A stretch of DNA of 64,000 bases, taken from positions 1 through 64,000 of the forward strand of contig UBMP01000016.1 of NCBI GenBank assembly GCA_900466575.1, read 5' to 3'. The notes under the pieces were generated by a model, which was not told the DNA's origin, searched no databases, and saw only the letters and a program-made list of their open reading frames with translations. This document shows, piece after piece, positions 1-64,000 of the stretch (positions are counted from its first letter, which is position 1; the number at the start of each line of letters is the position of its first letter). Source of the DNA: Hyphomicrobiales bacterium (lineage in GTDB: Bacteria > Pseudomonadota > Alphaproteobacteria > Rhizobiales > Rhizobiaceae). The position numbers and the translations under genes were made by a program.

Positions 1-102
1 CGCTCCGCCGTATTTTTAAAACTACCAATCAGGGCGGCGCGTCAGCGTGGCTCTCCGGAAGCGATTGCCCGGAGACAGGGGCAAGAGCGGCAGAACCGGA
101 GT

Positions 103-202
103 GGAACTCGGAAACAGGTTTTCCGGGGCGTATCGTTGCGCCCCCAGAGCATGTCGAGGAAAAGTGGGAACCGGTTTTCCGTCCGGACATGCGTCAAAAC
201 AA
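103..202. repeat. Rhizobial-type intergenic repeat, copy 1
   Basis: Non-coding DNA upstream of the first gene. It carries a short GGAAA-cagg-TTTTCC inverted repeat near 110-125, then a longer element from about 146 that contains gtgggaaccggttttcc and ends in gcgtcaaaacaagg. The same blocks recur in inverted orientation near 61.77 kb and 63.56 kb. The ends are approximate because the copies have diverged. It looks like a short mosaic or palindromic intergenic element of the kind common in rhizobia, not a gene. Confidence 0.6.
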
Positions 203-223
203 GGTCAGGAAGGCAGGGACGCG

Positions 224-703
224 ATGGCAAGGCGAAAGAGAAAGATCATGCCGGAGATCATGCGGCGCGAATGGATCGGTCCGCTTGAGGTTGACGATGA
301 GACGATCGAGGCGATGATGGAAAACCGCTGGTTCTTCCAGCAGACGGCGGACGCCCTAGGCCTGCCCGACCACTGCCCCAAATTGCGCTGCCGCCGGCGA
401 CATGCCTGCGTTTCCTTCACGCCCGCAGCCGACTATTGCGTCGAGCCGATGAAGCTATATTCACCCTGCATCCGCAACGCCGATGCCGTCCGTCTCATGC
501 ACAGATCGGTTGAAGCCATCACTGCAAAGGCCGGAGAGATCGGTGCCGACGCGGACGACGAGGTCTTTCTGCAGGCATTCATTGCGGCAAGCGACAGCTT
601 CCGCCGGGCGCGACTGGCCGCCGAAGCTGCTGAGAAAGCGGCGGCCGAGAAGGCCAAAAGGGAGGCACAAGTTATGTGGTGGTTGTGGAAGAAGCGGAAG
701 TGA
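224..703 (+). CDS. Hypothetical protein with Cys-rich CRRRHAC motif
   Basis: A 159-residue soluble protein of unknown function. The ATG at 224 is chosen because an AGGAAGG ribosome-binding site stands just upstream and the longer in-frame extension would run back through the intergenic repeat. The central part has clustered cysteines ([13 protein letters not shown], about residues 49-61, then two more Cys), which could bind a metal. The C-terminal third is Ala/Lys/Glu-rich and probably a helical or coiled-coil tail ending in a basic KKRK. I recall similar short proteins in rhizobia but know no assigned function. The gene stands alone, followed by palindromic repeats. Confidence 0.7.
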
Positions 704-720
704 TGCGGAGGGTGGCGCGC

Positions 721-772
721 CCCCTCTCTTGCAAAATCTATGACTTAGCTGACGCTAAGATCATGATTTTGC
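721..772. repeat. Palindromic repeat, partial copy A
   Basis: Begins CCCCTCTCTTGCAAAATC and folds through CTTAGC-tgac-GCTAAG into GATTTTGC. The left arm is identical to the repeat at 29258-29320. Here the outer right arm is replaced by TTTCTCCCC, so the palindrome is incomplete. It lies directly after the first gene and could also help stop transcription. Confidence 0.7.
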
Positions 773-871
773 TTTCTCCCCCACCAGGGGGGAGATTGGA
801 GTGCGCGGCCACGGCATTCTACCCATCTACAAGGGCGAGATTGGAGCACGCGGGCGCGTCATCTTCCCCAT

Positions 872-947
872 CTCCCCCTCGGTGGGGGAGAAAGGAATTT
901 CTTATGTTTAGCCAAGGGCTAAGCATTAGAAATTCCAAGAGAGGGGG
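872..947. repeat. Palindromic repeat cluster, copy B
   Basis: Two adjoining hairpins between the hypothetical gene and yidD. The first is CTCCCCC-tcggt-GGGGGAG (872-890). The second has outer arms GGAATTTC/GAAATTCC (894-901 and 929-936) and inner arms TTAGCC-aag-GGCTAA (908-922), followed by agagagggg. The TTAGCC/GGCTAA core and the agagagggg flank tie it to the repeats at 721 and 29258, so it is probably a diverged member of the same family. Confidence 0.55.
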
Positions 948-969
948 TCCAACGCCACCCTCCAGCCCC

Positions 970-1314
970 TCAATGCTCCGGCCGCGAAACACCCCAGAGC
1001 CGCCACGGCGCCCACCAGACAAGCCGGCGCTCCAGCACTTCCGGCACCGGATCGTACCCCCAGGTGCCGCCCGGTCCGCAGCGCATGAACCGAAACAGCG
1101 CCATGAACGACCCCTTCCAAAGCCCATGCCGCGCCACCGCCTCATAGCCATATTCCGAACAGGTCGGCGAATGGCGGCAGGACTGGCCGATGAGCGAGGA
1201 AAGCGTGAGCTGATAGGCGCGGATCAGCGCAAGGCCGAGAAGCCGGCCCGGCGTCTTCGGGAACGCGCCCTTCCAGTTGCGGGAACGGGGATGGTGGTGA
1301 TGGTCAGCGCACAA
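970..1314 (-). CDS. yidD: Membrane protein insertion efficiency factor YidD
   Basis: A 114-residue YidD-family protein. These small membrane-associated proteins assist insertion of proteins by the YidC/Sec machinery. The family signature is clear: an amphipathic stretch around residues 24-45, then [10 protein letters not shown] (Cys46, Cys52), a basic R-F-M-R-C segment with Cys79, and the terminal GYDPVP motif. The start is a TTG at 1314 with a GTGAGGG ribosome-binding site that overlaps the stop of the upstream gene. It follows the IscU-like gene after 9 bases, so the two are probably co-transcribed. The first residues are His-rich (HHHH), which is unusual but harmless. Confidence 0.88.
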
Positions 1315-1323
1315 GGAGAGCCC

Positions 1324-1770
1324 TCACCCCGCCGCAACCTTCGCGCCCGCCTCGATCTGGTCGAGACAGTCGCAGACGGCGTCGAAGGTGAGCATGGTGG
1401 AGGCGTGGCGGGCCTTGTAGTCCTTGACGGGCTTGAGGTAGCGCATGTCCTCGAAGCGGCCCGAAGGCCCCTCGCCGTCCGCCTTCAGCATGGCGAGCAT
1501 GTCGGCCTTCGCCTGGCGCAGTTCGTCGGGCGTCGCGCCGACCACATGGCGGGCCATGATGGAGGACGACGCCTGGCCCAGCGCACAGGCCTTCACGTCA
1601 TGGGCGAAATCGGAAACCTTGCCGTCCTCGACCTTGAGGAAGACGCGCACCTTGGAACCGCAGAGCTTGGAATGCGCCATCGCGCTCGCATCCGCATCCT
1701 CCAGGCTGCCGAGGCGCGGAATGTTGCCGGCGAAGTCGAGAATGCGGGCATTGTAGATATCGTCGATCAT
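1324..1770 (-). CDS. IscU/NifU N-terminal-like Fe-S scaffold protein
   Basis: A 148-residue protein of the IscU/SufU/NifU N-terminal fold, which assembles iron-sulphur clusters on three cysteines. Visible candidates are Cys37 (LCGS), Cys62 (ACALGQ) and Cys133/Cys135 (VCDC). In classical scaffolds the first Cys is followed by Gly-Asp; here it is Gly-Ser, so the cluster-stabilising Asp is absent and the protein may be a divergent or regulatory scaffold. It precedes yidD in a two-gene leftward unit and diverges from folE across a 414-base gap. The family is firm, the exact role is not. Confidence 0.8.
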
Positions 1771-2184
1771 GGCCTTGAACCGGGTAAGACGTCAGCGCTG
1801 GCAGGCTGCTGTCGAAAGCTGACAATGCGTTCGCCGATTGCCTCTTTCCTAGAGCAGCAAACTTACTATATCTTATGTCGGAGATGGAGGCGCGTTTTGC
1901 AAGCTGCAAAACAGCGCCTTTTGTCTCCGAATTTTTCAAGCGCGTACATCCGTTTGAAATCTTCGTGCGTAAATGGATCAGAGTTTGGCGGATGCGTTCT
2001 CTTTTTATGGGAACATTTTCGCTACAATGGGAAACCGTGCCGGAGACCGCCCCTTGAAGGCGGATCGAAAGCCCCGGAGCCCGCCATGGCGTTGAAGTTC
2101 TTCTTGAGGAAGGTCTTGCGTGCCGGTCTGGCGGTCCGAACCAAAACGACCCGTCCTCGCGTCGAGGCAGGTCAGGAGGCCAGA
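1771..2184. other. Divergent intergenic region iscU-like / folE
   Basis: A 414-base gap between two divergent genes that must hold both promoters. Its main feature is a 14-bp terminator-like hairpin at 1888-1922, listed separately. The folE ribosome-binding site is a good AGGAGG just before 2185. I found no riboswitch consensus. Confidence 0.5.
1888..1922 (+). terminator. Terminator-like hairpin in a divergent promoter region
   Basis: Arms AGGCGC-GTTTTGCA and TGCAAAAC-a-GCGCCT form a 14-bp stem with one bulged A, an AGC loop and a short TTTT tail on the + strand. No annotated gene reads into it from the left on this strand, so it may end a small RNA or act as a leader attenuator for folE. 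The structure is certain from the sequence, the function is inferred. Confidence 0.5.
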
Positions 2185-2802
2185 ATGGACGCAGTTGTAA
2201 CACGGATCGGTTCCGCCAACACCGAAGCCAATCGCCCGAGCCAGAAGGACGCCGAAGACGCCGTCCGCACCCTGCTCGCCTGGGCCGGCGAAGACCCGAC
2301 CCGCGAGGGTCTGCTCGATACGCCGAAGCGCGTGGCCAAGGCCTACAAGGAACTCTTCGGCGGTTATGACGAGGATCCGGTCGAGGTTCTCGGCCGGACC
2401 TTCGAGGAAGTGGCGGGCTATGACGACATGGTGCTCGTCGCCGACATTCCGTTCTTCTCGCATTGCGAACACCACATGGTGCCGATCATCGGCAAGGCGC
2501 ATGTCGCCTATATGCCGGATGGTCGCGTGCTTGGCCTCTCCAAGGTCGCCCGCGTGGTCGATATCTTCGCCCGCCGCCTGCAGACGCAGGAAGCGCTGAC
2601 GGCACAGATCGCCTCGGCCATCGACACGACGCTCGCGCCGAAGGGTGTGGCGGTCATGATCGACGCCGAGCACATGTGCATGTCCATGCGCGGCATCAAG
2701 AAGCAGGGCTCGACCACGTTGACCACGACCTTCACTGGCGACTTCAAGACCGATGCGGCGCTGCAAGCCCGCTTCATGACGATGCTCTACGGCCGGAAGT
2801 AA
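2185..2802 (+). CDS. folE: GTP cyclohydrolase I
   Basis: A 205-residue enzyme that converts GTP to 7,8-dihydroneopterin triphosphate, the first step of folate/pterin synthesis. The zinc ligands are visible as Cys94 and His97 in SHCEHH and Cys165 in EHMCMSMRG. The family blocks [13 protein letters not shown] (35-47) and [18 protein letters not shown] (116-133) are intact. The ATG at 2185 is preceded by AGGAGG; a long open frame upstream in the same frame runs antisense to yidD and the scaffold gene and is not coding. hisI follows after 5 bases. Confidence 0.96.
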
Positions 2803-2807
2803 GTTCC

Positions 2808-3260
2808 ATGTCCCTGACATTTCCTCCGCCACCCTCCAACAAGGCGGAACTCGAAGGCGATGGCGCCTTCACCCCGAAATTCGACCGCGACGGTCTGGTG
2901 ACGGCCGTCGTGACGGATGCGCGTGACGGCGAACTCCTCATGGTCGCGCATATGAATGACGAGGCGCTGGCGCTGACGCTCGAGACCGGGATCGCGCATT
3001 ATTACAGCCGCTCGCGAAACATGATTTGGAAAAAGGGCGAGACCTCTGGCAATCTCCAGACGGTCAAGGAATTGCGCACCGATTGCGATCAGGACGCCGT
3101 CTGGCTGAAGGTCGAGGTCGGAGGCCACGCAGCGACCTGCCACACCGGCCGGCGCTCATGCTTCTATCGTGTCGCAAAGACCGAAGACGGCCGCGCCGTG
3201 GTTGAAATCACCGATCATCATCGCCATTTCGATCCGGACGAGGTCTATAGCAAAAATTAG
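2808..3260 (+). CDS. hisI: Phosphoribosyl-AMP cyclohydrolase
   Basis: A 150-residue HisI enzyme for the third step of histidine biosynthesis, opening the purine ring of phosphoribosyl-AMP. The family blocks [18 protein letters not shown] (around 65-82) and the metal-binding Asp/Cys region [11 protein letters not shown], followed by [11 protein letters not shown], are all present. It is the single-domain form without a HisE part, as usual in alphaproteobacteria. It starts 5 bases after folE and is probably translated from the same message. Confidence 0.96.
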
Positions 3261-3369
3261 GCATATGCCCTGAAACGATACAGCGGGTCCGGGCGTTTAC
3301 CATTTGGAAAGTCCTGCGCGCGCCTAATGTGATGGAACGGTGAACGTTCAGCGCTGTATGGGGAGTATC

Positions 3370-4338
3370 ATGCTGAACTGGAGTTTGAAACGCGATAACG
3401 CAAACCAGTTGCAGGCCGACAAGGCCCTGACTCCTGACATCCCCTCCACACCTCTCATTCCCGAACCCAAACGCCCCGAACCGCGCATTGCGCTGGCCCT
3501 CGGCGGCGGCGCGGCCCGTGGCTGGGCCCATATCGGCGTGCTACGCGCGCTGGACGAAGAAGGCATCAAGATCGGCATGGTCGCCGGTACCTCGATCGGC
3601 GCCCTGGTCGGTGGCTGCTATCTGGCCGGCAAGCTCGATGAACTGGAGAGCTTCGCCCGCTCGCTCACCATGCGCCGCATCGCCGCCTTCCTCGACTTCA
3701 CCATCGGCGGTGGCGGACTGCTCGGCGGGTTGCGGTTGACGAAACGCATGCAGGAACATCTCGAAGGTCTCGACATCGAAGACCTCGACAGGCCCTTCGT
3801 CGCGGTCGCCACGGAACTGAAAACTGGCCATGAGGTGTGGATGCATTCCGGCTCGCTGATCACCGGCCTGCGCGCATCCTATGCGCTGCCCGGCATCTTC
3901 GAACCCATCGTCTGCAATGGTCGCGCACTGGTCGATGGCGCGCTGGTCAATCCGGTTCCCGTCTCGGTCTGCCGCGCCTATGAGCAGCAGCTCGTCGTCG
4001 CCGTGAACCTGCACTACGACCTCTACGGCCGCTCGGCTGTGATCAAGCACACTGCCGTGCACCAGCCGACGACCTATCGCGACACGCAGTCGAAGCCCGA
4101 CAACGAGCGCCGCCACGGCGTGACGTCCGTGATGGTCGAAGCCTTCAACATCATTCAGGATCGAATTTCGCGGGCAAGACTGGCGGGCGATCCGCCGGAT
4201 CTGTCGCTGCAGCCGCGGCTTGCCGATATAGGGCTTTCGGAATTCCACCGCGCCGGCGAAGCCATCGACCGTGGCTACCAGGAAGCCAAGGCCAAGATCG
4301 GCGAAATCAAGCGCATGCAGGATGTCCTGCTGCGCTGA
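3370..4338 (+). CDS. Patatin-like phospholipase family protein
   Basis: A 322-residue patatin-domain serine lipase, similar in architecture to the RssA/YchK group. The oxyanion-hole loop GGGAARG (45-51), the nucleophile motif GTSIG (73-77, Ser75) and the second catalytic residue in VDGALVNPVP (Asp189) give a complete catalytic dyad. I prefer the ATG at 3370, which has GGGGAG just upstream, over a GTG at 3340 or an ATG at 3358. There is no signal peptide; the first 38 residues are polar and Pro-rich. It likely acts on phospholipids at the cytoplasmic face. It converges with popZ after 24 bases. Confidence 0.88.
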   Translation: MLNWSLKRDNANQLQADKALTPDIPSTPLIPEPKRPEPRIALALGGGAARGWAHIGVLRALDEEGIKIGMVAGTSIGALVGGCYLAGKLDELESFARSLTMRRIAAFLDFTIGGGGLLGGLRLTKRMQEHLEGLDIEDLDRPFVAVATELKTGHEVWMHSGSLITGLRASYALPGIFEPIVCNGRALVDGALVNPVPVSVCRAYEQQLVVAVNLHYDLYGRSAVIKHTAVHQPTTYRDTQSKPDNERRHGVTSVMVEAFNIIQDRISRARLAGDPPDLSLQPRLADIGLSEFHRAGEAIDRGYQEAKAKIGEIKRMQDVLLR

Positions 4339-4362
4339 TCTCTCTCACATCTGACTAGAAAC

Positions 4363-5310
4363 TCAGCGGCGCGGGCCGCGGGCTACGCGCTCGATCTCTT
4401 CCCGCACCAGCCGTTCGACCAGCGTCGGCAGATTGTCGTCGAGCCATTCCTGAAGCATGGGCTTCAGCATCTCTTCGGCAATCTCATCGAGCGTGCGCTT
4501 CGAACCGCCAAGTGCATCGGCAAGTTCCTCGAAAGACCGTGAGACCTTCTCTTCCGTCACCGGCGACAGCAGCTGCGCCGGGATGGCCGCGGAAATCTCG
4601 TTCGTGATCTGGACGGTGAAGGGCTCAACCGGATCGGACGCCGGCTCGTTTGCGAGTTCGATCTCCGGTTCATAAACCTCGTCGACCATTTCCGAATGAT
4701 CCATGGCGGCCTCCTCGGTCTCATACGCCGGGGCCGGAGACTGCGGTCCGGAATAGAAATTCATCTCGGTGGTCATGACGGGCGACATCGGCTGTGACGA
4801 AACGGAGTAAGCCTCAACCGGCTCGTGATATTCAGGGGTGATGGCCGACGACGCGACCGTCTGCGCGGGGGCAAAGGAGGCTTGAACAGGCTGCTCCTCG
4901 ACGGACGCGGGCTGCGGCGCAGGAGCGGCAGCCTGAACCTGAGGTTCGGCATCGTTGGCAGGTGCAGCGGGCTGGCGGCGCTCAGAGGCGGCCTTCACGC
5001 GGGCAGCAACATCGGCGAGCGACATCGGCCGTGCAGCCGGCTGTTCGGCCTTCTCGGGCGCACGCGGCTGTGCAACTGATTCGGCCGGCTGAACAGGCGC
5101 AACGCGGGCGGGTGTGAAATCCGCACCTGCACTCATCAGAGCAATATCGTCATCGATTGTGAGCTCGATCGTCTCGGGAATATTCGGAACCTGGGCCGAA
5201 TAAGAAGCGTTATCAATGCTTTCGACGGGATCATTATTCTCGATGATCCTGCGGATCGAAGCCAGGATTTCTTCCATAGACGGTTCACGCGCTACATTTG
5301 GCTGAGCCAT
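4363..5310 (-). CDS. popZ: Polar organizing protein PopZ (DUF2497)
   Basis: A 315-residue protein with the two conserved ends of alphaproteobacterial PopZ: the N-terminal helix EPSMEEILASIRRIIE (about 9-24) and the C-terminal oligomerisation helices MLKPMLQEWLDDNLPTLVER. Between them is a long acidic, Pro/Ala/Gln-rich disordered linker. PopZ forms a polymeric hub at the cell pole that anchors chromosome-partition and cell-cycle factors; in Agrobacterium it marks the growing pole. I place the start at 5310 because the GGGG ribosome-binding site is 6 bases upstream of it and would touch the alternative ATG at 5316. Confidence 0.9.
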   Translation of the reverse strand: MAQPNVAREPSMEEILASIRRIIENNDPVESIDNASYSAQVPNIPETIELTIDDDIALMSAGADFTPARVAPVQPAESVAQPRAPEKAEQPAARPMSLADVAARVKAASERRQPAAPANDAEPQVQAAAPAPQPASVEEQPVQASFAPAQTVASSAITPEYHEPVEAYSVSSQPMSPVMTTEMNFYSGPQSPAPAYETEEAAMDHSEMVDEVYEPEIELANEPASDPVEPFTVQITNEISAAIPAQLLSPVTEEKVSRSFEELADALGGSKRTLDEIAEEMLKPMLQEWLDDNLPTLVERLVREEIERVARGPRR

Positions 5311-5443
5311 TTTCATCCCCGTTCAACACATCTGCCAGACACGATAATTATTAGCAGACAGTTTACCCTAAATGGGGCGAAAGGGAAAAAGAACAGGACG
5401 CGGAGGTTATCCACCGCGCCATCCACAGTTTCGGGCCTCGACC

Positions 5444-6229
5444 TTAAAGAGCCTTTAAAAGTCCGCAGGCCGCGTCGAGATCGATCTTGCGCGCGGCGCG
5501 GCGGCGGATTGCTTCCTCATCATCGCCCCACTGGCTGATCTGCCAGTCTTCGTCGATATGCGCGAGCCGCCAGACCTCATCGGCATCCGCCACCTGTTCG
5601 GCAAAGGCGAGCGCGAGGATGGCCGAACCGGTAAGCGTCGTCACCGTATGGAGACAGGCGAGACGGAAGGCGTCGTCGTGGCGCTTCAGGCCCGCACCAA
5701 ACGCAGCGATTGCCTCCCGCGGCTGTTCCTGATGCATGACGCCTTCGGCCAGGATGAAACGAGCGCCGAGCCGGTCGGAGGCCCAGCCAAGGATGGGGTC
5801 CCAGCCATCGGCCTGAAGATCGACCAGCTTCTGCGGGGCATCGGCGCGGTAGCAGAGAAGGTCACTCGATGAATAGCGCAGGATGTCTTCGAACACCGCC
5901 TGCGGATCGATCGCCACGCCATCGAGAACAGTGTTGACCAGACGCGTTACCGGCATGGTCAGCGGGCTGATTACATCCTTCTGCGCGGCCCATTCGGCGG
6001 CGACCATGTCGGCAGCGGCCTGTGTGGGCACGGAAAGCTTCGCCTTGGAGGGCGTGCGCACGGTCTTCCCGTCGAGCAGCACGGAGAACCCGCCCTCGCC
6101 GTCTTCTCCCACGCTCACGGCCTCGTAGAACCGCTTCGGCAGAGGCGTCTTCATCTGGATCTGCGCGCGGCGTACCGGGTCCGGATCGGACAAGAACGCG
6201 TCGTTGAGGTCGGTCAGGATGTCTCTCAT
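5444..6229 (-). CDS. ATP12 family F1-ATPase assembly chaperone
   Basis: A 261-residue member of the ATP12 family, which binds the alpha subunit during assembly of F1-ATP synthase in mitochondria and alphaproteobacteria. Family features are the N-terminal KRFYEAVSV..LLDGKTVRTP (around 32-60), the conserved PLTMPVTRLVNTVLD and the FEDILRYSSSDLLCYRA block. It follows the HAD phosphatase and RluA-type genes after 6 bases and is probably the last gene of that three-gene leftward operon. Confidence 0.92.
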   Translation of the reverse strand: MRDILTDLNDAFLSDPDPVRRAQIQMKTPLPKRFYEAVSVGEDGEGGFSVLLDGKTVRTPSKAKLSVPTQAAADMVAAEWAAQKDVISPLTMPVTRLVNTVLDGVAIDPQAVFEDILRYSSSDLLCYRADAPQKLVDLQADGWDPILGWASDRLGARFILAEGVMHQEQPREAIAAFGAGLKRHDDAFRLACLHTVTTLTGSAILALAFAEQVADADEVWRLAHIDEDWQISQWGDDEEAIRRRAARKIDLDAACGLLKAL

Positions 6230-6235
6230 GGTCTC

Positions 6236-6898
6236 TTACCCGAATTGCCGGATCAGCAGGGGGATATCGGTGGTGACGTCGGCGATCATGTCGGCACCGG
6301 CGCGCTTCAGATCGGTCGCAGCGCCATAGCCCCACGATACGCCGAGCGCATTCGCACCTGCCGCCTTCGCCATCTCCATATCGTAAATGCTGTCGCCGAT
6401 CACAATAGTGTCGGCCGGGGAAATTCCCGTCGTGCCGCAGCATTCGAGCACCATGGCGGGATGCGGCTTGGACGGGCAATCGTCTGCGGTGCGGGCGACG
6501 TAGAACGTGTCGCTCCAGCCGTGCGTCTCGCAGACCAGATTCAGACCATGACGCGACTTACCGGTGACCGCGCCGAGGATGAGGTCGTCCCGAGCCGAAA
6601 GCTCGGCGATCACGCCGTCGATGCCGGGGAAGAGTGGCTCCTGAAACCCCGCCTCCAACCGCGTCGCAGCGAAGATCGACTTGTAATGCGCCATCATGGC
6701 AACGGCCTGCGCATCCACTGCATCAAGGCCGCGCATACGGGCAATGGCGCTATCAAGCGTCAAGCCGATGATGGCATGCGTCGCAGCCGCAGGCGGTTCC
6801 TCCAGCTCGAAATGACGGAAGGTGCGCACCATGACCTCGTGGATCAGATGCGCGCTATCGACCAGCGTGCCGTCGCAATCAAAGAGAACGAGTTTCAT
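6236..6898 (-). CDS. HAD-family phosphatase (phosphoglycolate phosphatase-like)
   Basis: A 220-residue haloacid-dehalogenase superfamily hydrolase. Motif I is DCDGTLVDS with nucleophile Asp7 and acid/base Asp9, motif II/III lies in TGKSRHGL, and motif IV is GDSIYDMEMA. The cap region between them is alpha-helical (subfamily IA), as in Gph and beta-phosphoglucomutase. The substrate cannot be read from the sequence. The start codon overlaps the end of the pseudouridine synthase gene by 4 bases (ATGA), so translation is coupled; in related genomes this pairing is common. Confidence 0.85.
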   Translation of the reverse strand: MKLVLFDCDGTLVDSAHLIHEVMVRTFRHFELEEPPAAATHAIIGLTLDSAIARMRGLDAVDAQAVAMMAHYKSIFAATRLEAGFQEPLFPGIDGVIAELSARDDLILGAVTGKSRHGLNLVCETHGWSDTFYVARTADDCPSKPHPAMVLECCGTTGISPADTIVIGDSIYDMEMAKAAGANALGVSWGYGAATDLKRAGADMIADVTTDIPLLIRQFG

Positions 6899-7890
6899 TC
6901 GTCGTAGTCCGGGCCGTTCTGATCAAAGCCCAGCAGGTTCCAGGTCTGCACCATATGGGGCGACAGGGGCGCGGTGACCTTCAGGCGGCCGCCCGATGGA
7001 TGCGGAATGTCGATATGGCGGGCATGAAGATGCAGCCGGTTCTGGACGCCGCCCGGGAAGGTCCAGTTGAGATCGGCCTGGAAGTATTTCGGATCGCCGA
7101 TGATCGGATGACCGATATGGGCGGCGTGGACGCGCAGCTGGTGCGTACGACCGGTATAGGGTTCCATCTCCAGCCATGCGAGGTTCTGCGCCGCCTGTTC
7201 AAGCACACGGTAGTAGGACACGGCGTGGTCGGCCCCGTCCTCGCCATGCTTGGTGACGCGCATGCGGTCACCATCCGGTGTCTCTTCCTTGACGAGCCAG
7301 GTCGAGATGCGGCCTTCGCGCTGACGCGGCACACCGCTGACAAGCGCCCAATAGGTCTTCTTGGTATCGCGCTCACGAAACGCAGCCGTCAGCTTCTGCG
7401 CGGCACCACGGGTCCGGGCAACGACGAGAACGCCGGACGTATCGCGGTCAAGGCGATGGACGAGACGCGGCTTCTCGCCTTTCTTGCTGGTCCAGGCTTC
7501 CAGCATCTTGTCGATATGGCGCGTGAGGCCGGAACCGCCCTGCACGGCCAGACCCGCCGGCTTGTTGAGCACGAAAACCTTGTCGTCCTCATGCAGCAAC
7601 ATGCGGGACAGAAGCTCGGCATCGCCGGAATGCTTGAGTTCCTTGCCGGACGGCGCGCCTGTGCGCTCCTCGCCTTTGGCGTCGATATCCATCGGCGGGA
7701 TGCGCACCTTCTGGCCGGGCTGGACGCGCGTATCGGACTTCACTCGGCCGCCATCGACGCGGATCTGGCCGGAACGCAAGAGCTTCTGCAGCGCGCCGAA
7801 ACCGAGGCCTGGATAATGGACCTTGAACCACCGGTCGAGCCGCATACCAGCCTCGTCCTCGCTCACGTCCCTATGTTCAATGCCAGCCAT
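6895..7890 (-). CDS. RluA-family 23S rRNA pseudouridine synthase (RluC-like)
   Basis: A 331-residue enzyme that isomerises uridine to pseudouridine in RNA, probably 23S rRNA. It has an N-terminal S4 RNA-binding domain (about 15-65, with LLRSGQIRVDGGRVK) and the catalytic motif HRLDRDTSGVLVVAR (145-159) with Asp148 as catalytic residue, followed by GRTHQLRVH near the C-terminus. The ATG at 7890 has AAGGAAG upstream and gives the family length; a longer frame to 8148 has no supporting site. Whether it is RluC or RluD in target specificity is uncertain. It heads the leftward operon with the HAD and ATP12 genes. Confidence 0.9.
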   Translation of the reverse strand: MAGIEHRDVSEDEAGMRLDRWFKVHYPGLGFGALQKLLRSGQIRVDGGRVKSDTRVQPGQKVRIPPMDIDAKGEERTGAPSGKELKHSGDAELLSRMLLHEDDKVFVLNKPAGLAVQGGSGLTRHIDKMLEAWTSKKGEKPRLVHRLDRDTSGVLVVARTRGAAQKLTAAFRERDTKKTYWALVSGVPRQREGRISTWLVKEETPDGDRMRVTKHGEDGADHAVSYYRVLEQAAQNLAWLEMEPYTGRTHQLRVHAAHIGHPIIGDPKYFQADLNWTFPGGVQNRLHLHARHIDIPHPSGGRLKVTAPLSPHMVQTWNLLGFDQNGPDYDE

Positions 7891-8238
7891 TCTTGTTCTT
7901 CCTTCAACTTGCGCCCGCTTTAGCGGAAATGCGGCAGGAAGGCCAGAGCAAGGCCTTCGGCATGTCGGCATTGACCCGAGACAAGGGATTCGAAGCCCGC
8001 AGGGCCCACTCCGCCTCGTCACGGGCAGAGGATGACCCGGCACGTGGAGATCAATGCAAAAATGCATGACCTGAATCCGCAACCTCAGCATCAGCGGCAT
8101 CGGGAATTTGGTGGCGCAAAAAAGCTCCCTCACTTTTGCATGCCTCAACGACTCGAATTAGGACTAAACATAAACATCTATGGCGCGACGGCTCGCCGCC
8201 ACGCCCGTCTTTCGTGTCGAAAAGGCAGGCATCAGATC
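7891..8238. other. Divergent intergenic region rluA-type / sulP
   Basis: About 348 bases between divergent genes. It contains short A+T-rich blocks (around 8040-8065 and 8110-8180) and a weak GCAAAA...TTTTGC inverted repeat near 8115-8140. I could not pick a convincing promoter or regulator site and see no additional gene. Confidence 0.4.
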
Positions 8239-9915
8239 ATGACAGACAGACTTGAACCGAAATTCGTCAGCGTCTTGAAGGAAGGCTATGGTCTTTCGCG
8301 GCTGAAGGCGGATACGCTTGCCGGCCTCACGGTTGCCATCGTGGCGCTGCCGCTCTCCATGGCGATTGCGATTTCCTCCGGTGTCACGCCGGAGCGCGGA
8401 CTCTACACAGCCATATTCGGCGGGTTCATGGTCTCATTTCTTGGCGGGAGCCGGTTTCAGATCGGTGGGCCAGCAGGCGCCTTCATCGTCCTGGTGGCCG
8501 CCTGCGTGGCAAGGAACGGCGTCGAGGGCCTCATCCTTGCGACCATGATGTCCGGGCTGTTCCTGATAGCGGCCGGCTTCCTGCGGCTCGGGAAATATAT
8601 CAAATACATTCCCTATCCCGTGACGGTCGGTTTCACGGCCGGTATCGGTGTCATCATCTTTTCAGGCGAAATCCATGACCTTTTCGGGCTGACGACGCAA
8701 GGCAAGGAGCCGGGGCCGCTCATCGACAAGCTCGCCTATCTCTACGGCTATATGGGAACGATCAGCGCGCAGGCGACCGCCGTTGGGATATTCACCATCG
8801 CCGTGATCCTGTTGCTCAAGCGCTTCCGGCCAAACTGGCCGGGCCTACTAATTGCCGTCGCGCTGTCCTCGGTGCTGGCCGCCACGCTCGGGCTCCATGT
8901 CGAGACGATCGGTACCCGTTTCGGCGGTCTCCCGGATGCCGTTCCGGCTCCGCACCTGCCGCCGCTGAGCCTCGATCTCGCTCTCAAGGTCCTGCCGGAC
9001 GCCATCGCCTTCACGCTGCTGGGCGCGATCGAGTCACTGCTCTCCGCTGTCGTCGCCGACGGCATGTCCGGTCGCCGTCATCGCTCGTCGATGGAGTTGA
9101 TCGCGCAAGGCGTCGCCAACATCACCTCCGGACTTTTCGGCGGCATCTGCGTGACCGGCACCATCGCCCGCACCGCCACCAATGTCCGCGCGGGCGCCAC
9201 GAGCCCGGTCTCCGGCATGCTGCACGCGGTCTTCGTTCTGGTCTTCCTGCTGGTCGCAGCGCCGCTCGCCAAGTACATCCCGCTTTCAGCGCTTGCCGGC
9301 GTGCTCGCCTTCGTCTGCTACAACATGATTGAGAAGCAGGCGATCGCCGCCCTCTTCCGCTCCTCCTGGGGCGATGCGATCGTGCTCTCGGCCACATTCC
9401 TCGTCGTCATTTTCCGCGACCTCACAGAGGGCATTATCGTCGGCTTCGTGCTTGGCGCTTTCCTCTTCATCGAACGCATGGCCAAGCATGTGCAGGTCAG
9501 CGAGCAGCCGGGCGATCTGTTCGCTGATGACACGGAAGGTCCGGAAAAGCCCTTCCGCACCACGGATCCGGATACAGCGGTCTATCGCATCTCGGGTGTC
9601 TTCTTCTTCGGGGCAGCCGCCACCGTCGCATCGGTGCTGGACCGTATCGCCGACCAGCACAAGAACTTCATCCTCGATTGCTCCTCTGTGCCCTTCATGG
9701 ACTCTTCGGCGGCCAATGTCATCGAAGGCGCGGTCAGGAAAGCCCGCAAGAACGGGATCCGCTTCCTGATCGCAGGCGCATCCCCCGACGCCCGTGCTAT
9801 CCTGGAAGCCAACCACGTGAAGGCGCCGGAAGTCGAATATTTTTCGACCTTCAAGGAGGCCGCCGCCGCGGTCCATCTGCAACCGCCGCGTTTCGCCGAA
9901 GCAAAAGCAAGCTGA
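8239..9915 (+). CDS. SulP-family inorganic anion transporter with STAS domain
   Basis: A 558-residue SulP (SLC26-like) membrane transporter. The N-terminal 400 residues hold the hydrophobic core, with the family signature ALPLSMAIAISSGVTPERGLYTA near the first membrane spans and GGICVTGTIARTATN further on. The C-terminal part is a STAS domain (about 455-545, FILDCSSVPFMDSSAA). SulP proteins move sulfate, bicarbonate or other anions; the substrate is not determined by sequence. I chose ATG 8239 over upstream in-frame starts because the protein then begins at the usual family N-terminus. The next gene follows a hairpin. Confidence 0.9.
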   Translation: MTDRLEPKFVSVLKEGYGLSRLKADTLAGLTVAIVALPLSMAIAISSGVTPERGLYTAIFGGFMVSFLGGSRFQIGGPAGAFIVLVAACVARNGVEGLILATMMSGLFLIAAGFLRLGKYIKYIPYPVTVGFTAGIGVIIFSGEIHDLFGLTTQGKEPGPLIDKLAYLYGYMGTISAQATAVGIFTIAVILLLKRFRPNWPGLLIAVALSSVLAATLGLHVETIGTRFGGLPDAVPAPHLPPLSLDLALKVLPDAIAFTLLGAIESLLSAVVADGMSGRRHRSSMELIAQGVANITSGLFGGICVTGTIARTATNVRAGATSPVSGMLHAVFVLVFLLVAAPLAKYIPLSALAGVLAFVCYNMIEKQAIAALFRSSWGDAIVLSATFLVVIFRDLTEGIIVGFVLGAFLFIERMAKHVQVSEQPGDLFADDTEGPEKPFRTTDPDTAVYRISGVFFFGAAATVASVLDRIADQHKNFILDCSSVPFMDSSAANVIEGAVRKARKNGIRFLIAGASPDARAILEANHVKAPEVEYFSTFKEAAAAVHLQPPRFAEAKAS

Positions 9916-9929
9916 ACGACCTTTTCCCT

Positions 9930-9956
9930 GCCCGGTTCACGCTGTATGAACCGGGC
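9930..9956 (+). promoter_or_regulatory. 10-bp hairpin abutting the yaiI-like start codon
   Basis: GCCCGGTTCA (9930-9939) and TGAACCGGGC (9947-9956) form a perfect 10-bp stem with a 7-base loop, and the ATG at 9957 begins at the next base. The stem occupies the place where a ribosome-binding site should be. It could attenuate translation or transcription between the SulP gene and its neighbour. Structure is seen, function is inferred. Confidence 0.55.
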
Positions 9957-10436
9957 ATGTCAGACTCGCCTTCAAGCCCCACCATCTATGTCGATGCCGA
10001 CGCCTGCCCGGTCAAACCGGAAGTGCTGAAGGTCGCCGAGCGGCATGGCCTGAAAACCGTCTTCGTCGCGAATTCGGGCTTGCGCCCCTCACGCGATCCG
10101 ATGGTCGTCAACGTGATCGTCAGCGCCAGCTTCGACGCCGCCGACAACTGGATCGCCGAAAACACCGGCGAGCACGATATCGTCATCACAGCCGATGTGC
10201 CGCTGGCCGTGCGCTGCGTCGACAAGGGTGCGTTGGTGACGGGGCCGCAAGGCCGCATCTTCGACCGCGCCAATATCGGCATGGCATCCGCCATGCGCGA
10301 CCTTGGCCAGCACCTGCGCGAAACCGGCGAAAGCAAGGGTTACAACGCGGCCTTCACCGCGCGCGATCGCTCGGCCTTCCTCGAAACGCTCGACCGACTC
10401 TGCCGGAGAGCGAAATCCGAACGACAGAAAGCTTAA
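9957..10436 (+). CDS. YaiI/YqxD family protein (DUF188)
   Basis: A 159-residue DUF188 protein. The family N-terminus TIYVDADACPVK (8-19), the FVANSGLR block and the ITADVPLA segment match this widespread family, which has a PIN-like fold with conserved acidic residues and no firmly established function; nuclease activity is a guess from fold. It begins 41 bases after the SulP gene, behind a strong hairpin, and is followed after 14 bases by the S-formylglutathione hydrolase gene. Confidence 0.85.
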   Translation: MSDSPSSPTIYVDADACPVKPEVLKVAERHGLKTVFVANSGLRPSRDPMVVNVIVSASFDAADNWIAENTGEHDIVITADVPLAVRCVDKGALVTGPQGRIFDRANIGMASAMRDLGQHLRETGESKGYNAAFTARDRSAFLETLDRLCRRAKSERQKA

Positions 10437-10450
10437 CAGGATCAGCAGCC

Positions 10451-11284
10451 ATGAAGATCATCTCCGAGAACGTCTCCTTCGACGGCGTGCAGGGCGTCTA
10501 TAGCCACGCATCGAAGATCACCGGCACCGACATGACCTTCGCCGTCTATGTTCCGCCGCAGGCGGCGCATGCGCCCTGCCCGGTCGTCTGGTATCTATCG
10601 GGCCTCACCTGCTCTCATGCGAACGTCATGGAAAAGGGCGAATATCGCCGCGCCGCGTCCGAACTCGGCCTGATCGTTGTCTGCCCGGACACCAGCCCGC
10701 GCGGCGATGATGTCGCCGACGAGCCGGGCAACTGGCAGATGGGCAAAGGCGCAGGGTTCTATCTGGATGCGACCGAGGCACCCTGGGCGCAGCACTACCA
10801 GATGTATTCCTACATCACGGAAGAACTGCCGATGGTCCTCTCCGCCAACTTCCGCGCCGATATGGGCCGACAGGGCGTCTTTGGCCATTCCATGGGTGGA
10901 CACGGGGCGCTGACCATTGCGCTGAAAAACCCGCAGCGTTTCAGAAGCTGCTCGGCCTTCGCGCCAATCGTCAATCCGATGGAAGCAGACTGGTCGGTGC
11001 CTGCATTCGAGAAATATCTCGGCAACGATCGCGCGACCTGGCGTCAATATGACGCCTGCGCGCTCATCGAAGATGGGGCGCGGTTCCCCGAATTCCTGAT
11101 CGATCAAGGTTCGGCGGACAGCTTCCTGCAAAAGGGCCTGATGCCCTGGAAACTGGAAGAGGCTGTCAAGGACAAGGGCATCGGCCTCGTCCTCAACATG
11201 CGTGAGCGCTACGACCACTCCTACTATTTCATCTCGACCTTCATGGCCGATCACCTGAAATGGCACGCCGAACGGCTGGCGTGA
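10451..11284 (+). CDS. fghA: S-formylglutathione hydrolase
   Basis: A 277-residue esterase-D family enzyme that hydrolyses S-formylglutathione to formate and glutathione, the second step of glutathione-dependent formaldehyde detoxification. The nucleophile motif GHSMGGHGA places Ser147 at the active site; the Asp lies in the DQGSADSFL region and the His in RYDHSYYF. The TSPRG loop and SGLTCSHANVMEKG block are typical. The formaldehyde dehydrogenase partner is not next to it. A ribosome-binding site (AACAGGATC) lies about 10 bases upstream. It converges with the lipoprotein gene. Confidence 0.95.
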   Translation: MKIISENVSFDGVQGVYSHASKITGTDMTFAVYVPPQAAHAPCPVVWYLSGLTCSHANVMEKGEYRRAASELGLIVVCPDTSPRGDDVADEPGNWQMGKGAGFYLDATEAPWAQHYQMYSYITEELPMVLSANFRADMGRQGVFGHSMGGHGALTIALKNPQRFRSCSAFAPIVNPMEADWSVPAFEKYLGNDRATWRQYDACALIEDGARFPEFLIDQGSADSFLQKGLMPWKLEEAVKDKGIGLVLNMRERYDHSYYFISTFMADHLKWHAERLA

Positions 11285-11290
11285 TCCCGT

Positions 11291-12031
11291 TCACTTGCGC
11301 AGGCTGAAATCACCGGAGAGAAGCGACCCTTGCGGGCAGGTGGCGAGCGAATCGCCCCTGCAGGCCGCATCCGGCACCGGAACCGTCTGATCCGGCACGC
11401 TCCCGGTCTTCGTCTGATCCTGCGGCGTATCGGAATCGGCGACCGCGCGCATCAGCGTGTCGAGGGCGTCGGTCGAAAGTGCCGCATCCTCGCCAGCCTT
11501 GCCTGTCTTGGGCGGATTGGCAGCTGCCGACTTCCTGGGCTGGTCGCCAACGCGCGGCGGATTGGAAGCGATCGGCGCCGGAGAAGCCGGGAGTTCGAAG
11601 TTCCGTCGCACGCGAGCAGCGATGCCCAGCGCGAGCTGACTGGAAGCGTGCGCCTCGTCGATCGACGCCGCCTCTTCGTGGAAGGAAGCCGTCTGCACGA
11701 CCTTGCCGCCAGCAACGGGTTTCAGGGTCACCGTGACATCAGCCCCGGCCTTGTAGCCATTGGCAACGCGCGTGCCTGAAAAACCCGAGATCGAGACGGC
11801 CATTTGAACCGGAACCGCTCCTGATTTCGGCGAGGCCGACCGGATGGCGGACACGAGGTTGTCGCTGACAGCCTCCGAAACAGCCTGCGGCGCGACACCG
11901 GATATATTCACGGACTTGATGGCATAGGCCTGCACATCAGCCGAGGTGGGAGCAATAGCCGTTGTCATGCAGCCGCACAGCGCCACGGCCATGCAAGCCG
12001 CCATCACCGTGGTGAGAAAAAATCGAGCCAT
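11291..12031 (-). CDS. Putative lipoprotein of unknown function
   Basis: A 246-residue predicted envelope lipoprotein. From the ATG at 12031 (GGGA about 7 bases upstream) the first 20 residues form a signal sequence ending in a lipobox-like ALCGC, with Cys as the likely lipidated residue. The folded part (about 30-140) has SGVAPQAVSEAVSDNLVSA and a predicted beta-rich segment, followed by a Pro/Ala/Lys-rich low-complexity tail. I do not recognise the family. It lies 82 bases downstream of the TolC-type gene on the same strand, so an envelope role is reasonable but not shown. Confidence 0.7.
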   Translation of the reverse strand: MARFFLTTVMAACMAVALCGCMTTAIAPTSADVQAYAIKSVNISGVAPQAVSEAVSDNLVSAIRSASPKSGAVPVQMAVSISGFSGTRVANGYKAGADVTVTLKPVAGGKVVQTASFHEEAASIDEAHASSQLALGIAARVRRNFELPASPAPIASNPPRVGDQPRKSAAANPPKTGKAGEDAALSTDALDTLMRAVADSDTPQDQTKTGSVPDQTVPVPDAACRGDSLATCPQGSLLSGDFSLRK

Positions 12032-12113
12032 TGCGAATCCCGTACTGCAAACCAAACGTTCGCGTGCGAAGTTACGCCAATCGGCTGCCGAAACAACGAA
12101 AAGAGGGAACGGC

Positions 12114-13505
12114 TCAGTTGCCGTCCACAGTCCTGAGCCCGAACCAGGCGTCCTTGACCGCCTCGTAATGCTCTTCCGGCTTGTATTCCGCTACCTGCAG
12201 GCCCTGGGTCTGCACCGTCAACTGGCCGGACGCGGCAAGCACTCCATAGCTCGCTACAACGAGGTCATGCTGAGCCTGAGCGAGGCTGAGCTCGGCAGTG
12301 AGGACCGTCTGCTGCGAGTTCAACACGTCGAGCGTCGTCGACTGCCCGACCTTGCGCTCTTCAACGACGCCGGAAAGCGCCAGATTGGCGGCAGACACGG
12401 CATCCTTGTTGGCGCGGATGGAAACGCCGGCCGCCTGCATCTGGGCATAGGCCGACACGATCGACTGGCGCACCGACAGACGGGCGGAATCGACCCTGAT
12501 CTGGCTTGCGCCAAGATTTTCCTTCGCCTGGCGGATCGCACCGTATTCGGCACCGCCCTTGTAAAGCGGGATCGTCAACTGCGCGGTGACACTGGCGGAG
12601 TTGTAGGTGCTCGGGCTCGCGAGCGTCGAGGGATTGCCATAGTTGCGGCCAACGGCCCCCTGTACGGCGACACCGGGAAGCAAGGCGCCCTCAGCCGACT
12701 TCACCTGATAGCCGGAAGAATCGACAACATGTTCTGCAGCAAGGATCGACGGATGCTGCTGAAGGCCCAGCGCAACCGCCTTGTCGAGCGAAGCGGGCAT
12801 GCCACGCTTGGCGGCGCCTGGAAGAGAAATGCCCTTGGGCTCATCGCCGACAATCTGCATATAGGTCGCTTCCGCAATCTTCAACTGGGCGACGGCTGCC
12901 GCGAGCTGTGCCTGCGCTGCGGCCAGCTGTGCCTGCGCCTGGCTGACATCAGTCTTGGTGCCCTCGCCCACCTGAAGGCGTGCATTGGCTGCCTTGACCT
13001 GCTCGTTGAGGAAGCCGAGGTTCTGCTTGCGGATAGAAACAAAATCCTTGTAGAGCGCGACATTCGCATAAGCCTGAACCGCGGCATAAAGGATTTGCAT
13101 TTCCGTGCCGCGAAGCTGTTCGCGAGTCGCATAAACTCCCGATTCGGCGGCATTGATACGGTTCAGTGTCTGGAACCCGTCAAAAATCTGCTGAGTGACG
13201 GTGAGCGAAATCGAATTGCTCTGAGTCGCCGCATCCGCGCCGGCGATATTGTTGACGCCATAGGCCATCGCATTGGTGTGCACGGCGGTCACGCCCAGCT
13301 GCGGACGATAGCCGGCCTTGGCCATCGTGACATTCTCGTCGGTGGCGCGGAGGCTGGCCCGCGCGGCGTTCACATCCGGGTTGTTCGCGTAGGCCTTCGC
13401 CATGGCGCCCTGGATGGTCTCTGCCTGCGCGGCCACGGAAAGACCGAGCAAGGCCTGAACGGCGACCGCTGCCAGAAGCGTCCTACGGAATCTAATCACG
13501 AACAT
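12114..13505 (-). CDS. tolC: TolC-family outer membrane efflux channel
   Basis: A 463-residue TolC-type outer-membrane protein of type I secretion and drug-efflux systems. A Sec signal peptide (about 1-26, ending SVAAQA) precedes two repeated halves, each with long heptad-like helices (for example AAAQAQLAAAVAQLKIAEATY) and beta-strand parts, the duplicated organisation that forms the trimeric channel-tunnel. The start at 13505 gives the signal peptide directly at the N-terminus. In Agrobacterium and relatives tolC sits beside a pcm-like gene, as here. The inner-membrane partners are encoded elsewhere. Confidence 0.92.
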   Translation of the reverse strand: MFVIRFRRTLLAAVAVQALLGLSVAAQAETIQGAMAKAYANNPDVNAARASLRATDENVTMAKAGYRPQLGVTAVHTNAMAYGVNNIAGADAATQSNSISLTVTQQIFDGFQTLNRINAAESGVYATREQLRGTEMQILYAAVQAYANVALYKDFVSIRKQNLGFLNEQVKAANARLQVGEGTKTDVSQAQAQLAAAQAQLAAAVAQLKIAEATYMQIVGDEPKGISLPGAAKRGMPASLDKAVALGLQQHPSILAAEHVVDSSGYQVKSAEGALLPGVAVQGAVGRNYGNPSTLASPSTYNSASVTAQLTIPLYKGGAEYGAIRQAKENLGASQIRVDSARLSVRQSIVSAYAQMQAAGVSIRANKDAVSAANLALSGVVEERKVGQSTTLDVLNSQQTVLTAELSLAQAQHDLVVASYGVLAASGQLTVQTQGLQVAEYKPEEHYEAVKDAWFGLRTVDGN

Positions 13506-13666
13506 TCTCCCGAGTGACCGCCAGACATGGACGGCGCAACGACATTTTAACTCATATGAAGGCCAGCATGCCAAGGCTTGTCTTCAATCCACCGGCTTCA
13601 GCACGCTGCACAATGCGCCTGCGTGTTACGCGTGGGCAACACAAACCCCAGCATCGCATCCAGATC

Positions 13667-14338
13667 TCAGAATACGAATTCCGCGACCTTGCGGAAGCCA
13701 GGCAGCGGCTTCACCGACGTATTGAAAGCGAAACGCTTGGAAACCGAAGCGCCCTCGCGGATATAAACCTGCGCGGCGGACGAATTGCCGTAGCCGACAA
13801 CAGCGATCAGACGACCGCCGTCGCGCAACTGGTCGAACAGCGCGTCCGGAACCACTTCCACGGCGCCGTTCAGGAAAATGACATCGAACGGCGCTTCTGC
13901 GGCATAGCCCTTTTCCAGGCTGCCCTTGACCACCGAGACATTGTCGAAGCCCTGTTCGGCCAGGACCACGGTGGCGCGCGAGACGAGATTTTCATCCGAC
14001 TCGAGAGCGACGACCGTCTTTGCCAGACGCGACAGGATCGCCGAGGCGTAGCCCGTTCCTGCGCCGACATCGAGCACCACGTCATCCGGGCCGATCTCGG
14101 CGGCCTGCAGCAGCTTGGCGAGCGGCGACGGCTCCATCAGATAGCGCGGCGCGTGGCCATCGGCTGACGGCGCGATTTCGAGATCGCTGTCGATATAGGC
14201 AAGAGCCGCGAGCTTTTCGGGAACAAAAGCCTCGCGCGGCACTGTCAGGAAGGCCGAAAGAAGCGAGTGAGAGGTTACATCGGTCGTGCGTAGCTGGTTA
14301 TCCACCATACGGGCGCGCGCAGATTCAAAATCGATCAT
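13667..14338 (-). CDS. Protein-L-isoaspartate O-methyltransferase family protein
   Basis: A 223-residue class I SAM-dependent methyltransferase of the Pcm family. The SAM-binding motif VLDVGAGTGYASAIL (about 89-103) is intact, followed by the acidic VALESD. Pcm enzymes repair isoaspartyl residues in aged proteins; the rhizobial paralogue next to tolC is often only family-assigned, and the active-site Ser/Thr pattern near residue 60 is not the canonical one, so the substrate is open. It is 161 bases upstream of tolC on the same strand. Confidence 0.85.
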   Translation of the reverse strand: MIDFESARARMVDNQLRTTDVTSHSLLSAFLTVPREAFVPEKLAALAYIDSDLEIAPSADGHAPRYLMEPSPLAKLLQAAEIGPDDVVLDVGAGTGYASAILSRLAKTVVALESDENLVSRATVVLAEQGFDNVSVVKGSLEKGYAAEAPFDVIFLNGAVEVVPDALFDQLRDGGRLIAVVGYGNSSAAQVYIREGASVSKRFAFNTSVKPLPGFRKVAEFVF

Positions 14339-14562
14339 AAGCTATGTCCCTGTTCCGTCTGACAATCCGCTGACAGGAAGGCGGCGGATTTCCGGCGTTT
14401 CTTAACGGTCTTTAACCGTGGCCGCTGACGCTTTCAAGCGCGCTCTGAGCAATCGCGGGAAAAATCGGGGAGACGTTGCAGCCATGCACAGGATAGTCAG
14501 CAGAGAGGCATCGGTCTGCCCCTCCCACACCGCGATCGAGTTCATCGCAGCAAAGCAGAAAA

Positions 14563-14595
14563 GAAAAACCCCGACGGTCAATGACGCGCCGGGGT
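14563..14595 (-). terminator. Rho-independent terminator of tRNA-Asn
   Basis: Read leftward, ACCCCG...CGGGGT forms a 6-bp GC stem (14568-14573 with 14590-14595) followed by TTTTTCTTTTC. It lies about 40 bases beyond the 3' end of the leftward tRNA-Asn and points the right way. Confidence 0.65.
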
Positions 14596-14634
14596 ATCTT
14601 GAGATTGTGCGGCATCTTGCGCCAGCACCAAATA

Positions 14635-14709
14635 TGGCTCCCCGGGCCGGATTCGAACCGGCGACCTGTCGATTAACAGTCGAATGCTCTACCGCTGAGC
14701 TACCAGGGA
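14635..14709 (-). tRNA. tRNA-Asn (GTT)
   Basis: A complete 75-nt cloverleaf on the minus strand. The acceptor stem is TCCCTGG with CCGGGGA (one T-G pair), the discriminator is G and CCA is encoded. The D-arm GCTCAGCGGTAGAGC is standard, the anticodon loop CTGTTAA gives GTT for Asn, and the T-arm carries GGTTCGAATCC. Confidence 0.96.
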
Positions 14710-14734
14710 TCAACGCCTTGCGGCGGTTGGCGGC

Positions 14735-14763
14735 GTAATACAAACGCTTTTCCGATTTGCCAA
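14735..14763 (-). promoter_or_regulatory. Sigma-70-type promoter of tRNA-Asn
   Basis: Read leftward, TTGGCA (-35) and TATTAC (-10) are separated by exactly 17 bases. The expected start lies near 14728, about 19 bases before the mature 5' end of tRNA-Asn, which fits a tRNA promoter. Confidence 0.6.
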
Positions 14764-14897
14764 GCGGTTTTTTGAAAAATCGTCATGAAAAACTTGAAAG
14801 GCCTGAAAAACAACCGATTTGTGGGAGAGAACAAAACGATCCCCCACGTGTGAACAGCGAGCGGCAGTCGACCATCTGGCGCGCCTCGAAAGACGAC

Positions 14898-15152
14898 ATG
14901 GCATATTTCCAGTTCACAAACGGCGAAATCGAAGTCGCCAATCGCAAATTCCGCCTGCCCCGGGCTCGGCGCGCGCGCATCGGGCTTGGCCTGGCGCTGA
15001 TGTTCGGCGGCGTTCTGGGCTTTCTGCCCGTCCTGGGGTTCTGGATGCTTCCGCTGGGTTTCCTGGTTCTGTCGCAGGATATTCGCTGGGCCCGCCGTTG
15101 GAGAAGACGCATGGCGGTGAACTGGGCGCGCCGCCGTCGAGAAAAAGCCTGA
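14898..15152 (+). CDS. Small membrane protein, PGPGW-like
   Basis: An 84-residue protein with a polar N-terminus (MAYFQFTNGEIEV), then one long or two short hydrophobic segments (about 29-58, LGLALMFGGVLGFLPVLGF) and a very basic C-terminus (WARRWRRRM...ARRRREKA). The G-F-L-P-V-L-G-F-W-M-L-P-L-G pattern and the following D-I-R-W resemble the PGPGW putative transmembrane family. Function unknown. The ATG at 14898 gives this compact form; a longer frame back to 14757 has no supporting site. Confidence 0.65.
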   Translation: MAYFQFTNGEIEVANRKFRLPRARRARIGLGLALMFGGVLGFLPVLGFWMLPLGFLVLSQDIRWARRWRRRMAVNWARRRREKA

Positions 15153-15170
15153 GGCACTCGATAAAACCTC

Positions 15171-15199
15171 TTGCAGTTCGTCTATATTCATTCTAAATC
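15171..15199 (+). promoter_or_regulatory. Weak promoter candidate before tRNA-Cys
   Basis: TTGCAG and TAAATC are spaced by 17 bases in an A+T-rich stretch about 80 bases before tRNA-Cys. The -10 match is only partial. A hairpin CTCGTCG/CGACGAG (15204-15241) follows and would lie in the leader. Confidence 0.3.
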
Positions 15200-15275
15200 G
15201 CCCCTCGTCGCGGGACGGGTTCTCCGACGAGCACCGACAAGGCCTTCTTCTCTCAAAGAAAAGGCGGTGCAGTGA

Positions 15276-15349
15276 GGCCTCGTGGCGGAGTGGTGACGCA
15301 GAGGACTGCAAATCCTTGTACCCCGGTTCAATTCCGGGCGAGGCCTCCA
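15276..15349 (+). tRNA. tRNA-Cys (GCA)
   Basis: A complete 74-nt cloverleaf. The acceptor stem GGCCTCG pairs with CGAGGCC, the discriminator is T and CCA is encoded. The anticodon loop CTGCAAA has GCA at 15308-15310, for Cys, and the T-arm is CCCGG-TTCAATT-CCGGG. Confidence 0.96.
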
Positions 15350-15782
15350 AAATTTTCCACAGTCAAATGAGAGTTTGCGTTCCGTTGCGGCCCGTGGCCG
15401 CGCGCCCGATAGCCCCGTGCCCGTTTCGTAGCGCGGCGTCACGACAAGGCTTGTTATTGCCGTGCTTCGGTCGCCTGTTCAGGGATGGGCGTGCTGCTTT
15501 CGGGATAACGGTTAGAGAGTCTCCACAGCATTGACCGTCTTCACCATGATGCCGGCCGGGACCGCACGAGTCGAATGAACATTCCTGATTCGGTTAGCAC
15601 AGCCGATCTCAACCCGGCAGGGCGCTCAGCCCCGCATGGCGCGCCTCAGCCGCCCCTCGCAATCTCCTCCTCAATACACCAGAGAAGGTTCAGCCCCACG
15701 GAAGAGCTCGCCCCAGGGACGAACGTAAAGTGCCGCCACCTCGGCATGGAGGCCGGGGCGGCGGCAAGTTGCGCGGGGGTCG
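15350..15782. other. Intergenic region without recognisable content
   Basis: About 430 bases after tRNA-Cys. Short frames exist on both strands but lack ribosome-binding sites and look non-coding. I see no terminator T-run, repeat or operator that I would defend. Confidence 0.4.
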
Positions 15783-16046
15783 CTATCTCCTGTCTTCCGC
15801 CAGAAGCATCGCCTTCTCGCTCTCTATGGCAAGCCGGGCGACCTTGACGACCAGAACCAGAGACGGAATGCCGACAATTGCGGCAAGTACGTATGATGCG
15901 ACATCGTTGAGGTTGAACAGGCCTGACAAAGCCCATGCAAAAGCGCCAACTGCGCTCAGAAGTTCGACGGCGATCAATGTGGTCACCGAGACCACACCGA
16001 ATAGGCTCCCTATCGTGAGACCGTTTCGTTTCATGACTAATTCCAT
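15783..16046 (-). CDS. Small two-span membrane protein, hypothetical
   Basis: An 87-residue hydrophobic protein with two predicted membrane helices (about 9-43 and 49-70) separated by a short NLNDVAS loop, and a charged C-terminus (ESEKAMLLAEDRR). An alternative start four codons later (16034, MKRNGL) is also possible; AGGA stands just upstream of the first ATG. No family is recognised and there is no operon partner. The hydrophobic pattern supports a real gene more than the sequence context does. Confidence 0.45.
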   Translation of the reverse strand: MELVMKRNGLTIGSLFGVVSVTTLIAVELLSAVGAFAWALSGLFNLNDVASYVLAAIVGIPSLVLVVKVARLAIESEKAMLLAEDRR

Positions 16047-16135
16047 TTCCTAAGCGCGCAGAAGCGCGCCTGCCCCAGGCCAACCGGGGGCAACCTTCAG
16101 TGAAGCGCCGCGAGGCGCCCGTGAGCTAAGAATGG

Positions 16136-16492
16136 CTATGAAATCGGTGGTGAACGTGCTCGTTGGTTTTCCGGTTCCGAGGAGGCCGCAATCGCTGAAG
16201 CGCGATACGAAGACAGGCGGTTTCGATGAAGCGATGCGAGACCTGGAGCGGCAGGCATCACAGCGACAAACGAGTTACCTCCGGCGGGTGCTTGAGGATC
16301 TCTGGCGGAAACCTGAACCTGGACGGCATTGCGATGGGACCGCAACGCGAACTTCGCATCAGGCTTTTCCTTGGCAAGGGTCGGAACCCCTGGCCCGACA
16401 ATGGCAGGTGAGTAAGAAGAATAAGGTGCAAAGCCCAGGCACAGAAGCACCAGGAAATAAACGAAAAGCTTCCGCACCGTCACGAGTTGCAT
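16136..16492 (-). CDS. Small putative secreted protein, hypothetical
   Basis: A 118-residue frame with a convincing N-terminal hydrophobic segment (about 8-26, LFVYFLVLLCLGFAPYSSYS) that could be a signal peptide, and GGAA 5 bases before the ATG at 16492. The remainder is polar, Ala/Pro/Ser-rich and without recognisable motifs. An overlapping frame on the other strand is open too but lacks such features. It may be a fast-evolving or decaying gene. Confidence 0.35.
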   Translation of the reverse strand: MQLVTVRKLFVYFLVLLCLGFAPYSSYSPAIVGPGVPTLAKEKPDAKFALRSHRNAVQVQVSARDPQAPAGGNSFVAVMPAAPGLASLHRNRLSSYRASAIAASSEPENQRARSPPIS

Positions 16493-16998
16493 CGTCGTTC
16501 CATCATGAGAACCTGGATGCAGCTACCATGCGATCGAGGAAAGTTCCAGCATCCGACCGAGAAAGTTGATCCTGCCGGATTTGCGACGGGCGAACTGATC
16601 TTCCCCAATTAGTTCTGGGGTGACCCGCAAGCGAAACTTCGCGGTCCCCCTATCCACATGCAACGTGATTAGAAAACCCTCCCCGCCGCTCGTCAGGTGG
16701 CCGCATGCAGCGAGCGACCTCGTGCGTCAAGAAGCAAATCACAAATTGTCGTGAAACGGGCCGCTGGCCAGACCATTCGAGGCAGAGCCGGGGCGGTTGA
16801 AAACCCCGGCTCGTTCCAGAAGGACCCCGGGTTTGCGCCCAACTTCCGGAAAACAAGAGCCGGTGCCCGACTGGAGGTTAAGGCACCGGCTCGTATGTAC
16901 CCGGGAACTCACGCTCCCGAAACCTCTTATGTTATAATAAGGGCAACGTAGCAAATTAAAAATATGTAACTTTCGTGACAGCGGCAAAAAAAGTCACA
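16493..16998. other. Intergenic region before the ocd stop
   Basis: About 500 bases with no credible gene. It holds the strong leftward terminator at 16850-16892 for the ornithine cyclodeaminase operon; the rest shows no recognised signal. Confidence 0.45.
16850..16892 (-). terminator. Rho-independent terminator of the arginase-ocd operon
   Basis: GAGCCGGTGCC (16857-16867) and GGCACCGGCTC (16882-16892) pair perfectly over 11 bp with a 14-base loop. Read leftward the stem is followed by TTGTTTT. It lies about 110 bases beyond the ocd stop in the right direction. Confidence 0.75.
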
Positions 16999-18054
16999 TT
17001 ACGCGACCGCGCGTGGCATTTTTGCACGCATCAGCATGCCGTAAAGGTCCCGCGGCTCATCCGGATCGGCGAGAAGATCGAGTTCCTCGTACAGGCCGGT
17101 TTCGAGAAGCTTTGCTCGGACGTAACGCAGGGCCGAAAAGTCCTCTACCGCAAAGCCGACAGAATCAAACAGCGTGATCTCGTCGCGTGCCCGCCGCCCC
17201 TCTGCCTTGCCGACCATGACGCTCCAAAGCTCCGTGACCATATGATCTGCCGGCAATTGCTGGATTTCACCTTCGATACGCGTCTGCGGCGGATATTCGA
17301 CGAAGATCGATGAGCGATGCAGAATATCGGGATGCAGTTCGGTCTTGCCCGGGCTGTCGCCGCCAACTGCGTTGATGTGGATGCCGGGGCCGATCATGTT
17401 GTCGGTGAGGATTGTCGCATTCAGTTTATCGGCTGTCACAGTTGTCACAATGTCGACGTCAAGAACCGCGTCCTCCGAGGTCTCGCAGATGATGCATTCG
17501 ATCCCCGAGCCAACCAGATTGCGCGCGCATTTCACACTCGCGGAACGCTCTATGTCATAAAGCCGGACCTTATCGACGCCCAGGAGTGCCTTGAAGGCGA
17601 GCGCTTGAAACTCCGACTGCGCACCATTGCCGATGATCGCCATGGTGCGGGCATCGTTCCGTGCCAGATATTTGGCTGCAAGTGCCGACATGGCGGCTGT
17701 ACGCAGCGCCGTCAGCATGGTCATCTCGGAAAGCATCAGCGGATAGCCCGTCGCCATGTCGGCCAGCAGGCCGAATGCGGTGACCGTCTGGCGCCCGGCG
17801 CGCGTGTTCTTCGGATGGCCATTGACATACTTGAAGCCATAGACCTCGCCATCCGTTGTCGGCATCAGCTCGATGACACCCTCCTGGCTATGCGCAGGAA
17901 TGCGCGCCACCTTGTCGAAGCTCTCCCAGCGGCGGAAATCCTTTTCGATTTCTGCTGCGAGCTCGATCAGGAAGGTCTCGACCCCGACGCGATGGACCAG
18001 CTTCATCATGTTATCGACACTGACGAAGGGGACGATGTTGAGCTTCTGCTGCAT
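16999..18054 (-). CDS. ocd: Ornithine cyclodeaminase
   Basis: A 351-residue enzyme of the ornithine cyclodeaminase/mu-crystallin family that converts L-ornithine to L-proline and ammonia using NAD. The NAD-binding loop MAIIGNGAQSEFQALAF (about 138-154), the conserved substrate region GFKYVNGHPKNT with YVNG, and the catalytic Asp region INAVGGDSPGKTELHP (about 227-242) are all present, the last favouring a true cyclodeaminase over an alanine dehydrogenase. It lies 27 bases behind the arginase gene; the pair gives arginine to ornithine to proline. Regulation probably runs through the divergent Lrp-type gene. Confidence 0.93.
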   Translation of the reverse strand: MQQKLNIVPFVSVDNMMKLVHRVGVETFLIELAAEIEKDFRRWESFDKVARIPAHSQEGVIELMPTTDGEVYGFKYVNGHPKNTRAGRQTVTAFGLLADMATGYPLMLSEMTMLTALRTAAMSALAAKYLARNDARTMAIIGNGAQSEFQALAFKALLGVDKVRLYDIERSASVKCARNLVGSGIECIICETSEDAVLDVDIVTTVTADKLNATILTDNMIGPGIHINAVGGDSPGKTELHPDILHRSSIFVEYPPQTRIEGEIQQLPADHMVTELWSVMVGKAEGRRARDEITLFDSVGFAVEDFSALRYVRAKLLETGLYEELDLLADPDEPRDLYGMLMRAKMPRAVA

Positions 18055-18081
18055 GGGTTCACCTCTGGTTATCGTTGTGAT

Positions 18082-19011
18082 TCAATAGGTTTGTGTTGGC
18101 CTGTCCATGACCCGCTTACCCATCAGGCTCGCGGCCAGATCGGTCATCAGGATCGCAGTGCGGCCGCGCTCGTCGAGGAATGGATTGAGTTCGACCAGAT
18201 CAAGACTGGTGACGAGACCGCTGTCGGAGACGATCTCCATGATCAGATGCGCCTCGCGAAAGGTCGCGCCGCCGGGAACCGTTGTGCCGACACCAGGCGC
18301 GATCGTCGGATCGAGGAAATCGACGTCAAGGCTCACGTGCAGGTCGCCGCCCGCGGCCTTCACCATGTCCAGGAAGCGCTTGAGAAGCGGCACGACGCCC
18401 TCCTCGTCGATCATGCGCATGTCGCAGACCGTGACGCCATGGGCGGCCAACGCCACGCGTTCCGCCGGATCGACGCTGCGAATGCCCATCATGCAGATAT
18501 TCTTCGGATCGACCGGAAACTCAGGTCGCTCGAGCGCGCCTTCGAAACCGCCAAGCCCGCAGGCATAGGCCATCGGCACGCCATGCAGATTGCCGCTCGT
18601 CGTGGTGTCCAGCGTATGAAAATCCGGATGGGCGTCGAGCCACAGCACGAAGAACGGGCGCCCGTGCTGTCCTGCATAGGCGGCGTTCCCGGTAAGCGAG
18701 CCTGCGGCGAGACTGTGGTCACCGCCGATGACCACGGGAATGCCTTCGTCGCGCGCAGCGGTCACTGCCTCGCGAATGGCTTTCGTCCAGCCGACGAATT
18801 CGGGAAGAAACTTCAGCGCAGGATTGGCGTGATGCGCCCCCTCACCGCCGCGGCGGACGAGATTGCCGCGATCTTCGACCGCGTGGCCGAGTTCTGCGAA
18901 AGCCTGGATGAGCCCGGCAGCGCGAAAGGCATCGGGTCCCATGTTGCAACCGGGACGCCCCGTCCCCTCCTGCACAGGGGTCCCGATGACGATGAGTTTC
19001 TGCTGGTCCAT
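18082..19011 (-). CDS. rocF: Arginase
   Basis: A 309-residue arginase that hydrolyses arginine to ornithine and urea with a two-manganese centre. The metal motifs are complete: GGDHSLAAGS, LDAHPDFHT and SLDVDFLDP. The start at 19011 is fixed by AGGAG six bases upstream; a longer frame extends into the operator region and is rejected. It is the first gene of the arginase-ocd operon, divergent from an Lrp/AsnC regulator. The Agrobacterium naming would be arcA; I use rocF as the general symbol. Confidence 0.95.
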   Translation of the reverse strand: MDQQKLIVIGTPVQEGTGRPGCNMGPDAFRAAGLIQAFAELGHAVEDRGNLVRRGGEGAHHANPALKFLPEFVGWTKAIREAVTAARDEGIPVVIGGDHSLAAGSLTGNAAYAGQHGRPFFVLWLDAHPDFHTLDTTTSGNLHGVPMAYACGLGGFEGALERPEFPVDPKNICMMGIRSVDPAERVALAAHGVTVCDMRMIDEEGVVPLLKRFLDMVKAAGGDLHVSLDVDFLDPTIAPGVGTTVPGGATFREAHLIMEIVSDSGLVTSLDLVELNPFLDERGRTAILMTDLAASLMGKRVMDRPTQTY

Positions 19012-19067
19012 GTCGCACTCCTGATCCTTGTCAAGATTTACTGGGAAAGTCCGGCGATCTGAACAAA

Positions 19068-19106
19068 CCAATTTGGCAAATTTACCAATAAGGCTTATCA
19101 TATTGG
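19068..19106. promoter_or_regulatory. Operator-like palindromes between arginase and Lrp genes
   Basis: CCAATTTGG (19068-19076) is followed by CCAATA-N10-TATTGG (19085-19106), a perfect 6-bp inverted repeat in A+T-rich DNA. The position, between divergent arginase and Lrp-type genes, suggests the binding region of the Lrp-type regulator for both promoters. The palindrome is seen; the binding is inferred. Confidence 0.55.
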
Positions 19107-19135
19107 CCAGGATATATGAAATTTTGGACAACACG

Positions 19136-19573
19136 ATGGACGAGCACGACTACAGGCTGATCACGCTGCTGCGCCAGAACGGTCGTCGTTCTATTTCTGA
19201 TCTCGCGCATGAAACCGGACTGTCGCGCGCCACGGTTCGGGCACGGATCGAAAAGCTCGAGCAATCGGGCGATATCGTCGGCTACACGGTGGTGCTGCGC
19301 GCCGATGCCTTCCACGCGCCGGTTCGCGGCATCATGCTGATCGAGGTGGAGGGCCGCGCTGCCGAGAAGGTGGCCGCCGCGCTGGGCGGCTATCCGGAAG
19401 TCACCGCGCTCCACAACACCAACGGCAAATGGGATTTCATTGCGGAAGTCGCCGGAAACAGCCTGACCGAGTTCGACGCCATCCTCCACCGCATCCGCCG
19501 CATTCCGGGCATTGCATCTTCAGAGACGAACATCCTGCTGTCGACGCCAAAGAGCACGAGCGCGAGGCTTTGA
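19136..19573 (+). CDS. Lrp/AsnC-family transcriptional regulator
   Basis: A 145-residue Lrp/AsnC regulator. The N-terminal winged helix-turn-helix (about 4-60) contains LLRQNGRRSISDLAHETGLS and RATVRARIEKLEQSG, and the C-terminal RAM/AsnC ligand domain follows (about 65-140). It diverges from the arginase-ocd operon, so it is likely the arginine- or ornithine-responsive activator of that operon and probably autoregulated. The ATG at 19136 gives the standard Lrp N-terminus MDEHDYRLI; no strong ribosome-binding site is visible. Confidence 0.9.
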   Translation: MDEHDYRLITLLRQNGRRSISDLAHETGLSRATVRARIEKLEQSGDIVGYTVVLRADAFHAPVRGIMLIEVEGRAAEKVAAALGGYPEVTALHNTNGKWDFIAEVAGNSLTEFDAILHRIRRIPGIASSETNILLSTPKSTSARL

Positions 19574-19663
19574 TGGGGTCTTGGCAGACGCAGCCTTGAT
19601 CCGTCAGCCCAACATTTCCGTAGCTCGACGATAGAGATCAATGCAAGCTGTATCGGCCCCCGC

Positions 19664-21112
19664 ATGCCCAGTTCCAACACGCCCTCCATCGTCCTCATCC
19701 GCCGCGACCTGCGTCTTGCCGACAATCCCGCCTTGACGGAGGCCGTCAAGCGCAAGGGCCCGATCATTCTTCTCTATATCCGCGAGACGGACGACCCGGA
19801 CGCCGGTGCGCTTGGCGCAGCACAGCGGTGGTGGCTGCATCATTCGCTGCAGCGGCACATGAAGGCCTGCGAAGGTCGCGGCAATCGGATCATTCTCCGG
19901 ACAGGCAGCCAGAACGCGGTCGTCGAGAAGATCGTGAAGGAGACGGGCGCCACGGCTCTCTTCTGGAACCGGCGCTATCATCTGAAGGGCCGCGAAACCG
20001 ATTCAGACCTGAAAAGTTGGGCGAAAGAACACGGGCTTGAAGCCAGGAGCTTCGCAGCCAATCTCCTGCACGAACCGTCCAAGTTGTTGACGGGCACAGG
20101 CGGTCCCTATCGCGTCTACACGCCCTTCTGGAAGGCCTTCTCCGCCACCGAAAGCCTCGGTGAGCCCCTGCCCGCACCGGCGAAAATTCCAGCACCCGAT
20201 CAGCTTCCAGAGAGCGAACACCTGGACGACTGGAAGCTCCTGCCGACCAGGCCAAACTGGGCCGCATCCTTCATGGACACCTGGATCCCCGGCGAACAGG
20301 GAGCCAAGGTCGCGTTGATCTTCTTCCTCGAGGAAGCCCTGCGAGGTTACCGAACGCAGCGCGACGTCCCCGGGGGAAAGACCACATCGCGGCTTTCACC
20401 GCATCTGGCACTGGGTGAAATCTCGCCGTTGCAGATCTGGCATGCCGTGGTAGAAGCCGAGAAAGGTCACCCGACCGAGGACACTGTCCATTTCCGCAAG
20501 GAACTCGCCTGGCGCGAATTTTCCTGGCATCTGCTCTTTCACTATCCGGATCTCGCAGAGAAGGAATTCAACCCGCGCTTTGCCGGTTTCGGATGGGATT
20601 TCGACGAGCGCGCCTTCCGGGCATGGACCCGCGGGATCACCGGCTATCCGATCGTCGATGCGGGCATGCGCGAGCTCTGGCAGACGGGCTGGATGCACAA
20701 TCGCGTCCGCATGATCGCAGCCTCCTTCCTCATCAAGGACCTGATGATCGACTGGCGGCATGGCGAGCAATGGTTCCGCGATACGCTGGTCGATGCCGAT
20801 CCGGCATCGAATGCGGCAAGCTGGCAATGGGTGGCGGGCTCGGGCGCCGATGCAGCACCTTATTTCCGCATCTTCAATCCGGTGCTTCAGGGCGAGAAAT
20901 TCGATCCGCAGGGGGACTATGTCCGGCGCTATGTTCCGGAAATCGCAAAGCTCGGCGATGACGCGATCCAGAAGCCGTTCGAGGCCGCCAAGGCTGCACT
21001 CGACAAGGCGGAGGTTAGGCTCGGGTTCACCTATCCAAAGCCAATCGTCGATCACGGGCATGCAAGAGGCCGTGCACTTCGGGCTTATGACACATTGAAG
21101 GGCTCGGACTGA
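19664..21112 (+). CDS. phrB: Deoxyribodipyrimidine photo-lyase (class I CPD)
   Basis: A 482-residue photolyase/cryptochrome family protein that splits UV-induced pyrimidine dimers with light. The N-terminal Rossmann antenna domain begins IVLIRRDLRLADNPAL (about 9-24). The C-terminal FAD domain holds the TSRLSPHLALGEISP block (about 244-258), the WREFSWHLLFHYP segment, and the diagnostic WMHNRVRMIAASFLIKDL plus DADPASNAASWQWVAGSG motifs. Length and motifs fit a class I CPD photolyase, though a cryptochrome role cannot be excluded. It stands alone. Confidence 0.94.
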   Translation: MPSSNTPSIVLIRRDLRLADNPALTEAVKRKGPIILLYIRETDDPDAGALGAAQRWWLHHSLQRHMKACEGRGNRIILRTGSQNAVVEKIVKETGATALFWNRRYHLKGRETDSDLKSWAKEHGLEARSFAANLLHEPSKLLTGTGGPYRVYTPFWKAFSATESLGEPLPAPAKIPAPDQLPESEHLDDWKLLPTRPNWAASFMDTWIPGEQGAKVALIFFLEEALRGYRTQRDVPGGKTTSRLSPHLALGEISPLQIWHAVVEAEKGHPTEDTVHFRKELAWREFSWHLLFHYPDLAEKEFNPRFAGFGWDFDERAFRAWTRGITGYPIVDAGMRELWQTGWMHNRVRMIAASFLIKDLMIDWRHGEQWFRDTLVDADPASNAASWQWVAGSGADAAPYFRIFNPVLQGEKFDPQGDYVRRYVPEIAKLGDDAIQKPFEAAKAALDKAEVRLGFTYPKPIVDHGHARGRALRAYDTLKGSD

Positions 21113-21328
21113 GGACTGTTCAGTCAGGCAGCTGAAATCTACTCCACCGACCCAACACATTGAAGTAGGCTATACGGCCGATCGGCGGGGTCTGTCCCGA
21201 TCACGCTGAACACATGCCATTCTCAAAAACTCCGGAACAACCTTCCTGCCCGAGCCGTTGAGCTGGCAGGACGCTGCCATCGCGGCGCCTGTCTCACCCA
21301 CTCGCTCACACGAAAATCGGAGGAAGCA

Positions 21329-21889
21329 ATGCCTTCTATCGATAAATCAAAGATTCTCATCATCTCCGCCAACGGCTTCGAACAGTCGGAACTCATGGTT
21401 CCGCTTGAAAAGCTGAAAGCCGCCGGTGCGACCGTGCATGTCGCGACACCCGATGGCCAGCCGGTCAAGGGTTGGAAGGAAAAGAACTGGGGCGACAGCG
21501 TCAATGCCGATCTCAAGATTGCTGATGCCCGCATCGACCAGTACGACGCACTCGTCATTCCGGGCGGTCAGATGAACCCGGACATCCTGCGCACGCAGCA
21601 GGACGCCGTCTCGCTTGTCCGCAAGTTCGCAGACAGCGGCAAGGTGATCGCAGCGATCTGCCACGGTCCGTGGATGCTGATCGAGGCCGGCGTCATCAAG
21701 GGTCGCCAGGCCACGTCCTACAATTCGATCAAGACCGACATGGTCAACGCTGGTGCCCGTTGGAGCGACGTCGAGGTGGCGACCGACGAAGGCATCATCA
21801 CCAGCCGATCTCCGAAGGACCTCGAAGCCTTTGTCTCCAAGATCATCGAGGAAGTCGGCGAAGGCCGCCACGACCGCCGCGCGGCGTGA
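21329..21889 (+). CDS. PfpI/DJ-1 family protein (type 1 glutamine amidotransferase-like)
   Basis: A 186-residue PfpI-family protein, similar in size to E. coli YhbO. The nucleophile elbow is AAICHGPWML with the reactive Cys in the A-x-C-H-G-P signature, and the N-terminal acid is in ANGFEQSEL. Members act in glyoxal or stress protection, or as chaperones or proteases depending on the report. The start at 21329 has a strong GGAGGAA site upstream. No operon partner. Confidence 0.9.
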   Translation: MPSIDKSKILIISANGFEQSELMVPLEKLKAAGATVHVATPDGQPVKGWKEKNWGDSVNADLKIADARIDQYDALVIPGGQMNPDILRTQQDAVSLVRKFADSGKVIAAICHGPWMLIEAGVIKGRQATSYNSIKTDMVNAGARWSDVEVATDEGIITSRSPKDLEAFVSKIIEEVGEGRHDRRAA

Positions 21890-22091
21890 TATTCCTTGAG
21901 ACGACGGCGGGTGGCTTCGGTCGCCCGCCTTTCTCTTTTCAGAACGACGGCAGGACACTATACGAGTTCAAGCCGGAACAACCTTCGCCTTTCGACCTCA
22001 AAAACGAAAACGATTGCCTTGCGAAATGCCTTTTCGCAGACAAAACTCGCGGCAAATTCAGAGACTGCGAGAATGAAAAGGTAGTTCAACC

Positions 22092-23132
22092 ATGCCACAG
22101 TTCCCCTCCGTCATCGAAGCCATCGGCAACACGCCACTGATCAAGCTGAAAAAGGCATCGGAACTGACCGGCTGCACCCTTCTCGGCAAGGCCGAGTTTC
22201 TGAACCCCGGCCAGTCGGTCAAGGACCGCGCCGCGCTCTTCATCATCCGCGATGCGGAGAAGAAGGGCCTGCTGAAGCCCGGCGGCGTGATCGTCGAGGG
22301 CACGGCCGGCAATACCGGCATTGGCCTCACCATGGTCGCCAAGGCGCTCGGCTATCGCACCGTCATCGTCATCCCGGAAACGCAGAGCCAGGAAAAGAAG
22401 GACGCGCTGCGTCTTCTCGGCGCCGAACTCGTGGAAGTCCCGGCCGTCCCCTACAAGAACCCGAACAACTATGTGAAAGTCTCCGGCCGTCTGGCGGAAG
22501 AGCTGGCAAAGACCGAACCGAATGGCGCGATCTGGGCCAACCAGTTCGACAATGTCGCCAATCGCGACGCGCACATTGCCACAACAGCCCCGGAAATCTG
22601 GGAAGCAACGAATGGCAAGGTCGATGGCTTCATCTGCGCCGTCGGCTCGGGCGGCACGCTGGCCGGCACGGCCATGGGCCTGCACCGCTTCAACAAGGAC
22701 ATCAAGATCGGTCTCGCCGATCCGGAGGGCGCCGCGCTCTACCAGTATTACACGACCGGCGAATTCGCCTCGCCCGGCTCCTCGATCACCGAAGGCATCG
22801 GCCAGGGCCGCATCACCGCCAATCTCGAAGGCTTCACGCCGGACTTCTCCTATCGCATCCCGGATAGCGAAGCGCTGCCGATCGTCTTCGACTTGGTGGA
22901 AGAGGAAGGCCTCTGCCTCGGCGGCTCCTCGGGCATCAATATTGCCGGCGCGATCCGCCTCGCCAAGGACCTCGGCCCTGGTCACACCGTGGTGACAATC
23001 CTCTGCGACTACGGCAATCGCTACCAGTCCAAACTTTTCAATCCGTCTTTCCTTGAAGAAAAGGGCCTGCCCGTGCCACAGTGGTTGCTGACGAATCCCG
23101 ATATCCGGGTTCCTTTCCAGCCCGTGGACTGA
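22092..23132 (+). CDS. cysK: Cysteine synthase A
   Basis: A 346-residue PLP-dependent O-acetylserine sulfhydrylase that makes cysteine from O-acetylserine and sulfide. The PLP lysine is Lys44 in NPGQSVKDRAA, the substrate loop is EGTAGNTGIGL (about 69-79) and the phosphate-binding loop is CAVGSGGTLAGTA (about 182-194). It is about 20-30 residues longer than the short CysK form, with a C-terminal extension (LFNPSFLEEKGLPVPQW) typical of this rhizobial clade. It begins a four-gene row with alaX, sseA and a GNAT gene; cysE lies 4.4 kb away. Confidence 0.95.
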   Translation: MPQFPSVIEAIGNTPLIKLKKASELTGCTLLGKAEFLNPGQSVKDRAALFIIRDAEKKGLLKPGGVIVEGTAGNTGIGLTMVAKALGYRTVIVIPETQSQEKKDALRLLGAELVEVPAVPYKNPNNYVKVSGRLAEELAKTEPNGAIWANQFDNVANRDAHIATTAPEIWEATNGKVDGFICAVGSGGTLAGTAMGLHRFNKDIKIGLADPEGAALYQYYTTGEFASPGSSITEGIGQGRITANLEGFTPDFSYRIPDSEALPIVFDLVEEEGLCLGGSSGINIAGAIRLAKDLGPGHTVVTILCDYGNRYQSKLFNPSFLEEKGLPVPQWLLTNPDIRVPFQPVD

Positions 23133-23139
23133 AGGTTCA

Positions 23140-23877
23140 ATGCCAACCAGACTGTTGTTTCGCGACGATTTCTATCTTTCGACCTGCGAAGCGACGGTCA
23201 CGGCGGTGCATGAAGACGGATCAATCGAACTCGACCAGACCTGTTTCTATGCTACGTCCGGCGGCCAGCCGGGCGATACGGGCTTTCTGGAGCGTGCCGA
23301 CGGCAGCCGTATCGCGCTCGACGTGACCATCACGGGCGAAACGAAGGACATCGTCCTGCATCGCCCGCTCGACGAACAGCCGCGCCCCGAGGTGGGCGAA
23401 AAGCTGGTGCTGCATATAGACTGGCCGCGCCGCTATAAGCTGATGCGCATGCACACCGCCTGCCACCTTCTTTCCGTCGTCTGCCCCTACCCGATCACGG
23501 GCGCATCCGTCAGCGAAGACGATTCGCGCGTCGATTTCGACATGAGCGAGACCATCGACAAGGATGAGGTGACGGCCAAGTTGATGGAACTCGTCAGCGC
23601 CAACCATCCCGTCTTCCTGCAATGGATCACGGATGAGGAGCTGGCGGCCAATCCCGGCATCGTCAAATCGAAGAATGTCCGCCCACCCATGGGGCTCGGT
23701 CGTGTCAGTCTTGTCTGCATCGGCGAGAACTCTTCCGTGGACAGTCAGCCCTGCGGCGGCACGCATGTGTCCGAAACGCAGGAAGTCGGCGCAATTCATA
23801 TCGCGAAGATCGAGAAAAAGGGTAAGGAAAACCGCAGGTTCCGAATTCGATTCGGTGCACCGGGAGATGCCTCTTAA
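23140..23877 (+). CDS. alaX: Alanyl-tRNA editing protein AlaX
   Basis: A 245-residue free-standing homologue of the editing domain of alanyl-tRNA synthetase, which removes serine or glycine wrongly attached to tRNA-Ala. The zinc-binding motifs are HTACHLL (H-x3-H) and PCGGTHVS (C-x3-H), and the FYATSGGQPGDTG block is the family hallmark. It starts 7 bases after cysK, so serine mischarge correction is co-expressed with cysteine synthesis. An N-terminal part before the editing core is consistent with the AlaX-M type. Confidence 0.92.
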   Translation: MPTRLLFRDDFYLSTCEATVTAVHEDGSIELDQTCFYATSGGQPGDTGFLERADGSRIALDVTITGETKDIVLHRPLDEQPRPEVGEKLVLHIDWPRRYKLMRMHTACHLLSVVCPYPITGASVSEDDSRVDFDMSETIDKDEVTAKLMELVSANHPVFLQWITDEELAANPGIVKSKNVRPPMGLGRVSLVCIGENSSVDSQPCGGTHVSETQEVGAIHIAKIEKKGKENRRFRIRFGAPGDAS

Positions 23878-23889
23878 AGGAATAACAAG

Positions 23890-24744
23890 ATGACTGCTGA
23901 CAAGAGCCACTTCGTGGTCGATGCCGACTGGGTCGAAAAACAGCTTGGCGCGCCCGAATTCAGGATCGTGGACGCCGCCTGGTATCTCCCGGCGCAGAAC
24001 CGCAATGGCGCCGAAGAATACGCGGCCGGTCACATTCCAGGTGCCGTCTATTTCGATCAGGACGTCATCGCCGACCACACGACCGGCCTGCCGCATTCCA
24101 TCCCCTCACCCGAATTCTTCGCCGCCGAAGTCGGCAAGCTCGGCATTGCCGCATCCGACACGATCGTCGTCTATGACGGGCCGGGTTTCTTCAGCGCGCC
24201 GCGGGCCTGGTGGCTCTTCCGCCTCATGGGCGCGGAGAAGGTCTATGTGCTCGACGGCGGTCTTGACGGCTGGAAGCGCGAGGGCCGTCCGCTGGAAACC
24301 GATCTGCCGGAACCGGCACCCGCAACATTCATCCCGAATTTCGACGCTGCCAAGGTCACGACATTCGAAGCGATGAAGGATATCGTCGCCTCCGGCCCGA
24401 AACAGATCGCCGATGCGCGCGGCGCCGGTCGCTTCACGGCGGAAGAGCCCGAGCCTCGTGCCGGCATGCGCGGCGGCCATATGCCGGGCGCCAAGAACCT
24501 GCCGATCAGCGTCTTTTCCGAAGGCGGTCGCTTCAAGTCGCTCTCCGACATCAGGGAAACCATTGAAAAGGCCGGTATCGATCTCTCGAAGCCCGTCGTC
24601 ACCAGCTGCGGCTCGGGCGTGACCGCTGCCGTGATCACGCTGGCACTGACCTCGCTCGGTCACACCGACAACACGCTGTATGACGGTTCCTGGTCGGAAT
24701 GGGGATCAAAACCCGATACGCCCATCGTGACGGGCCGGGATTGA
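23890..24744 (+). CDS. sseA: 3-mercaptopyruvate sulfurtransferase
   Basis: A 284-residue two-domain rhodanese. The N-terminal inactive domain (about 8-125) carries EEYAAGHIPGAVYFD, and the C-terminal domain (about 150-280) has the active-site loop SCGSGVTAAV. The CGSG(V/T) loop is typical of mercaptopyruvate sulfurtransferases, while thiosulfate sulfurtransferases have CRKGVT. It moves sulfur from 3-mercaptopyruvate to acceptors in cysteine degradation. It follows alaX after 12 bases and is followed by the GNAT gene after 5. Confidence 0.92.
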   Translation: MTADKSHFVVDADWVEKQLGAPEFRIVDAAWYLPAQNRNGAEEYAAGHIPGAVYFDQDVIADHTTGLPHSIPSPEFFAAEVGKLGIAASDTIVVYDGPGFFSAPRAWWLFRLMGAEKVYVLDGGLDGWKREGRPLETDLPEPAPATFIPNFDAAKVTTFEAMKDIVASGPKQIADARGAGRFTAEEPEPRAGMRGGHMPGAKNLPISVFSEGGRFKSLSDIRETIEKAGIDLSKPVVTSCGSGVTAAVITLALTSLGHTDNTLYDGSWSEWGSKPDTPIVTGRD

Positions 24745-24749
24745 TCTCG

Positions 24750-25337
24750 ATGGCAGCCACGAAAAAACCGAAGGCCATCAAAGCCCATATCACCTATCTG
24801 GAGATGACCGCCCCGCCGAAGGCGCAATTGCCCGTGCCGGCGAACCTGCACACGGCGATCATGCGTGCGGAAAACATTCCGCTCCCCTATTATCGCTATC
24901 TCTACAAGCAGGTCGGCGCGCGCTGGCACTGGGTCGATCGCCTGCGGCTTTCCGACAAGAGGCTGGCGGCGCTGCTGCACAGTGCGGCAAGCTATATCGG
25001 CATTCTCTATGTCAATGGCGCACCGGCCGGCTTCTATGAACTCCGTCACGAAAGCGAGGAGATCGTCGACCTCTGTCATTTCGGTCTCATGGAACATGCC
25101 CTGGGCCTCGGCGTCGGCAAATGGTTCCTCCTGCAGGCGCTCCGTGCCGCCTGGAACCTCAACCCGCAGAAGCTGACGGTCACGACCAACAATCTCGACC
25201 ACCCGCGTGCGCTCCAGCTCTACCAGATGTTCGGGTTTTCACCGGTCTCAACGTCGGATGCGCTGGTGCGGCCGCTGAGCGACGAGGAACTGCTGGAGCT
25301 GGCGAAGCGGGATAGCGGGCTGGTGACGCCGGCTTAA
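24750..25337 (+). CDS. GNAT-family N-acetyltransferase
   Basis: A 195-residue protein with the GNAT acyl-CoA fold. The beta4-beta5 region (GILYVNGAPAGFYELR) and the CoA-binding motif A (LGLGVGKWFLLQALRAAW, about 113-130) are recognisable, followed by TTNNLDHPRALQLYQMFGF, the motif B helix. The substrate is unknown. The ATG at 24750 lies 5 bases after the sseA stop; the earlier in-frame start inside sseA is unlikely. Position suggests the last gene of the cysK row. Confidence 0.85.
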   Translation: MAATKKPKAIKAHITYLEMTAPPKAQLPVPANLHTAIMRAENIPLPYYRYLYKQVGARWHWVDRLRLSDKRLAALLHSAASYIGILYVNGAPAGFYELRHESEEIVDLCHFGLMEHALGLGVGKWFLLQALRAAWNLNPQKLTVTTNNLDHPRALQLYQMFGFSPVSTSDALVRPLSDEELLELAKRDSGLVTPA

Positions 25338-25492
25338 GCCTTGCTTGCTCCCGGAGCCGGATTCGAATCCGGAACCGAAGGCGGGACCCGCGCGCACTGA
25401 AGAGCACGCGAAAGCAAACAAGCGAAAACATGGGAAAGAGGAGTCTGTCCGGTTTCAAACGAAACCCGCCAGCCTCCTCGAACCCTTTCGAT

Positions 25493-26521
25493 TTAATACG
25501 CGAGCGGCTGGCCACTGTCTCCGTTGAGATCGAGCAATCCGTTGAGTCGCAGATTGACATAGGACGGCCCGCGCTCCGTCATGGTGACATTGACCACATG
25601 GTCGATGTTTCCCGGACCGGGACGCTGACGGATGCCGCCGCAGGTAGCCATGTTGATATAATCATGGCCCTCTATGTTCTCATGCGTGAAATAATGCGTA
25701 TGGCCGGCGATGACGGTGTAGTTCCTCCCCGCGAGCATACCCTGAATGCGGGCAAACTGCTTGTCCGCCGACTTCCAGGCCGGCTTGTGAAGCACGACGA
25801 AGGTCCAGGCCGGATTGGGATGGTTTTTCAGCGTTTCGGCGACCCATCCGACCTGCCGGTCGCTGATATTGACGACATTTCCGGAATCCTTCGCCGCCGC
25901 GATCTCCGGCAGGGCGATGAAGCTGTTCATGTCCTTCATCGCCTTTTGCGGGTCTTTCTTCAATAGATCGACCATTTCGTAATAGGGCGCGATCGTCTTG
26001 TCGGGAATTCGGATGAAGGGGTCCTCGGTGCTCAGCACGAGGAACAGCGCCTTCTTGTAGGTGAAGCTGTAATAGGTCGGTCCGCGCCGGTCGCGCCAGG
26101 CGCGCGCGGTGGCTTCGTTGTTTATATCGTGGTTGCCGCAGCAGCAGAAGAACGGGCAACCGAGCTTGGCGATCGAGCGTTCCACTTCATTCCATTGCTG
26201 ATCGATAACAGCCTGCTCTTCGTGATAGCCTTCGATAATATCGCCGACCGAGAGAACGAAATCCGGCTTCAGCCAGCTCACCTGCTCCATGGCGCGATCG
26301 AAGACGCCGGGGCGACCAAACGCGGTATTGTCCCCGACGATGGTAAAGCCGAGCGGCCGGTTCGTCAGATCCGGCGTCATGGTCCAGGGAAAGGCCCCAT
26401 TGGGAACGTCACTGGCGAAAGCCTCACCCTCGGCTCCGGTCTCGGATGACAAAGCGACAGACGGCAACGCCACCGCACTGGCAAACAAACCGCTTAAAAA
26501 ATCCGCGCGCGTGATTTTCAT
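25493..26521 (-). CDS. Exported metallophosphoesterase
   Basis: A 342-residue calcineurin-like phosphoesterase with a predicted N-terminal export signal (about 1-27, DFLSGLFASAVALPSVALS). Metal-binding blocks are SVGDIIEGYHEE, CGNHDIN, VLHKPAW and GHTHYF, but the first block reads IVGDNTAFGRPG and lacks the usual D-x-H pair, so the metal site may be variant. A Cys cluster (CPFFCCCGNHD) is unusual. Substrate unknown. The start has AAGGAG 7 bases upstream and AACGATA repeats in front. Confidence 0.85.
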   Translation of the reverse strand: MKITRADFLSGLFASAVALPSVALSSETGAEGEAFASDVPNGAFPWTMTPDLTNRPLGFTIVGDNTAFGRPGVFDRAMEQVSWLKPDFVLSVGDIIEGYHEEQAVIDQQWNEVERSIAKLGCPFFCCCGNHDINNEATARAWRDRRGPTYYSFTYKKALFLVLSTEDPFIRIPDKTIAPYYEMVDLLKKDPQKAMKDMNSFIALPEIAAAKDSGNVVNISDRQVGWVAETLKNHPNPAWTFVVLHKPAWKSADKQFARIQGMLAGRNYTVIAGHTHYFTHENIEGHDYINMATCGGIRQRPGPGNIDHVVNVTMTERGPSYVNLRLNGLLDLNGDSGQPLAY

Positions 26522-26568
26522 TATCGTTCTCCTTGATAGAAATGCGGTGAACGATAGATTTTATCGTT
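26522..26568. promoter_or_regulatory. AACGATA/TATCGTT operator-like repeats
   Basis: AACGATA-gattt-TATCGTT (26550-26568) is a perfect 7-bp inverted repeat upstream of the leftward metallophosphoesterase gene, and a further TATCGTT copy (26522-26528) lies between its ribosome-binding site and start. Three copies within 50 bases suggest binding of a regulator that I cannot name. Confidence 0.45.
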
Positions 26569-26676
26569 GACACAGACGTGACAAATCCATGTCATCTCTT
26601 TGAACGCCTGATCAGCCAGATCGCTGAATTCATGAGGGAAAATGCGCTGCGCGATCACGCGCAGCGCAAGGAGCAT

Positions 26677-27387
26677 TCACCCAAGCTCTTCAGCCATGGC
26701 GAGCAGCTTCCGCACGATTTCCGTCGCAGCAGCGTCGTCTTTGCCGAGCTTTCGGGCAACCGCCTCACGGAGGTTGAGGAAGGCGGCATCGACGCCGCGC
26801 GGCAGGTCGGGCCCCTCGTGACGGCCGCGACCGTGGCGATCTTCGCGCTCCCGCATGTGCTCCCCGAGCGCCTTGAGCCTTTCAACGATCATCGCGGCGT
26901 GTGTGCGGTTCTCGTCGAGATGCGCCTTGCCTTCCTGCGTGATGGTATAGAGCTTCTTGTTGCCCTCGGACGTGGTCGCGGCATAGCCCGCCTCTTCCAG
27001 AAGCGTCAGCGTCGGATAGATGACGCCGGGGCTAGGCGCATAGGCGCCGCCGCTCATTTCCTCGATCTGTTTGATGAGATCATAGCCATGACGCGGCTCG
27101 GCCTCGATCAGCGAAAGCACGAGAAGCCGGATATGACCCTGGCCGAGCGAGCGTCCGCGCGGACCGAACCCGTCATCGCCGCCGCCAAAGCCGCCGCGAC
27201 CGGGGCCACGCCCGCCCTCGCCCATGAAGCCGCGCCCGAACGGCCCGCGACCCATCAGCATCATGGCGAGAAATTTCTCTCGCTTGCCAAAATGGCGACC
27301 CTCGCCATGATCCCGGCAATGGCGACCGTGACGGCCTTCTCCATGGTGGCCATGCCGTTCATGGCGATCATCAAAATGTTCTTGCAT
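26677..27387 (-). CDS. YqjI-like PadR-family transcriptional regulator with His-rich N-terminus
   Basis: A 236-residue PadR regulator. The N-terminal 35 residues are very His-rich (HERHGHHGEGRHGRHC...), followed by a Gly/Arg/Phe-rich linker (GRGPGRGGFGGG). The PadR winged helix (about 85-165) contains LGQGHIRLLVLSLIEAEPRHGYDLIKQIEEMSGG and PSPGVIYPTLTLLEEAGY. This layout matches E. coli YqjI, a nickel-responsive repressor, so a metal-sensing role is plausible. The ATG at 27387 has AAGGAGA upstream. Duplicated operator-like sites lie in front of the gene. Confidence 0.88.
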   Translation of the reverse strand: MQEHFDDRHERHGHHGEGRHGRHCRDHGEGRHFGKREKFLAMMLMGRGPFGRGFMGEGGRGPGRGGFGGGDDGFGPRGRSLGQGHIRLLVLSLIEAEPRHGYDLIKQIEEMSGGAYAPSPGVIYPTLTLLEEAGYAATTSEGNKKLYTITQEGKAHLDENRTHAAMIVERLKALGEHMREREDRHGRGRHEGPDLPRGVDAAFLNLREAVARKLGKDDAAATEIVRKLLAMAEELG

Positions 27388-27400
27388 GAAAATCTCCTTC

Positions 27401-27544
27401 AGATGCGTTTTCGATATATCGGAATATAGACCGATTTCTCTGAAGCGCAAGACAAAGATATATCGAAAACGTATCTTTAGACGAACGAAAACGGCCGGGA
27501 GAGAACTCCCGGCCGCAAAATCAACAACTTAGATATATCGAAAA
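27401..27544. promoter_or_regulatory. Repeated operator sites upstream of the PadR gene
   Basis: Site 1 AGATGCGTTTTCGATATATC (27401-27420) recurs inverted at 27456-27475 as a 19-of-20 match; that copy sits inside a longer AAAGATA...TATCTTT palindrome (27454-27478). A third partial copy, AGATATATCGAAAA, is at 27531-27544. Sites 1 and 2 flank the promoter region of the PadR gene, which suggests autoregulation; the third lies downstream of the cysE terminator. Confidence 0.6.
27487..27515 (-). terminator. Rho-independent terminator of cysE
   Basis: CGGCCGGGAG-agaa-CTCCCGGCCG (27492-27515) is a perfect 10-bp stem followed, read leftward, by TTTTCGTT. It starts 38 bases beyond the cysE stop and insulates cysE from the PadR gene on the same strand. 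Confidence 0.85.
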
Positions 27545-27552
27545 ACTGTCGC

Positions 27553-28374
27553 TCAGTCGTAGCTCTCGACAAACTGGTTCATGCTGCGCGAAGGCTCCGT
27601 GCAGCCGGCCTCACCGACCACCCGCGCCGGCACGCCGGCAACTGTCGTGCATTTCGGCACCGGCTTCAGCACGACCGAACCGGCAGCAACGCGCGAGCAG
27701 GAGCCGACCGTGATATTGCCGAGCACCTTTGCGCCGGCACCGATCATGACCCCGTCGCCGATCTTCGGGTGACGGTCGCCGGTTTCCTTGCCCGTCCCGC
27801 CGAGCGTCACACCCTGAAGGATCGACACGTTGTCGCCGATCACGGCCGTCGCGCCGACGACGAGCCCGGTCGCATGGTCGAGGAAGAAGCCGCGCCCGAT
27901 CGGAGCGGCCGGAGCAATGTCCGTCTGGAAGACGCTGGACGAGCGGCTTTGCAGATAAAGCGCGAAATCCTTGCGGCCCTTCAGCCACAGCCAATGCGCC
28001 AGACGATGCGTCTGGATGGCGTGGAAGCCCTTGAAATAGAGCACGGGCTCGATGAAGCGCGTGCAGGCCGGGTCGCGGTCATAGACGGCCTGGATATCGA
28101 CGCGCAGGATTGTCGACCATTCCGGCCAATCGGCGAGCATCTCCTCGAATGTCTGGCGAAGCAGGACGGCCTGCATGTCGGGATGATCCAGCCGTTCGCA
28201 GATCCGGTAGATGACACAATCTTCCAGCGAACGCGCATTGATGACGGTCGAATACATGAAGGCGGCGAGCACCGGATCGTGCTTCGCGGCGGTCTCGGCC
28301 TCCAGTTTCATCGAGTCCCAGATAGGATCGACGCTCTTGATGTGGACCGGCTTCAGTTCGCTGTGCGCGGACAT
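27553..28374 (-). CDS. cysE: Serine O-acetyltransferase
   Basis: A 273-residue enzyme that acetylates serine with acetyl-CoA, the first step of cysteine synthesis. The N-terminal helical SAT domain (about 15-120) is followed by the left-handed beta-helix of hexapeptide repeats (about 150-250), with DHATGLVVGATAVIGDNVSI and QGVTLGGTGKETGDRHPKIG as the catalytic and CoA-binding blocks. The start at 28374 has AAGGAG six bases upstream. It ends at a strong terminator and is separate from cysK. Confidence 0.95.
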   Translation of the reverse strand: MSAHSELKPVHIKSVDPIWDSMKLEAETAAKHDPVLAAFMYSTVINARSLEDCVIYRICERLDHPDMQAVLLRQTFEEMLADWPEWSTILRVDIQAVYDRDPACTRFIEPVLYFKGFHAIQTHRLAHWLWLKGRKDFALYLQSRSSSVFQTDIAPAAPIGRGFFLDHATGLVVGATAVIGDNVSILQGVTLGGTGKETGDRHPKIGDGVMIGAGAKVLGNITVGSCSRVAAGSVVLKPVPKCTTVAGVPARVVGEAGCTEPSRSMNQFVESYD

Positions 28375-28449
28375 GCCATGCTCCTTGTTGGCTTCCTCGG
28401 ACACCCAATATATTCCATCCCGCAGAGAACTTAAATGGGGTGGGGTCAA

Positions 28450-29250
28450 ATGAACTTAACACAGGCTTTCGGCGGTGGCGGCATCATCGCAACGGTCGAT
28501 GGACATGTCGGCACGTTGACGATCTCCAATGCGCGGCGCAAGAACGCGCTGAACCTCACCATGTGGCAGGGCGTGTCGGCGGCGGTCGGGTGGCTCGTTG
28601 CGCATGATGCCCGCGTCATCATCCTGCAAGGCGATGGCGGTGTGGACTTTTCCGCAGGCGCCGACATTTCCGAATTCGACGAAGTCCGCAAGGACACAGC
28701 CAGCGCGCTCGCCTATGAGGCCGCCAACAGCGCCGCCTTCGCCGCGATCCGCGAGGCTGCGGTTCCCATCATCGCCAAGCTCCGCGGCATCTGCTTTGGC
28801 GGCGGGCTGGGGCTAGCAGCGGCGGCCGATATCCGCATCGGCGACGAAACCGGCCGCTTCGCCGTCCCCGCAGGGAAACTCGGCCTCGCCTATCCGGCCG
28901 ATGCCATGGCGGATATCGTCGCGTCACTGGGTCAGGCGACTGCGCGGCTCGCGGTGTTCACGGCGCGGCAGTTTTCGGCGGCCGATCTTGCGGGAAGCGG
29001 CTTTCTGACGATGCAGGTGGAGAGCGCGGCGCTGGACGAAACCGTGGCAGGGATCGCCGCACACATTGCAGGCAATGCGCCCCTTTCCGTCCGCGCCTCC
29101 AAGGTCTCCATCCGCGCTGTCGTGGCGGGTGATGCGGCATTGCAGGCCGAGGCTGTGCGGCAGGGTGCTGCCACGTTTGACAGCGCCGATTATCGCGAAG
29201 GCCGCGCGGCATTTGCGGAGAAGCGAAGAGCGGTCTTCACCGGGCGATGA
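28450..29250 (+). CDS. Enoyl-CoA hydratase/isomerase family protein
   Basis: A 266-residue crotonase-fold protein. The CoA and oxyanion-hole segments are SAGADISEFDEV and KLRGICFGGGLGLAAAADIRI. The Glu pair of classical hydratases is not evident near residues 100-145 (the second motif has AGKLGLAYPADA), so the exact reaction is open. I chose the ATG at 28450, behind a G-rich GGGGTGGGG stretch, over an ATG at 28435. It diverges from cysE across 75 bases. A palindromic repeat follows it. Confidence 0.85.
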   Translation: MNLTQAFGGGGIIATVDGHVGTLTISNARRKNALNLTMWQGVSAAVGWLVAHDARVIILQGDGGVDFSAGADISEFDEVRKDTASALAYEAANSAAFAAIREAAVPIIAKLRGICFGGGLGLAAAADIRIGDETGRFAVPAGKLGLAYPADAMADIVASLGQATARLAVFTARQFSAADLAGSGFLTMQVESAALDETVAGIAAHIAGNAPLSVRASKVSIRAVVAGDAALQAEAVRQGAATFDSADYREGRAAFAEKRRAVFTGR

Positions 29251-29257
29251 CGATTCA

Positions 29258-29320
29258 CCCCTCTCTTGCAAAATCTACGACTTAGCCTGCGGCTAAGACC
29301 GTGATTTTGCAAGAGAGGGG
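29258..29320. repeat. Palindromic repeat, complete copy
   Basis: A near-perfect palindrome: outer arms of 18 bp (CCCCTCTCTTGCAAAATC with its complement), a 5x5 internal loop, inner arms CTTAGCC/GGCTAAG and a TGC loop. It lies between two convergent genes and could terminate both. The left arm is identical to the element at 721, so this is a dispersed family. Confidence 0.75.
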
Positions 29321-29348
29321 GTAATGTCGCCGCAGCCGTTTCCACCCC

Positions 29349-30128
29349 TCACGAATGCTTGTGCAGAAACTCCAGCGCTGCCTTCTTGAACACGCGGTCG
29401 CCCACGGCCAGCATGTGATCCCGGTTCGGGATATCCAGCGCCTCCGCATGCGGCATCAGCATGGCAAGCTCTTCCGCCGAGCCGGCAATGTCGTCCTTCG
29501 TGCCCACACCGATGAGCGTCGGCATGTCGATCTTCGCCACATCCTCGGCGCTCAGCAGATCGCGCGAGGTGCGAATGCAGGCGGCAAGCGCCAAGCGGTC
29601 GCTCTTGGTCTGGTCGGCAAAGGCGCGGAACATGCGGCCGCGCTCGTGGGTCACGTCGTCCAGCGAGGGCGCGAGAAGTGCGTCCGCAATCGGGTCCCAG
29701 TCACCCACGCCTGTCACCATGCCGATGCCGAGTCCACCGAGAATGATGGTGCGGATGCGATGCGGGAAGGCAAGCGCGGCAAAACAGGTGATGCGTGCAC
29801 CCATCGAATAGCCCATGACATGGGCTTCCGGAATGCCGAGATGATCGAGTAGCGCGATCGCATCCGCGGCCATGAGGGGCACATGGTAGCGGGATGGCTC
29901 GTGCGGCTTGTCGCTGCGTCCGTGGCCGCGATTGTCAATGGCGATGACGCGGTAGCCGGCATCGCTCAGCGTCTTCAGCCAGCCTGGATTCACCCAATTG
30001 TAAACCACCGACGAGGCAAAGCCGTGAATCAGCAGGATCGGATCGCCCGCCGGATCGCCCTCGTCGAAGAAGGAAAGTTTCAACCCATCATGCTGGAAGG
30101 TAGAAAAAGCGGGGGCGTTGAGATGCAA
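29349..30128 (-). CDS. Alpha/beta-fold hydrolase
   Basis: A 259-residue alpha/beta hydrolase. The oxyanion motif LLIHGFASS (about 32-40), the DNRGHGRSDKP block, the nucleophile elbow VMGYSMGAR (Ser in G-Y-S-M-G) and the C-terminal PNRDHMLAVG with the catalytic His form a complete site. Substrate cannot be told from sequence. It converges with the crotonase-fold gene and diverges from the glutamine-synthetase-like gene. Confidence 0.87.
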   Translation of the reverse strand: MHLNAPAFSTFQHDGLKLSFFDEGDPAGDPILLIHGFASSVVYNWVNPGWLKTLSDAGYRVIAIDNRGHGRSDKPHEPSRYHVPLMAADAIALLDHLGIPEAHVMGYSMGARITCFAALAFPHRIRTIILGGLGIGMVTGVGDWDPIADALLAPSLDDVTHERGRMFRAFADQTKSDRLALAACIRTSRDLLSAEDVAKIDMPTLIGVGTKDDIAGSAEELAMLMPHAEALDIPNRDHMLAVGDRVFKKAALEFLHKHS

Positions 30129-30297
30129 GACAGGGCTCCACAGTCGAACGATCGGGGCTTTGTGTATGCCCCTTACCTATTGCAGTTTCCCAAATTCGCA
30201 AGCCTCTTTCGACTACCCGTAGCCTGAAGATCGATATTGCAAATTTGATCAAGTCATACGTAGATGACGGCTGAAACCTGTCAATCGGAGCCTTGCC

Positions 30298-31629
30298 TTG
30301 TCGCCCACAGCCCCCCAGCAGCCGCACGCCGGCGCTTCGCACATCTACGCCGCCATCACCGACATGAACGGCATTTTCCGGGGGAAGCGTGTTTCAGGGG
30401 ACAAGCTCGACAAGCTGAAGAAGGACGGGATACGCATGCCCATGTCCTCCATCGGCGTGGATATCTGGGGTACGGATACCGCAGGCACGCAGTTGACGAT
30501 GGAGCGCGGCGATCTCGACGGCATCTGCGAGGCAACCGGGCGCGGCGCGCTCGATCTCGGAATGGACGGCCCGGTCCTGCCGCTCTGGATGCGCAAGGAA
30601 ACCGGCGAACCCTATTATGCCGATGGCCGGCATCTCCTGCAGCTTGTGCTTGACCGCTACAAGGCGGCGGGGCTTACACCCGTCGTCGCGGCCGAGGTCG
30701 AGTTCTATCTCCTCGATCCGACCTGTGACGGCATCGCCCCGGCCCGACCCCATGTCGGGGGGCCGCCGCGAGAGTTCGACAATATCTACTCGCTGGAAGA
30801 ATTGAGTGACGCCGGTCCTTTCGTTGATGACATCTACAAGACCGCTGCTGCCGCCGGCATTGAGGTGGATGCGACCATTGCCGAAGGGGCGCAGCGGCAG
30901 TTCGAGTTCAACCTCATGCACCAGCCGGATGCCCTGAAGGCGGCGGAGGACACGCTCTTCCTCAAGCAGATCATCCGCAATGTCGCCCGCCGCCATGGCT
31001 ATCTCGCCACCTTCATGGCCAAGCCTTACGCCGACAAGGCCGGCAGCGGCCTGCACATCCACTTCTCCATGCTGGACGAGAGTGGCCGCAACGTCTTCGA
31101 CGATGGCACGGAGAAAGGCTCCGACATCATGCGCGCCGCCGTCGCCGGCCTGATGGACTGCATGGCGGATGCAACGCTGATCTTCGCGCCGCATCTCAAT
31201 TCCTATCGCCGTCTCTCGCCTGGAGGGCTTGCGCCCACGACGGTCGGTTGGGGCTACGAGAACCGCACAGCCGCAATCCGCATCCCCGGCGGGCCCTTTG
31301 CCGCCCGCCGCATCGAGCACCGCGTCTCCGGCGTCGATACAAACCCCTTCCTCGTGCTCGCGGTTATTCTTGGCGGGGCGCTGGACGGGATCGCCCGCAT
31401 GCTGACGCCGGCAGATCCGGTCAGCACGAATTCGCACGAACTCGACCTCCCGAAGCTTGCCAAGGACTGGCGGCAGGCACTGGAGCGCTTTGAGACGGCC
31501 GAGAGCATGAAGAGGATTCTGCACCCGGAATTCGTCACCTGTTTCGCCGCCGCCAAGCAGCAGGAACAGGATGTCTTCGCCGCGCAGGTGACCGATCTCG
31601 AAATCGCCACCTACCGCTTGAGCGTCTGA
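30298..31629 (+). CDS. Glutamine synthetase family protein (gamma-glutamylputrescine synthetase-like)
   Basis: A 443-residue ATP-dependent ligase of the glutamine synthetase superfamily. The catalytic domain shows AEVEFYLLD, GSGLHIHFSM and RRLSPGGLAPTTVGWGYENRTAAIRIP. With the adjoining FAD oxidoreductase it resembles PuuA-PuuB, which glutamylates putrescine and then oxidises it. The start is a TTG at 30298 with GGAG 7 bases upstream; the next ATG (30364) would remove the conserved N-terminus. Many rhizobial paralogues act on other amines, so putrescine is a guess. Confidence 0.85.
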   Translation: MSPTAPQQPHAGASHIYAAITDMNGIFRGKRVSGDKLDKLKKDGIRMPMSSIGVDIWGTDTAGTQLTMERGDLDGICEATGRGALDLGMDGPVLPLWMRKETGEPYYADGRHLLQLVLDRYKAAGLTPVVAAEVEFYLLDPTCDGIAPARPHVGGPPREFDNIYSLEELSDAGPFVDDIYKTAAAAGIEVDATIAEGAQRQFEFNLMHQPDALKAAEDTLFLKQIIRNVARRHGYLATFMAKPYADKAGSGLHIHFSMLDESGRNVFDDGTEKGSDIMRAAVAGLMDCMADATLIFAPHLNSYRRLSPGGLAPTTVGWGYENRTAAIRIPGGPFAARRIEHRVSGVDTNPFLVLAVILGGALDGIARMLTPADPVSTNSHELDLPKLAKDWRQALERFETAESMKRILHPEFVTCFAAAKQQEQDVFAAQVTDLEIATYRLSV

Positions 31630-31644
31630 GCACGGAGCGGATCG

Positions 31645-32934
31645 ATGGCCGAAACCTATTGCAACTCCTATTATGCCGCGACGCGAAACCCGATCGCGCC
31701 CTTCCCCCGGCTCGACAAGCGGCTAGAGGTCGACGTTGCGATCATTGGCGGTGGCTTTACCGGCGTCGCAACGGCTGTGGAACTTGCCGAACGTGGTATT
31801 TCGGTCGCGCTGCTGGAAGCCAATGTCATCGGTTGGGGCGCATCGAGCCGGAATGGCGGGCAGATCACCGGGTCACTTTCCGGTGACAAGACCATGCTAA
31901 AGCAGTTTGGCCGGACACTCGGGCCAAAGGCTGAAGATTTCATCTGGGACCTGCGCTGGCGCGGGCAGCGCATCATCCGGAACCGCGTCGAGAGATACGG
32001 CATCCAGTGTGACCTGAAATTCGGCCACATGCAGGCCGCCTGGCAGCCGTCGCATATTCCAGAGCTTGAAGCCATGTACAAGATGGCGGTCGCGCGCGGC
32101 ATGGGCGACGAGGTCGAGATGGTCTATGGCAAGGCGGTCCGCGACGTCATCGGCACCGATCTTTACGCTGCCGGTCTCGTCAACCGCCGCAACATGCATG
32201 TCCACTCACTGAACCTTTGCCTCGGCGAAGCCGACGCGGCGCGAAAGCTGGGCGTGCAGATTTTCGAGGATACGAAGGTCCTCGATATCCGCCACGGCAA
32301 GCGCGTCGAGCTGGTGACGGAGGGTGGATCGGTCGTTGCCGACAAGGTGCTGCTGGCCGGCAATGCCTCGCATCATCTGGAACGCTTCAAGCTCGCCGGC
32401 ATGCTCTTCCCCGCCTCGCTCGGCATCGTGACGACGGAGCCGCTGTCGGAAGAAGTCGCCCGCGCCATCAACCCGCAGGATATCGCCGTTTACGACACCC
32501 GCTTCGTCCTCGACTATTACCGCCTCACCGCCGACCGCCGCCTGCTTTTCGGAAGCGGCACGAACTATAGCGGACGCGAAACGCCGAACCTCGCAGATCA
32601 GCTCCGTCCGGCCATTGAAAAGACCTTCCCGCAGTTGAAGGGCGTGCGCATCGATTTTGCGTGGCAGGGACAGGATGGAATCACCATCAACCGGATTCCG
32701 CAGCTTGGTCGCATCCGCGACAATGTCTTCTATGCGCAAGGCTATTCCGGTCACGGCGTGGCGACCTCGCATATTGTCGGCGAGATCATGGCCGAAGCCC
32801 TGACCGGCAACCCTCGCGACTTCGATATCTTCGCCAGCGCCTGGCACTGGCGTCTTCCGGTTGGGCGGACGCTAGGCAACACGGCGCTCGCCATCGGCAT
32901 GTGGTATTTTCAGCAAATGGAAAAACGGCGCTGA
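31645..32934 (+). CDS. FAD-dependent oxidoreductase (gamma-glutamylputrescine oxidase-like)
   Basis: A 429-residue DAO-family flavoprotein. The FAD-binding GxGxxG motif is IIGGGFTGVATAVELAERG (about 31-49) and the second FAD contact is near the C-terminus (FYAQGYSGHGVATSH). PuuB-type oxidases act on gamma-glutamylputrescine. It starts 15 bases after the GS-like gene and completes a two-gene polyamine or amine catabolic pair; the aldehyde dehydrogenase and hydrolase are not here. Confidence 0.88.
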   Translation: MAETYCNSYYAATRNPIAPFPRLDKRLEVDVAIIGGGFTGVATAVELAERGISVALLEANVIGWGASSRNGGQITGSLSGDKTMLKQFGRTLGPKAEDFIWDLRWRGQRIIRNRVERYGIQCDLKFGHMQAAWQPSHIPELEAMYKMAVARGMGDEVEMVYGKAVRDVIGTDLYAAGLVNRRNMHVHSLNLCLGEADAARKLGVQIFEDTKVLDIRHGKRVELVTEGGSVVADKVLLAGNASHHLERFKLAGMLFPASLGIVTTEPLSEEVARAINPQDIAVYDTRFVLDYYRLTADRRLLFGSGTNYSGRETPNLADQLRPAIEKTFPQLKGVRIDFAWQGQDGITINRIPQLGRIRDNVFYAQGYSGHGVATSHIVGEIMAEALTGNPRDFDIFASAWHWRLPVGRTLGNTALAIGMWYFQQMEKRR

Positions 32935-33041
32935 GCTTTGCGCTCAAAGTTTGCGGCGCCCCCTACACTTTTGTGCAGTGCCGTTATAATGTCCCGGTCA
33001 AATCCTGATTTGACATCGCAGCAGCGCATTCGGAGGCATTC

Positions 33042-33287
33042 ATGGCCGGTCACACCATTCCCCATTTCCAGAACGACGGCGGCCATCGCATGATTGAGGT
33101 CGGCGTGAAGGAATTCATGTGCACGGGCGCGTCCGTCCCCTTCGACCACCCGCATATCTATATTGATATGGGCGCCGACAGCGAGAAGGTCTGCTCCTAT
33201 TGCTCGACGCTCTTCAAGTACAATCCTTCGCTGAAGGAAAACCAGACCAACCCTCCGGGCTGCGTCTTCCTCGTCAAGGCCGCCTAA
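33042..33287 (+). CDS. zf-CHCC zinc-finger protein (NDUFS6-like)
   Basis: An 81-residue protein with a zf-CHCC motif: Cys27, His36 (PFDHPH) and the Cys51/Cys54 pair in CSYCSTLFKY. This is the domain of mitochondrial complex I subunit NDUFS6 and its alphaproteobacterial homologues. It is far from any nuo gene here and stands alone. Function as a complex I accessory subunit is inferred from the family. Confidence 0.85.
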   Translation: MAGHTIPHFQNDGGHRMIEVGVKEFMCTGASVPFDHPHIYIDMGADSEKVCSYCSTLFKYNPSLKENQTNPPGCVFLVKAA

Positions 33288-33296
33288 GCCAAGTCC

Positions 33297-33321
33297 CGCG
33301 AAAGCCGCTATCGGTTTCGCG
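33297..33321 (+). terminator. Terminator-like hairpin after the zf-CHCC gene
   Basis: CGCGAAAgCCG and CGGTTTCGCG form a stem of about 10 bp with one bulge and a CTAT loop, 10 bases after the stop. There is no T-run, so termination strength is uncertain. Confidence 0.35.
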
Positions 33322-33393
33322 CTCGGAATTGCGTCAAGACTAACACCATGGCGCCACAGCGCATTCCTCAAGTTCAGACAGGCAGGTAACGGT

Positions 33394-34569
33394 ATGGCCG
33401 CCGAGTCAGCCATCGTCGTTGGAGCAGGCGTTGCGGGACTGACCGCAGCGCTGTCGCTTGCCGAAAGAGGCAGGCGCGTCACGATTCTCGAGCAATCCGC
33501 CCAGATGAGCGAAGTGGGTGCGGGCTTGCAGATCTCCGCCAATGGCGCACGCGTCCTCGAAAAGCTCGGTGTGCTGCAGCGCGTCTCATCGAACTGGTTA
33601 CAGCCCGAACGGGTAACGCTCGCCTCGGGACAAACGCTCGCCGATCTCGCCTCCGTGCCGCTCGGCCGGTTCGGCCAGGAACGCTGGGGCGGCCCTTATG
33701 GTGTTCTCCATCGCGCGACGCTGCAGCAGGCGCTTCTGGGCAAGGTGAAAGAGAACGGGTTGATCACCCTCAAGCTGGGCACCCGGATCGAAAGACCGAC
33801 CAAGGAAGCGCTCGAGAACGAAGCCGGGATGCATGCGAGCCTCTTTGTTGGCGCCGATGGTGTCTGGTCGAAGATGAGAACGCTGGTCGAAGGCGCTGGA
33901 GAGGCAAGGTTCTCCGGTTTCGTCGCATGGCGGTTCGTCATTCCCGAGAAGGACGCCCCGCACTTCATCCCGAGAAACCGCGTAACGGCCTTTACCGGGC
34001 CCGATGCGCACATGGTCTGCTATCCGCTGAAGGATGTGGGTGCAGTCAATTTTGTCGCCATTGCAAGCGGCGCGGATCCGGGGGCCGCCTGGTCGATCAG
34101 CCCTAGTGAGGAGCAACGTCGCCAATTCGTCGCGCGCGCACTCTCCGGCTGGAGCGATCAGCTTTGCAACGTGTTGCTGGCCGCCCCGCAGCCGACGTGG
34201 TGGCCGCTCTTCGGCGTCAGCGACGGACACTGGACCGACGGCCGCGATCTCGTGCTGATCGGCGATGCAGCCCACGCGATGCTGCCCTTTGCAGCACAAG
34301 GCGCGGTCATGGCGATCGAGGATGCCTATGATCTGGCCGGCATGGTGACTTCGATGCCCGTCGGCGCCGCGCTCGTGCGTTATGAGGCCATGCGCCGCGC
34401 ACGCGTCGCAAAGGTCCGCGCCCGTGGCGAATTCAACCGCTTCGCTTACCACGCAAGCGGTCCGCTGCGGCTTGCCCGCAACGCCGTGTTCGCCCTGAGC
34501 CCCGCGAAGCGGCTCGCCGCCAATCTCGACTGGATCTATGGCTACAAGGCCGGCGAACAGCCGGCCTGA
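33394..34569 (+). CDS. FAD-dependent aromatic monooxygenase
   Basis: A 391-residue group A flavin monooxygenase. The N-terminal dinucleotide motif is GAGVAGLTAALSLAERGRR (about 10-28), and the conserved GD motif occurs as LVLIGDAAHAMLPFAAQGA (about 288-306). The fold is that of salicylate or 3-hydroxybenzoate hydroxylases and ubiquinone-type hydroxylases; the substrate cannot be assigned. It follows the zf-CHCC gene by 106 bases and converges with metC; it is not clearly in an operon. Confidence 0.85.
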   Translation: MAAESAIVVGAGVAGLTAALSLAERGRRVTILEQSAQMSEVGAGLQISANGARVLEKLGVLQRVSSNWLQPERVTLASGQTLADLASVPLGRFGQERWGGPYGVLHRATLQQALLGKVKENGLITLKLGTRIERPTKEALENEAGMHASLFVGADGVWSKMRTLVEGAGEARFSGFVAWRFVIPEKDAPHFIPRNRVTAFTGPDAHMVCYPLKDVGAVNFVAIASGADPGAAWSISPSEEQRRQFVARALSGWSDQLCNVLLAAPQPTWWPLFGVSDGHWTDGRDLVLIGDAAHAMLPFAAQGAVMAIEDAYDLAGMVTSMPVGAALVRYEAMRRARVAKVRARGEFNRFAYHASGPLRLARNAVFALSPAKRLAANLDWIYGYKAGEQPA

Positions 34570-34592
34570 TGAGACATCGCCACGGAGGTGGA

Positions 34593-35801
34593 TCAGCCGC
34601 CTGCGGCCGCCACAGCGGCAAAGCCGCGCTCCAGATCGGCGATGATATCCTCGACATCTTCCAGCCCGATCTGCAGGCGGATGACCGGACCTTCCTTGGG
34701 CTGCTTGCAAACTCGCCGGTCGCCAAGCTGCACCGGGACGGCCAGGCTCTCATATCCGCCCCAGGAATAGCCGAGACCAAAGAGCTTCAGCGCGTTGAGG
34801 AAAGCCGCTGCCTTCTCCTCGAACTGCGTTGCATCATCGACGTTCAGAACAAATGAGAAAACGCCGCTCGCGCCCTTGAAGTCGCGTTTCCAGAGCGCAT
34901 GGCCGGGGAAACTCGGCAGGGCCGGATGCAAGACCGACGCCACGTCTGATCGCCCCTCCAGCCATTTTGCCACGTGGAGCGCGGAGCGCTGATGATGCTC
35001 CAGACGAATAGCCATCGTGCGAAGGCCGCGCAGGATCTGATAGGCGTCGTCGGGGCCGACACAAAGACCGAGATTGGTGTAGGCGGCAGTCAACGCGGGC
35101 CAGTGTTTGGCATTGGCCGACACGGTCCCCATGAGGACATCCGAATGACCGGACGGATATTTGGTGGCCGCATGAATGGAAACATCGACCCCGAAATCGA
35201 GCGGTCTGAAATAGAGCGGGGTCGCCCATGTATTGTCGATGGTGACGATGCAGTCGTGGCGGTGCGCGACCGTAACGATCGCCGGCACATCCTGCATCTC
35301 GAACGTGTTGGAGCCCGGAGCCTCCAGATGGATCAGCCTGGTATTGGGTTTGATGAGGGTCTCGATCTCTGCACCGATGCCCGGATCGAAATAGTCGACG
35401 TCCACACCGAGCCTCTTCAGCATGGTTGCGCAAAACCGGCGGGTGGGAAAGTAAACCGAATCGACGATCAGCGCATGGTCACCGGCGGAGAGATAGGCCA
35501 GAAACGGCAAGGTCACCGCGGTTAGGCCGGACGGGACCAGCACGGTGCCTGCCGAGCCTTCCAGCGCGTCGATTGCCTCGCAAAGAGCATCCGTCGTCGG
35601 CGTGCCATGCGTGCCGTACGTATACTTCTGCTGCCTCTCCGGGGGCGCGCGCATCTCTTCGGCGCTTGGAAAAAGCACGGTCGAGGCATGAACCACCGGC
35701 GGGTTTACAAATCCGTGAAACGCATGTGGATCGTGGCCGAGATGGCCGAGCCGCGTGTTGATGCCTGCCGTATCGAGGATGTCTTTCTTGCCAGCGCTCA
35801 T
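34593..35801 (-). CDS. metC: Cystathionine beta-lyase
   Basis: A 402-residue PLP enzyme of the Cys/Met metabolism family that splits cystathionine to homocysteine, pyruvate and ammonia. The PLP lysine is Lys214 in IHAATKYPSGHSD; the substrate and cofactor blocks TYGTHGTPTTDALC and VTIDNTWATPLYFRP are intact. In S. meliloti metC stands beside aapJ, as here. I looked for a SAM-II riboswitch in its leader and did not find the consensus. Confidence 0.93.
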   Translation of the reverse strand: MSAGKKDILDTAGINTRLGHLGHDPHAFHGFVNPPVVHASTVLFPSAEEMRAPPERQQKYTYGTHGTPTTDALCEAIDALEGSAGTVLVPSGLTAVTLPFLAYLSAGDHALIVDSVYFPTRRFCATMLKRLGVDVDYFDPGIGAEIETLIKPNTRLIHLEAPGSNTFEMQDVPAIVTVAHRHDCIVTIDNTWATPLYFRPLDFGVDVSIHAATKYPSGHSDVLMGTVSANAKHWPALTAAYTNLGLCVGPDDAYQILRGLRTMAIRLEHHQRSALHVAKWLEGRSDVASVLHPALPSFPGHALWKRDFKGASGVFSFVLNVDDATQFEEKAAAFLNALKLFGLGYSWGGYESLAVPVQLGDRRVCKQPKEGPVIRLQIGLEDVEDIIADLERGFAAVAAAGG

Positions 35802-36242
35802 TCTCTGAAACTATCCAATCCCGGCGGACCGGTTGGTTCCGACCATCCGCCATCATGCCCATTTCCACCGCGGCGACACAACCGGCCGCGCGGCACTGAA
35901 GAAGCAGTTTTGGAGGCCGCGGGCCGGATGGTCAACCCCGCCGGGCAGGACATCGCGAGCCGCCGCGCGAAACATAGCGAAGGACGTATTTTCGACAGAT
36001 ACAGGGAAAGTCTGCGGCAATTCGCGTCACATCGTTGCTTGTCTGCCTTCAAATTAAGCATCGGCTGAAATTTGACCCGATTTTGGAAAAAATGTGGCAA
36101 CCTGACTTGACCATCGACTCGAAACCGCATGGAATAGTTGAGCTCACGCCGGGAGGCTTGTGGGCTACCGCGCCAGGGGCTGGGGAATACGTCTCGCGCG
36201 GTCAAGGGACTCATCGACAAAGAAAAAAAGGTTGAAAATCAA
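35802..36242. other. Divergent intergenic region metC / aapJ
   Basis: About 440 bases that must hold the promoters for metC and the aap operon. A GGCGGA...TCCGCC hairpin with inner GG-TTGG pairs (about 35823-35851) lies in the metC leader. The aapJ start has only a weak AAAGG site 12 bases upstream. I see no clear sigma-54 or SAM riboswitch match. Confidence 0.4.
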
Positions 36243-37268
36243 ATGAGCAAGAAGCTTCTGTCCGCCGTTATCGGCACGGCCCTTCTGGGTCTGACCGCAC
36301 ACACGGCTTCTGCCGCTACACTGGATTCCGTCAAGGCGAAGGGCTTTCTCCAGTGCGGTGTGAACTCGGGCCTCGCCGGCTTCGGTTTCCCGGATGCCAG
36401 TGGCAACTGGACCGGCTTTGACGTTGATTATTGCCGTGCGGTTGCTGCTGCGATCTTTGGCGACCCGACAAAGGTTAAGTTCACGCCTACGACGGCCAAG
36501 GAACGCTTCACGGCGCTCCAGTCCGGCGAAATCGATATGCTGGCCCGCAACACGACCTGGACGATCAACCGCGACACCGCCCTCGGCTTCAGCTTCCGCG
36601 CCGTGAACTATTATGACGGCCAGGGCTTCATGGTGCGCAAGAGCCTCAATGTGAAGTCTGCGCTCGAACTCTCCGGCGCGGCCGTGTGCGTGCAGTCTGG
36701 CACGACGACCGAGCTGAACCTTGCCGACTACTTCAAGTCGCATAACCTCCAGTACAACCCGGTTGTTTTCGAAAAGCTCGAAGAAGTGAACGCCGCCTAT
36801 GATGCCGGTCGTTGCGACGTCTACACGACCGACCAGTCGGGCCTTTATGCGGTTCGCCTGACGCTGTCGAAGCCGGATGACCACATCATCCTGCCGGAAA
36901 TCATCTCGAAGGAGCCACTGGGACCGGCCGTCCGCCAGGGCGATGCGCAGTGGTTCAACATCGTCTCCTGGACGCACTATGCGCTCGTGACCGCTGAAGA
37001 CTTCGGCATTACCAAGGCCAATGTCGATGAAATGCTGAAGTCGGCCAACCCCGACATCAAGCGCTTCCTCGGCGAGGAAAAGGACCAGCATATCGGCAAG
37101 GACCTCGGCCTTGACGAAAAGTGGGCCTACAACATCATCAAGTCCGTCGGCAATTACGGCGAGGTCTTCGAACGCAATCTCGGCGGAAGCTCGCAGCTGA
37201 AGATCGCCCGCGGCCTGAATGCGCTGTGGTCGAAGGGCGGCCTGCAATACGCACCCCCGATCCGCTGA
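36243..37268 (+). CDS. aapJ: General L-amino acid ABC transporter, periplasmic binding protein
   Basis: A 341-residue periplasmic binding protein of the Aap system. The signal peptide (about 1-24, ends AHTASA) is clear, and the mature part shows the family 3 solute-binding features ARNTTWTINRDTALGF and VYTTDQSGLYAVRL. AapJ binds a wide range of L-amino acids in rhizobia and feeds AapQM. It is the first of four genes in conserved order with metC divergent upstream. An internal gap of 112 bases to aapQ is usual for a highly expressed binding-protein gene. Confidence 0.95.
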   Translation: MSKKLLSAVIGTALLGLTAHTASAATLDSVKAKGFLQCGVNSGLAGFGFPDASGNWTGFDVDYCRAVAAAIFGDPTKVKFTPTTAKERFTALQSGEIDMLARNTTWTINRDTALGFSFRAVNYYDGQGFMVRKSLNVKSALELSGAAVCVQSGTTTELNLADYFKSHNLQYNPVVFEKLEEVNAAYDAGRCDVYTTDQSGLYAVRLTLSKPDDHIILPEIISKEPLGPAVRQGDAQWFNIVSWTHYALVTAEDFGITKANVDEMLKSANPDIKRFLGEEKDQHIGKDLGLDEKWAYNIIKSVGNYGEVFERNLGGSSQLKIARGLNALWSKGGLQYAPPIR

Positions 37269-37380
37269 TCTGACACACCTGACGAATATGGAAGGCGGCT
37301 CCAGATCCGCCTTCCACCAAACACGCCAAAACACGACAAGATTGCCTCATAAAAAACAGGGCAACAGGGGAAAACAGGTT

Positions 37381-38574
37381 ATGGCCGTCAATGTCCAGGA
37401 ACCGGCCGGCGAAGACCGTCCGCGTTCGTCGTTTATCTACGATCCCGTGATGCGCAGCATTCTCTATCAGGTGCTGACGGCCATCATCTTCATCGCTCTG
37501 ATCTGGTGGTTCTGGAGCAACACGCTCGAAAACCTCCGCCGCGCCAACATCGCCTCCGGCTTCGGCTTCCTGAATGGCCGTGCAGGCTTTGACGTGGGTC
37601 AGGCGCTGATCGCCTATTCCAGCGACTCGACCTATCTGCGTGCCCTTTATGTGGGCTTTCTCAATACGCTTCTGGTCGCATTCACCGGCATCATCACCGC
37701 GACGATCATCGGCTTCATTGTCGGCATCGGACGCCTGTCGAACAACTGGCTGATCTCCAAGCTGTCGCAGGTCTATGTCGAGGTGTTCCGCAACATCCCG
37801 CCGCTGCTGGTCATCTTCTTCTGGTACAAGGGCGTTCTGTCGGTCCTGCCGCAGCCGCGGGACTCGATCCACCTGCCCTTCTCCATCTTCCTGAACAATC
37901 GTGGTCTTGCCTTTCCAAAGGCGATCTGGGGCGAAGGGACCTGGGCGATCCCCCTTGCCTTTGTCGTCGGTATCGTCGCCGCCGTTGTCGTCTCCAAATG
38001 GGCACGCAGCCGGCAGGAAAGGACGGGCCAGCCTTTCCCGAGCGGCTGGACCGGTTTCGCGCTGATCATAGGTCTGCCGATCCTGACATTTCTGGCGCTC
38101 GGTGCGCCTCTCAGCTTCGATTATCCGATTGCCGGCAAGTTCAACCTCAGCGGCGGCTCGGTTGTCGGCCCGGAATTCGTATCGCTTTATCTGGCGCTGT
38201 CGTTCTACACCGCAGCCTTCATCGCCGAGATCGTCCGCTCGGGCATTCGTGCGGTGGCCAAGGGGCAGACGGAAGCAGCTTTCGCCCTCGGTCTGCAGCC
38301 GGGTGTCACGACCCGCAAGGTCGTGGTGCCGCAGGCCCTCAGGATCGTCATCCCGCCGCTGACCAGCCAATATCTCAACCTGACGAAAAACTCCTCACTC
38401 GCCATTGCAATCGGCTTCTCCGACCTCGTCGCGGTCGGCGGCACGATCCTCAACCAATCAGGCCGCGCCGTCGAAATTGTCGCGATCTGGATGGCGATCT
38501 ACCTTTCGATCAGTCTGGCGACGTCGCTGTTCATGAACTGGTTCAACGCCAAGATGGCTCTGGTGGAGAGATAA
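37381..38574 (+). CDS. aapQ: General L-amino acid ABC transporter permease AapQ
   Basis: A 397-residue inner-membrane permease of the HAAT (His/Glu/Gln/Arg) family. It has an N-terminal membrane span around 28-45 and the conserved permease segment near the end ([22 protein letters not shown], which carries the EAA loop). AapQ forms the transmembrane pair with AapM. The ATG at 37381 gives the family length; the frame reading further upstream crosses the aapJ stop. Confidence 0.95.
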
Positions 38575-38575
38575 G

Positions 38576-39736
38576 ATGGCAGACCTGTCTTCCCACTTCA
38601 TCCGCACCGAAATGCTGAAACCCGAAACGCCGCCGTCGAGCACGACGGGGCTTGGGGCTTGGCTGCGAACGAATCTTTTCGCGACGCCAAAAGATGCCGC
38701 TCTCACCATTATCGCCTTGCTGGTGCTGGCCTGGGTGATTCCACACGCGGTCAACTGGCTCTTCATTCAGGCCGTCTGGGCCGGTTCCGACCGCACGGTC
38801 TGCGCCACGACGGAGCAGCTTGGCGGCATCCAGCCGGTCGGCTGGTCCGGCGCCTGCTGGGCATTCGTCGAATCGCGCTTCACCATGTTCATATTCGGAC
38901 GCTACCCGGTGGATCAGCGCTGGCGCCCGATTCTCGTCGGCCTGCTTCTGGTGGCGCTGCTCGTGCCCTTGCTCATCCCCAAGGCGCCGCGCAAGGGGCT
39001 GAACGCACTGCTGCTTTTCATAATCTTCCCCATCGTCGCCTTCTACCTCCTGCTCGGCGGTGTGTTCGGCCTGCCCCACGTGGAGACATCGAACTGGGGC
39101 GGGCTGATGGTCACGCTGATCCTCTCGTTTGTGGGGATCGCGGTATCGCTTCCCGCGGGCATTCTCCTGGCACTCGGCCGGCGCTCGCGCATGCCGGTGA
39201 TCAAGACGCTGTCCATCATCTTCATCGAAGTCATCCGCGGCGTGCCGCTCATCACGGTGCTCTTCATGGCCTCGGTCATGCTGCCGCTGTTTCTTCCGGC
39301 CGGCGTCAATTTCGACAAGTTCCTGCGTGCGCTCGTGGGCGTCTCGATCTTCGCGGCGGCCTATATGGCGGAGGTCATCCGCGGCGGTCTGCAGGCGATC
39401 CCGAAGGGACAATACGAAGGTGCGGACTCGCTGGGGCTGAGCTACTGGCAGAAAATGCGCCTCATCATCCTGCCGCAGGCGATCAAGCTGGTCATTCCGG
39501 GCATCGTGAACACCTTCATCGGCATGTTCAAGGATACCTCGCTCGTCATGATCATCGGCATGTTTGACCTGCTCGGCATCATCAACCAGAGCTTTTCGGA
39601 TGCGACCTGGGCAACGTCCGTGACACCCGTCACCGGACTGATCTTCGCAGGTTTCATCTATTGGCTCTTCTGCTTCGGCATGTCACGCTACTCCGCTTTC
39701 ATGGAACGGCACCTCGACACCGGACACAAACGGTAA
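38576..39736 (+). CDS. aapM: General L-amino acid ABC transporter permease AapM
   Basis: A 386-residue permease, partner of AapQ. The EAA loop is [25 protein letters not shown]. The start ATG is one base after the aapQ stop, so translation is coupled. Multiple hydrophobic helices lie throughout, with the permease core in the C-terminal half. Confidence 0.95.
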
Positions 39737-39752
39737 CATCAGGGGAAAACAA

Positions 39753-40520
39753 ATGGCCCAGCCACAAAAAATGACTGTCTCCGCAACGGACGTCGCCGTC
39801 GAAATCACCAACATGAACAAGTGGTACGGGGATTTTCACGTGCTGCGCGACGTCAATCTGAAGGTCATGAAGGGCGAGCGCATTGTCATCGCCGGCCCGT
39901 CGGGGTCCGGCAAGTCCACCATGATCCGCTGCATCAACCGTCTGGAAGAACACCAGAAGGGCAAGATCGTCGTCGACGGTATCGAACTCACCAACGACCT
40001 GAAGAAGATCGATGAAATCCGCCGCGAAGTCGGCATGGTGTTCCAGCATTTCAACCTCTTCCCGCATCTCACGATCCTGGAAAACTGCACGCTGGCCCCG
40101 ATCTGGGTCCGCAAGATGCCGAAGAAGGACGCCGAAGAGATCGCGATGCACTATCTGAAGCGCGTCAAGATCCCCGAACAAGCCAACAAATATCCGGGGC
40201 AGCTCTCCGGCGGCCAGCAGCAGCGCGTGGCAATCGCCCGTTCGCTCTGCATGAAGCCGAAGATCATGCTCTTCGACGAGCCGACCTCTGCGCTCGATCC
40301 GGAAATGGTCAAGGAAGTACTCGACACGATGGTGAGCCTCGCCGAAGAAGGCATGACCATGCTCTGCGTCACCCACGAAATGGGCTTCGCCCGCCAGGTT
40401 GCAAACCGCGTGATCTTCATGGACCAGGGACAGATCGTCGAGCAGAACTCACCCAACGAGTTCTTCGACAATCCGCAGCACGAACGCACCAGGCTCTTCC
40501 TCAGCCAGATTCTGCATTGA
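39753..40520 (+). CDS. aapP: General L-amino acid ABC transporter ATP-binding protein
   Basis: A 255-residue ABC ATPase. Walker [10 protein letters not shown] (about 48-56), Q-loop [10 protein letters not shown], signature LSGGQQQR and Walker [14 protein letters not shown] are all present. It closes the aapJQMP operon and is followed by a strong terminator. Confidence 0.97.
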
Positions 40521-40545
40521 GGCAAAACCAAGAGAGCGGCGGATC

Positions 40546-40575
40546 GGAAAAGGCTCCCATGCGGGAGCCTTTTCC
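40546..40575 (+). terminator. Rho-independent terminator of the aap operon
   Basis: GGAAAAGGCTCCC-atgc-GGGAGCCTTTTCC is a perfect 13-bp stem with a TTTT run inside its 3' arm. It begins 26 bases after the aapP stop. Since the A-run mirrors the T-run it could also act on the opposite strand, where the facing hypothetical gene ends. Confidence 0.88.
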
Positions 40576-40626
40576 TGTTCAGGCTGGGGAATTTTATCGC
40601 GGGATATAGCGAAGCACACGGGCTCC

Positions 40627-41385
40627 CTATTCGACGCCACGCTTGCCGAACTCGCCCCGCCTCGCGCGGCGCGGGGGCGGAACATAGAGATCATAGACCG
40701 GTTCACGATCGCCAAACCACCCGCCACCGGCTGATGGAATAAACCCGATGATAACCAGCAGGAGGAAGAACAGCGGATTTGTGTAAGGCGCAACGGCAAA
40801 CGGCAGCAAACCGCCTAAAGCTTTCGGAAGAAAGAAAACTGACAGGATTGCAATTGCAGCACCCTGATGCCAGCCAATGTTTCTCACGCGACCGGTGACC
40901 ATCCAGAGCAGGATCGGTACGGTCACGGCGGTTAGAAGCAGCACCGCCAGCGGCATTAGGCTCTGCCCGGCGGCCACCGTGGCCAACTTACCGACAGCGT
41001 TCTCGTTGCCGGGAAGCCCCAGGAGCGCGTTGAAAGCAAGATGCTGGTTCAGCCGCTCGTTGATCTCCCTACCCTCGGCTCTGGCCTTCTCATGCTCGGC
41101 CATCATCTTGCTGGCGAATTGAAAGATAGGACTGTCTCTATCGTCCTGAGTTCCGGCCGCGAAAGACGGATTGGAGCCAAGCTTTCCAAATGAGGGAAGT
41201 TTAGTCGGCTTAGCCGTGTTCGTCGAAGTGTCTTTCGATCCCTCAAAGGTGCCGATACTCACAGAATCACCGACTTGCGCCGCATACTTTTCGATATGCG
41301 GTTTCACAAAATCAAAACCAAGCATCAAGAGCAGAATGGCCAGGTACAAAATTCGACCGAGTTCATTTTCGGAAAACAGCCGCAT
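40627..41385 (-). CDS. Membrane protein of unknown function
   Basis: A 252-residue protein. One membrane span lies at the N-terminus (about 11-27), a polar region of about 110 residues follows with a short Ser/Thr/Lys-rich stretch, and three hydrophobic segments fill the C-terminal half (about 145-164, 174-192 and 200-218) before a basic Pro/Arg-rich tail (PPPRRARRG). I do not recognise the family. The ATG at 41385 has a strong AAGGGGA site 5 bases upstream. It stands alone between the aap terminator and tRNA-Arg. Confidence 0.7.
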   Translation of the reverse strand: MRLFSENELGRILYLAILLLMLGFDFVKPHIEKYAAQVGDSVSIGTFEGSKDTSTNTAKPTKLPSFGKLGSNPSFAAGTQDDRDSPIFQFASKMMAEHEKARAEGREINERLNQHLAFNALLGLPGNENAVGKLATVAAGQSLMPLAVLLLTAVTVPILLWMVTGRVRNIGWHQGAAIAILSVFFLPKALGGLLPFAVAPYTNPLFFLLLVIIGFIPSAGGGWFGDREPVYDLYVPPPRRARRGEFGKRGVE

Positions 41386-41601
41386 ACATATCCCCTTGAA
41401 TCCAGATTAACGGTCCCCGGGAACGCTACTAACATACAACCTGAAATGGTACATAGCGCACTGTTTTCATAGTTAAAAACCAGCTTAAGCCGTTCGCAAA
41501 AAACTCGAGCCGCGTCATAGACGGGACGCGGGCGCTGTTCCCCGGCAAGCATCAGGAGCCGCCGGTGCCAAGCAATAATAAAATCGGGGATGAAAGAAGA
41601 A

Positions 41602-41678
41602 TGGCGATCCCTGCAGGGCTCGAACCTGCGACCTAGTGCTTAGAAGGCACTTGCTCTATCCAGCTGAGCTAAGGGACC
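41602..41678 (-). tRNA. tRNA-Arg (TCT)
   Basis: A complete 77-nt cloverleaf on the minus strand. The acceptor stem is GGTCCCT with AGGGATC (one G-T pair), the discriminator is G and CCA is encoded. The anticodon loop CTTCTAA gives TCT for Arg (AGA codon), and the T-arm is GCAGG-TTCGAGC-CCTGC. Confidence 0.96.
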
Positions 41679-41763
41679 GCTCACGGGCACGAGGCGATCA
41701 GCCCGGCCCGAATCCTGTCACGCATCGCACGAGCATCGCGCGGGGCAAAAATCAGCCTGGACT

Positions 41764-42069
41764 TCAGTGCGTCCAGGGCTGGGTGCGCGAATAGCGGAAG
41801 TTGTCGGAATAGGACACGGCCTTGCGGGTCGCTTCTTTCGGCTCGATGACCCGATAGGCAATGCCGTTTGCCTTGGCATAGGCTTCGGCGGCTTCGCGTG
41901 TTTCGAAGCTGAGCTTCACCTGCTGCTGCATGTCTCCCGAGCCGGTATAGCCCATCAGCGGGTCGATCACGCGCGGGGCAGCCTGATCAAACTCCAGAAC
42001 CCAGAGATGGGTCTTGGCTTTGCCGGATTGCATGGCGGTCTTTGCGGGACGATAGATCTTTGCCGACAT
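41764..42069 (-). CDS. ETC complex I subunit NDUFS4-like protein
   Basis: A 101-residue member of the ETC complex I subunit conserved-region family, the bacterial relative of mitochondrial NDUFS4. It begins SAKIYRPAKTAMQSGKAKT and has WVLEFDQAAPRVIDPLMGYTGSGDM and a C-terminal YSDNFRYSRTQPWTH, the conserved tail. It is predicted to be a peripheral accessory subunit of NADH dehydrogenase, not encoded near nuo in this window. With the zf-CHCC gene at 33 kb it forms a pair of orphan complex I accessory genes. Confidence 0.9.
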   Translation of the reverse strand: MSAKIYRPAKTAMQSGKAKTHLWVLEFDQAAPRVIDPLMGYTGSGDMQQQVKLSFETREAAEAYAKANGIAYRVIEPKEATRKAVSYSDNFRYSRTQPWTH

Positions 42070-42493
42070 CTTCTAACTCTTGGCTCTGAACCCGGTCCTG
42101 TCGACCGGTCGATATAAGGTGAATTCCAGTGACCTGAACGACGCACCGCCGATTCCGGTCCTTGTCATTCCTGCCACAAAAATTGCGCCCGCGAAACAGG
42201 CTCGAAATGGTCGGAATAGAGAAATTCAAAATCGCATACCGATTTGAATTTCAAACAAAATTCCCGACTTTCGTAACGCTGGAACGGGCGGCTCTCTGTT
42301 CAATTATTCTACATTTCTCATAGCGGGGCGGCTCAAACAGTGCAATAGAAATCGACTCTGGGGCTCGTCAGGCCCCAAGACTGCGATGCAGCGCGCTCCC
42401 CGGTTTACCTGCAAATGAGCAAATACAGTCGGTCTTGGACATCGGTGGCCACTTGCCTCTGGACCCTCTGCGCAAATGCGGTAAGAAATCCGC
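42070..42493. other. Divergent intergenic region NDUFS4-like / malT-like
   Basis: About 424 bases between divergent genes, A+T-rich around 42220-42260. It contains the inverted repeat described separately and a TGGGGC...GCCCCA hairpin at about 42359-42377. No gene is visible. Confidence 0.45.
42221..42252. repeat. Inverted repeat upstream of the malT-like gene
   Basis: GAAATTCAAAATCG (42221-42234) and CGATTTGAATTTC (42240-42252) form a 13-bp inverted repeat with one bulged A and a 5-base centre. The A+T-rich palindrome in a divergent promoter region could be an operator. No known consensus was matched. Confidence 0.5.
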
Positions 42494-45181
42494 ATGGAGA
42501 ATTTGCACCGCAAGCAGATCAGGTTCCGGCCCCCGCTCGACGATGGAAAGGTCGAGCGCCGAACTCTGCTTGAGGCTCTGTTCCAGACACGGCTAAGGCG
42601 GCTCAACCTGATCGTAGCGCCTGCCGGGTACGGCAAGACCTCCTTTGCGGCACAGTGGCATGCCCGCCTTGCCGCGACGGGCATGACGGTCCTTTGGGTC
42701 TCACTCGATCCGGACGACAACGACCAGACGGGCTTTCTTCTCTCCCTGATCGAAATGCTCGACACCACATCAATCGATAGCGCGAAAGACTCTGACCGCG
42801 GTTCGCTTTCGGTGACCACACTGCTTTCGGTTCTCATGACCCGCCTGGAGCAACTGCCGGGCCCGGTCGCACTCTTTCTCGACGATTATCATCTCACGCA
42901 GACCGATGCGAATGAGAGCGCCCTCGCCCGGCTTCTGGCCCGGCCGGAGCTTTCTCATATCAAATTCGTCATTGTATCGCGGAGCGCCCCGCATATTCCG
43001 CGTTCCGCGCTCCGGCTCGCCGACGAGTTCCGGCAGATCGGCGTCGCAGAACTGGCCTTTTCCAACGCCGAGGCCCAGACGCTGTTTGCCGGCACAGGAA
43101 CGCGCTTGAAGGCCGACGAGCTGGTCGAGCTCAACCGCCGAGCCGAAGGCTGGGCAGTGGCGCTCCAGATGGTACGCCTGCTGGTGGATGACGATTCAGC
43201 CGATAGCAGGACCATCCTGGAAGCCTTCAACGGGCGTAACGAGGATATGGGCCGCTATCTCGCAGAGCAGGCCTTTGCGGGTCTGCCGGAGGTGCTGCGC
43301 CAGTTGCTGGTGGAAACCGCCTGCCTTCCCGCTATAAGCCGCGATCTGGTGGCAGCGGTCTGCGACTGGGACACGACAGAGGCGTTCGGCTTGCTGAGCG
43401 ACTATGCGTTACCCTTTGCGGTGCTCGACCGCGATGGCCGCTGGATGCGCTGCCATCCGGTCTTCAACGCGTATCTGCGCGAGGCGGCGGAACAATCCGG
43501 GCACCCGGCGCGCGAACGGCTTGTCAAGGCTGCACGCTGGTTCGAGAAGGAGGGCGATCTTCTCTCCGCGGTGGACCATGCCTTTCTAGCAGGTTCCGCA
43601 TCTTTGGCAGCTGAAATCATCGAGATGGCGGGCGGCTGGCAACGCGTCTACATGACGAAGCGTGGTGGGCCGGGTCTCTTCCGCCGGCTGGCAGACATGG
43701 CAGACGAAGTAGATCTGCCCAGCTACCCTCTGACGACGCTCGGGCTTGCGGTCGTCAGCGCCAAAACCGGACATCTCGATGCGGCCGATCACTATATGGC
43801 ACTGGCGCGCAAGACACCGCACATGGGTAACGAGGGCGTGGCCCAGGCGCTGCGCGTCATCGGCGTTCTTCTGGCGCTTTATGCGGATCGTTGGGTCAGC
43901 GCTGCCGAACTGGCCGCGCTCGAAGCCGATCTCACGCGGGAAAGCGGCCTCACTCTCGTTCATCGTGGCCTGTCGCTCAACATGCTGTCTTATAACTTCC
44001 TCATCCGTTCGGATCTTGAGCGCGCCCAGCACTACGGGCGACTTGCGATGCAGACTTTTCGCGATGGGGGGGCCGAGTTCGGGGCCATCCACCTCTATCT
44101 CCACGTCGGACAGGCGGCCTATTTCGACGGCGACCTGGTGGCAGCAGAAGAGTGCTACGACAAACTTGCCATGGAAGCCGTGCGCCTCATGGGACGCGGC
44201 AGCGATCTGGACGCCATGGCCAATGTGCTCAAAGCCGAGGTGCTGGCGGCGCGATGCGACATCGTCGGCGCGGACGAGCGCCTGACCTGGGCACTACCCC
44301 ATGTCGAGCGCCACGATGCCTGGCACGATCTACTGGCTGCAGGCTTTACCGCGCAGCAGCGCGTGCTGCGGCTCAGGGGCGAGATCATCGCCGCCCATGC
44401 CGCCATGGACCGTGCCCGCGCCGTCGCGCGCCGCCGGGGCTTCGACCGTCTCACACGCCTGATCGACTCCGAACGCGCCGGTCTGCTGGTGGCCACAGGC
44501 GACATGGACGAGGCCGTGCGCTTTGCTGAGACCAACGGACTCGGGGCAAGGCTCGCTGGCGAGGGACCCGCCAACGATCTTTCCATCCGTCTGCGCGGCG
44601 GTGTTCCCGCGCTCTTGTGGACGCGTATCCATATGCAGACCGGCGATCTTGCGCAGGCCCGCGCCATATTCTCCCGGCTGATCACCCAACAGAAACAGAA
44701 GCCGCATGTGGTACGCTCCATCGAGCTCGACCTCATCGATCTCTCTCTCTCGCTCGCCGAGGGACGGACTGCGGCGGCGGCCGAGAGGCTCACCGACCTC
44801 CTGCTCACGCAACCCATGGCAGACTACCGCGCGATGGTGGCGCTGGAGGGGCACAACTTCATAACAGACCTGAAGGCGCTGGCGCGGGACGCGGATCTGC
44901 CAGACCTGATCCGCAAAAGGCTGGAGATCGTGCTCGTTGACGGTGCAAACGCCAACGGCGATCCGAAAGCCAATGCCGAGCCAAGGGGCGGACTGACGGA
45001 GCGAGAGCAGTCCGTCATGCGCCTCGTCAGCGAAGGATTGGGCAACAAGGAAATCGGCCGACGGCTTTCGCTGAGCGACAACACGGTCAAGTTCCACCTG
45101 CGCAACATTTTCGCCAAGCTGAATGTGACGACCCGAACGGCTGCCGTCAGCGCTGCCCGCCAGACCGGCGTCCTCACCTGA
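42494..45181 (+). CDS. MalT-like LuxR-family ATP-dependent regulator
   Basis: An 895-residue STAND-type regulator. The N-terminal NTPase domain has Walker A APAGYGKTS (about 42-50) and Walker B-like VALFLDDYHLT. A long helical repeat region (about 350-800, TPR-like) follows, and a C-terminal LuxR helix-turn-helix (about 833-895) reads LTEREQSVMRLVSEGLGNKEIGRRL. This is the MalT layout, where an inducer triggers ATP-dependent multimerisation. It stands 120 bases before hyuB in the same direction, so it is the likely regulator of the hydantoinase operon; the inducer is unknown. Confidence 0.9.
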   Translation: MENLHRKQIRFRPPLDDGKVERRTLLEALFQTRLRRLNLIVAPAGYGKTSFAAQWHARLAATGMTVLWVSLDPDDNDQTGFLLSLIEMLDTTSIDSAKDSDRGSLSVTTLLSVLMTRLEQLPGPVALFLDDYHLTQTDANESALARLLARPELSHIKFVIVSRSAPHIPRSALRLADEFRQIGVAELAFSNAEAQTLFAGTGTRLKADELVELNRRAEGWAVALQMVRLLVDDDSADSRTILEAFNGRNEDMGRYLAEQAFAGLPEVLRQLLVETACLPAISRDLVAAVCDWDTTEAFGLLSDYALPFAVLDRDGRWMRCHPVFNAYLREAAEQSGHPARERLVKAARWFEKEGDLLSAVDHAFLAGSASLAAEIIEMAGGWQRVYMTKRGGPGLFRRLADMADEVDLPSYPLTTLGLAVVSAKTGHLDAADHYMALARKTPHMGNEGVAQALRVIGVLLALYADRWVSAAELAALEADLTRESGLTLVHRGLSLNMLSYNFLIRSDLERAQHYGRLAMQTFRDGGAEFGAIHLYLHVGQAAYFDGDLVAAEECYDKLAMEAVRLMGRGSDLDAMANVLKAEVLAARCDIVGADERLTWALPHVERHDAWHDLLAAGFTAQQRVLRLRGEIIAAHAAMDRARAVARRRGFDRLTRLIDSERAGLLVATGDMDEAVRFAETNGLGARLAGEGPANDLSIRLRGGVPALLWTRIHMQTGDLAQARAIFSRLITQQKQKPHVVRSIELDLIDLSLSLAEGRTAAAAERLTDLLLTQPMADYRAMVALEGHNFITDLKALARDADLPDLIRKRLEIVLVDGANANGDPKANAEPRGGLTEREQSVMRLVSEGLGNKEIGRRLSLSDNTVKFHLRNIFAKLNVTTRTAAVSAARQTGVLT

Positions 45182-45274
45182 AGATCAGCAGACCTACCCG
45201 ATCGGGCAGGTTACCGGTCAAAAGACCCACCCATCCATCTGGTCAGCTTCACGGCACGTTTGTGCCGCCGCATA

Positions 45275-45299
45275 GTTACCCCATAAAAAGAGGGGTAAC
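45275..45299 (+). promoter_or_regulatory. Perfect 8-bp inverted repeat over the hyuB ribosome-binding site
   Basis: GTTACCCC-N9-GGGGTAAC stands 2 bases before the hyuB ATG. The right arm GGGG is the only plausible ribosome-binding site, so the fold would hide it. It could be an mRNA switch or, as DNA, an operator. The loop is A-rich (ATAAAAAGA). Confidence 0.55.
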
Positions 45300-45301
45300 G
45301 C

Positions 45302-46990
45302 ATGCTATCCGGTTCCCGCACCGTCGATCCCGTCACGCAGGAGATCATCGAAGGCAAGCTGATGGCGACCGTCGACGAGATGGGTCTCGTCATGGCGCGC
45401 ACAAGCATGAGCCCGGTCATCTACGAGATCCTCGACTTTGCCTGCGGCCTGCTGACAGCCGATGGCGAGCTTGTCGCGCAAATGAACGGCATCACGCTCT
45501 TCACCGGGACCTTCGGTTTCCAGGTCCGTGCGCTGATCGACCGCTTTGGCCCTCGCCTCGTCGATGGCGATATTCTTCTGTCCAACGATCCTTACGCCGG
45601 CGGCACGCATTCCTGCGACTTCGCCATCGTCAAGCCGCTCTTCGTGGACAACAAGATCGTCGCCTATGCGATCAATGTCGCGCATTATCTCGATGTCGGC
45701 GGCTCCGTTCCGGGCAGCCTTGCGCCGAACGCGACGTCGATCTTCCAGGAGGGCCTGCGGCTTGCGGGGGTACGGGTGGTTCGTGCCGGCGAGTTTGACA
45801 GCGATATCCTGCATATCGTTGCCGAAAATGTGCGCATGCCCGAGATCGCCATCGGTGACCTCAACGCCCAGATCGCCACCGTGCGAGTTGCTGACAGACG
45901 GGTCGCTGAACTCGCTGCGAAATATGGGGCCGAGACAGTCCTTGCCGCTTTCGCAAACTTGCTCGAAGGCAGCGAAAAGCAGGCCCGCGCCGCGATAGCC
46001 GCCCTACCCGACGGGCGCTACGAGGCGACCGACGTCATAGACGGCGACGGCGTGAACGACGATCCGATCGCCATCAAGGTTGCTATCACGATCGACGGTG
46101 ATCAGCTGGTGGCCGATTTCACCGGCTGCCCGCCGGCAGTTGCCGGCCCGATAAACTGCGCGCGCGGTGCGCTCCAGTCAGCCGTCAAGACGATCGTAAA
46201 GGCCCTTGTCGGTCCGCAAGCCCCATCAAACGAGGGCTGGTTCCGGCCGCTGACCGTCATCTGCCCGCCGGGCACGATCTTCACGGCCGAAAAGCCCTCA
46301 CCGACCGGCTGGTATTACGAGGGGTCGGTCCATGCGTCTGAACTGATGTGGAAGGCGCTGGCGCCATTGAAGCCGGAGCGCTTCTCCGCGGGCTCCTATT
46401 CCAGCCTCTGCGTCGTCTACATTGCCGGGAAGGACGCCCATGGCGAACCCTTCATCCATATCGAGCCCCAGCACGGCGGCTGGGGCGCCACGCCGACGCA
46501 GGACGGCGCGGGCGCAATCATCGCCCTGACGGATGGCGACACCTACAACTATTCCATTGAGGTCATCGAGGCCCGCTTTCCGCTACGCGTCCGCCGCTAT
46601 GGTTTCAATGTCGAAGGCGGCGTCGGCGCCGGCCGCCGACGCGGAGGCTACGGCGTGGTCCGCGAATACGAAATACTCGGGCGGGAAACCACCGCTTACG
46701 GGAGCTTCGGCCGCACCAGGGTTGCACCTTGGGGCATGGACGGTGGAGCGGACGGTTCCGTCAACATGCTGGAAATCGAACGCCACCAGGGAGATACCGA
46801 GCGCCATGGCCGCGTTGCGCATCTCGATCTCGACAGTGGCGATGTCGTGCGGATCATCAGTGGCGGCGGCGGCGGCTGGGGCGATCCGGCGCTGCGCGAA
46901 CCTGAAAGGGTTGCCGATGACATTCGCAACGGCTTCCTGACCACAGAAGACGCCCGGAAACTCTACGGCAAGACGGGAGGTGTCGCATGA
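45302..46990 (+). CDS. hyuB: Hydantoinase B/oxoprolinase family protein
   Basis: A 562-residue HyuB-type subunit. The family blocks are the N-terminal VDPVTQEIIEGKLMATVDEMG, SNDPYAGGTHSCDF (about 98-111), HYLDVGGSVPGS and a C-terminal GGGGGWGDP. With HyuA it hydrolyses the amide ring of hydantoins, N-methylhydantoin or 5-oxoproline using ATP. It is the first gene of the operon; its stop overlaps the hyuA start by 4 bases. The substrate is not determined. Confidence 0.93.
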   Translation: MLSGSRTVDPVTQEIIEGKLMATVDEMGLVMARTSMSPVIYEILDFACGLLTADGELVAQMNGITLFTGTFGFQVRALIDRFGPRLVDGDILLSNDPYAGGTHSCDFAIVKPLFVDNKIVAYAINVAHYLDVGGSVPGSLAPNATSIFQEGLRLAGVRVVRAGEFDSDILHIVAENVRMPEIAIGDLNAQIATVRVADRRVAELAAKYGAETVLAAFANLLEGSEKQARAAIAALPDGRYEATDVIDGDGVNDDPIAIKVAITIDGDQLVADFTGCPPAVAGPINCARGALQSAVKTIVKALVGPQAPSNEGWFRPLTVICPPGTIFTAEKPSPTGWYYEGSVHASELMWKALAPLKPERFSAGSYSSLCVVYIAGKDAHGEPFIHIEPQHGGWGATPTQDGAGAIIALTDGDTYNYSIEVIEARFPLRVRRYGFNVEGGVGAGRRRGGYGVVREYEILGRETTAYGSFGRTRVAPWGMDGGADGSVNMLEIERHQGDTERHGRVAHLDLDSGDVVRIISGGGGGWGDPALREPERVADDIRNGFLTTEDARKLYGKTGGVA

Positions 46991-49056
46991 TCAGGCTCGC
47001 AACCGACGTCGGAGGCACCTTCACCGATCTCGTGGGATATGATGAGAGGAACGGCGAGCTTTTCACAGCCAAGAGCCTCACCACGGTGCATGACCAGTCG
47101 GAAGGCGTTCTCAATGCCATCGCATCCTCGGAAAAGGCCGACGGTCTCATCCCACGGGATGTCACCTTCTTCGCTCATGGCGGCACCACCGTCATCAACG
47201 CGATCACCGAGCGCAAGGGCGTGCGCACGGCGCTGATCACGACGGCGGGCTTCCGCGACGTGCTGGAAATCGGCCGCGGCAACCGCCCGGACCTCTATAA
47301 TCTGCAATTCCACAGCCCCGAGCCCTTCGTGCCGCGCCGGCTGCGCTTTGAAGTCCGCGAGCGGATGAACGCAGCGGGCGAGATCGTGACGCCGCTTCAC
47401 GAGCGAGATATCGCGCCGATCATCGAGGCTTGCAAGGTCGAGAAGATCGAGGCGGTCGCCATCCTCTTCCTGCATGCCTACGCCAATCCCGCGCATGAGG
47501 AACGCTGCGCCCGGCTGATCGCGGAGGCCCTTCCCGAAGTGACCGTCTGCGCCAGCCATGAAGTATCGCGACAATGGCGGGAATACGAACGTTCCAACAC
47601 GGTCGTGCTCAACGCCTATGTGCAGCCAATCATCCGCCGGTATTTCGAGCGGCTCGAAGCGGCTCTCACGCGGCGCGACCTCACCTGCCCCTATTACGCG
47701 ATGCAATCGAATGGCGGCATCTCGACCTTCGACCAGGCGACGGCAAGCCCTCTGACGCTCGTCGAATCAGGTCCGGCCGGCGGCGTCGCGGGCGCGGCGC
47801 GCATTGGTCAGGCGCTCGGCGAACAGGAGGTGCTGCATCTCGATGTCGGCGGCACAACCGCCAAATGCTCCCTGATCCACGACGGCCGGCCAACGCTGAA
47901 TGTCGAATACAAGCTTGAGCATTCACGCATAGCGCCAGGTTATCCGGTGCAGGTGCCGGTCGTGGATATCGTGGAGATCGGTTCGGGCGGCGGCTCGATC
48001 GCCTGGATCGATGAACGCGGAGCCTTGCGCGTCGGCCCGCAGAGCGCCGGCTCTACGCCAGGTCCCGCCTGCTACGGCCGCGGCGGAACCGAGCCCACCA
48101 TCACCGACGCGCTGCTGACGCTGGGCATCTTCGATCCGAAGAGCTTTGCCGGCGGTTCCATGCAACTCGACAAGGAGAAGGCCGCCGCCGCCATTCGAAC
48201 GGTCGGCGACCGGCTCGACATGACGGTCGAGGACGCCGCGCTGGCGATCGTCGAAATCGCCCACGCCAGCATGATCAACGCGCTGAAGCTCGTGACCGTC
48301 CAGCGCGGCCACGATCCGCGCGATGCCGTTTTCGTCATCAGCGGTGGCGCAGGTCCAGCGCTGGCAGCCCGGCTGGGCCGAGAGCTCTCGGTCAAAGCAA
48401 CGATCGTTCCGCCACATTCAGGCATTTTCTCCGCCTGGGGTATGCTCGCCGCCGAACCGCGCGCCGATTTCCGCGCCACCTGGTTCTCCGCTCTCTCCGA
48501 AAGCGCCCTTCTCGAAGTGCTGCGCCGCTTCGCGATACTGGAACGGCAGGCCATCGCCTATTTCGGCAAGGGCGACGAAGCTCCTATCCGCCCGACCTAT
48601 CGTCTGGAGGCCCGCTATCGGGGACAGGAGCACGGGGTCGTTGCCGATTTCGAGGCCGCAGATACGATCGAGAGTTTCTCGGAACGGTTCCATGCGGCAC
48701 ATGAGAAAGCCTACACCTTCCGCCTGCCCTCGGCTGCCATCGAGATCACAACGCTGCACCTGGAGGCTGTTCTCGATGGTCCGGTCATCACGCTGCCGGC
48801 ACTCTCCCGCGACGGCCGGTCGATTGCAACGGCAGTGAAGGGAAGCCGAACCGTCTATTTCGGCGCGGAAACGGGCTGGCGCGATTGCCCCGTCTACGAG
48901 CGCGACCTGCTGCCGCTCGAACAGGAAATCGCCGGCCCCGCCCTGGTCGAGGAACCGACGACGACGAGCCTCATCCAGATCGGCCAGACGCTGAGGGTGA
49001 CATCGGAAGGAATCATGGTCCTGCGCGACGCGACATCCGGACAGGAGGCCCGCTGA
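46987..49056 (+). CDS. hyuA: Hydantoinase A/oxoprolinase family protein
   Basis: A 689-residue HyuA-type ATP-dependent subunit. The N-terminal block LATDVGGTFTDLVGYD (about 4-19) is the ASKHA-like phosphate-binding element, and VESGPAGGVAGAARIG plus LDVGGTTAKCSLI (about 280-292) form the second half of the ATP site. Together with HyuB it opens cyclic amides. The next gene begins one base after its stop, linking catalysis to transport. Confidence 0.93.
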   Translation: MIRLATDVGGTFTDLVGYDERNGELFTAKSLTTVHDQSEGVLNAIASSEKADGLIPRDVTFFAHGGTTVINAITERKGVRTALITTAGFRDVLEIGRGNRPDLYNLQFHSPEPFVPRRLRFEVRERMNAAGEIVTPLHERDIAPIIEACKVEKIEAVAILFLHAYANPAHEERCARLIAEALPEVTVCASHEVSRQWREYERSNTVVLNAYVQPIIRRYFERLEAALTRRDLTCPYYAMQSNGGISTFDQATASPLTLVESGPAGGVAGAARIGQALGEQEVLHLDVGGTTAKCSLIHDGRPTLNVEYKLEHSRIAPGYPVQVPVVDIVEIGSGGGSIAWIDERGALRVGPQSAGSTPGPACYGRGGTEPTITDALLTLGIFDPKSFAGGSMQLDKEKAAAAIRTVGDRLDMTVEDAALAIVEIAHASMINALKLVTVQRGHDPRDAVFVISGGAGPALAARLGRELSVKATIVPPHSGIFSAWGMLAAEPRADFRATWFSALSESALLEVLRRFAILERQAIAYFGKGDEAPIRPTYRLEARYRGQEHGVVADFEAADTIESFSERFHAAHEKAYTFRLPSAAIEITTLHLEAVLDGPVITLPALSRDGRSIATAVKGSRTVYFGAETGWRDCPVYERDLLPLEQEIAGPALVEEPTTTSLIQIGQTLRVTSEGIMVLRDATSGQEAR

Positions 49057-49057
49057 C

Positions 49058-50143
49058 ATGGCGATCGCCATCGACATCAAGGGGGTCACGCGCATGTTCG
49101 GCCCGGTCGCGGCTCTTGGAGGGATCGACCTTTCCATCGCTGCCGGCGAATTTTTCACGCTGCTCGGCTCGTCCGGTTGCGGCAAGAGCACGCTTCTGAA
49201 GCTGATTGGCGGGTTCGACCGGCCCACTGCCGGCGACATCGCGTTTGACGGCAGGAGCGTGCTGGACATTGCGGCCAATCACCGCCCCGTCAATACCGTC
49301 TTCCAGAACCTCGCCCTTTTCCCGCACATGACGGTGGCGGAAAACATCGGTTACGGGCTGAAACTGCGCGGTCTGAAGGGGTCGGCGCTCACGAAAAAGG
49401 TCGATGACGCTCTGGAGCTGGTTGAACTTGGCGGCTTTGGCCCACGCAAGATCGACATGATGTCCGGCGGCCAGCGCCAGCGTGTCGCGCTGGCACGGGC
49501 GCTGGTGATGGAGCCGGGCATCCTGCTTCTCGATGAGCCGCTGACCGGGCTCGACGAACGCCTGCGCCAGCAGATGCGCGACGAATTCGGCCGCCTGCAC
49601 AAGCGCACCGGCGCGACCTTCATTCTCGTCACCCACAATCAGGACGAGGCCCTGAGCCTGTCCGACCGCATGGCCGTGATGCATCGTGGACGGATCGAAC
49701 AGGTCGATGCGCCGGCGCGCTTCTTCGAGCGACCTGCCAATGCCTTCGTCGCCCGCTTCATCGGCATCGAGACGCTGCTGAAGCCGGAGCGGATCGAGGC
49801 GGCATCAGGCGGCGCGATCGCCGTCGTTGCCGGACAGGCTCTGCCGTTAAGCGGCGCAGCCACCGGTCATGGCGGAGATCTGGTTATTGCGGTGCGGCCC
49901 GACAGGTTGAGCATCGCCGGTCCGAACACACCCGGCACACTGGCGCTGACGCTTCAGGATGCAATCTTTCGCGGTCTTTCGACCGATCTGCGCCTCGTCT
50001 TTGCCGATAGGCAGGAGGTTTGTCTTTCCGTCTCCAGCGACAGCCCGGCCGCCCGTCTTCAACCGGGCAGCACTGTGAGGCTCACCGTCTCGGAAGGAGC
50101 GGCCATTGCAATTCCAAACTCGGGAATGCCGTCCGCGACCTGA
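49058..50143 (+). CDS. Spermidine/putrescine-type ABC transporter ATP-binding protein
   Basis: A 361-residue ABC ATPase of the PotA/FbpC type with a C-terminal TOBE domain. Walker A GSSGCGKST (about 35-43), signature MSGGQRQR and Walker B ILLLDEPLTGLDE are intact. It is part of a complete Pot-type cassette (ATPase, TAT-exported binding protein, two permeases) that ends at 53056. The substrate is probably the compound opened by HyuAB rather than a polyamine. Confidence 0.92.
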   Translation: MAIAIDIKGVTRMFGPVAALGGIDLSIAAGEFFTLLGSSGCGKSTLLKLIGGFDRPTAGDIAFDGRSVLDIAANHRPVNTVFQNLALFPHMTVAENIGYGLKLRGLKGSALTKKVDDALELVELGGFGPRKIDMMSGGQRQRVALARALVMEPGILLLDEPLTGLDERLRQQMRDEFGRLHKRTGATFILVTHNQDEALSLSDRMAVMHRGRIEQVDAPARFFERPANAFVARFIGIETLLKPERIEAASGGAIAVVAGQALPLSGAATGHGGDLVIAVRPDRLSIAGPNTPGTLALTLQDAIFRGLSTDLRLVFADRQEVCLSVSSDSPAARLQPGSTVRLTVSEGAAIAIPNSGMPSAT

Positions 50144-50174
50144 AAACGCGGCGGATAAAAAGGGGAATGAAAAA

Positions 50175-51344
50175 ATGAAACGACAGCACATATTCAACCC
50201 GCTTTCCAGCAATGCAAGCCGCCGCGACATGCTCAAGCTGATGGGTCTAGGCGGCGCAGCGCTCGCGGCCGGCAGCCTCGGTTTCGGCGGCCGTGCGCTT
50301 GCCGAGGACAAGTCGGTCGCCTTCTGGGCGACGGCGACGCTCGACATCGGCGACAAGTGGCAGGAATTTGCCAAGCAGACCGGCATCGCGCCGCAATTCA
50401 CCGACAACGGCAATGATATCGGCCCGGTCATCGCGCGCCTCGCAGCAGGCAACGCCAACGATCTTTTCGATGTCGGCGGTTTCCAGGGCGGCGCGGAAAA
50501 GGAACTGGCCAAGCAGGGCCATATCGTTCCATGGGATGTCTCGAAGATCCCGAACTATGCCAGCGTCTGGCAATGGGCGAAGGACATCCCCTACCTCAAG
50601 CTCGACGGCAAGCAGATAGGCATTCCCACCGTCGTCAATGCCGACTCCATCATCTATCGCCCCGACAAGCTCGGCAAGGTCGATAGCTACGGCGTGATCT
50701 TCGACAAGAAGCTGAAAGGCCGTGTCGCGATGGAAGACGCCTGGATCAACAGCGCGATCTTCACCGCGATGTATCTGAAGGAATCCGAGAACAAGCCGAT
50801 CAAGGATCCGGGCAACCTGAGCGAATCCGAACTCGGCCTGGTGATGGAATTCCTGATCAAGCACAAGAAGGACGGCCAGTTCCGCACCTTCTGGAACGGC
50901 TGGGAACAGGGTGTGCAGCTCGTTGCCAACGAGGAAGTCGACGCCATGACCGGCTGGGAGCCGATCGTCTATGAAGGCCGCAAGCGCGGGCTTCAGGTCG
51001 AATATGCCGCCCCCGTCGAAGGATACGAGGGCTGGGGCAACAACACGGTTCTCCTCAAGGGCGCAGCCGAACGTGGCACGGCCGATGCGGCACATGCCTT
51101 CGTGAACGGCCTGCTCGGCGGCTTCTACGGCTGCGAACTGGGCACGACGCGCGGCTACATGGTTCCGACCGACAAGAACGTCGAATACGCCAGGGCGCAT
51201 CCCGACGAATACAAGGCGGATGCGGCGGCAAAGCTCGCGGATCATGTGAAGGCGAAATTCGCCGGCAAGGTCTACTGGCAGAATACGCGGCCGGATAATT
51301 TCCAGCTTTATGAGGAATGGTGGCAGAAGCTGCGCAACGCCTGA
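50175..51344 (+). CDS. PotD-like periplasmic binding protein with Tat signal
   Basis: A 389-residue extracellular solute-binding protein of the PotD type. The N-terminus has a twin-arginine signal (ASRRDMLKLMGLGGAALAAG, about 14-33) and ends ALA near residue 43. The mature domain shows TGWEPIVYEGRKRG and GYMVPTDKN as PotD-like elements. Start fixed by AGGGGAA upstream. Confidence 0.9.
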   Translation: MKRQHIFNPLSSNASRRDMLKLMGLGGAALAAGSLGFGGRALAEDKSVAFWATATLDIGDKWQEFAKQTGIAPQFTDNGNDIGPVIARLAAGNANDLFDVGGFQGGAEKELAKQGHIVPWDVSKIPNYASVWQWAKDIPYLKLDGKQIGIPTVVNADSIIYRPDKLGKVDSYGVIFDKKLKGRVAMEDAWINSAIFTAMYLKESENKPIKDPGNLSESELGLVMEFLIKHKKDGQFRTFWNGWEQGVQLVANEEVDAMTGWEPIVYEGRKRGLQVEYAAPVEGYEGWGNNTVLLKGAAERGTADAAHAFVNGLLGGFYGCELGTTRGYMVPTDKNVEYARAHPDEYKADAAAKLADHVKAKFAGKVYWQNTRPDNFQLYEEWWQKLRNA

Positions 51345-51407
51345 TCCATGTTGCGGGCGGCAACCTTTGCCGCCCGCTTCCTTCCGCTTTGCAACGGGCA
51401 GCTCGAC

Positions 51408-52265
51408 ATGCCATTCAGACGAACGCTTCTCATCGCTCCACCGCTCGCCGTCGTCCTGCTACTGGGCGTCGCCCCTCTGGTGCTTGTCCTCGTCTGGAGT
51501 TTCTGGACTTGGGACCCCGCGACCTACTGGATCAAGCCGGAACCCAGCCTTGCCGGCTATGGCGCTATTCTGGATGCCGGTCGCTGGACGGTCATCGTCT
51601 CAACGCTCGCTAAATCACTGGGCGCTGCCCTGCTCTGCACTATGCTGGCCTACCCGCTGGCCTACGCCATCCATGTCATGTCGGGACCGCGCGTGCAAAT
51701 GCTGCTGCTGGCCCTCATCACCATCCCCTTCTTCACCTCCTATCTGATCCGCTCGTTTTCCTGGCGGCTCGTTCTGGGGCGCACCGGTGCGATCAACGAG
51801 ACGCTTCAGGCGCTGCATATCACCAGCGCACCGCTTGACTGGCTGCTCTTCAGCAATTTCGCCGTCATGATCGGCTTCATTGCCTCCTATCTTCCCTTCG
51901 CGGTCTTCCCCCTTCTCCTCTCCATGCGGCGGGTGCCGCCGGAGTTGATGGCCGCCGCGCGCGATCTGGGTGCCGGCTTCTGGCACGCCGTCTTCACGGT
52001 CCTCGTGCCGCTGACCTATGCCGGCCTCTTCGCCGGCTTTCTCTTCGTCTTCGTCATGGTGGCAGGCTCTTCGACCGAAGTGCAGATGCTCGGCGGTGCT
52101 GGCGCGTCTATCGTTTCGATCATGATCAACGACGTCATGCGGGTCGCCAATTACCCGCTCGCCTTCGCGATTTCGGTCATCATGCTGGTGACGATCTTCG
52201 GCATGGTGCTGATCGGCAATGCCTTCTTCAAGCTCTCAAGCCTCTTCGGGGAGGAAGCGGAATGA
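51408..52265 (+). CDS. PotB-like ABC transporter permease
   Basis: A 285-residue inner-membrane permease. The EAA-type loop is AARDLGAGFWHAVFTVLVPLT. I prefer the ATG at 51408 (MPFRRTLLIAPPLAV) because the family N-terminus begins there; an earlier in-frame ATG at 51348 has no ribosome-binding site. About six hydrophobic segments are visible. The end overlaps the next gene by 4 bases. Confidence 0.88.
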   Translation: MPFRRTLLIAPPLAVVLLLGVAPLVLVLVWSFWTWDPATYWIKPEPSLAGYGAILDAGRWTVIVSTLAKSLGAALLCTMLAYPLAYAIHVMSGPRVQMLLLALITIPFFTSYLIRSFSWRLVLGRTGAINETLQALHITSAPLDWLLFSNFAVMIGFIASYLPFAVFPLLLSMRRVPPELMAAARDLGAGFWHAVFTVLVPLTYAGLFAGFLFVFVMVAGSSTEVQMLGGAGASIVSIMINDVMRVANYPLAFAISVIMLVTIFGMVLIGNAFFKLSSLFGEEAE

Positions 52266-53056
52266 CGGTCAATGAAGGCGCGATCAATCGCCTCCTTATC
52301 TGGACGCTCGCCGTCCTCGCGCTGATCGTGATCTATGCACCGCCGCTCTATCTGGTCGCGATCTCCTTCAACGCGTCGCTTCAGCCCGGCCTGCCGGGAC
52401 CGTCGGACCTGACGTTACGCTGGTATGCCGCGCTACCGAAGGAAACGGCGCTGATGAACGCGCTTTGGCAATCGCTGTTCATCGCCCTCTGCACGGCAAT
52501 CCTCGCCACCCTTCTGTCGCTCCTGGCCGCGCTGGCCTATTTCGAGATCAAGCGGGCACGCAGCATCTGGTTCCTTGTCATGGTGCTGCCGATGTTCGTT
52601 CCGGGCGTGATCGAGGGATTGGCGCTGTCTGCAATTTTTACCCACTCGGGCGTCAAGAGTTCGGCAACGACGGTCATCGCCGGACATTTGCTCTGGGCGA
52701 TGCCCTTTGCCTTCATCGTCATCCTGACGAGTTTCGCCGCCGTCAAGCCGTCCTATCTTATGGCCGCCAATGATCTTGGCGCAAGCCGCTGGCGGCAGTT
52801 CAGCGACATCATCCTTCCGCTCATCCGGCCAGGGCTTGTGAGCGGCTTCATCTTCGCTTTCCTGCTGTCACTCAACGAATTCACCCGCGCCTTCTATCTG
52901 TCCGGCCGCCAGAACACGTTGCCCGTCGTTCTCTTCGGCAAGATGAATTCCGGTGCGTCCCCTGTCATCTACGCCATTTCCGGCGCGATCCTTATCCTGT
53001 CGATCCTGGTGGTCGCCGGCGTCGTGCAACTGGCAAGCCGCACCAGAACCTCATAA
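52262..53056 (+). CDS. PotC-like ABC transporter permease
   Basis: A 264-residue permease partner. The EAA loop is AANDLGASRWRQFSDIILPLI. It has about six membrane segments. The start overlaps the PotB-like stop (ATGA). It is the last gene of the hydantoinase-transport operon; no clear terminator follows in the 312-base gap. Confidence 0.9.
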   Translation: MTVNEGAINRLLIWTLAVLALIVIYAPPLYLVAISFNASLQPGLPGPSDLTLRWYAALPKETALMNALWQSLFIALCTAILATLLSLLAALAYFEIKRARSIWFLVMVLPMFVPGVIEGLALSAIFTHSGVKSSATTVIAGHLLWAMPFAFIVILTSFAAVKPSYLMAANDLGASRWRQFSDIILPLIRPGLVSGFIFAFLLSLNEFTRAFYLSGRQNTLPVVLFGKMNSGASPVIYAISGAILILSILVVAGVVQLASRTRTS

Positions 53057-53368
53057 ATCACGCCGCCGGTGGAAGCTTCGGCGCACTCCTGTCGAACGCC
53101 GGCAAACAGGTATCCTAGAGCAATTTTCGACCTGGCAGGCTCCAATGCCTCGGTCTGCGCGAAGGTTGGCCTGTTCATCCGAATTGAGCCTCTTCGACCA
53201 CAGCACCTGAAGGAGCCAGACAGTCCTTGATTTGGAATGGGTAGATTAAATCCTAGCGGCAAACTGGTTTTCTCCCTCCTCACAGCATCTGTCATCAAAC
53301 TTTCTCGCAAATGTCGCCTGCCTGTCATGGCGAAGTTCCATTAGCCCCTCAAACAAAGGAGGGTCGAA
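53057..53368. other. Intergenic region with PhoB-type promoter
   Basis: About 312 bases between the PotC-like gene and the Ugp-like operon. It carries the heptamer array at 53289-53328 and a good ribosome-binding site (AAGGAGGG) before 53369. The remaining 200 bases show no gene or clear terminator. Confidence 0.5.
53289..53328 (+). promoter_or_regulatory. PhoB-box-like heptamer array (11-bp period)
   Basis: Heptamers at 53289, 53300, 53311 and 53322 read CTGTCAT, CTTTCTC, ATGTCGC and CTGTCAT, each exactly 11 bp from the next. The first and last are perfect copies of the alphaproteobacterial Pho-box heptamer, the middle two are partial. A possible -10 (CATTAG) lies 10 bases downstream. It suggests PhoB-activated transcription of the operon starting at 53369. 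Confidence 0.65.
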
Positions 53369-54514
53369 ATGGCGCCCCGTGCAGTTGAACTTCGTGGAAT
53401 CGGCAAGGGCTTTGGAGCGGATGATGTTCTGAAGAACATCGATCTATCCATCCGTCCGGGTGAATTTCTGTCGCTTGTGGGCATGTCCGGCTGTGGCAAG
53501 TCCACGCTTCTGCGCATCATTGCCGGGCTGGAGCAGCCGGACCGTGGAAAGGTGCTGATCGGCGGCGAGGACGTGACGGCACTCGACCCGAGCGACCGAA
53601 ACCTCGCCATGGTGTTCCAGTCCTATGCGCTTTACCCGCACATGACCGTCAGGCAGAACATAGCCACGCCCCTGCGCATGCGCCGTCTGTCGCTGGGCGC
53701 GCGGCTGCCGCTGGTCGGGCGGATTGCGGCCTCGGACCAGAGCCTCCGCGAAATCGACGCCGCCGTCGCGGACGCCGCCGCCCTGCTGCAAATCGATCAT
53801 CTGCTCGACCGCAAGCCTGCCCAGCTTTCCGGTGGCCAGCGCCAACGCGTGGCGCTGGCGCGTGCCCTCGTCCGCGAACCCGCGGCCTTCCTGATGGACG
53901 AACCGCTTTCCAATCTCGATGCCAAGCTGCGCGCCCATATGCGGGACGAACTCGCAGGCCTGCATCGCCGCCTCGGCGCGACTTTCATCTATGTCACCCA
54001 CGATCAGGTCGAGGCCATGACGATGTCCGACCGCATCGCGCTGATGTCGGAGGGCCGGATCGAGCAACTGGGCACGCCGGATGAACTCTATCGCCAGCCC
54101 GCCACGCTGACCGTTGCACGCTTCATCGGATCGCCTTCCATCAACCTGCTGCCGGTCGACATCTCCGGCGAGGGCCGCATCCACGCCCAGGGACAGGATC
54201 TCGGGCTTGCCGTGCGGGAGCGCACGCGTGCTAAAGCGACCCTTGGCCTTCGCCCGGAAGATCTGCATCCCGTCGAAAACGGATTGGCCGTGCGAATCAT
54301 GCGCAGCGAAATGCACGGTGCGGACCGTTTCCTTCACTGCCATCTGCTCAGCGACGAGACAGTCAGGTTGACCGTCCGCACGCAATTCGGAGCGCCTCTG
54401 GAGACAGACGCCAGCGGGGTGCTCCATCTCGGTTTCCGGCAGGAAAACGCACATCTCTTCGGCGATGACGGCCTGCGCCGCGCGCTCGTTGAGCGGGAAG
54501 AGGTGGCTGCATGA
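53369..54514 (+). CDS. UgpC/MsmK-type ABC transporter ATP-binding protein
   Basis: A 381-residue CUT1-type ATPase. Walker [10 protein letters not shown] (about 37-45), signature LSGGQRQR, Walker [16 protein letters not shown] and a C-terminal TOBE/regulatory domain are present. An insert before the signature (about 108-135) is longer than usual. It is the first gene of a five-gene operon with overlapping or close starts, ending in a phosphodiesterase. UgpC of glycerol-3-phosphate transport is the closest role given that partner and the PhoB-type promoter. Confidence 0.9.
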
Positions 54515-55437
54515 CGGTTCTCGAGGCAGGCCATGTTCCCTCCGCCAACCCTTCTGCCCTGCTCGGTCGCGCTCGAAACCGCAAGGCCTGGCGCGGGCTG
54601 GCCTTCGTCGCACCTTCGGTTGTGCTGCTGCTCGCCATCTACATCATCCCGGTCATCGTGCTCGCCGGCTTTTCGTTGACAGATTACAAGCTGGGCGCCC
54701 TGTCCTACCACTTCGTCGGCATCGGCAATTTCGTGAAGGCTTTCCACGATCCGGTCTTCCTCCGCTCGCTGAGCAATACGGCGCTCTATGTAGTGATCGT
54801 CATTCCGTTCGGCGTGTTTCTGGCGCTGGGCGTGGCCATGCTGGTGCATGCCCGCAAGCGCAGCCGCGCCTTCTGGGAGGCCGCCTATTTTCTGCCGGTC
54901 ACCGCAACGCTCGTGGCGATGGCAACCGTCTGGCAGTTCCTGCTTCACCCCTCGATCGGGCCGGTGAATGCGGCGATCAAATGGTTCGGCTTCGAGCCGG
55001 TCTCCTTCCTGTCCAATCCGACATTGCTCATCCCTTCCATGGCCGCCATCGGCGTCTGGCAGGTTCTGGGCTTCAACATGGTGCTGTTCCTGGCAGGGCT
55101 GACGGCGATCCCGAAGGATCTTTACGAAGCCGCGCGACTCGACGGCGCGAAGAACCCGATCGACCGGTTTCTCACCGTCACATGGCCGATGCTCGGGCCG
55201 ACCACGCTTTTCGTGGCCGTCACGACCTCTATTTCCGCCTTCAAGGTATTCGAGACGGTCGCGGTTCTGACCAAGGGGCGCTCCGGCTCCGAAGTCCTTC
55301 TGTTCGAACTCTATCTCGAGGGCTTCGAATATTCGAACACGGGCTATGCGGCGGCGCTGACGCTGATCTTCCTCGCCATCATCCTCTTCCTGTCGATCGG
55401 CCAGACCTTCTATCTCGATCGCAAGGTGCACTACTGA
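54511..55437 (+). CDS. UgpA-like ABC transporter permease
   Basis: A 308-residue CUT1 permease with about six membrane segments and the EAA loop LYEAARLDGAKNPIDRFLTV. The start overlaps the ATPase stop (ATGA) and the stop overlaps the next start (TGATG), so the three proteins are translationally coupled. Confidence 0.92.
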   Translation: MTVLEAGHVPSANPSALLGRARNRKAWRGLAFVAPSVVLLLAIYIIPVIVLAGFSLTDYKLGALSYHFVGIGNFVKAFHDPVFLRSLSNTALYVVIVIPFGVFLALGVAMLVHARKRSRAFWEAAYFLPVTATLVAMATVWQFLLHPSIGPVNAAIKWFGFEPVSFLSNPTLLIPSMAAIGVWQVLGFNMVLFLAGLTAIPKDLYEAARLDGAKNPIDRFLTVTWPMLGPTTLFVAVTTSISAFKVFETVAVLTKGRSGSEVLLFELYLEGFEYSNTGYAAALTLIFLAIILFLSIGQTFYLDRKVHY

Positions 55438-56252
55438 TGCTGCGCAGATACGTCCCCCATCTGGTTCTTGCCGCAGGCGCATCCATCATGCTCCTGCCGT
55501 TCTACTGGATGTTCCTCACCTCGATCCGCTCGCCAGCGGAGATCTTCGACGTCTCGCTCTGGCCGATCCCCAAGACCTTCAGCGGCGCGGCGAATTACGG
55601 TGCGGCGCTTGCGCAGGCCCCGATGGCGCGTTTCATGCTGAATGGCGTGATCGTCTGCGGGGGCATCCTGATCGTGCAGATCCTAACGGCCGTGCCGGCC
55701 GCCTATGCGCTCGCCAAGATCAAGTTTCCCGGCCGGAAACTGCTGATGGGCCTCGTGATTGCCGCGCTTTGCGTGCCGATCCAGGCGCTGGCGCTGCCGC
55801 TCTTCGTCGGGCTGGCGAAGGCGCAGCTGCTCAACACCTATTTCGCCATGATGGCCCCCTTCTTCCTCTCGGTCTTCGCGATCTTCCTGTTTCACCAGTC
55901 CTTCCGCAGCTATCCCGACGAAATCATCGAGGCGGCGCGCATGGACGGGTTCTCGGAGATGGAAATCTGCTGGGGACTGGTGCTGCGCGGTTCGCTACCG
56001 TCTCTGGCCGCCTTCTCGGTCTTCTCGCTGGTTGCCCACTGGAACGATCTCTATTGGCCGATGATCGTGATTTCGCAGCCCGAACTCGCGCCGCCGCCGC
56101 TCGGTATGCTGTTTTTCGCCGACATCGAATCCGGCGCCAATTACGGGGCCCTGATGGCCGGCGCCACGCTGATCACGCTCCCGATGCTCGTCTGTTTCCT
56201 TCTCGCACGTCGCCACTTCATCGCCGGCATCACCATGACCGGTGTCAAGTAA
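55437..56252 (+). CDS. UgpE-like ABC transporter permease
   Basis: A 271-residue CUT1 permease partner. The EAA loop is IIEAARMDGFSEMEICWGLV, and the protein begins directly with a membrane helix (HLVLAAGASIMLLPFYWMF). A longer open frame upstream overlaps the permease gene before it and is not used. Confidence 0.92.
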   Translation: MLRRYVPHLVLAAGASIMLLPFYWMFLTSIRSPAEIFDVSLWPIPKTFSGAANYGAALAQAPMARFMLNGVIVCGGILIVQILTAVPAAYALAKIKFPGRKLLMGLVIAALCVPIQALALPLFVGLAKAQLLNTYFAMMAPFFLSVFAIFLFHQSFRSYPDEIIEAARMDGFSEMEICWGLVLRGSLPSLAAFSVFSLVAHWNDLYWPMIVISQPELAPPPLGMLFFADIESGANYGALMAGATLITLPMLVCFLLARRHFIAGITMTGVK

Positions 56253-56289
56253 CCCTCTCCTCCTCCCAACCCACCGTCTGGAGATCTTC

Positions 56290-57591
56290 ATGAAAATCAA
56301 TCGACGCCTGATGCTCGGCAGCCTTGCCGGCCTCGCCGCCGTAACGTTTGCCGGTGTTTCCGCACCGGTCAGCGCCGCCGACCAGATCACGCTCAACGTG
56401 CTCTACAACCTGCCGGGCTTCACGAAATTCCATCAGCCGCTGGCCGATGAATTCATGAAGAACAATCCTGACATCAAGATCAACTTCCTGGCACCGGCCG
56501 CCGGCTACAACGAAGGTCAGCAGCAGGTGCTGCGTGCCGCCGTCTCCGGCAATCTACCGGACGTCTATTTCTCCGGCTACAACATGACGGCCGAACTGGT
56601 GCACACGCTGCTGCCGCGCCAGCAGATCACGGACCTCACGCCGTTCATCGCGGCTGAAGGTGGCCAGGCCTTTCTCGACAAGAACTATTCGCCCAAGATG
56701 GCCGCCCTTGGCCAGGTCGACGGCAAGCAGTTCGGCCTGCCGGTCAATGCCTCCTCGCCCATCATGTATATCAATGCCGATCTGGTGAAGAAGGCCGGCG
56801 GCGATCCGGACAACATGCCGACGACCTTTCCGGAGCTGATCGCGCTCGCCAAGAAGATCCACGCCCTCGATCCGAAGATCGCCGGCATGGGCTATGACAT
56901 CAACGGCTGGCCGGATGACTGGTTGTGGCAGTCGCTGGTTTACGAACAGGGCGGCACGCTGGTCGACCCGGCCACGAAGAAGGTGGCCTTCGACAACGAG
57001 ATCGGCCTCAACGCGTTGAAGATGGCACGCCAGTTCGTCACCGAAGGCGGCCAGAACCTGCTCGACTGGGACCAGTCCCGCCAGCAGTTCGGTGCAGGCC
57101 TCACCGGCTTCATCTTCTCGACGCCGGCGCATGTCCAGACGATCGAAGGTCTGGTCGGCAACCGCTTCCCGCTGAAGACCGCGCTCTTCCCGATGGACAA
57201 CAAGGAAAAGGGTGGAGTCCCGACCGGCGGCAATTCCGCTGTCATCCTGACGCAGGACAAGGCCAAGCAGGATGCAGCCTGGAAGTATCTCAAGTGGATC
57301 ACCGGTCCTGAAGCTCAGAACACGATCGTTCGCATCACCGGCTACCTGCCGACCAACAAGCTGGCGACCGGCCCGGACTATCTGGCGCCCTATTATGCCG
57401 AGCATCCGAATGTGAAGACGGCTTCGCTGCAGGCCGACCGTTCGCTCCCCTGGGCCGGCTATCCCGGCGGCGACTCGGTACGCATCTGGCGGACCCAGCG
57501 CGACGTCATCGGCGCAGTCATGCGTGGCGACGTGACTCCGGAAGCCGGGCTCAAGCAAATGGTCGAGCAGACCAACGCGCTGACGCAGTAA
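56290..57591 (+). CDS. UgpB-like extracellular solute-binding protein
   Basis: A 433-residue family 1 solute-binding protein with a Sec signal (about 1-29, ending VSAA). The mature part has the sugar/glycerol-phosphate features FHQPLADEFMKNNPDIKI and NASSPIMYINADLVKKAG. In this operon the binding protein comes after the permeases, the reverse of the usual UgpB-A-E-C order. Confidence 0.9.
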   Translation: MKINRRLMLGSLAGLAAVTFAGVSAPVSAADQITLNVLYNLPGFTKFHQPLADEFMKNNPDIKINFLAPAAGYNEGQQQVLRAAVSGNLPDVYFSGYNMTAELVHTLLPRQQITDLTPFIAAEGGQAFLDKNYSPKMAALGQVDGKQFGLPVNASSPIMYINADLVKKAGGDPDNMPTTFPELIALAKKIHALDPKIAGMGYDINGWPDDWLWQSLVYEQGGTLVDPATKKVAFDNEIGLNALKMARQFVTEGGQNLLDWDQSRQQFGAGLTGFIFSTPAHVQTIEGLVGNRFPLKTALFPMDNKEKGGVPTGGNSAVILTQDKAKQDAAWKYLKWITGPEAQNTIVRITGYLPTNKLATGPDYLAPYYAEHPNVKTASLQADRSLPWAGYPGGDSVRIWRTQRDVIGAVMRGDVTPEAGLKQMVEQTNALTQ

Positions 57592-57661
57592 ATATTATTC
57601 CCGGTATGCGGCTGCTGGAGGTTCCCCTTCGGCAGCCGTTCCGTTTCGAAGGCACCGTCTC

Positions 57662-58462
57662 ATGAAAATCATCCAGATCACCGACACCCATCTCGTTCCG
57701 TCCGGCGTTTCCGTCAATGGCGTCGATCCGGAGCGGCAGCTGCGCGCCGCCATTTCCGATATCGTGGCCAGACATGGCGATGCGGACCTTCTGGTGATTA
57801 CGGGCGACCTTTGCAACGATGGCGAGCCAGCGGCCTATTCTCTGCTGAAGGACATCCTTAAACCCATTTCTTGCGACGTGCGCCTGCTGCTTGGCAACCA
57901 CGACGCGCGGCCGCAATTCATCGACGCCTTTCCTGACCACCCCCGCGACGCGAACGGCTTCATCCAGTCGTTCATCGATACCCCGCATGGTAGGCTGATC
58001 TTCCTCGACAGCCACGAGAAAGGCGTCATCGGCGGGATATTCGGCAAGGATCGCATGGTTTTCCTGGACGAAGCTCTGCCCGGTGCCGGCGAGATGCCCG
58101 CCACGATCTTCATTCACCACCCGCCGATGGAATGCGGCATCGCGCATTTCGACCGGATCGGCATGCATGACGACGGCCGCCTGATGCGCCGGCTCGTCGC
58201 GCATAAACCCGGTCTCCGCCACATCGTCTTCGGCCACATCCATGTGCCGATGACCGGCATGAGTCCCGAGGGCATCTCCTACAGTTCAGGCCAGGCCTGT
58301 GCGCATCGCTTCATCACGGACCTCGATGCGCCCGATCCGCTCTGGACCGGGGGAAACCCCTGCTATCGCGTCCTGATTCTCGACGAACAGGGCTTCCGCG
58401 CCTATGAGGCGGAGGCAGGCCAGGCGGTGACCGCCCAGGCCCCGATTTGCGTAGGCCCCTAA
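57662..58462 (+). CDS. GpdQ/CpdA-like cyclic or glycerophosphodiester phosphodiesterase
   Basis: A 266-residue class III metallophosphodiesterase. The two-metal site is Asp8 and His10 in ITDTHL, the GDLCNDG Asp, GNHDARP, IHHPPMECG and GHIHVP. Similarity in layout to Enterobacter GpdQ and mycobacterial Rv0805 suggests action on glycerophosphodiesters or cyclic nucleotides. No signal peptide, so it is cytoplasmic and would act on diesters after import by the preceding transporter. It is the last gene of that operon. Confidence 0.88.
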   Translation: MKIIQITDTHLVPSGVSVNGVDPERQLRAAISDIVARHGDADLLVITGDLCNDGEPAAYSLLKDILKPISCDVRLLLGNHDARPQFIDAFPDHPRDANGFIQSFIDTPHGRLIFLDSHEKGVIGGIFGKDRMVFLDEALPGAGEMPATIFIHHPPMECGIAHFDRIGMHDDGRLMRRLVAHKPGLRHIVFGHIHVPMTGMSPEGISYSSGQACAHRFITDLDAPDPLWTGGNPCYRVLILDEQGFRAYEAEAGQAVTAQAPICVGP

Positions 58463-58638
58463 TGCTTACGACTAGGGCGGGGCCACGTTAGCGACCAATC
58501 GAGGGCCCGACTTCGCATCGACTGGCGAGGAAGACAGAACTAACGCCTTGGCCTTGGTCAGGTCTTCACCGGTCGTGGTTCTTCACGACGGGCCCGTGCG
58601 AACACTGCCCATCGGCACCGGACGAAAGACGGCTTCGG

Positions 58639-59583
58639 CTAGTCCTCGAGCAGCAAGGCGGCGAGCTCGAGATCAGCGACAAGGTGGTTGGCAAAGCCGC
58701 CGCGAAGGGCAGCCCGTGCTGCGTCGCGCTTGAAGCTTCCGCTGACGACGAGCAGGCCCTTCATTGAGCGCAGAAGATCGTGATCGACACCGATCAGGCG
58801 CTCGTCCAGCTCGCCAAGCACAGCCTTGCCGTCTACATCGATGAAGCGCCCCGCGATGATCCCGACGGCACCGCGCCGACGGTAATCTTCAACTTCCTCG
58901 ACCGTTGCGATCTTGAACTGGACGACATGCGTATCGGGCGTGCATGGACTGAGCGAGAACAGTGATTTGTTGCAGCTTCGAATGCCTTCGAGCTGATCGC
59001 GGATGATCGGCTCGGCACGGAGCGCGTTGGCAAGCGCGGCACTCGAAACGACGGCCGGCGCATTGAAGGTGATACAATGCGCATCGAGCCGCCGGGCGAT
59101 TTCCGTCGTGCAGCTTTCAGACGTGCTGAGCAGCGAATTCGCGAGCGAACCCAGAAGCTGGCGCACCGTCAGATCCCTGATCGGCCAGTTCGGCACGACT
59201 TCAGAAACAAAATGGACCGTTTGCCCCCAGGAAACGCCGAGCACGTCGCCTTCCTGAAGGAAATCAGGCAGGTGATAGGCTGCGACCTCGCAGACGGCCC
59301 GCGTCAGCGTCTCGCCTTCCCGACCATCCGTCGGCACGACATGGACGCTTTCCAGCCCGAATTTTTCCTTCAGCGCATCGGCCGTGGCGTTCATCCGGTA
59401 ATGCTCTGGAGACACCTGGATGCAGACGATGTTGCGTTCCTTGGCAAGCTTCAGGTAGCTGATCACCGTCGGGCGCGACAGCGAGAGCGCATCCGAAATC
59501 TCGCCCTGATTGAGATTGCGGACATAATACATCCACGCCACTTCAGCGATGATCTTGTTGGAGGGATGCTGATCTCTGTGCAT
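58639..59583 (-). CDS. SorC-family transcriptional regulator
   Basis: A 314-residue SorC/DeoR-type sugar-binding regulator. The N-terminal helix-turn-helix (about 24-47, NQGEISDALSLSRPTVISYL) is followed by a large sugar-phosphate-binding domain (about 60-310). Members respond to phosphorylated sugars or related metabolites. It is the last gene of the leftward operon with the aldolase-like and ABC genes, so the effector is probably a product of that pathway. I prefer the start at 59583 over 59607 because it has an AAGG about 10 bases upstream. Confidence 0.9.
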   Translation of the reverse strand: MHRDQHPSNKIIAEVAWMYYVRNLNQGEISDALSLSRPTVISYLKLAKERNIVCIQVSPEHYRMNATADALKEKFGLESVHVVPTDGREGETLTRAVCEVAAYHLPDFLQEGDVLGVSWGQTVHFVSEVVPNWPIRDLTVRQLLGSLANSLLSTSESCTTEIARRLDAHCITFNAPAVVSSAALANALRAEPIIRDQLEGIRSCNKSLFSLSPCTPDTHVVQFKIATVEEVEDYRRRGAVGIIAGRFIDVDGKAVLGELDERLIGVDHDLLRSMKGLLVVSGSFKRDAARAALRGGFANHLVADLELAALLLED

Positions 59584-59603
59584 TCGTCGTCCGCCTTCGG
59601 GTT

Positions 59604-60602
59604 TCATCCCTCGGTTGCCTTGTTCAATACCTCTTCAGTGATTAGCAGATCATCGTCAAGGGTGCGGTCGGACTTGAGGCCGAGCTTGGACAAGTCCCCA
59701 TGATAGCCACGCACCGCCTCCGCCGAACCGGCGTTGCCGTCTGCCACCGCACGAAGCCAGGTAACCAGCGAGGGCTGATGTTCGGCCGAATTGATCTTGC
59801 GGCCGAAGAGCGCCAGTCGCGCACCATACCTCTCCGCCTGCCGCACAAGTTCGAATGTGTCGCGCAGCGTTCCCGAGCCGCCACCCAAGATACCGACCAC
59901 GACGCTGGAATCATGGGACGCAAGCTCTTCCATGGCCGCCGGGCCGTTATAGGCGACTTTCAGGAATTGCGGGCGCTCGGCGCGCGTCAGCCCGGCGAGC
60001 GTCCTCGTGATGCAGTCGTTGACATAGGCCCCTGTCTCCGCGCTGGAAAAGCCGGTCGCCATGTTGGGATTGAAGACTTCGAGGAAATAGTCCTTGCCGG
60101 TGGCTCTGATTTCGCGGCGGAATGTGCTGAAGGCCTCCAGCGACGCGAGGTCGGCATCCGTGTCGTTGTTGAAGGTGAGAGAATAAAGGCACAGATCTGC
60201 CGGCGCCAGCGATAGATCGGCCGAGCGGCAGGGTCGCGACGGAAGCTCGCGGTAGCGGCCGCCACGGATGATGCTCCACACGTCCGTCGTATCGTTCGCA
60301 CGGAACGCGGGCTTGATCCGGCTTGCCGCGAAGCCCCCCCGCGTCTGCAACAGCTCCATATTGGAGGCCGAGGTCAGCATGATGTCGACCGTATCCTGCG
60401 CGATCAGCGCCTCGATCTCATCAACGAATTCCATGCGGGTCCGGTAGCCCTGCGGCCTGCCGTCCTTGCCGCGTCGAAGGCCGGCGGTCGGGATGCCGCC
60501 GGACATGTCGGCGTCCTTGGCATCGGCCAGAATGAAATCACCCTTGCGATATTCGCCCGCGAGAATGCGGCCGATCTTTTCGTCGTAGCGTGTCGTCGTC
60601 AT
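59604..60602 (-). CDS. Class I aldolase-like TIM-barrel protein, specific function unknown
   Basis: A 332-residue protein that I cannot name. Its features fit a class I (Schiff-base) aldolase of the LacD/DhnA type: FILADAKDADMSGGI near the start, DYFLEVFNPN (about 171-180), a candidate Schiff-base lysine Lys215 in PQFLKVAYNG, and a phosphate-binding-like VGILGGGSGT (about 236-245). The protein lies between an ABC ATPase gene and a SorC regulator. A tagatose-bisphosphate-type or other sugar-phosphate aldolase is the working guess. The start at 60602 has AAAGG about 7 bases upstream. Confidence 0.7.
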   Translation of the reverse strand: MTTTRYDEKIGRILAGEYRKGDFILADAKDADMSGGIPTAGLRRGKDGRPQGYRTRMEFVDEIEALIAQDTVDIMLTSASNMELLQTRGGFAASRIKPAFRANDTTDVWSIIRGGRYRELPSRPCRSADLSLAPADLCLYSLTFNNDTDADLASLEAFSTFRREIRATGKDYFLEVFNPNMATGFSSAETGAYVNDCITRTLAGLTRAERPQFLKVAYNGPAAMEELASHDSSVVVGILGGGSGTLRDTFELVRQAERYGARLALFGRKINSAEHQPSLVTWLRAVADGNAGSAEAVRGYHGDLSKLGLKSDRTLDDDLLITEEVLNKATEG

Positions 60603-60627
60603 TGTCATACCTTTCAGAAACCTGCCG

Positions 60628-61719
<1,092 letters not shown>

Positions 61720-61765
61720 GATGACCTTTCCTTGCGCTTCTGACGAAAACCTGTTCGCCGAAACA

Positions 61766-61832
61766 CTCTATGTCTTTGTTTTGACGCAGCTCAGGAGGCG
61801 AAAGCGGTTCCCACTTTCGCTGGAGCCGCTCT
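61766..61832. repeat. Rhizobial-type intergenic repeat, copy 2
   Basis: Lies in the 111-base gap between the second permease and the ATPase genes of the leftward sugar operon. It carries tgtctttgttttgacgca and gcggttcccactttcgc, which are the reverse complement of blocks in the element at 146-202. Its right end touches the permease stop. Boundaries are approximate. Confidence 0.6.
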
Positions 61833-62646
61833 ATCTCCGGGCGGGCTTCATCATGCCGTTGATGAAGCTCATCAACAGGCCGATGAACACCAGCGGAGGA
61901 ATCACGAGAATGACGGTTGAGGCATTGATGACGCCCCACGGAACTTCCTTGCCGAGCGACGTGATCGAGGCGGCAACCACCGGAAGCGTCGCATTGCCGG
62001 CGGCAAGCGTCAGAGCCAGAAGCAGTTCGTTCCAGACGAGCACGAAGGTGAAGACCAGCGCGCCGAACAGCGACGGCATGGCGATCGGCAGCGCGAATTT
62101 CAGGAAGATTTCTCCCGGCCCGCAGCCCTCCATGGCGGCCGCCTCCTCGATCTCCTTGGGGACCCGCTCGAAGGCAGGCACGGAGAGCCAGATCACGGTC
62201 GAGATCGTCGTGACGAGATAGACCAGGATGAGGCCGGCCAGGGTGTCGTAGAGACCGAGGTCGAGATAGAGCACGATGAACGGAATGGCTATCGCCACCG
62301 GCGGCATGAAGCGCAACGACAGCACGAAGAATTGCATGTCGTCCTTCAATGCGCGGACATGGCGGGCCAGCGAATAGGCTGCGGGAACGCCGAGTATGGC
62401 GCCGATGATCACCGCGGCTCCGACCACGATGACGGAATGGCCGAGCCCCTGCCGGATCGACGGGTTTTGCAGGATGGTGACGAAATTCTCGAGCGTGGGC
62501 GAGAAGAACAGTTTCGGCACGGGGGTGACGATGTCCTTCAGACGCTTGAAAGAGCCGAGAATGGTCCACAGGATCGGCGTCAGCGCGATGAAGACCATGA
62601 GCGCCAGAAAGATGCTGGCAAGGGAGCTGCGGATCAGACGGCCCAT
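61831..62646 (-). CDS. CUT1-type sugar ABC transporter permease 2
   Basis: A 271-residue inner-membrane permease with about six hydrophobic segments and the EAA loop IEEAAAMEGCGPGEIFLKFA. It overlaps the preceding permease gene by 13 bases. The start at 62646 is supported by AAAGG 9 bases upstream. Confidence 0.92.
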   Translation of the reverse strand: MGRLIRSSLASIFLALMVFIALTPILWTILGSFKRLKDIVTPVPKLFFSPTLENFVTILQNPSIRQGLGHSVIVVGAAVIIGAILGVPAAYSLARHVRALKDDMQFFVLSLRFMPPVAIAIPFIVLYLDLGLYDTLAGLILVYLVTTISTVIWLSVPAFERVPKEIEEAAAMEGCGPGEIFLKFALPIAMPSLFGALVFTFVLVWNELLLALTLAAGNATLPVVAASITSLGKEVPWGVINASTVILVIPPLVFIGLLMSFINGMMKPARR

Positions 62647-63506
62647 TTGCGGATACCTTTCCAGATGAGGGTGAAGACGATCGTGGTGAGCACAAGCAGC
62701 AGGATCGACATGGCTGAGGCATAGGAGATGCGTCCGCCGAGATTGATACCCGCCTGATAGGCGTAGAGATCGAGCGTCTCGGTGGCCGTGCCAGGCCCGC
62801 CGCCGGTCATCACATAGATGAGGTCGAAAGAGCGCAGCGATTCCACGGCCTTGACCAGCGCCAGACTGATGATCGGGGCCTTCAGCATGGGCAGCGTGAC
62901 ATAGGCGTGGATTTCCCACGTCTTCGCATGGTCCAGCTGCGCGGCCTCGATCGGATCCTTCGGCAGGGTTTCCAAGAGCTTCAGCATGATGACGGTGAAG
63001 AACAGGCCCCATTGCCAGATATCGACAATGGCCACCGACATGAGCGCCAACGACGGGTCGGCAAGAAACTCGACGGGACCGAGACCCGTCAACCCGACGA
63101 GATAGTTGATGAGGCCGAGCGACGGAGAATAGAGAAAGCGCCAGATGAAGGCGGCCGCCACGCGCGGCAGAAGGACTGGTGCGAGGAAGGCAAAGCAGAT
63201 CAGATTGCGGAGCCAGAACGACTTTACCGTCTCGAAAATAAGGACGGAGAGCAGCGTTGCGACAACCAGAGCACCGGCCACCGTGACCACCTCCCAGATC
63301 GCAGAAATCTGAAGCGCGTTCAGGAAACGCCGGTCGGACAGGAGACGCTGGTAGTTGTAGAGCCCGGCAAAATGATAGTCGGAGTAACGCAGCGAACGGT
63401 CCATGACCGAGAAATACAGCGCCCCGGCGATGGAGATCAGCGCCAGGGTGGCAAGCACAGCAAAGCCCGGCGTCAGCGTCCAGAATAGGAAACGTCGATT
63501 GTTCAT
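62634..63506 (-). CDS. CUT1-type sugar ABC transporter permease 1
   Basis: A 290-residue permease with about six membrane segments and the EAA loop IEAAQLDHAKTWEIHAYVTL. The start at 63506 (MNNRRFLFWTL) begins at the first membrane helix; a longer frame runs into the repeat upstream. It is 125 bases behind the binding-protein gene, with a repeat in between. Confidence 0.92.
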   Translation of the reverse strand: MNNRRFLFWTLTPGFAVLATLALISIAGALYFSVMDRSLRYSDYHFAGLYNYQRLLSDRRFLNALQISAIWEVVTVAGALVVATLLSVLIFETVKSFWLRNLICFAFLAPVLLPRVAAAFIWRFLYSPSLGLINYLVGLTGLGPVEFLADPSLALMSVAIVDIWQWGLFFTVIMLKLLETLPKDPIEAAQLDHAKTWEIHAYVTLPMLKAPIISLALVKAVESLRSFDLIYVMTGGGPGTATETLDLYAYQAGINLGGRISYASAMSILLLVLTTIVFTLIWKGIRKWAV

Positions 63507-63558
63507 AACGTGCTCTTCGGATGGAGGATTGCGGCCGGCCCGTCCAAGGCACCGGCCG

Positions 63559-63626
63559 CTAGAGTCTTTGTTTTCGTTTGTCTGTTCGGGAAAACCGGGT
63601 TCCACTTTTCCCTGACAAACTCTAGG
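63559..63626. repeat. Rhizobial-type intergenic repeat, copy 3
   Basis: Starts ctagagt and ends actctag, forming terminal inverted repeats, and contains aaaccgggttccactttt, close to copies 1 and 2. It fills most of the gap between the binding-protein gene and the first permease gene. The fold could dampen downstream expression or stabilise the upstream message. Confidence 0.65.
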
Positions 63627-63631
63627 GTGGC

Positions 63632-64000
63632 TTATTTCACGCGGCGAAGCGCATCCTCGGCCTGGAAGGCCACGTCATCGAGTGACTGCTGGATGTCCTT
63701 GTTGGTGCCGGTAAAGATCTCTTCGAGCGCCAGGCCCAGATTGTCGCCGATTTCCGGCCAGGCCGGGCTCGCCATGATCAGGAGCTTGGTGCGCGAGCCG
63801 GTCGCCAGCAGCGCGTCGATATACTCAGCCGGCACGGCCTTCTTGAAGGCGTCGCTCTGCAGCGTGGACTTGCGGCCGATATCGGATGCGACACCGTCTT
63901 TAAGGCGGCGCTGTTCCATTTCTTTCGACGTAGCCCAGCCGACGAAGTCACCTGCGACCTTGCGCGTGCATTCGTCCTTGGCGCCGCTCTTGGAGACGGC
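63632..64000 (-). CDS. Extracellular sugar-binding protein, C-terminal part (cut by window end)
   Basis: The last 122 residues of a protein that continues past the right end. The frame is open to base 64000. The C-terminal region reads VPAEYIDALLATGSRTK, ASPAWPEIGDNLGLALEEIF and QSLDDVAFQAEDALRRVK, the usual end of family 1 solute-binding proteins. Its place as the first gene before two permeases and an ATPase supports this. Signal peptide and start lie outside the window. Confidence 0.85.
   Translation of the reverse strand, partial: AVSKSGAKDECTRKVAGDFVGWATSKEMEQRRLKDGVASDIGRKSTLQSDAFKKAVPAEYIDALLATGSRTKLLIMASPAWPEIGDNLGLALEEIFTGTNKDIQQSLDDVAFQAEDALRRVK

Follow-up and report, generated by a model that had tools for sequence, protein, structure and literature searches.

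What does a YqjI-like regulator control when the reductase gene that is its usual target is not adjacent? This question is raised by positions 26677-27552 of the window, the whole 64,000-nucleotide stretch of DNA that was analysed, which comprise the padR gene and the entire spacer as far as the cysE stop codon. The initial annotation described a metal-sensing PadR regulator with three operator copies, and pointed to the neighbouring cysE and metallophosphoesterase genes as candidate targets. The reading that we favour, with a probability of about three in four, is that the padR product is an NfeR (YqjI)-like repressor that acts on GATATATC-centred operators, represses its own gene and acts locally. 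To our knowledge, the NfeR/YqjI-like regulator group is known only from enteric bacteria, and in the literature on NfeR/YqjI and PadR operators no alphaproteobacterial NfeR operator was recognised among the matches listed.

The padR gene (26677..27387, minus strand, ATG at 27387) encodes a protein of 236 amino acids, in which a His/Gly-rich tail (approximately residues 1-78) is followed by the PadR winged helix (PF03551, E 7e-19) and C-terminal helices. The first 45 residues contain 9 His and 1 Cys, in keeping with the His-rich N-terminus noted initially. An AlphaFold model (mean pLDDT 69.1) has a confident PadR winged helix and a low-confidence tail, with pLDDT below 50 at residues 1-34 and 39-78. 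When this model was used in Foldseek, 64 matches had E <= 0.001, PadR structures being among the matches listed, and Rv3488, LmrR and Bacillus subtilis PadR, which appear to have the winged-helix fold in common with the modelled protein, were matched at E 4e-5 to 7e-4. The classical PadR operator is ATGT-N8-ACAT, and both this operator and the ligands of its regulators are unlike those of the system considered here.

A closer likeness is to NfeR (YqjI) of E. coli, with 34% identity over 153 alignment columns (52 identical, E 2e-27). Both proteins have a PadR domain and a His-rich tail, and both carry HGY and YxPSPG..YP, which belong to the 17 columns that do not vary across 37 sequences, E. 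coli NfeR among them (alignment A2, 37 of 45 proteins tried; A3 consists of 17 of them). Judged by the PadR domain and the similarity to NfeR, the padR product can be placed in the NfeR/YqjI-like PadR group, and the earlier assignment is thus upheld. The tails differ in cysteine: over the compared stretch E. coli NfeR has 7 Cys along with 12 His, vs a single Cys in the tail of the window's protein.

Three operator-like sites are located in the spacer. Site 1 (27401..27420, plus strand) is a copy of the 20-bp unit AGATACGTTTTCGATATATC with one mismatch, site 2 (27457..27476, minus strand) is a perfect copy, and site 3 (27532..27550, plus strand), 75 bp beyond site 2 and farther upstream of padR, is a partial copy with 3 mismatches over 19 bp. 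The direct and inverted units and the partial third copy reported initially are therefore real, with the interval 27456-27475 given for the inverted unit off by one; in 100 shufflings of the window the mean number of matches to the unit was 0.00. What all three sites have in common is narrower than the 20-mer, namely the 8-bp palindrome GATATATC, to which the operator proposal had to be corrected. The core of site 1 (27413-27420) coincides with the predicted start of transcription and precedes the padR ATG by 25 nt, that of site 2 (27457-27464) is immediately upstream of the predicted -35, and that of site 3 (27532-27539) comes after the cysE stop codon and before the cysE hairpin. The units of sites 1 and 2 are mirrored around the promoter with 44 bp from core to core, and in close relatives with both cores intact this distance is 44-45 bp.

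When up to three mismatches are allowed, the whole genome (44 contigs, 5,138,420 bp) has the 19-mer only at the three places in the padR spacer, and the exact 13-mer GATATATCGAAAA likewise only at the padR sites, in three places. The core itself occurs at 16 places in the 5.14-Mb genome, 3 of the 16 falling in the padR spacer within 127 bp, where 0.0004 would be expected in the 164-bp padR-cysE spacer if cores were as dense there as the other 13 are in the genome. The genome search that the initial annotation called for thus returned no unit elsewhere in the genome, a result that literally agrees with part of what was to count there as a refutation but is outweighed by the presence of the core before the same gene in other genomes, as described below.

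The promoter elements, read from the sequence, are a weak predicted -35 (CTTGCG, 27446..27451, minus strand) lying between sites 2 and 1 and a predicted -10 (TATATT, 27423..27428, minus strand) 17 bp from it, followed by a ribosome-binding site AAGGAG (27394..27399, minus strand). The arrangement CTTGCG-N17-TATATT resembles the Sinorhizobium promoter consensus CTTGAC-N17-CTATAT as quoted in PMC2573895. An E. coli-type promoter scan did not report the padR promoter and returned only two plus-strand candidates (chance mean 0.7). The promoter-like stretch is retained in close relatives: in an alignment of eight sequences, TCTTG of the -35 region is kept in 7/8, CTATA of the -10 region in 5/8, the site 1 core in 7/8 and the site 2 core in 8/8.

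On both sides the gene is bordered by terminator-like hairpins with 11-bp stems on the minus strand, one after cysE (27491..27516), which parts cysE from padR, and one after padR (26643..26668), which parts padR from the phosphoesterase gene; padR is therefore most likely a single-gene unit. For the 81 nt that include the cysE hairpin, the folding energy is -34.4 kcal/mol (z -5.5), and terminator-like sites in the scan numbered 4, vs 2.2 on average by chance (sd 1.6). The neighbours themselves are cysE (serine O-acetyltransferase, 27553..28374, minus strand), conserved beside padR in the genus, and the metallophosphoesterase gene (25493..26521, minus strand), so the absence of an adjacent reductase gene, noted initially, is confirmed.

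The same core is found at the E. coli locus. Two exact GATATATC cores are present in the nfeF-nfeR spacer, one near each gene, and are probably the experimentally mapped NfeR sites; the third GATATATC of the 7-kb E. coli stretch lies outside the spacer, inside mug. Both organisms have a core close to the regulator's own start codon, at a distance of 25 nt for padR vs 23 nt for E. coli nfeR, and AGATATAAATTAGATATATC near E. coli nfeR has the same AGATA-N7-GATATATC layout as the window's padR. Since the core also occurs in the E. coli spacer, the 20-mer appears to be the clade form of a wider operator, whose GATATATC core is met with both in alphaproteobacteria and in E. coli and supplies a testable operator for the NfeR-like regulator group. 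What is known in this system is thus the NfeR family with the core that it shares with E. coli, and what is variant is the arrangement of targets: cysE is upstream of padR, a mirrored pair of units surrounds one promoter and is joined by a third site, and nfeF is not adjacent (no match in the window's own locus, L041, with flanks of about 1.5 kb), the genome's own nfeF-like genes being on other contigs without the core.

In a wider set of 61 loci, the window among them, 59 have GATATATC no more than 500 bp upstream of the regulator match, with one GATATATC in the remaining 371,064 bp of the same loci. This count was drawn from 64 loci (L007-L070), from which L042, L043 and L044 were omitted as copies of L007, L009 and L010; 17 further regulator matches without a locus are outside it. 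As for the two loci that lack it, the sequence of L065 extends only about 52 bp before the regulator match, and in L026 there are two near-cores. The 12-mer AAGATATATCTT occurs at 14 places in 61 family genomes, 10 of them at a padR-like regulator gene; the remaining four, one each in G017 and G012 and two in G044, belong to genomes in which a protein search gave no homologue. In the genus of the window, five of six genomes (window included) carry cysE-padR with three cores each, and site 3 is present in all five. The sixth, G123, which is 99% complete, gave no padR match in the protein search and has a single TTCGATATATC at an unrelated place, so that the site cluster is absent as well as padR. 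Across the six genomes TTCGATATATC occurs at 18 places, 12 of which are at padR. As far as can be recognised from sequence, the only site cluster in the genus is the one at padR itself.

Around the core, the sequence is less uniform. The bases before it vary by clade, being mostly TTC or TCC in the window's genus, and AAGATATATCTT is present in 19 of the 20 Devosia-titled loci that have a core. The remaining part of the initial 20-mer corresponds to TATC at gap 7 (19/186 half-flanks) or gap 8 (9/186); further peaks are TATC at gap 12 (12/186) and GATA at gaps 8 (14) and 4 (10), some of the TATC/GATA peaks being produced by neighbouring cores. A fixed helical phasing of sites was considered and rejected. 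Among 40 neighbouring core pairs, 7 are spaced at 44-45 bp and 4 at 73-75 bp, and because the other 29 have spacings of 16-17, 32, 36-39, 51, 55, 61-62 or over 100 bp, there is no general phasing rule. Tandem GATATATC cores with 16-bp spacing are found upstream of the regulator in L060, L063 and L066. Distances from core to start are biased, as the start-codon script favours starts after the last core; its start overlaps the last core (an upstream start) in L007, L041 and L049 and runs on into the next gene in L069, and for L051 it gave none. For alignments, the ATG after the core was taken in the window and L007.

From these observations a mechanism can be proposed. Because the predicted start lies under site 1 and the -35 abuts site 2, a repressor bound at both would shut out RNA polymerase, and site 3 may add cooperative binding from 75 bp upstream; binding, repression and cooperativity are all postulated for the padR product from this layout. 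Metal, probably nickel or another divalent ion, would be bound by the His-rich tail, upon which the DNA would be released, by analogy with E. coli. There, according to PMC7981267, NfeR represses nfeF and nickel relieves the repression, and nfeR is reported to rise under nickel (PMC9508795). By the same analogy, the window's padR product may be metal-responsive. The core is nevertheless kept before six homologues with no His in the tail (L013, L023, L028, L037, L039 and L040), where tail His counts depend on script-chosen starts. Because these homologues keep the core, and because the window's tail has a single Cys, metal sensing may not be universal in the group. The His-less tails come from three Devosia species and three alphaproteobacterial MAGs, one of which is a Porphyrobacter.

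In the favoured reading, then, padR would be a monocistronic local unit whose recognisable target is padR itself. That it is monocistronic and locally acting is most likely, given that no other operator cluster was found in the genome and that terminator-like hairpins lie on both sides; that it is mainly self-controlling is also most likely, as the three sites are all at its own promoter and the core precedes the same gene in distant bacteria. A stronger version for the genus, to which we give little credence, is that, once its targets elsewhere had been lost, the NfeR-like protein became regulator and effector in one, a self-regulated metal buffer: metal would free the promoter, more His-rich protein would be made, and the protein itself would soak up metal. 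If true, this closed loop would offer a simple example in which sensor and response are one and the same.

The favoured reading has to be weighed against a wider regulon of iron-uptake or nickel genes reached via degenerate or isolated operators, of which autoregulation would be only the most visible part; we regard this as unlikely, though deserving of serious consideration. It gains some weight from the full palindrome TTTCGATATATCGAAA, which with 3 mismatches matches nine further genome places vs 4 in the control, and from near-palindromes with 2-3 mismatches to TCGATATATCGA around both of the genome's reductase-like genes, at two places each in L102 and L103, one of these genes being the organism's own siderophore-interacting reductase (L103 1958-2728, PF08021 and PF04954) and the other the second PF08021 gene in the genome. 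Against it, neither gene has GATATATC, even with one mismatch, in the surrounding 5-kb stretches, no second core was reported near the 13 other cores, which also lack AT-rich flanks like those of the padR sites, and no gene was seen to be common to the six places where the genus genomes have TTCGATATATC away from padR. Of the 13, one isolated core does lie at L101 1477-1484 (G000 C44 160476-160483), close to the 3' end of an ORF that encodes a Peripla_BP_2 domain (periplasmic binding protein, PF01497, E 3.7e-14), and this is a further point in favour of a wider regulon. Members of the PF01497 periplasmic binding family function in the uptake of iron-siderophores or B12. The location of the other cores within ORFs of at least 100 aa was dropped as an argument against a wider regulon: 3048 of 3200 random positions likewise fall in ORFs, so that 12 of the 13 do so says little. 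With the 13 cores, the nine 3-mismatch palindromes and the two reductase-like genes examined, nothing convincing emerged. Elsewhere in the family, a siderophore-interacting reductase gene is beside the regulator gene in L064 and L069, and a DUF2218 gene in L050 and L058; these neighbours speak for a wider regulon and make a role in iron or nickel economy plausible for the group. In four loci, a small HlyU-family gene follows the regulator on the same strand, assigned by PF10115 in L051, L052 and L055 and by blast clustering in L049. Gene-neighbour assignment was rough, with padR unplaced in 11 of 64 loci (L009, L010, L027, L037-L039, L041, L043, L044, L064 and L069), and served as hints only.

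Control of cysE, or of the cysE-padR pair, by which metal state would be linked to cysteine synthesis, is suggested by the linkage of the two genes and by site 3 beside the cysE stop codon, both kept in five of the six genus genomes. However, site 3 is downstream of cysE and is followed by a strong hairpin, and the core persists outside the genus, where cysE had no match in L010-L040 or L044-L070 (flanks up to 5 kb or 1.5 kb), all of which renders this control highly improbable. For the phosphoesterase, no match was found beside padR in L007 and L009, the two named close relatives whose flanks are long enough, where the window gene matched next after padR is a GNAT gene on the opposite strand. 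As targets, the two neighbours proposed initially are rejected on account of the terminator-like hairpins that flank padR and the non-conservation of the neighbourhood, and both are struck from the list of likely targets. Least probable of all, and hardly credible to us, is that the repeats are bound by a protein other than the PadR protein, such as a PepA-like or nucleoid protein: PepA binds the nfeF/nfeR spacer of E. coli according to PMC8249747, but the core precedes the regulator in nearly all loci counted, and in one genus genome the cluster is missing together with the gene, both of which argue that the sites belong to the regulator.

A repeat of another kind is also found in the window, the dispersed CTCTCTTGCAAAATC, with 14 genome copies, three of which are at 29261-29275, 29303-29317 and 724-738; the copies at 29261-29275 and 29303-29317 form an inverted pair between an enoyl-CoA hydratase-like gene and a hydrolase gene.
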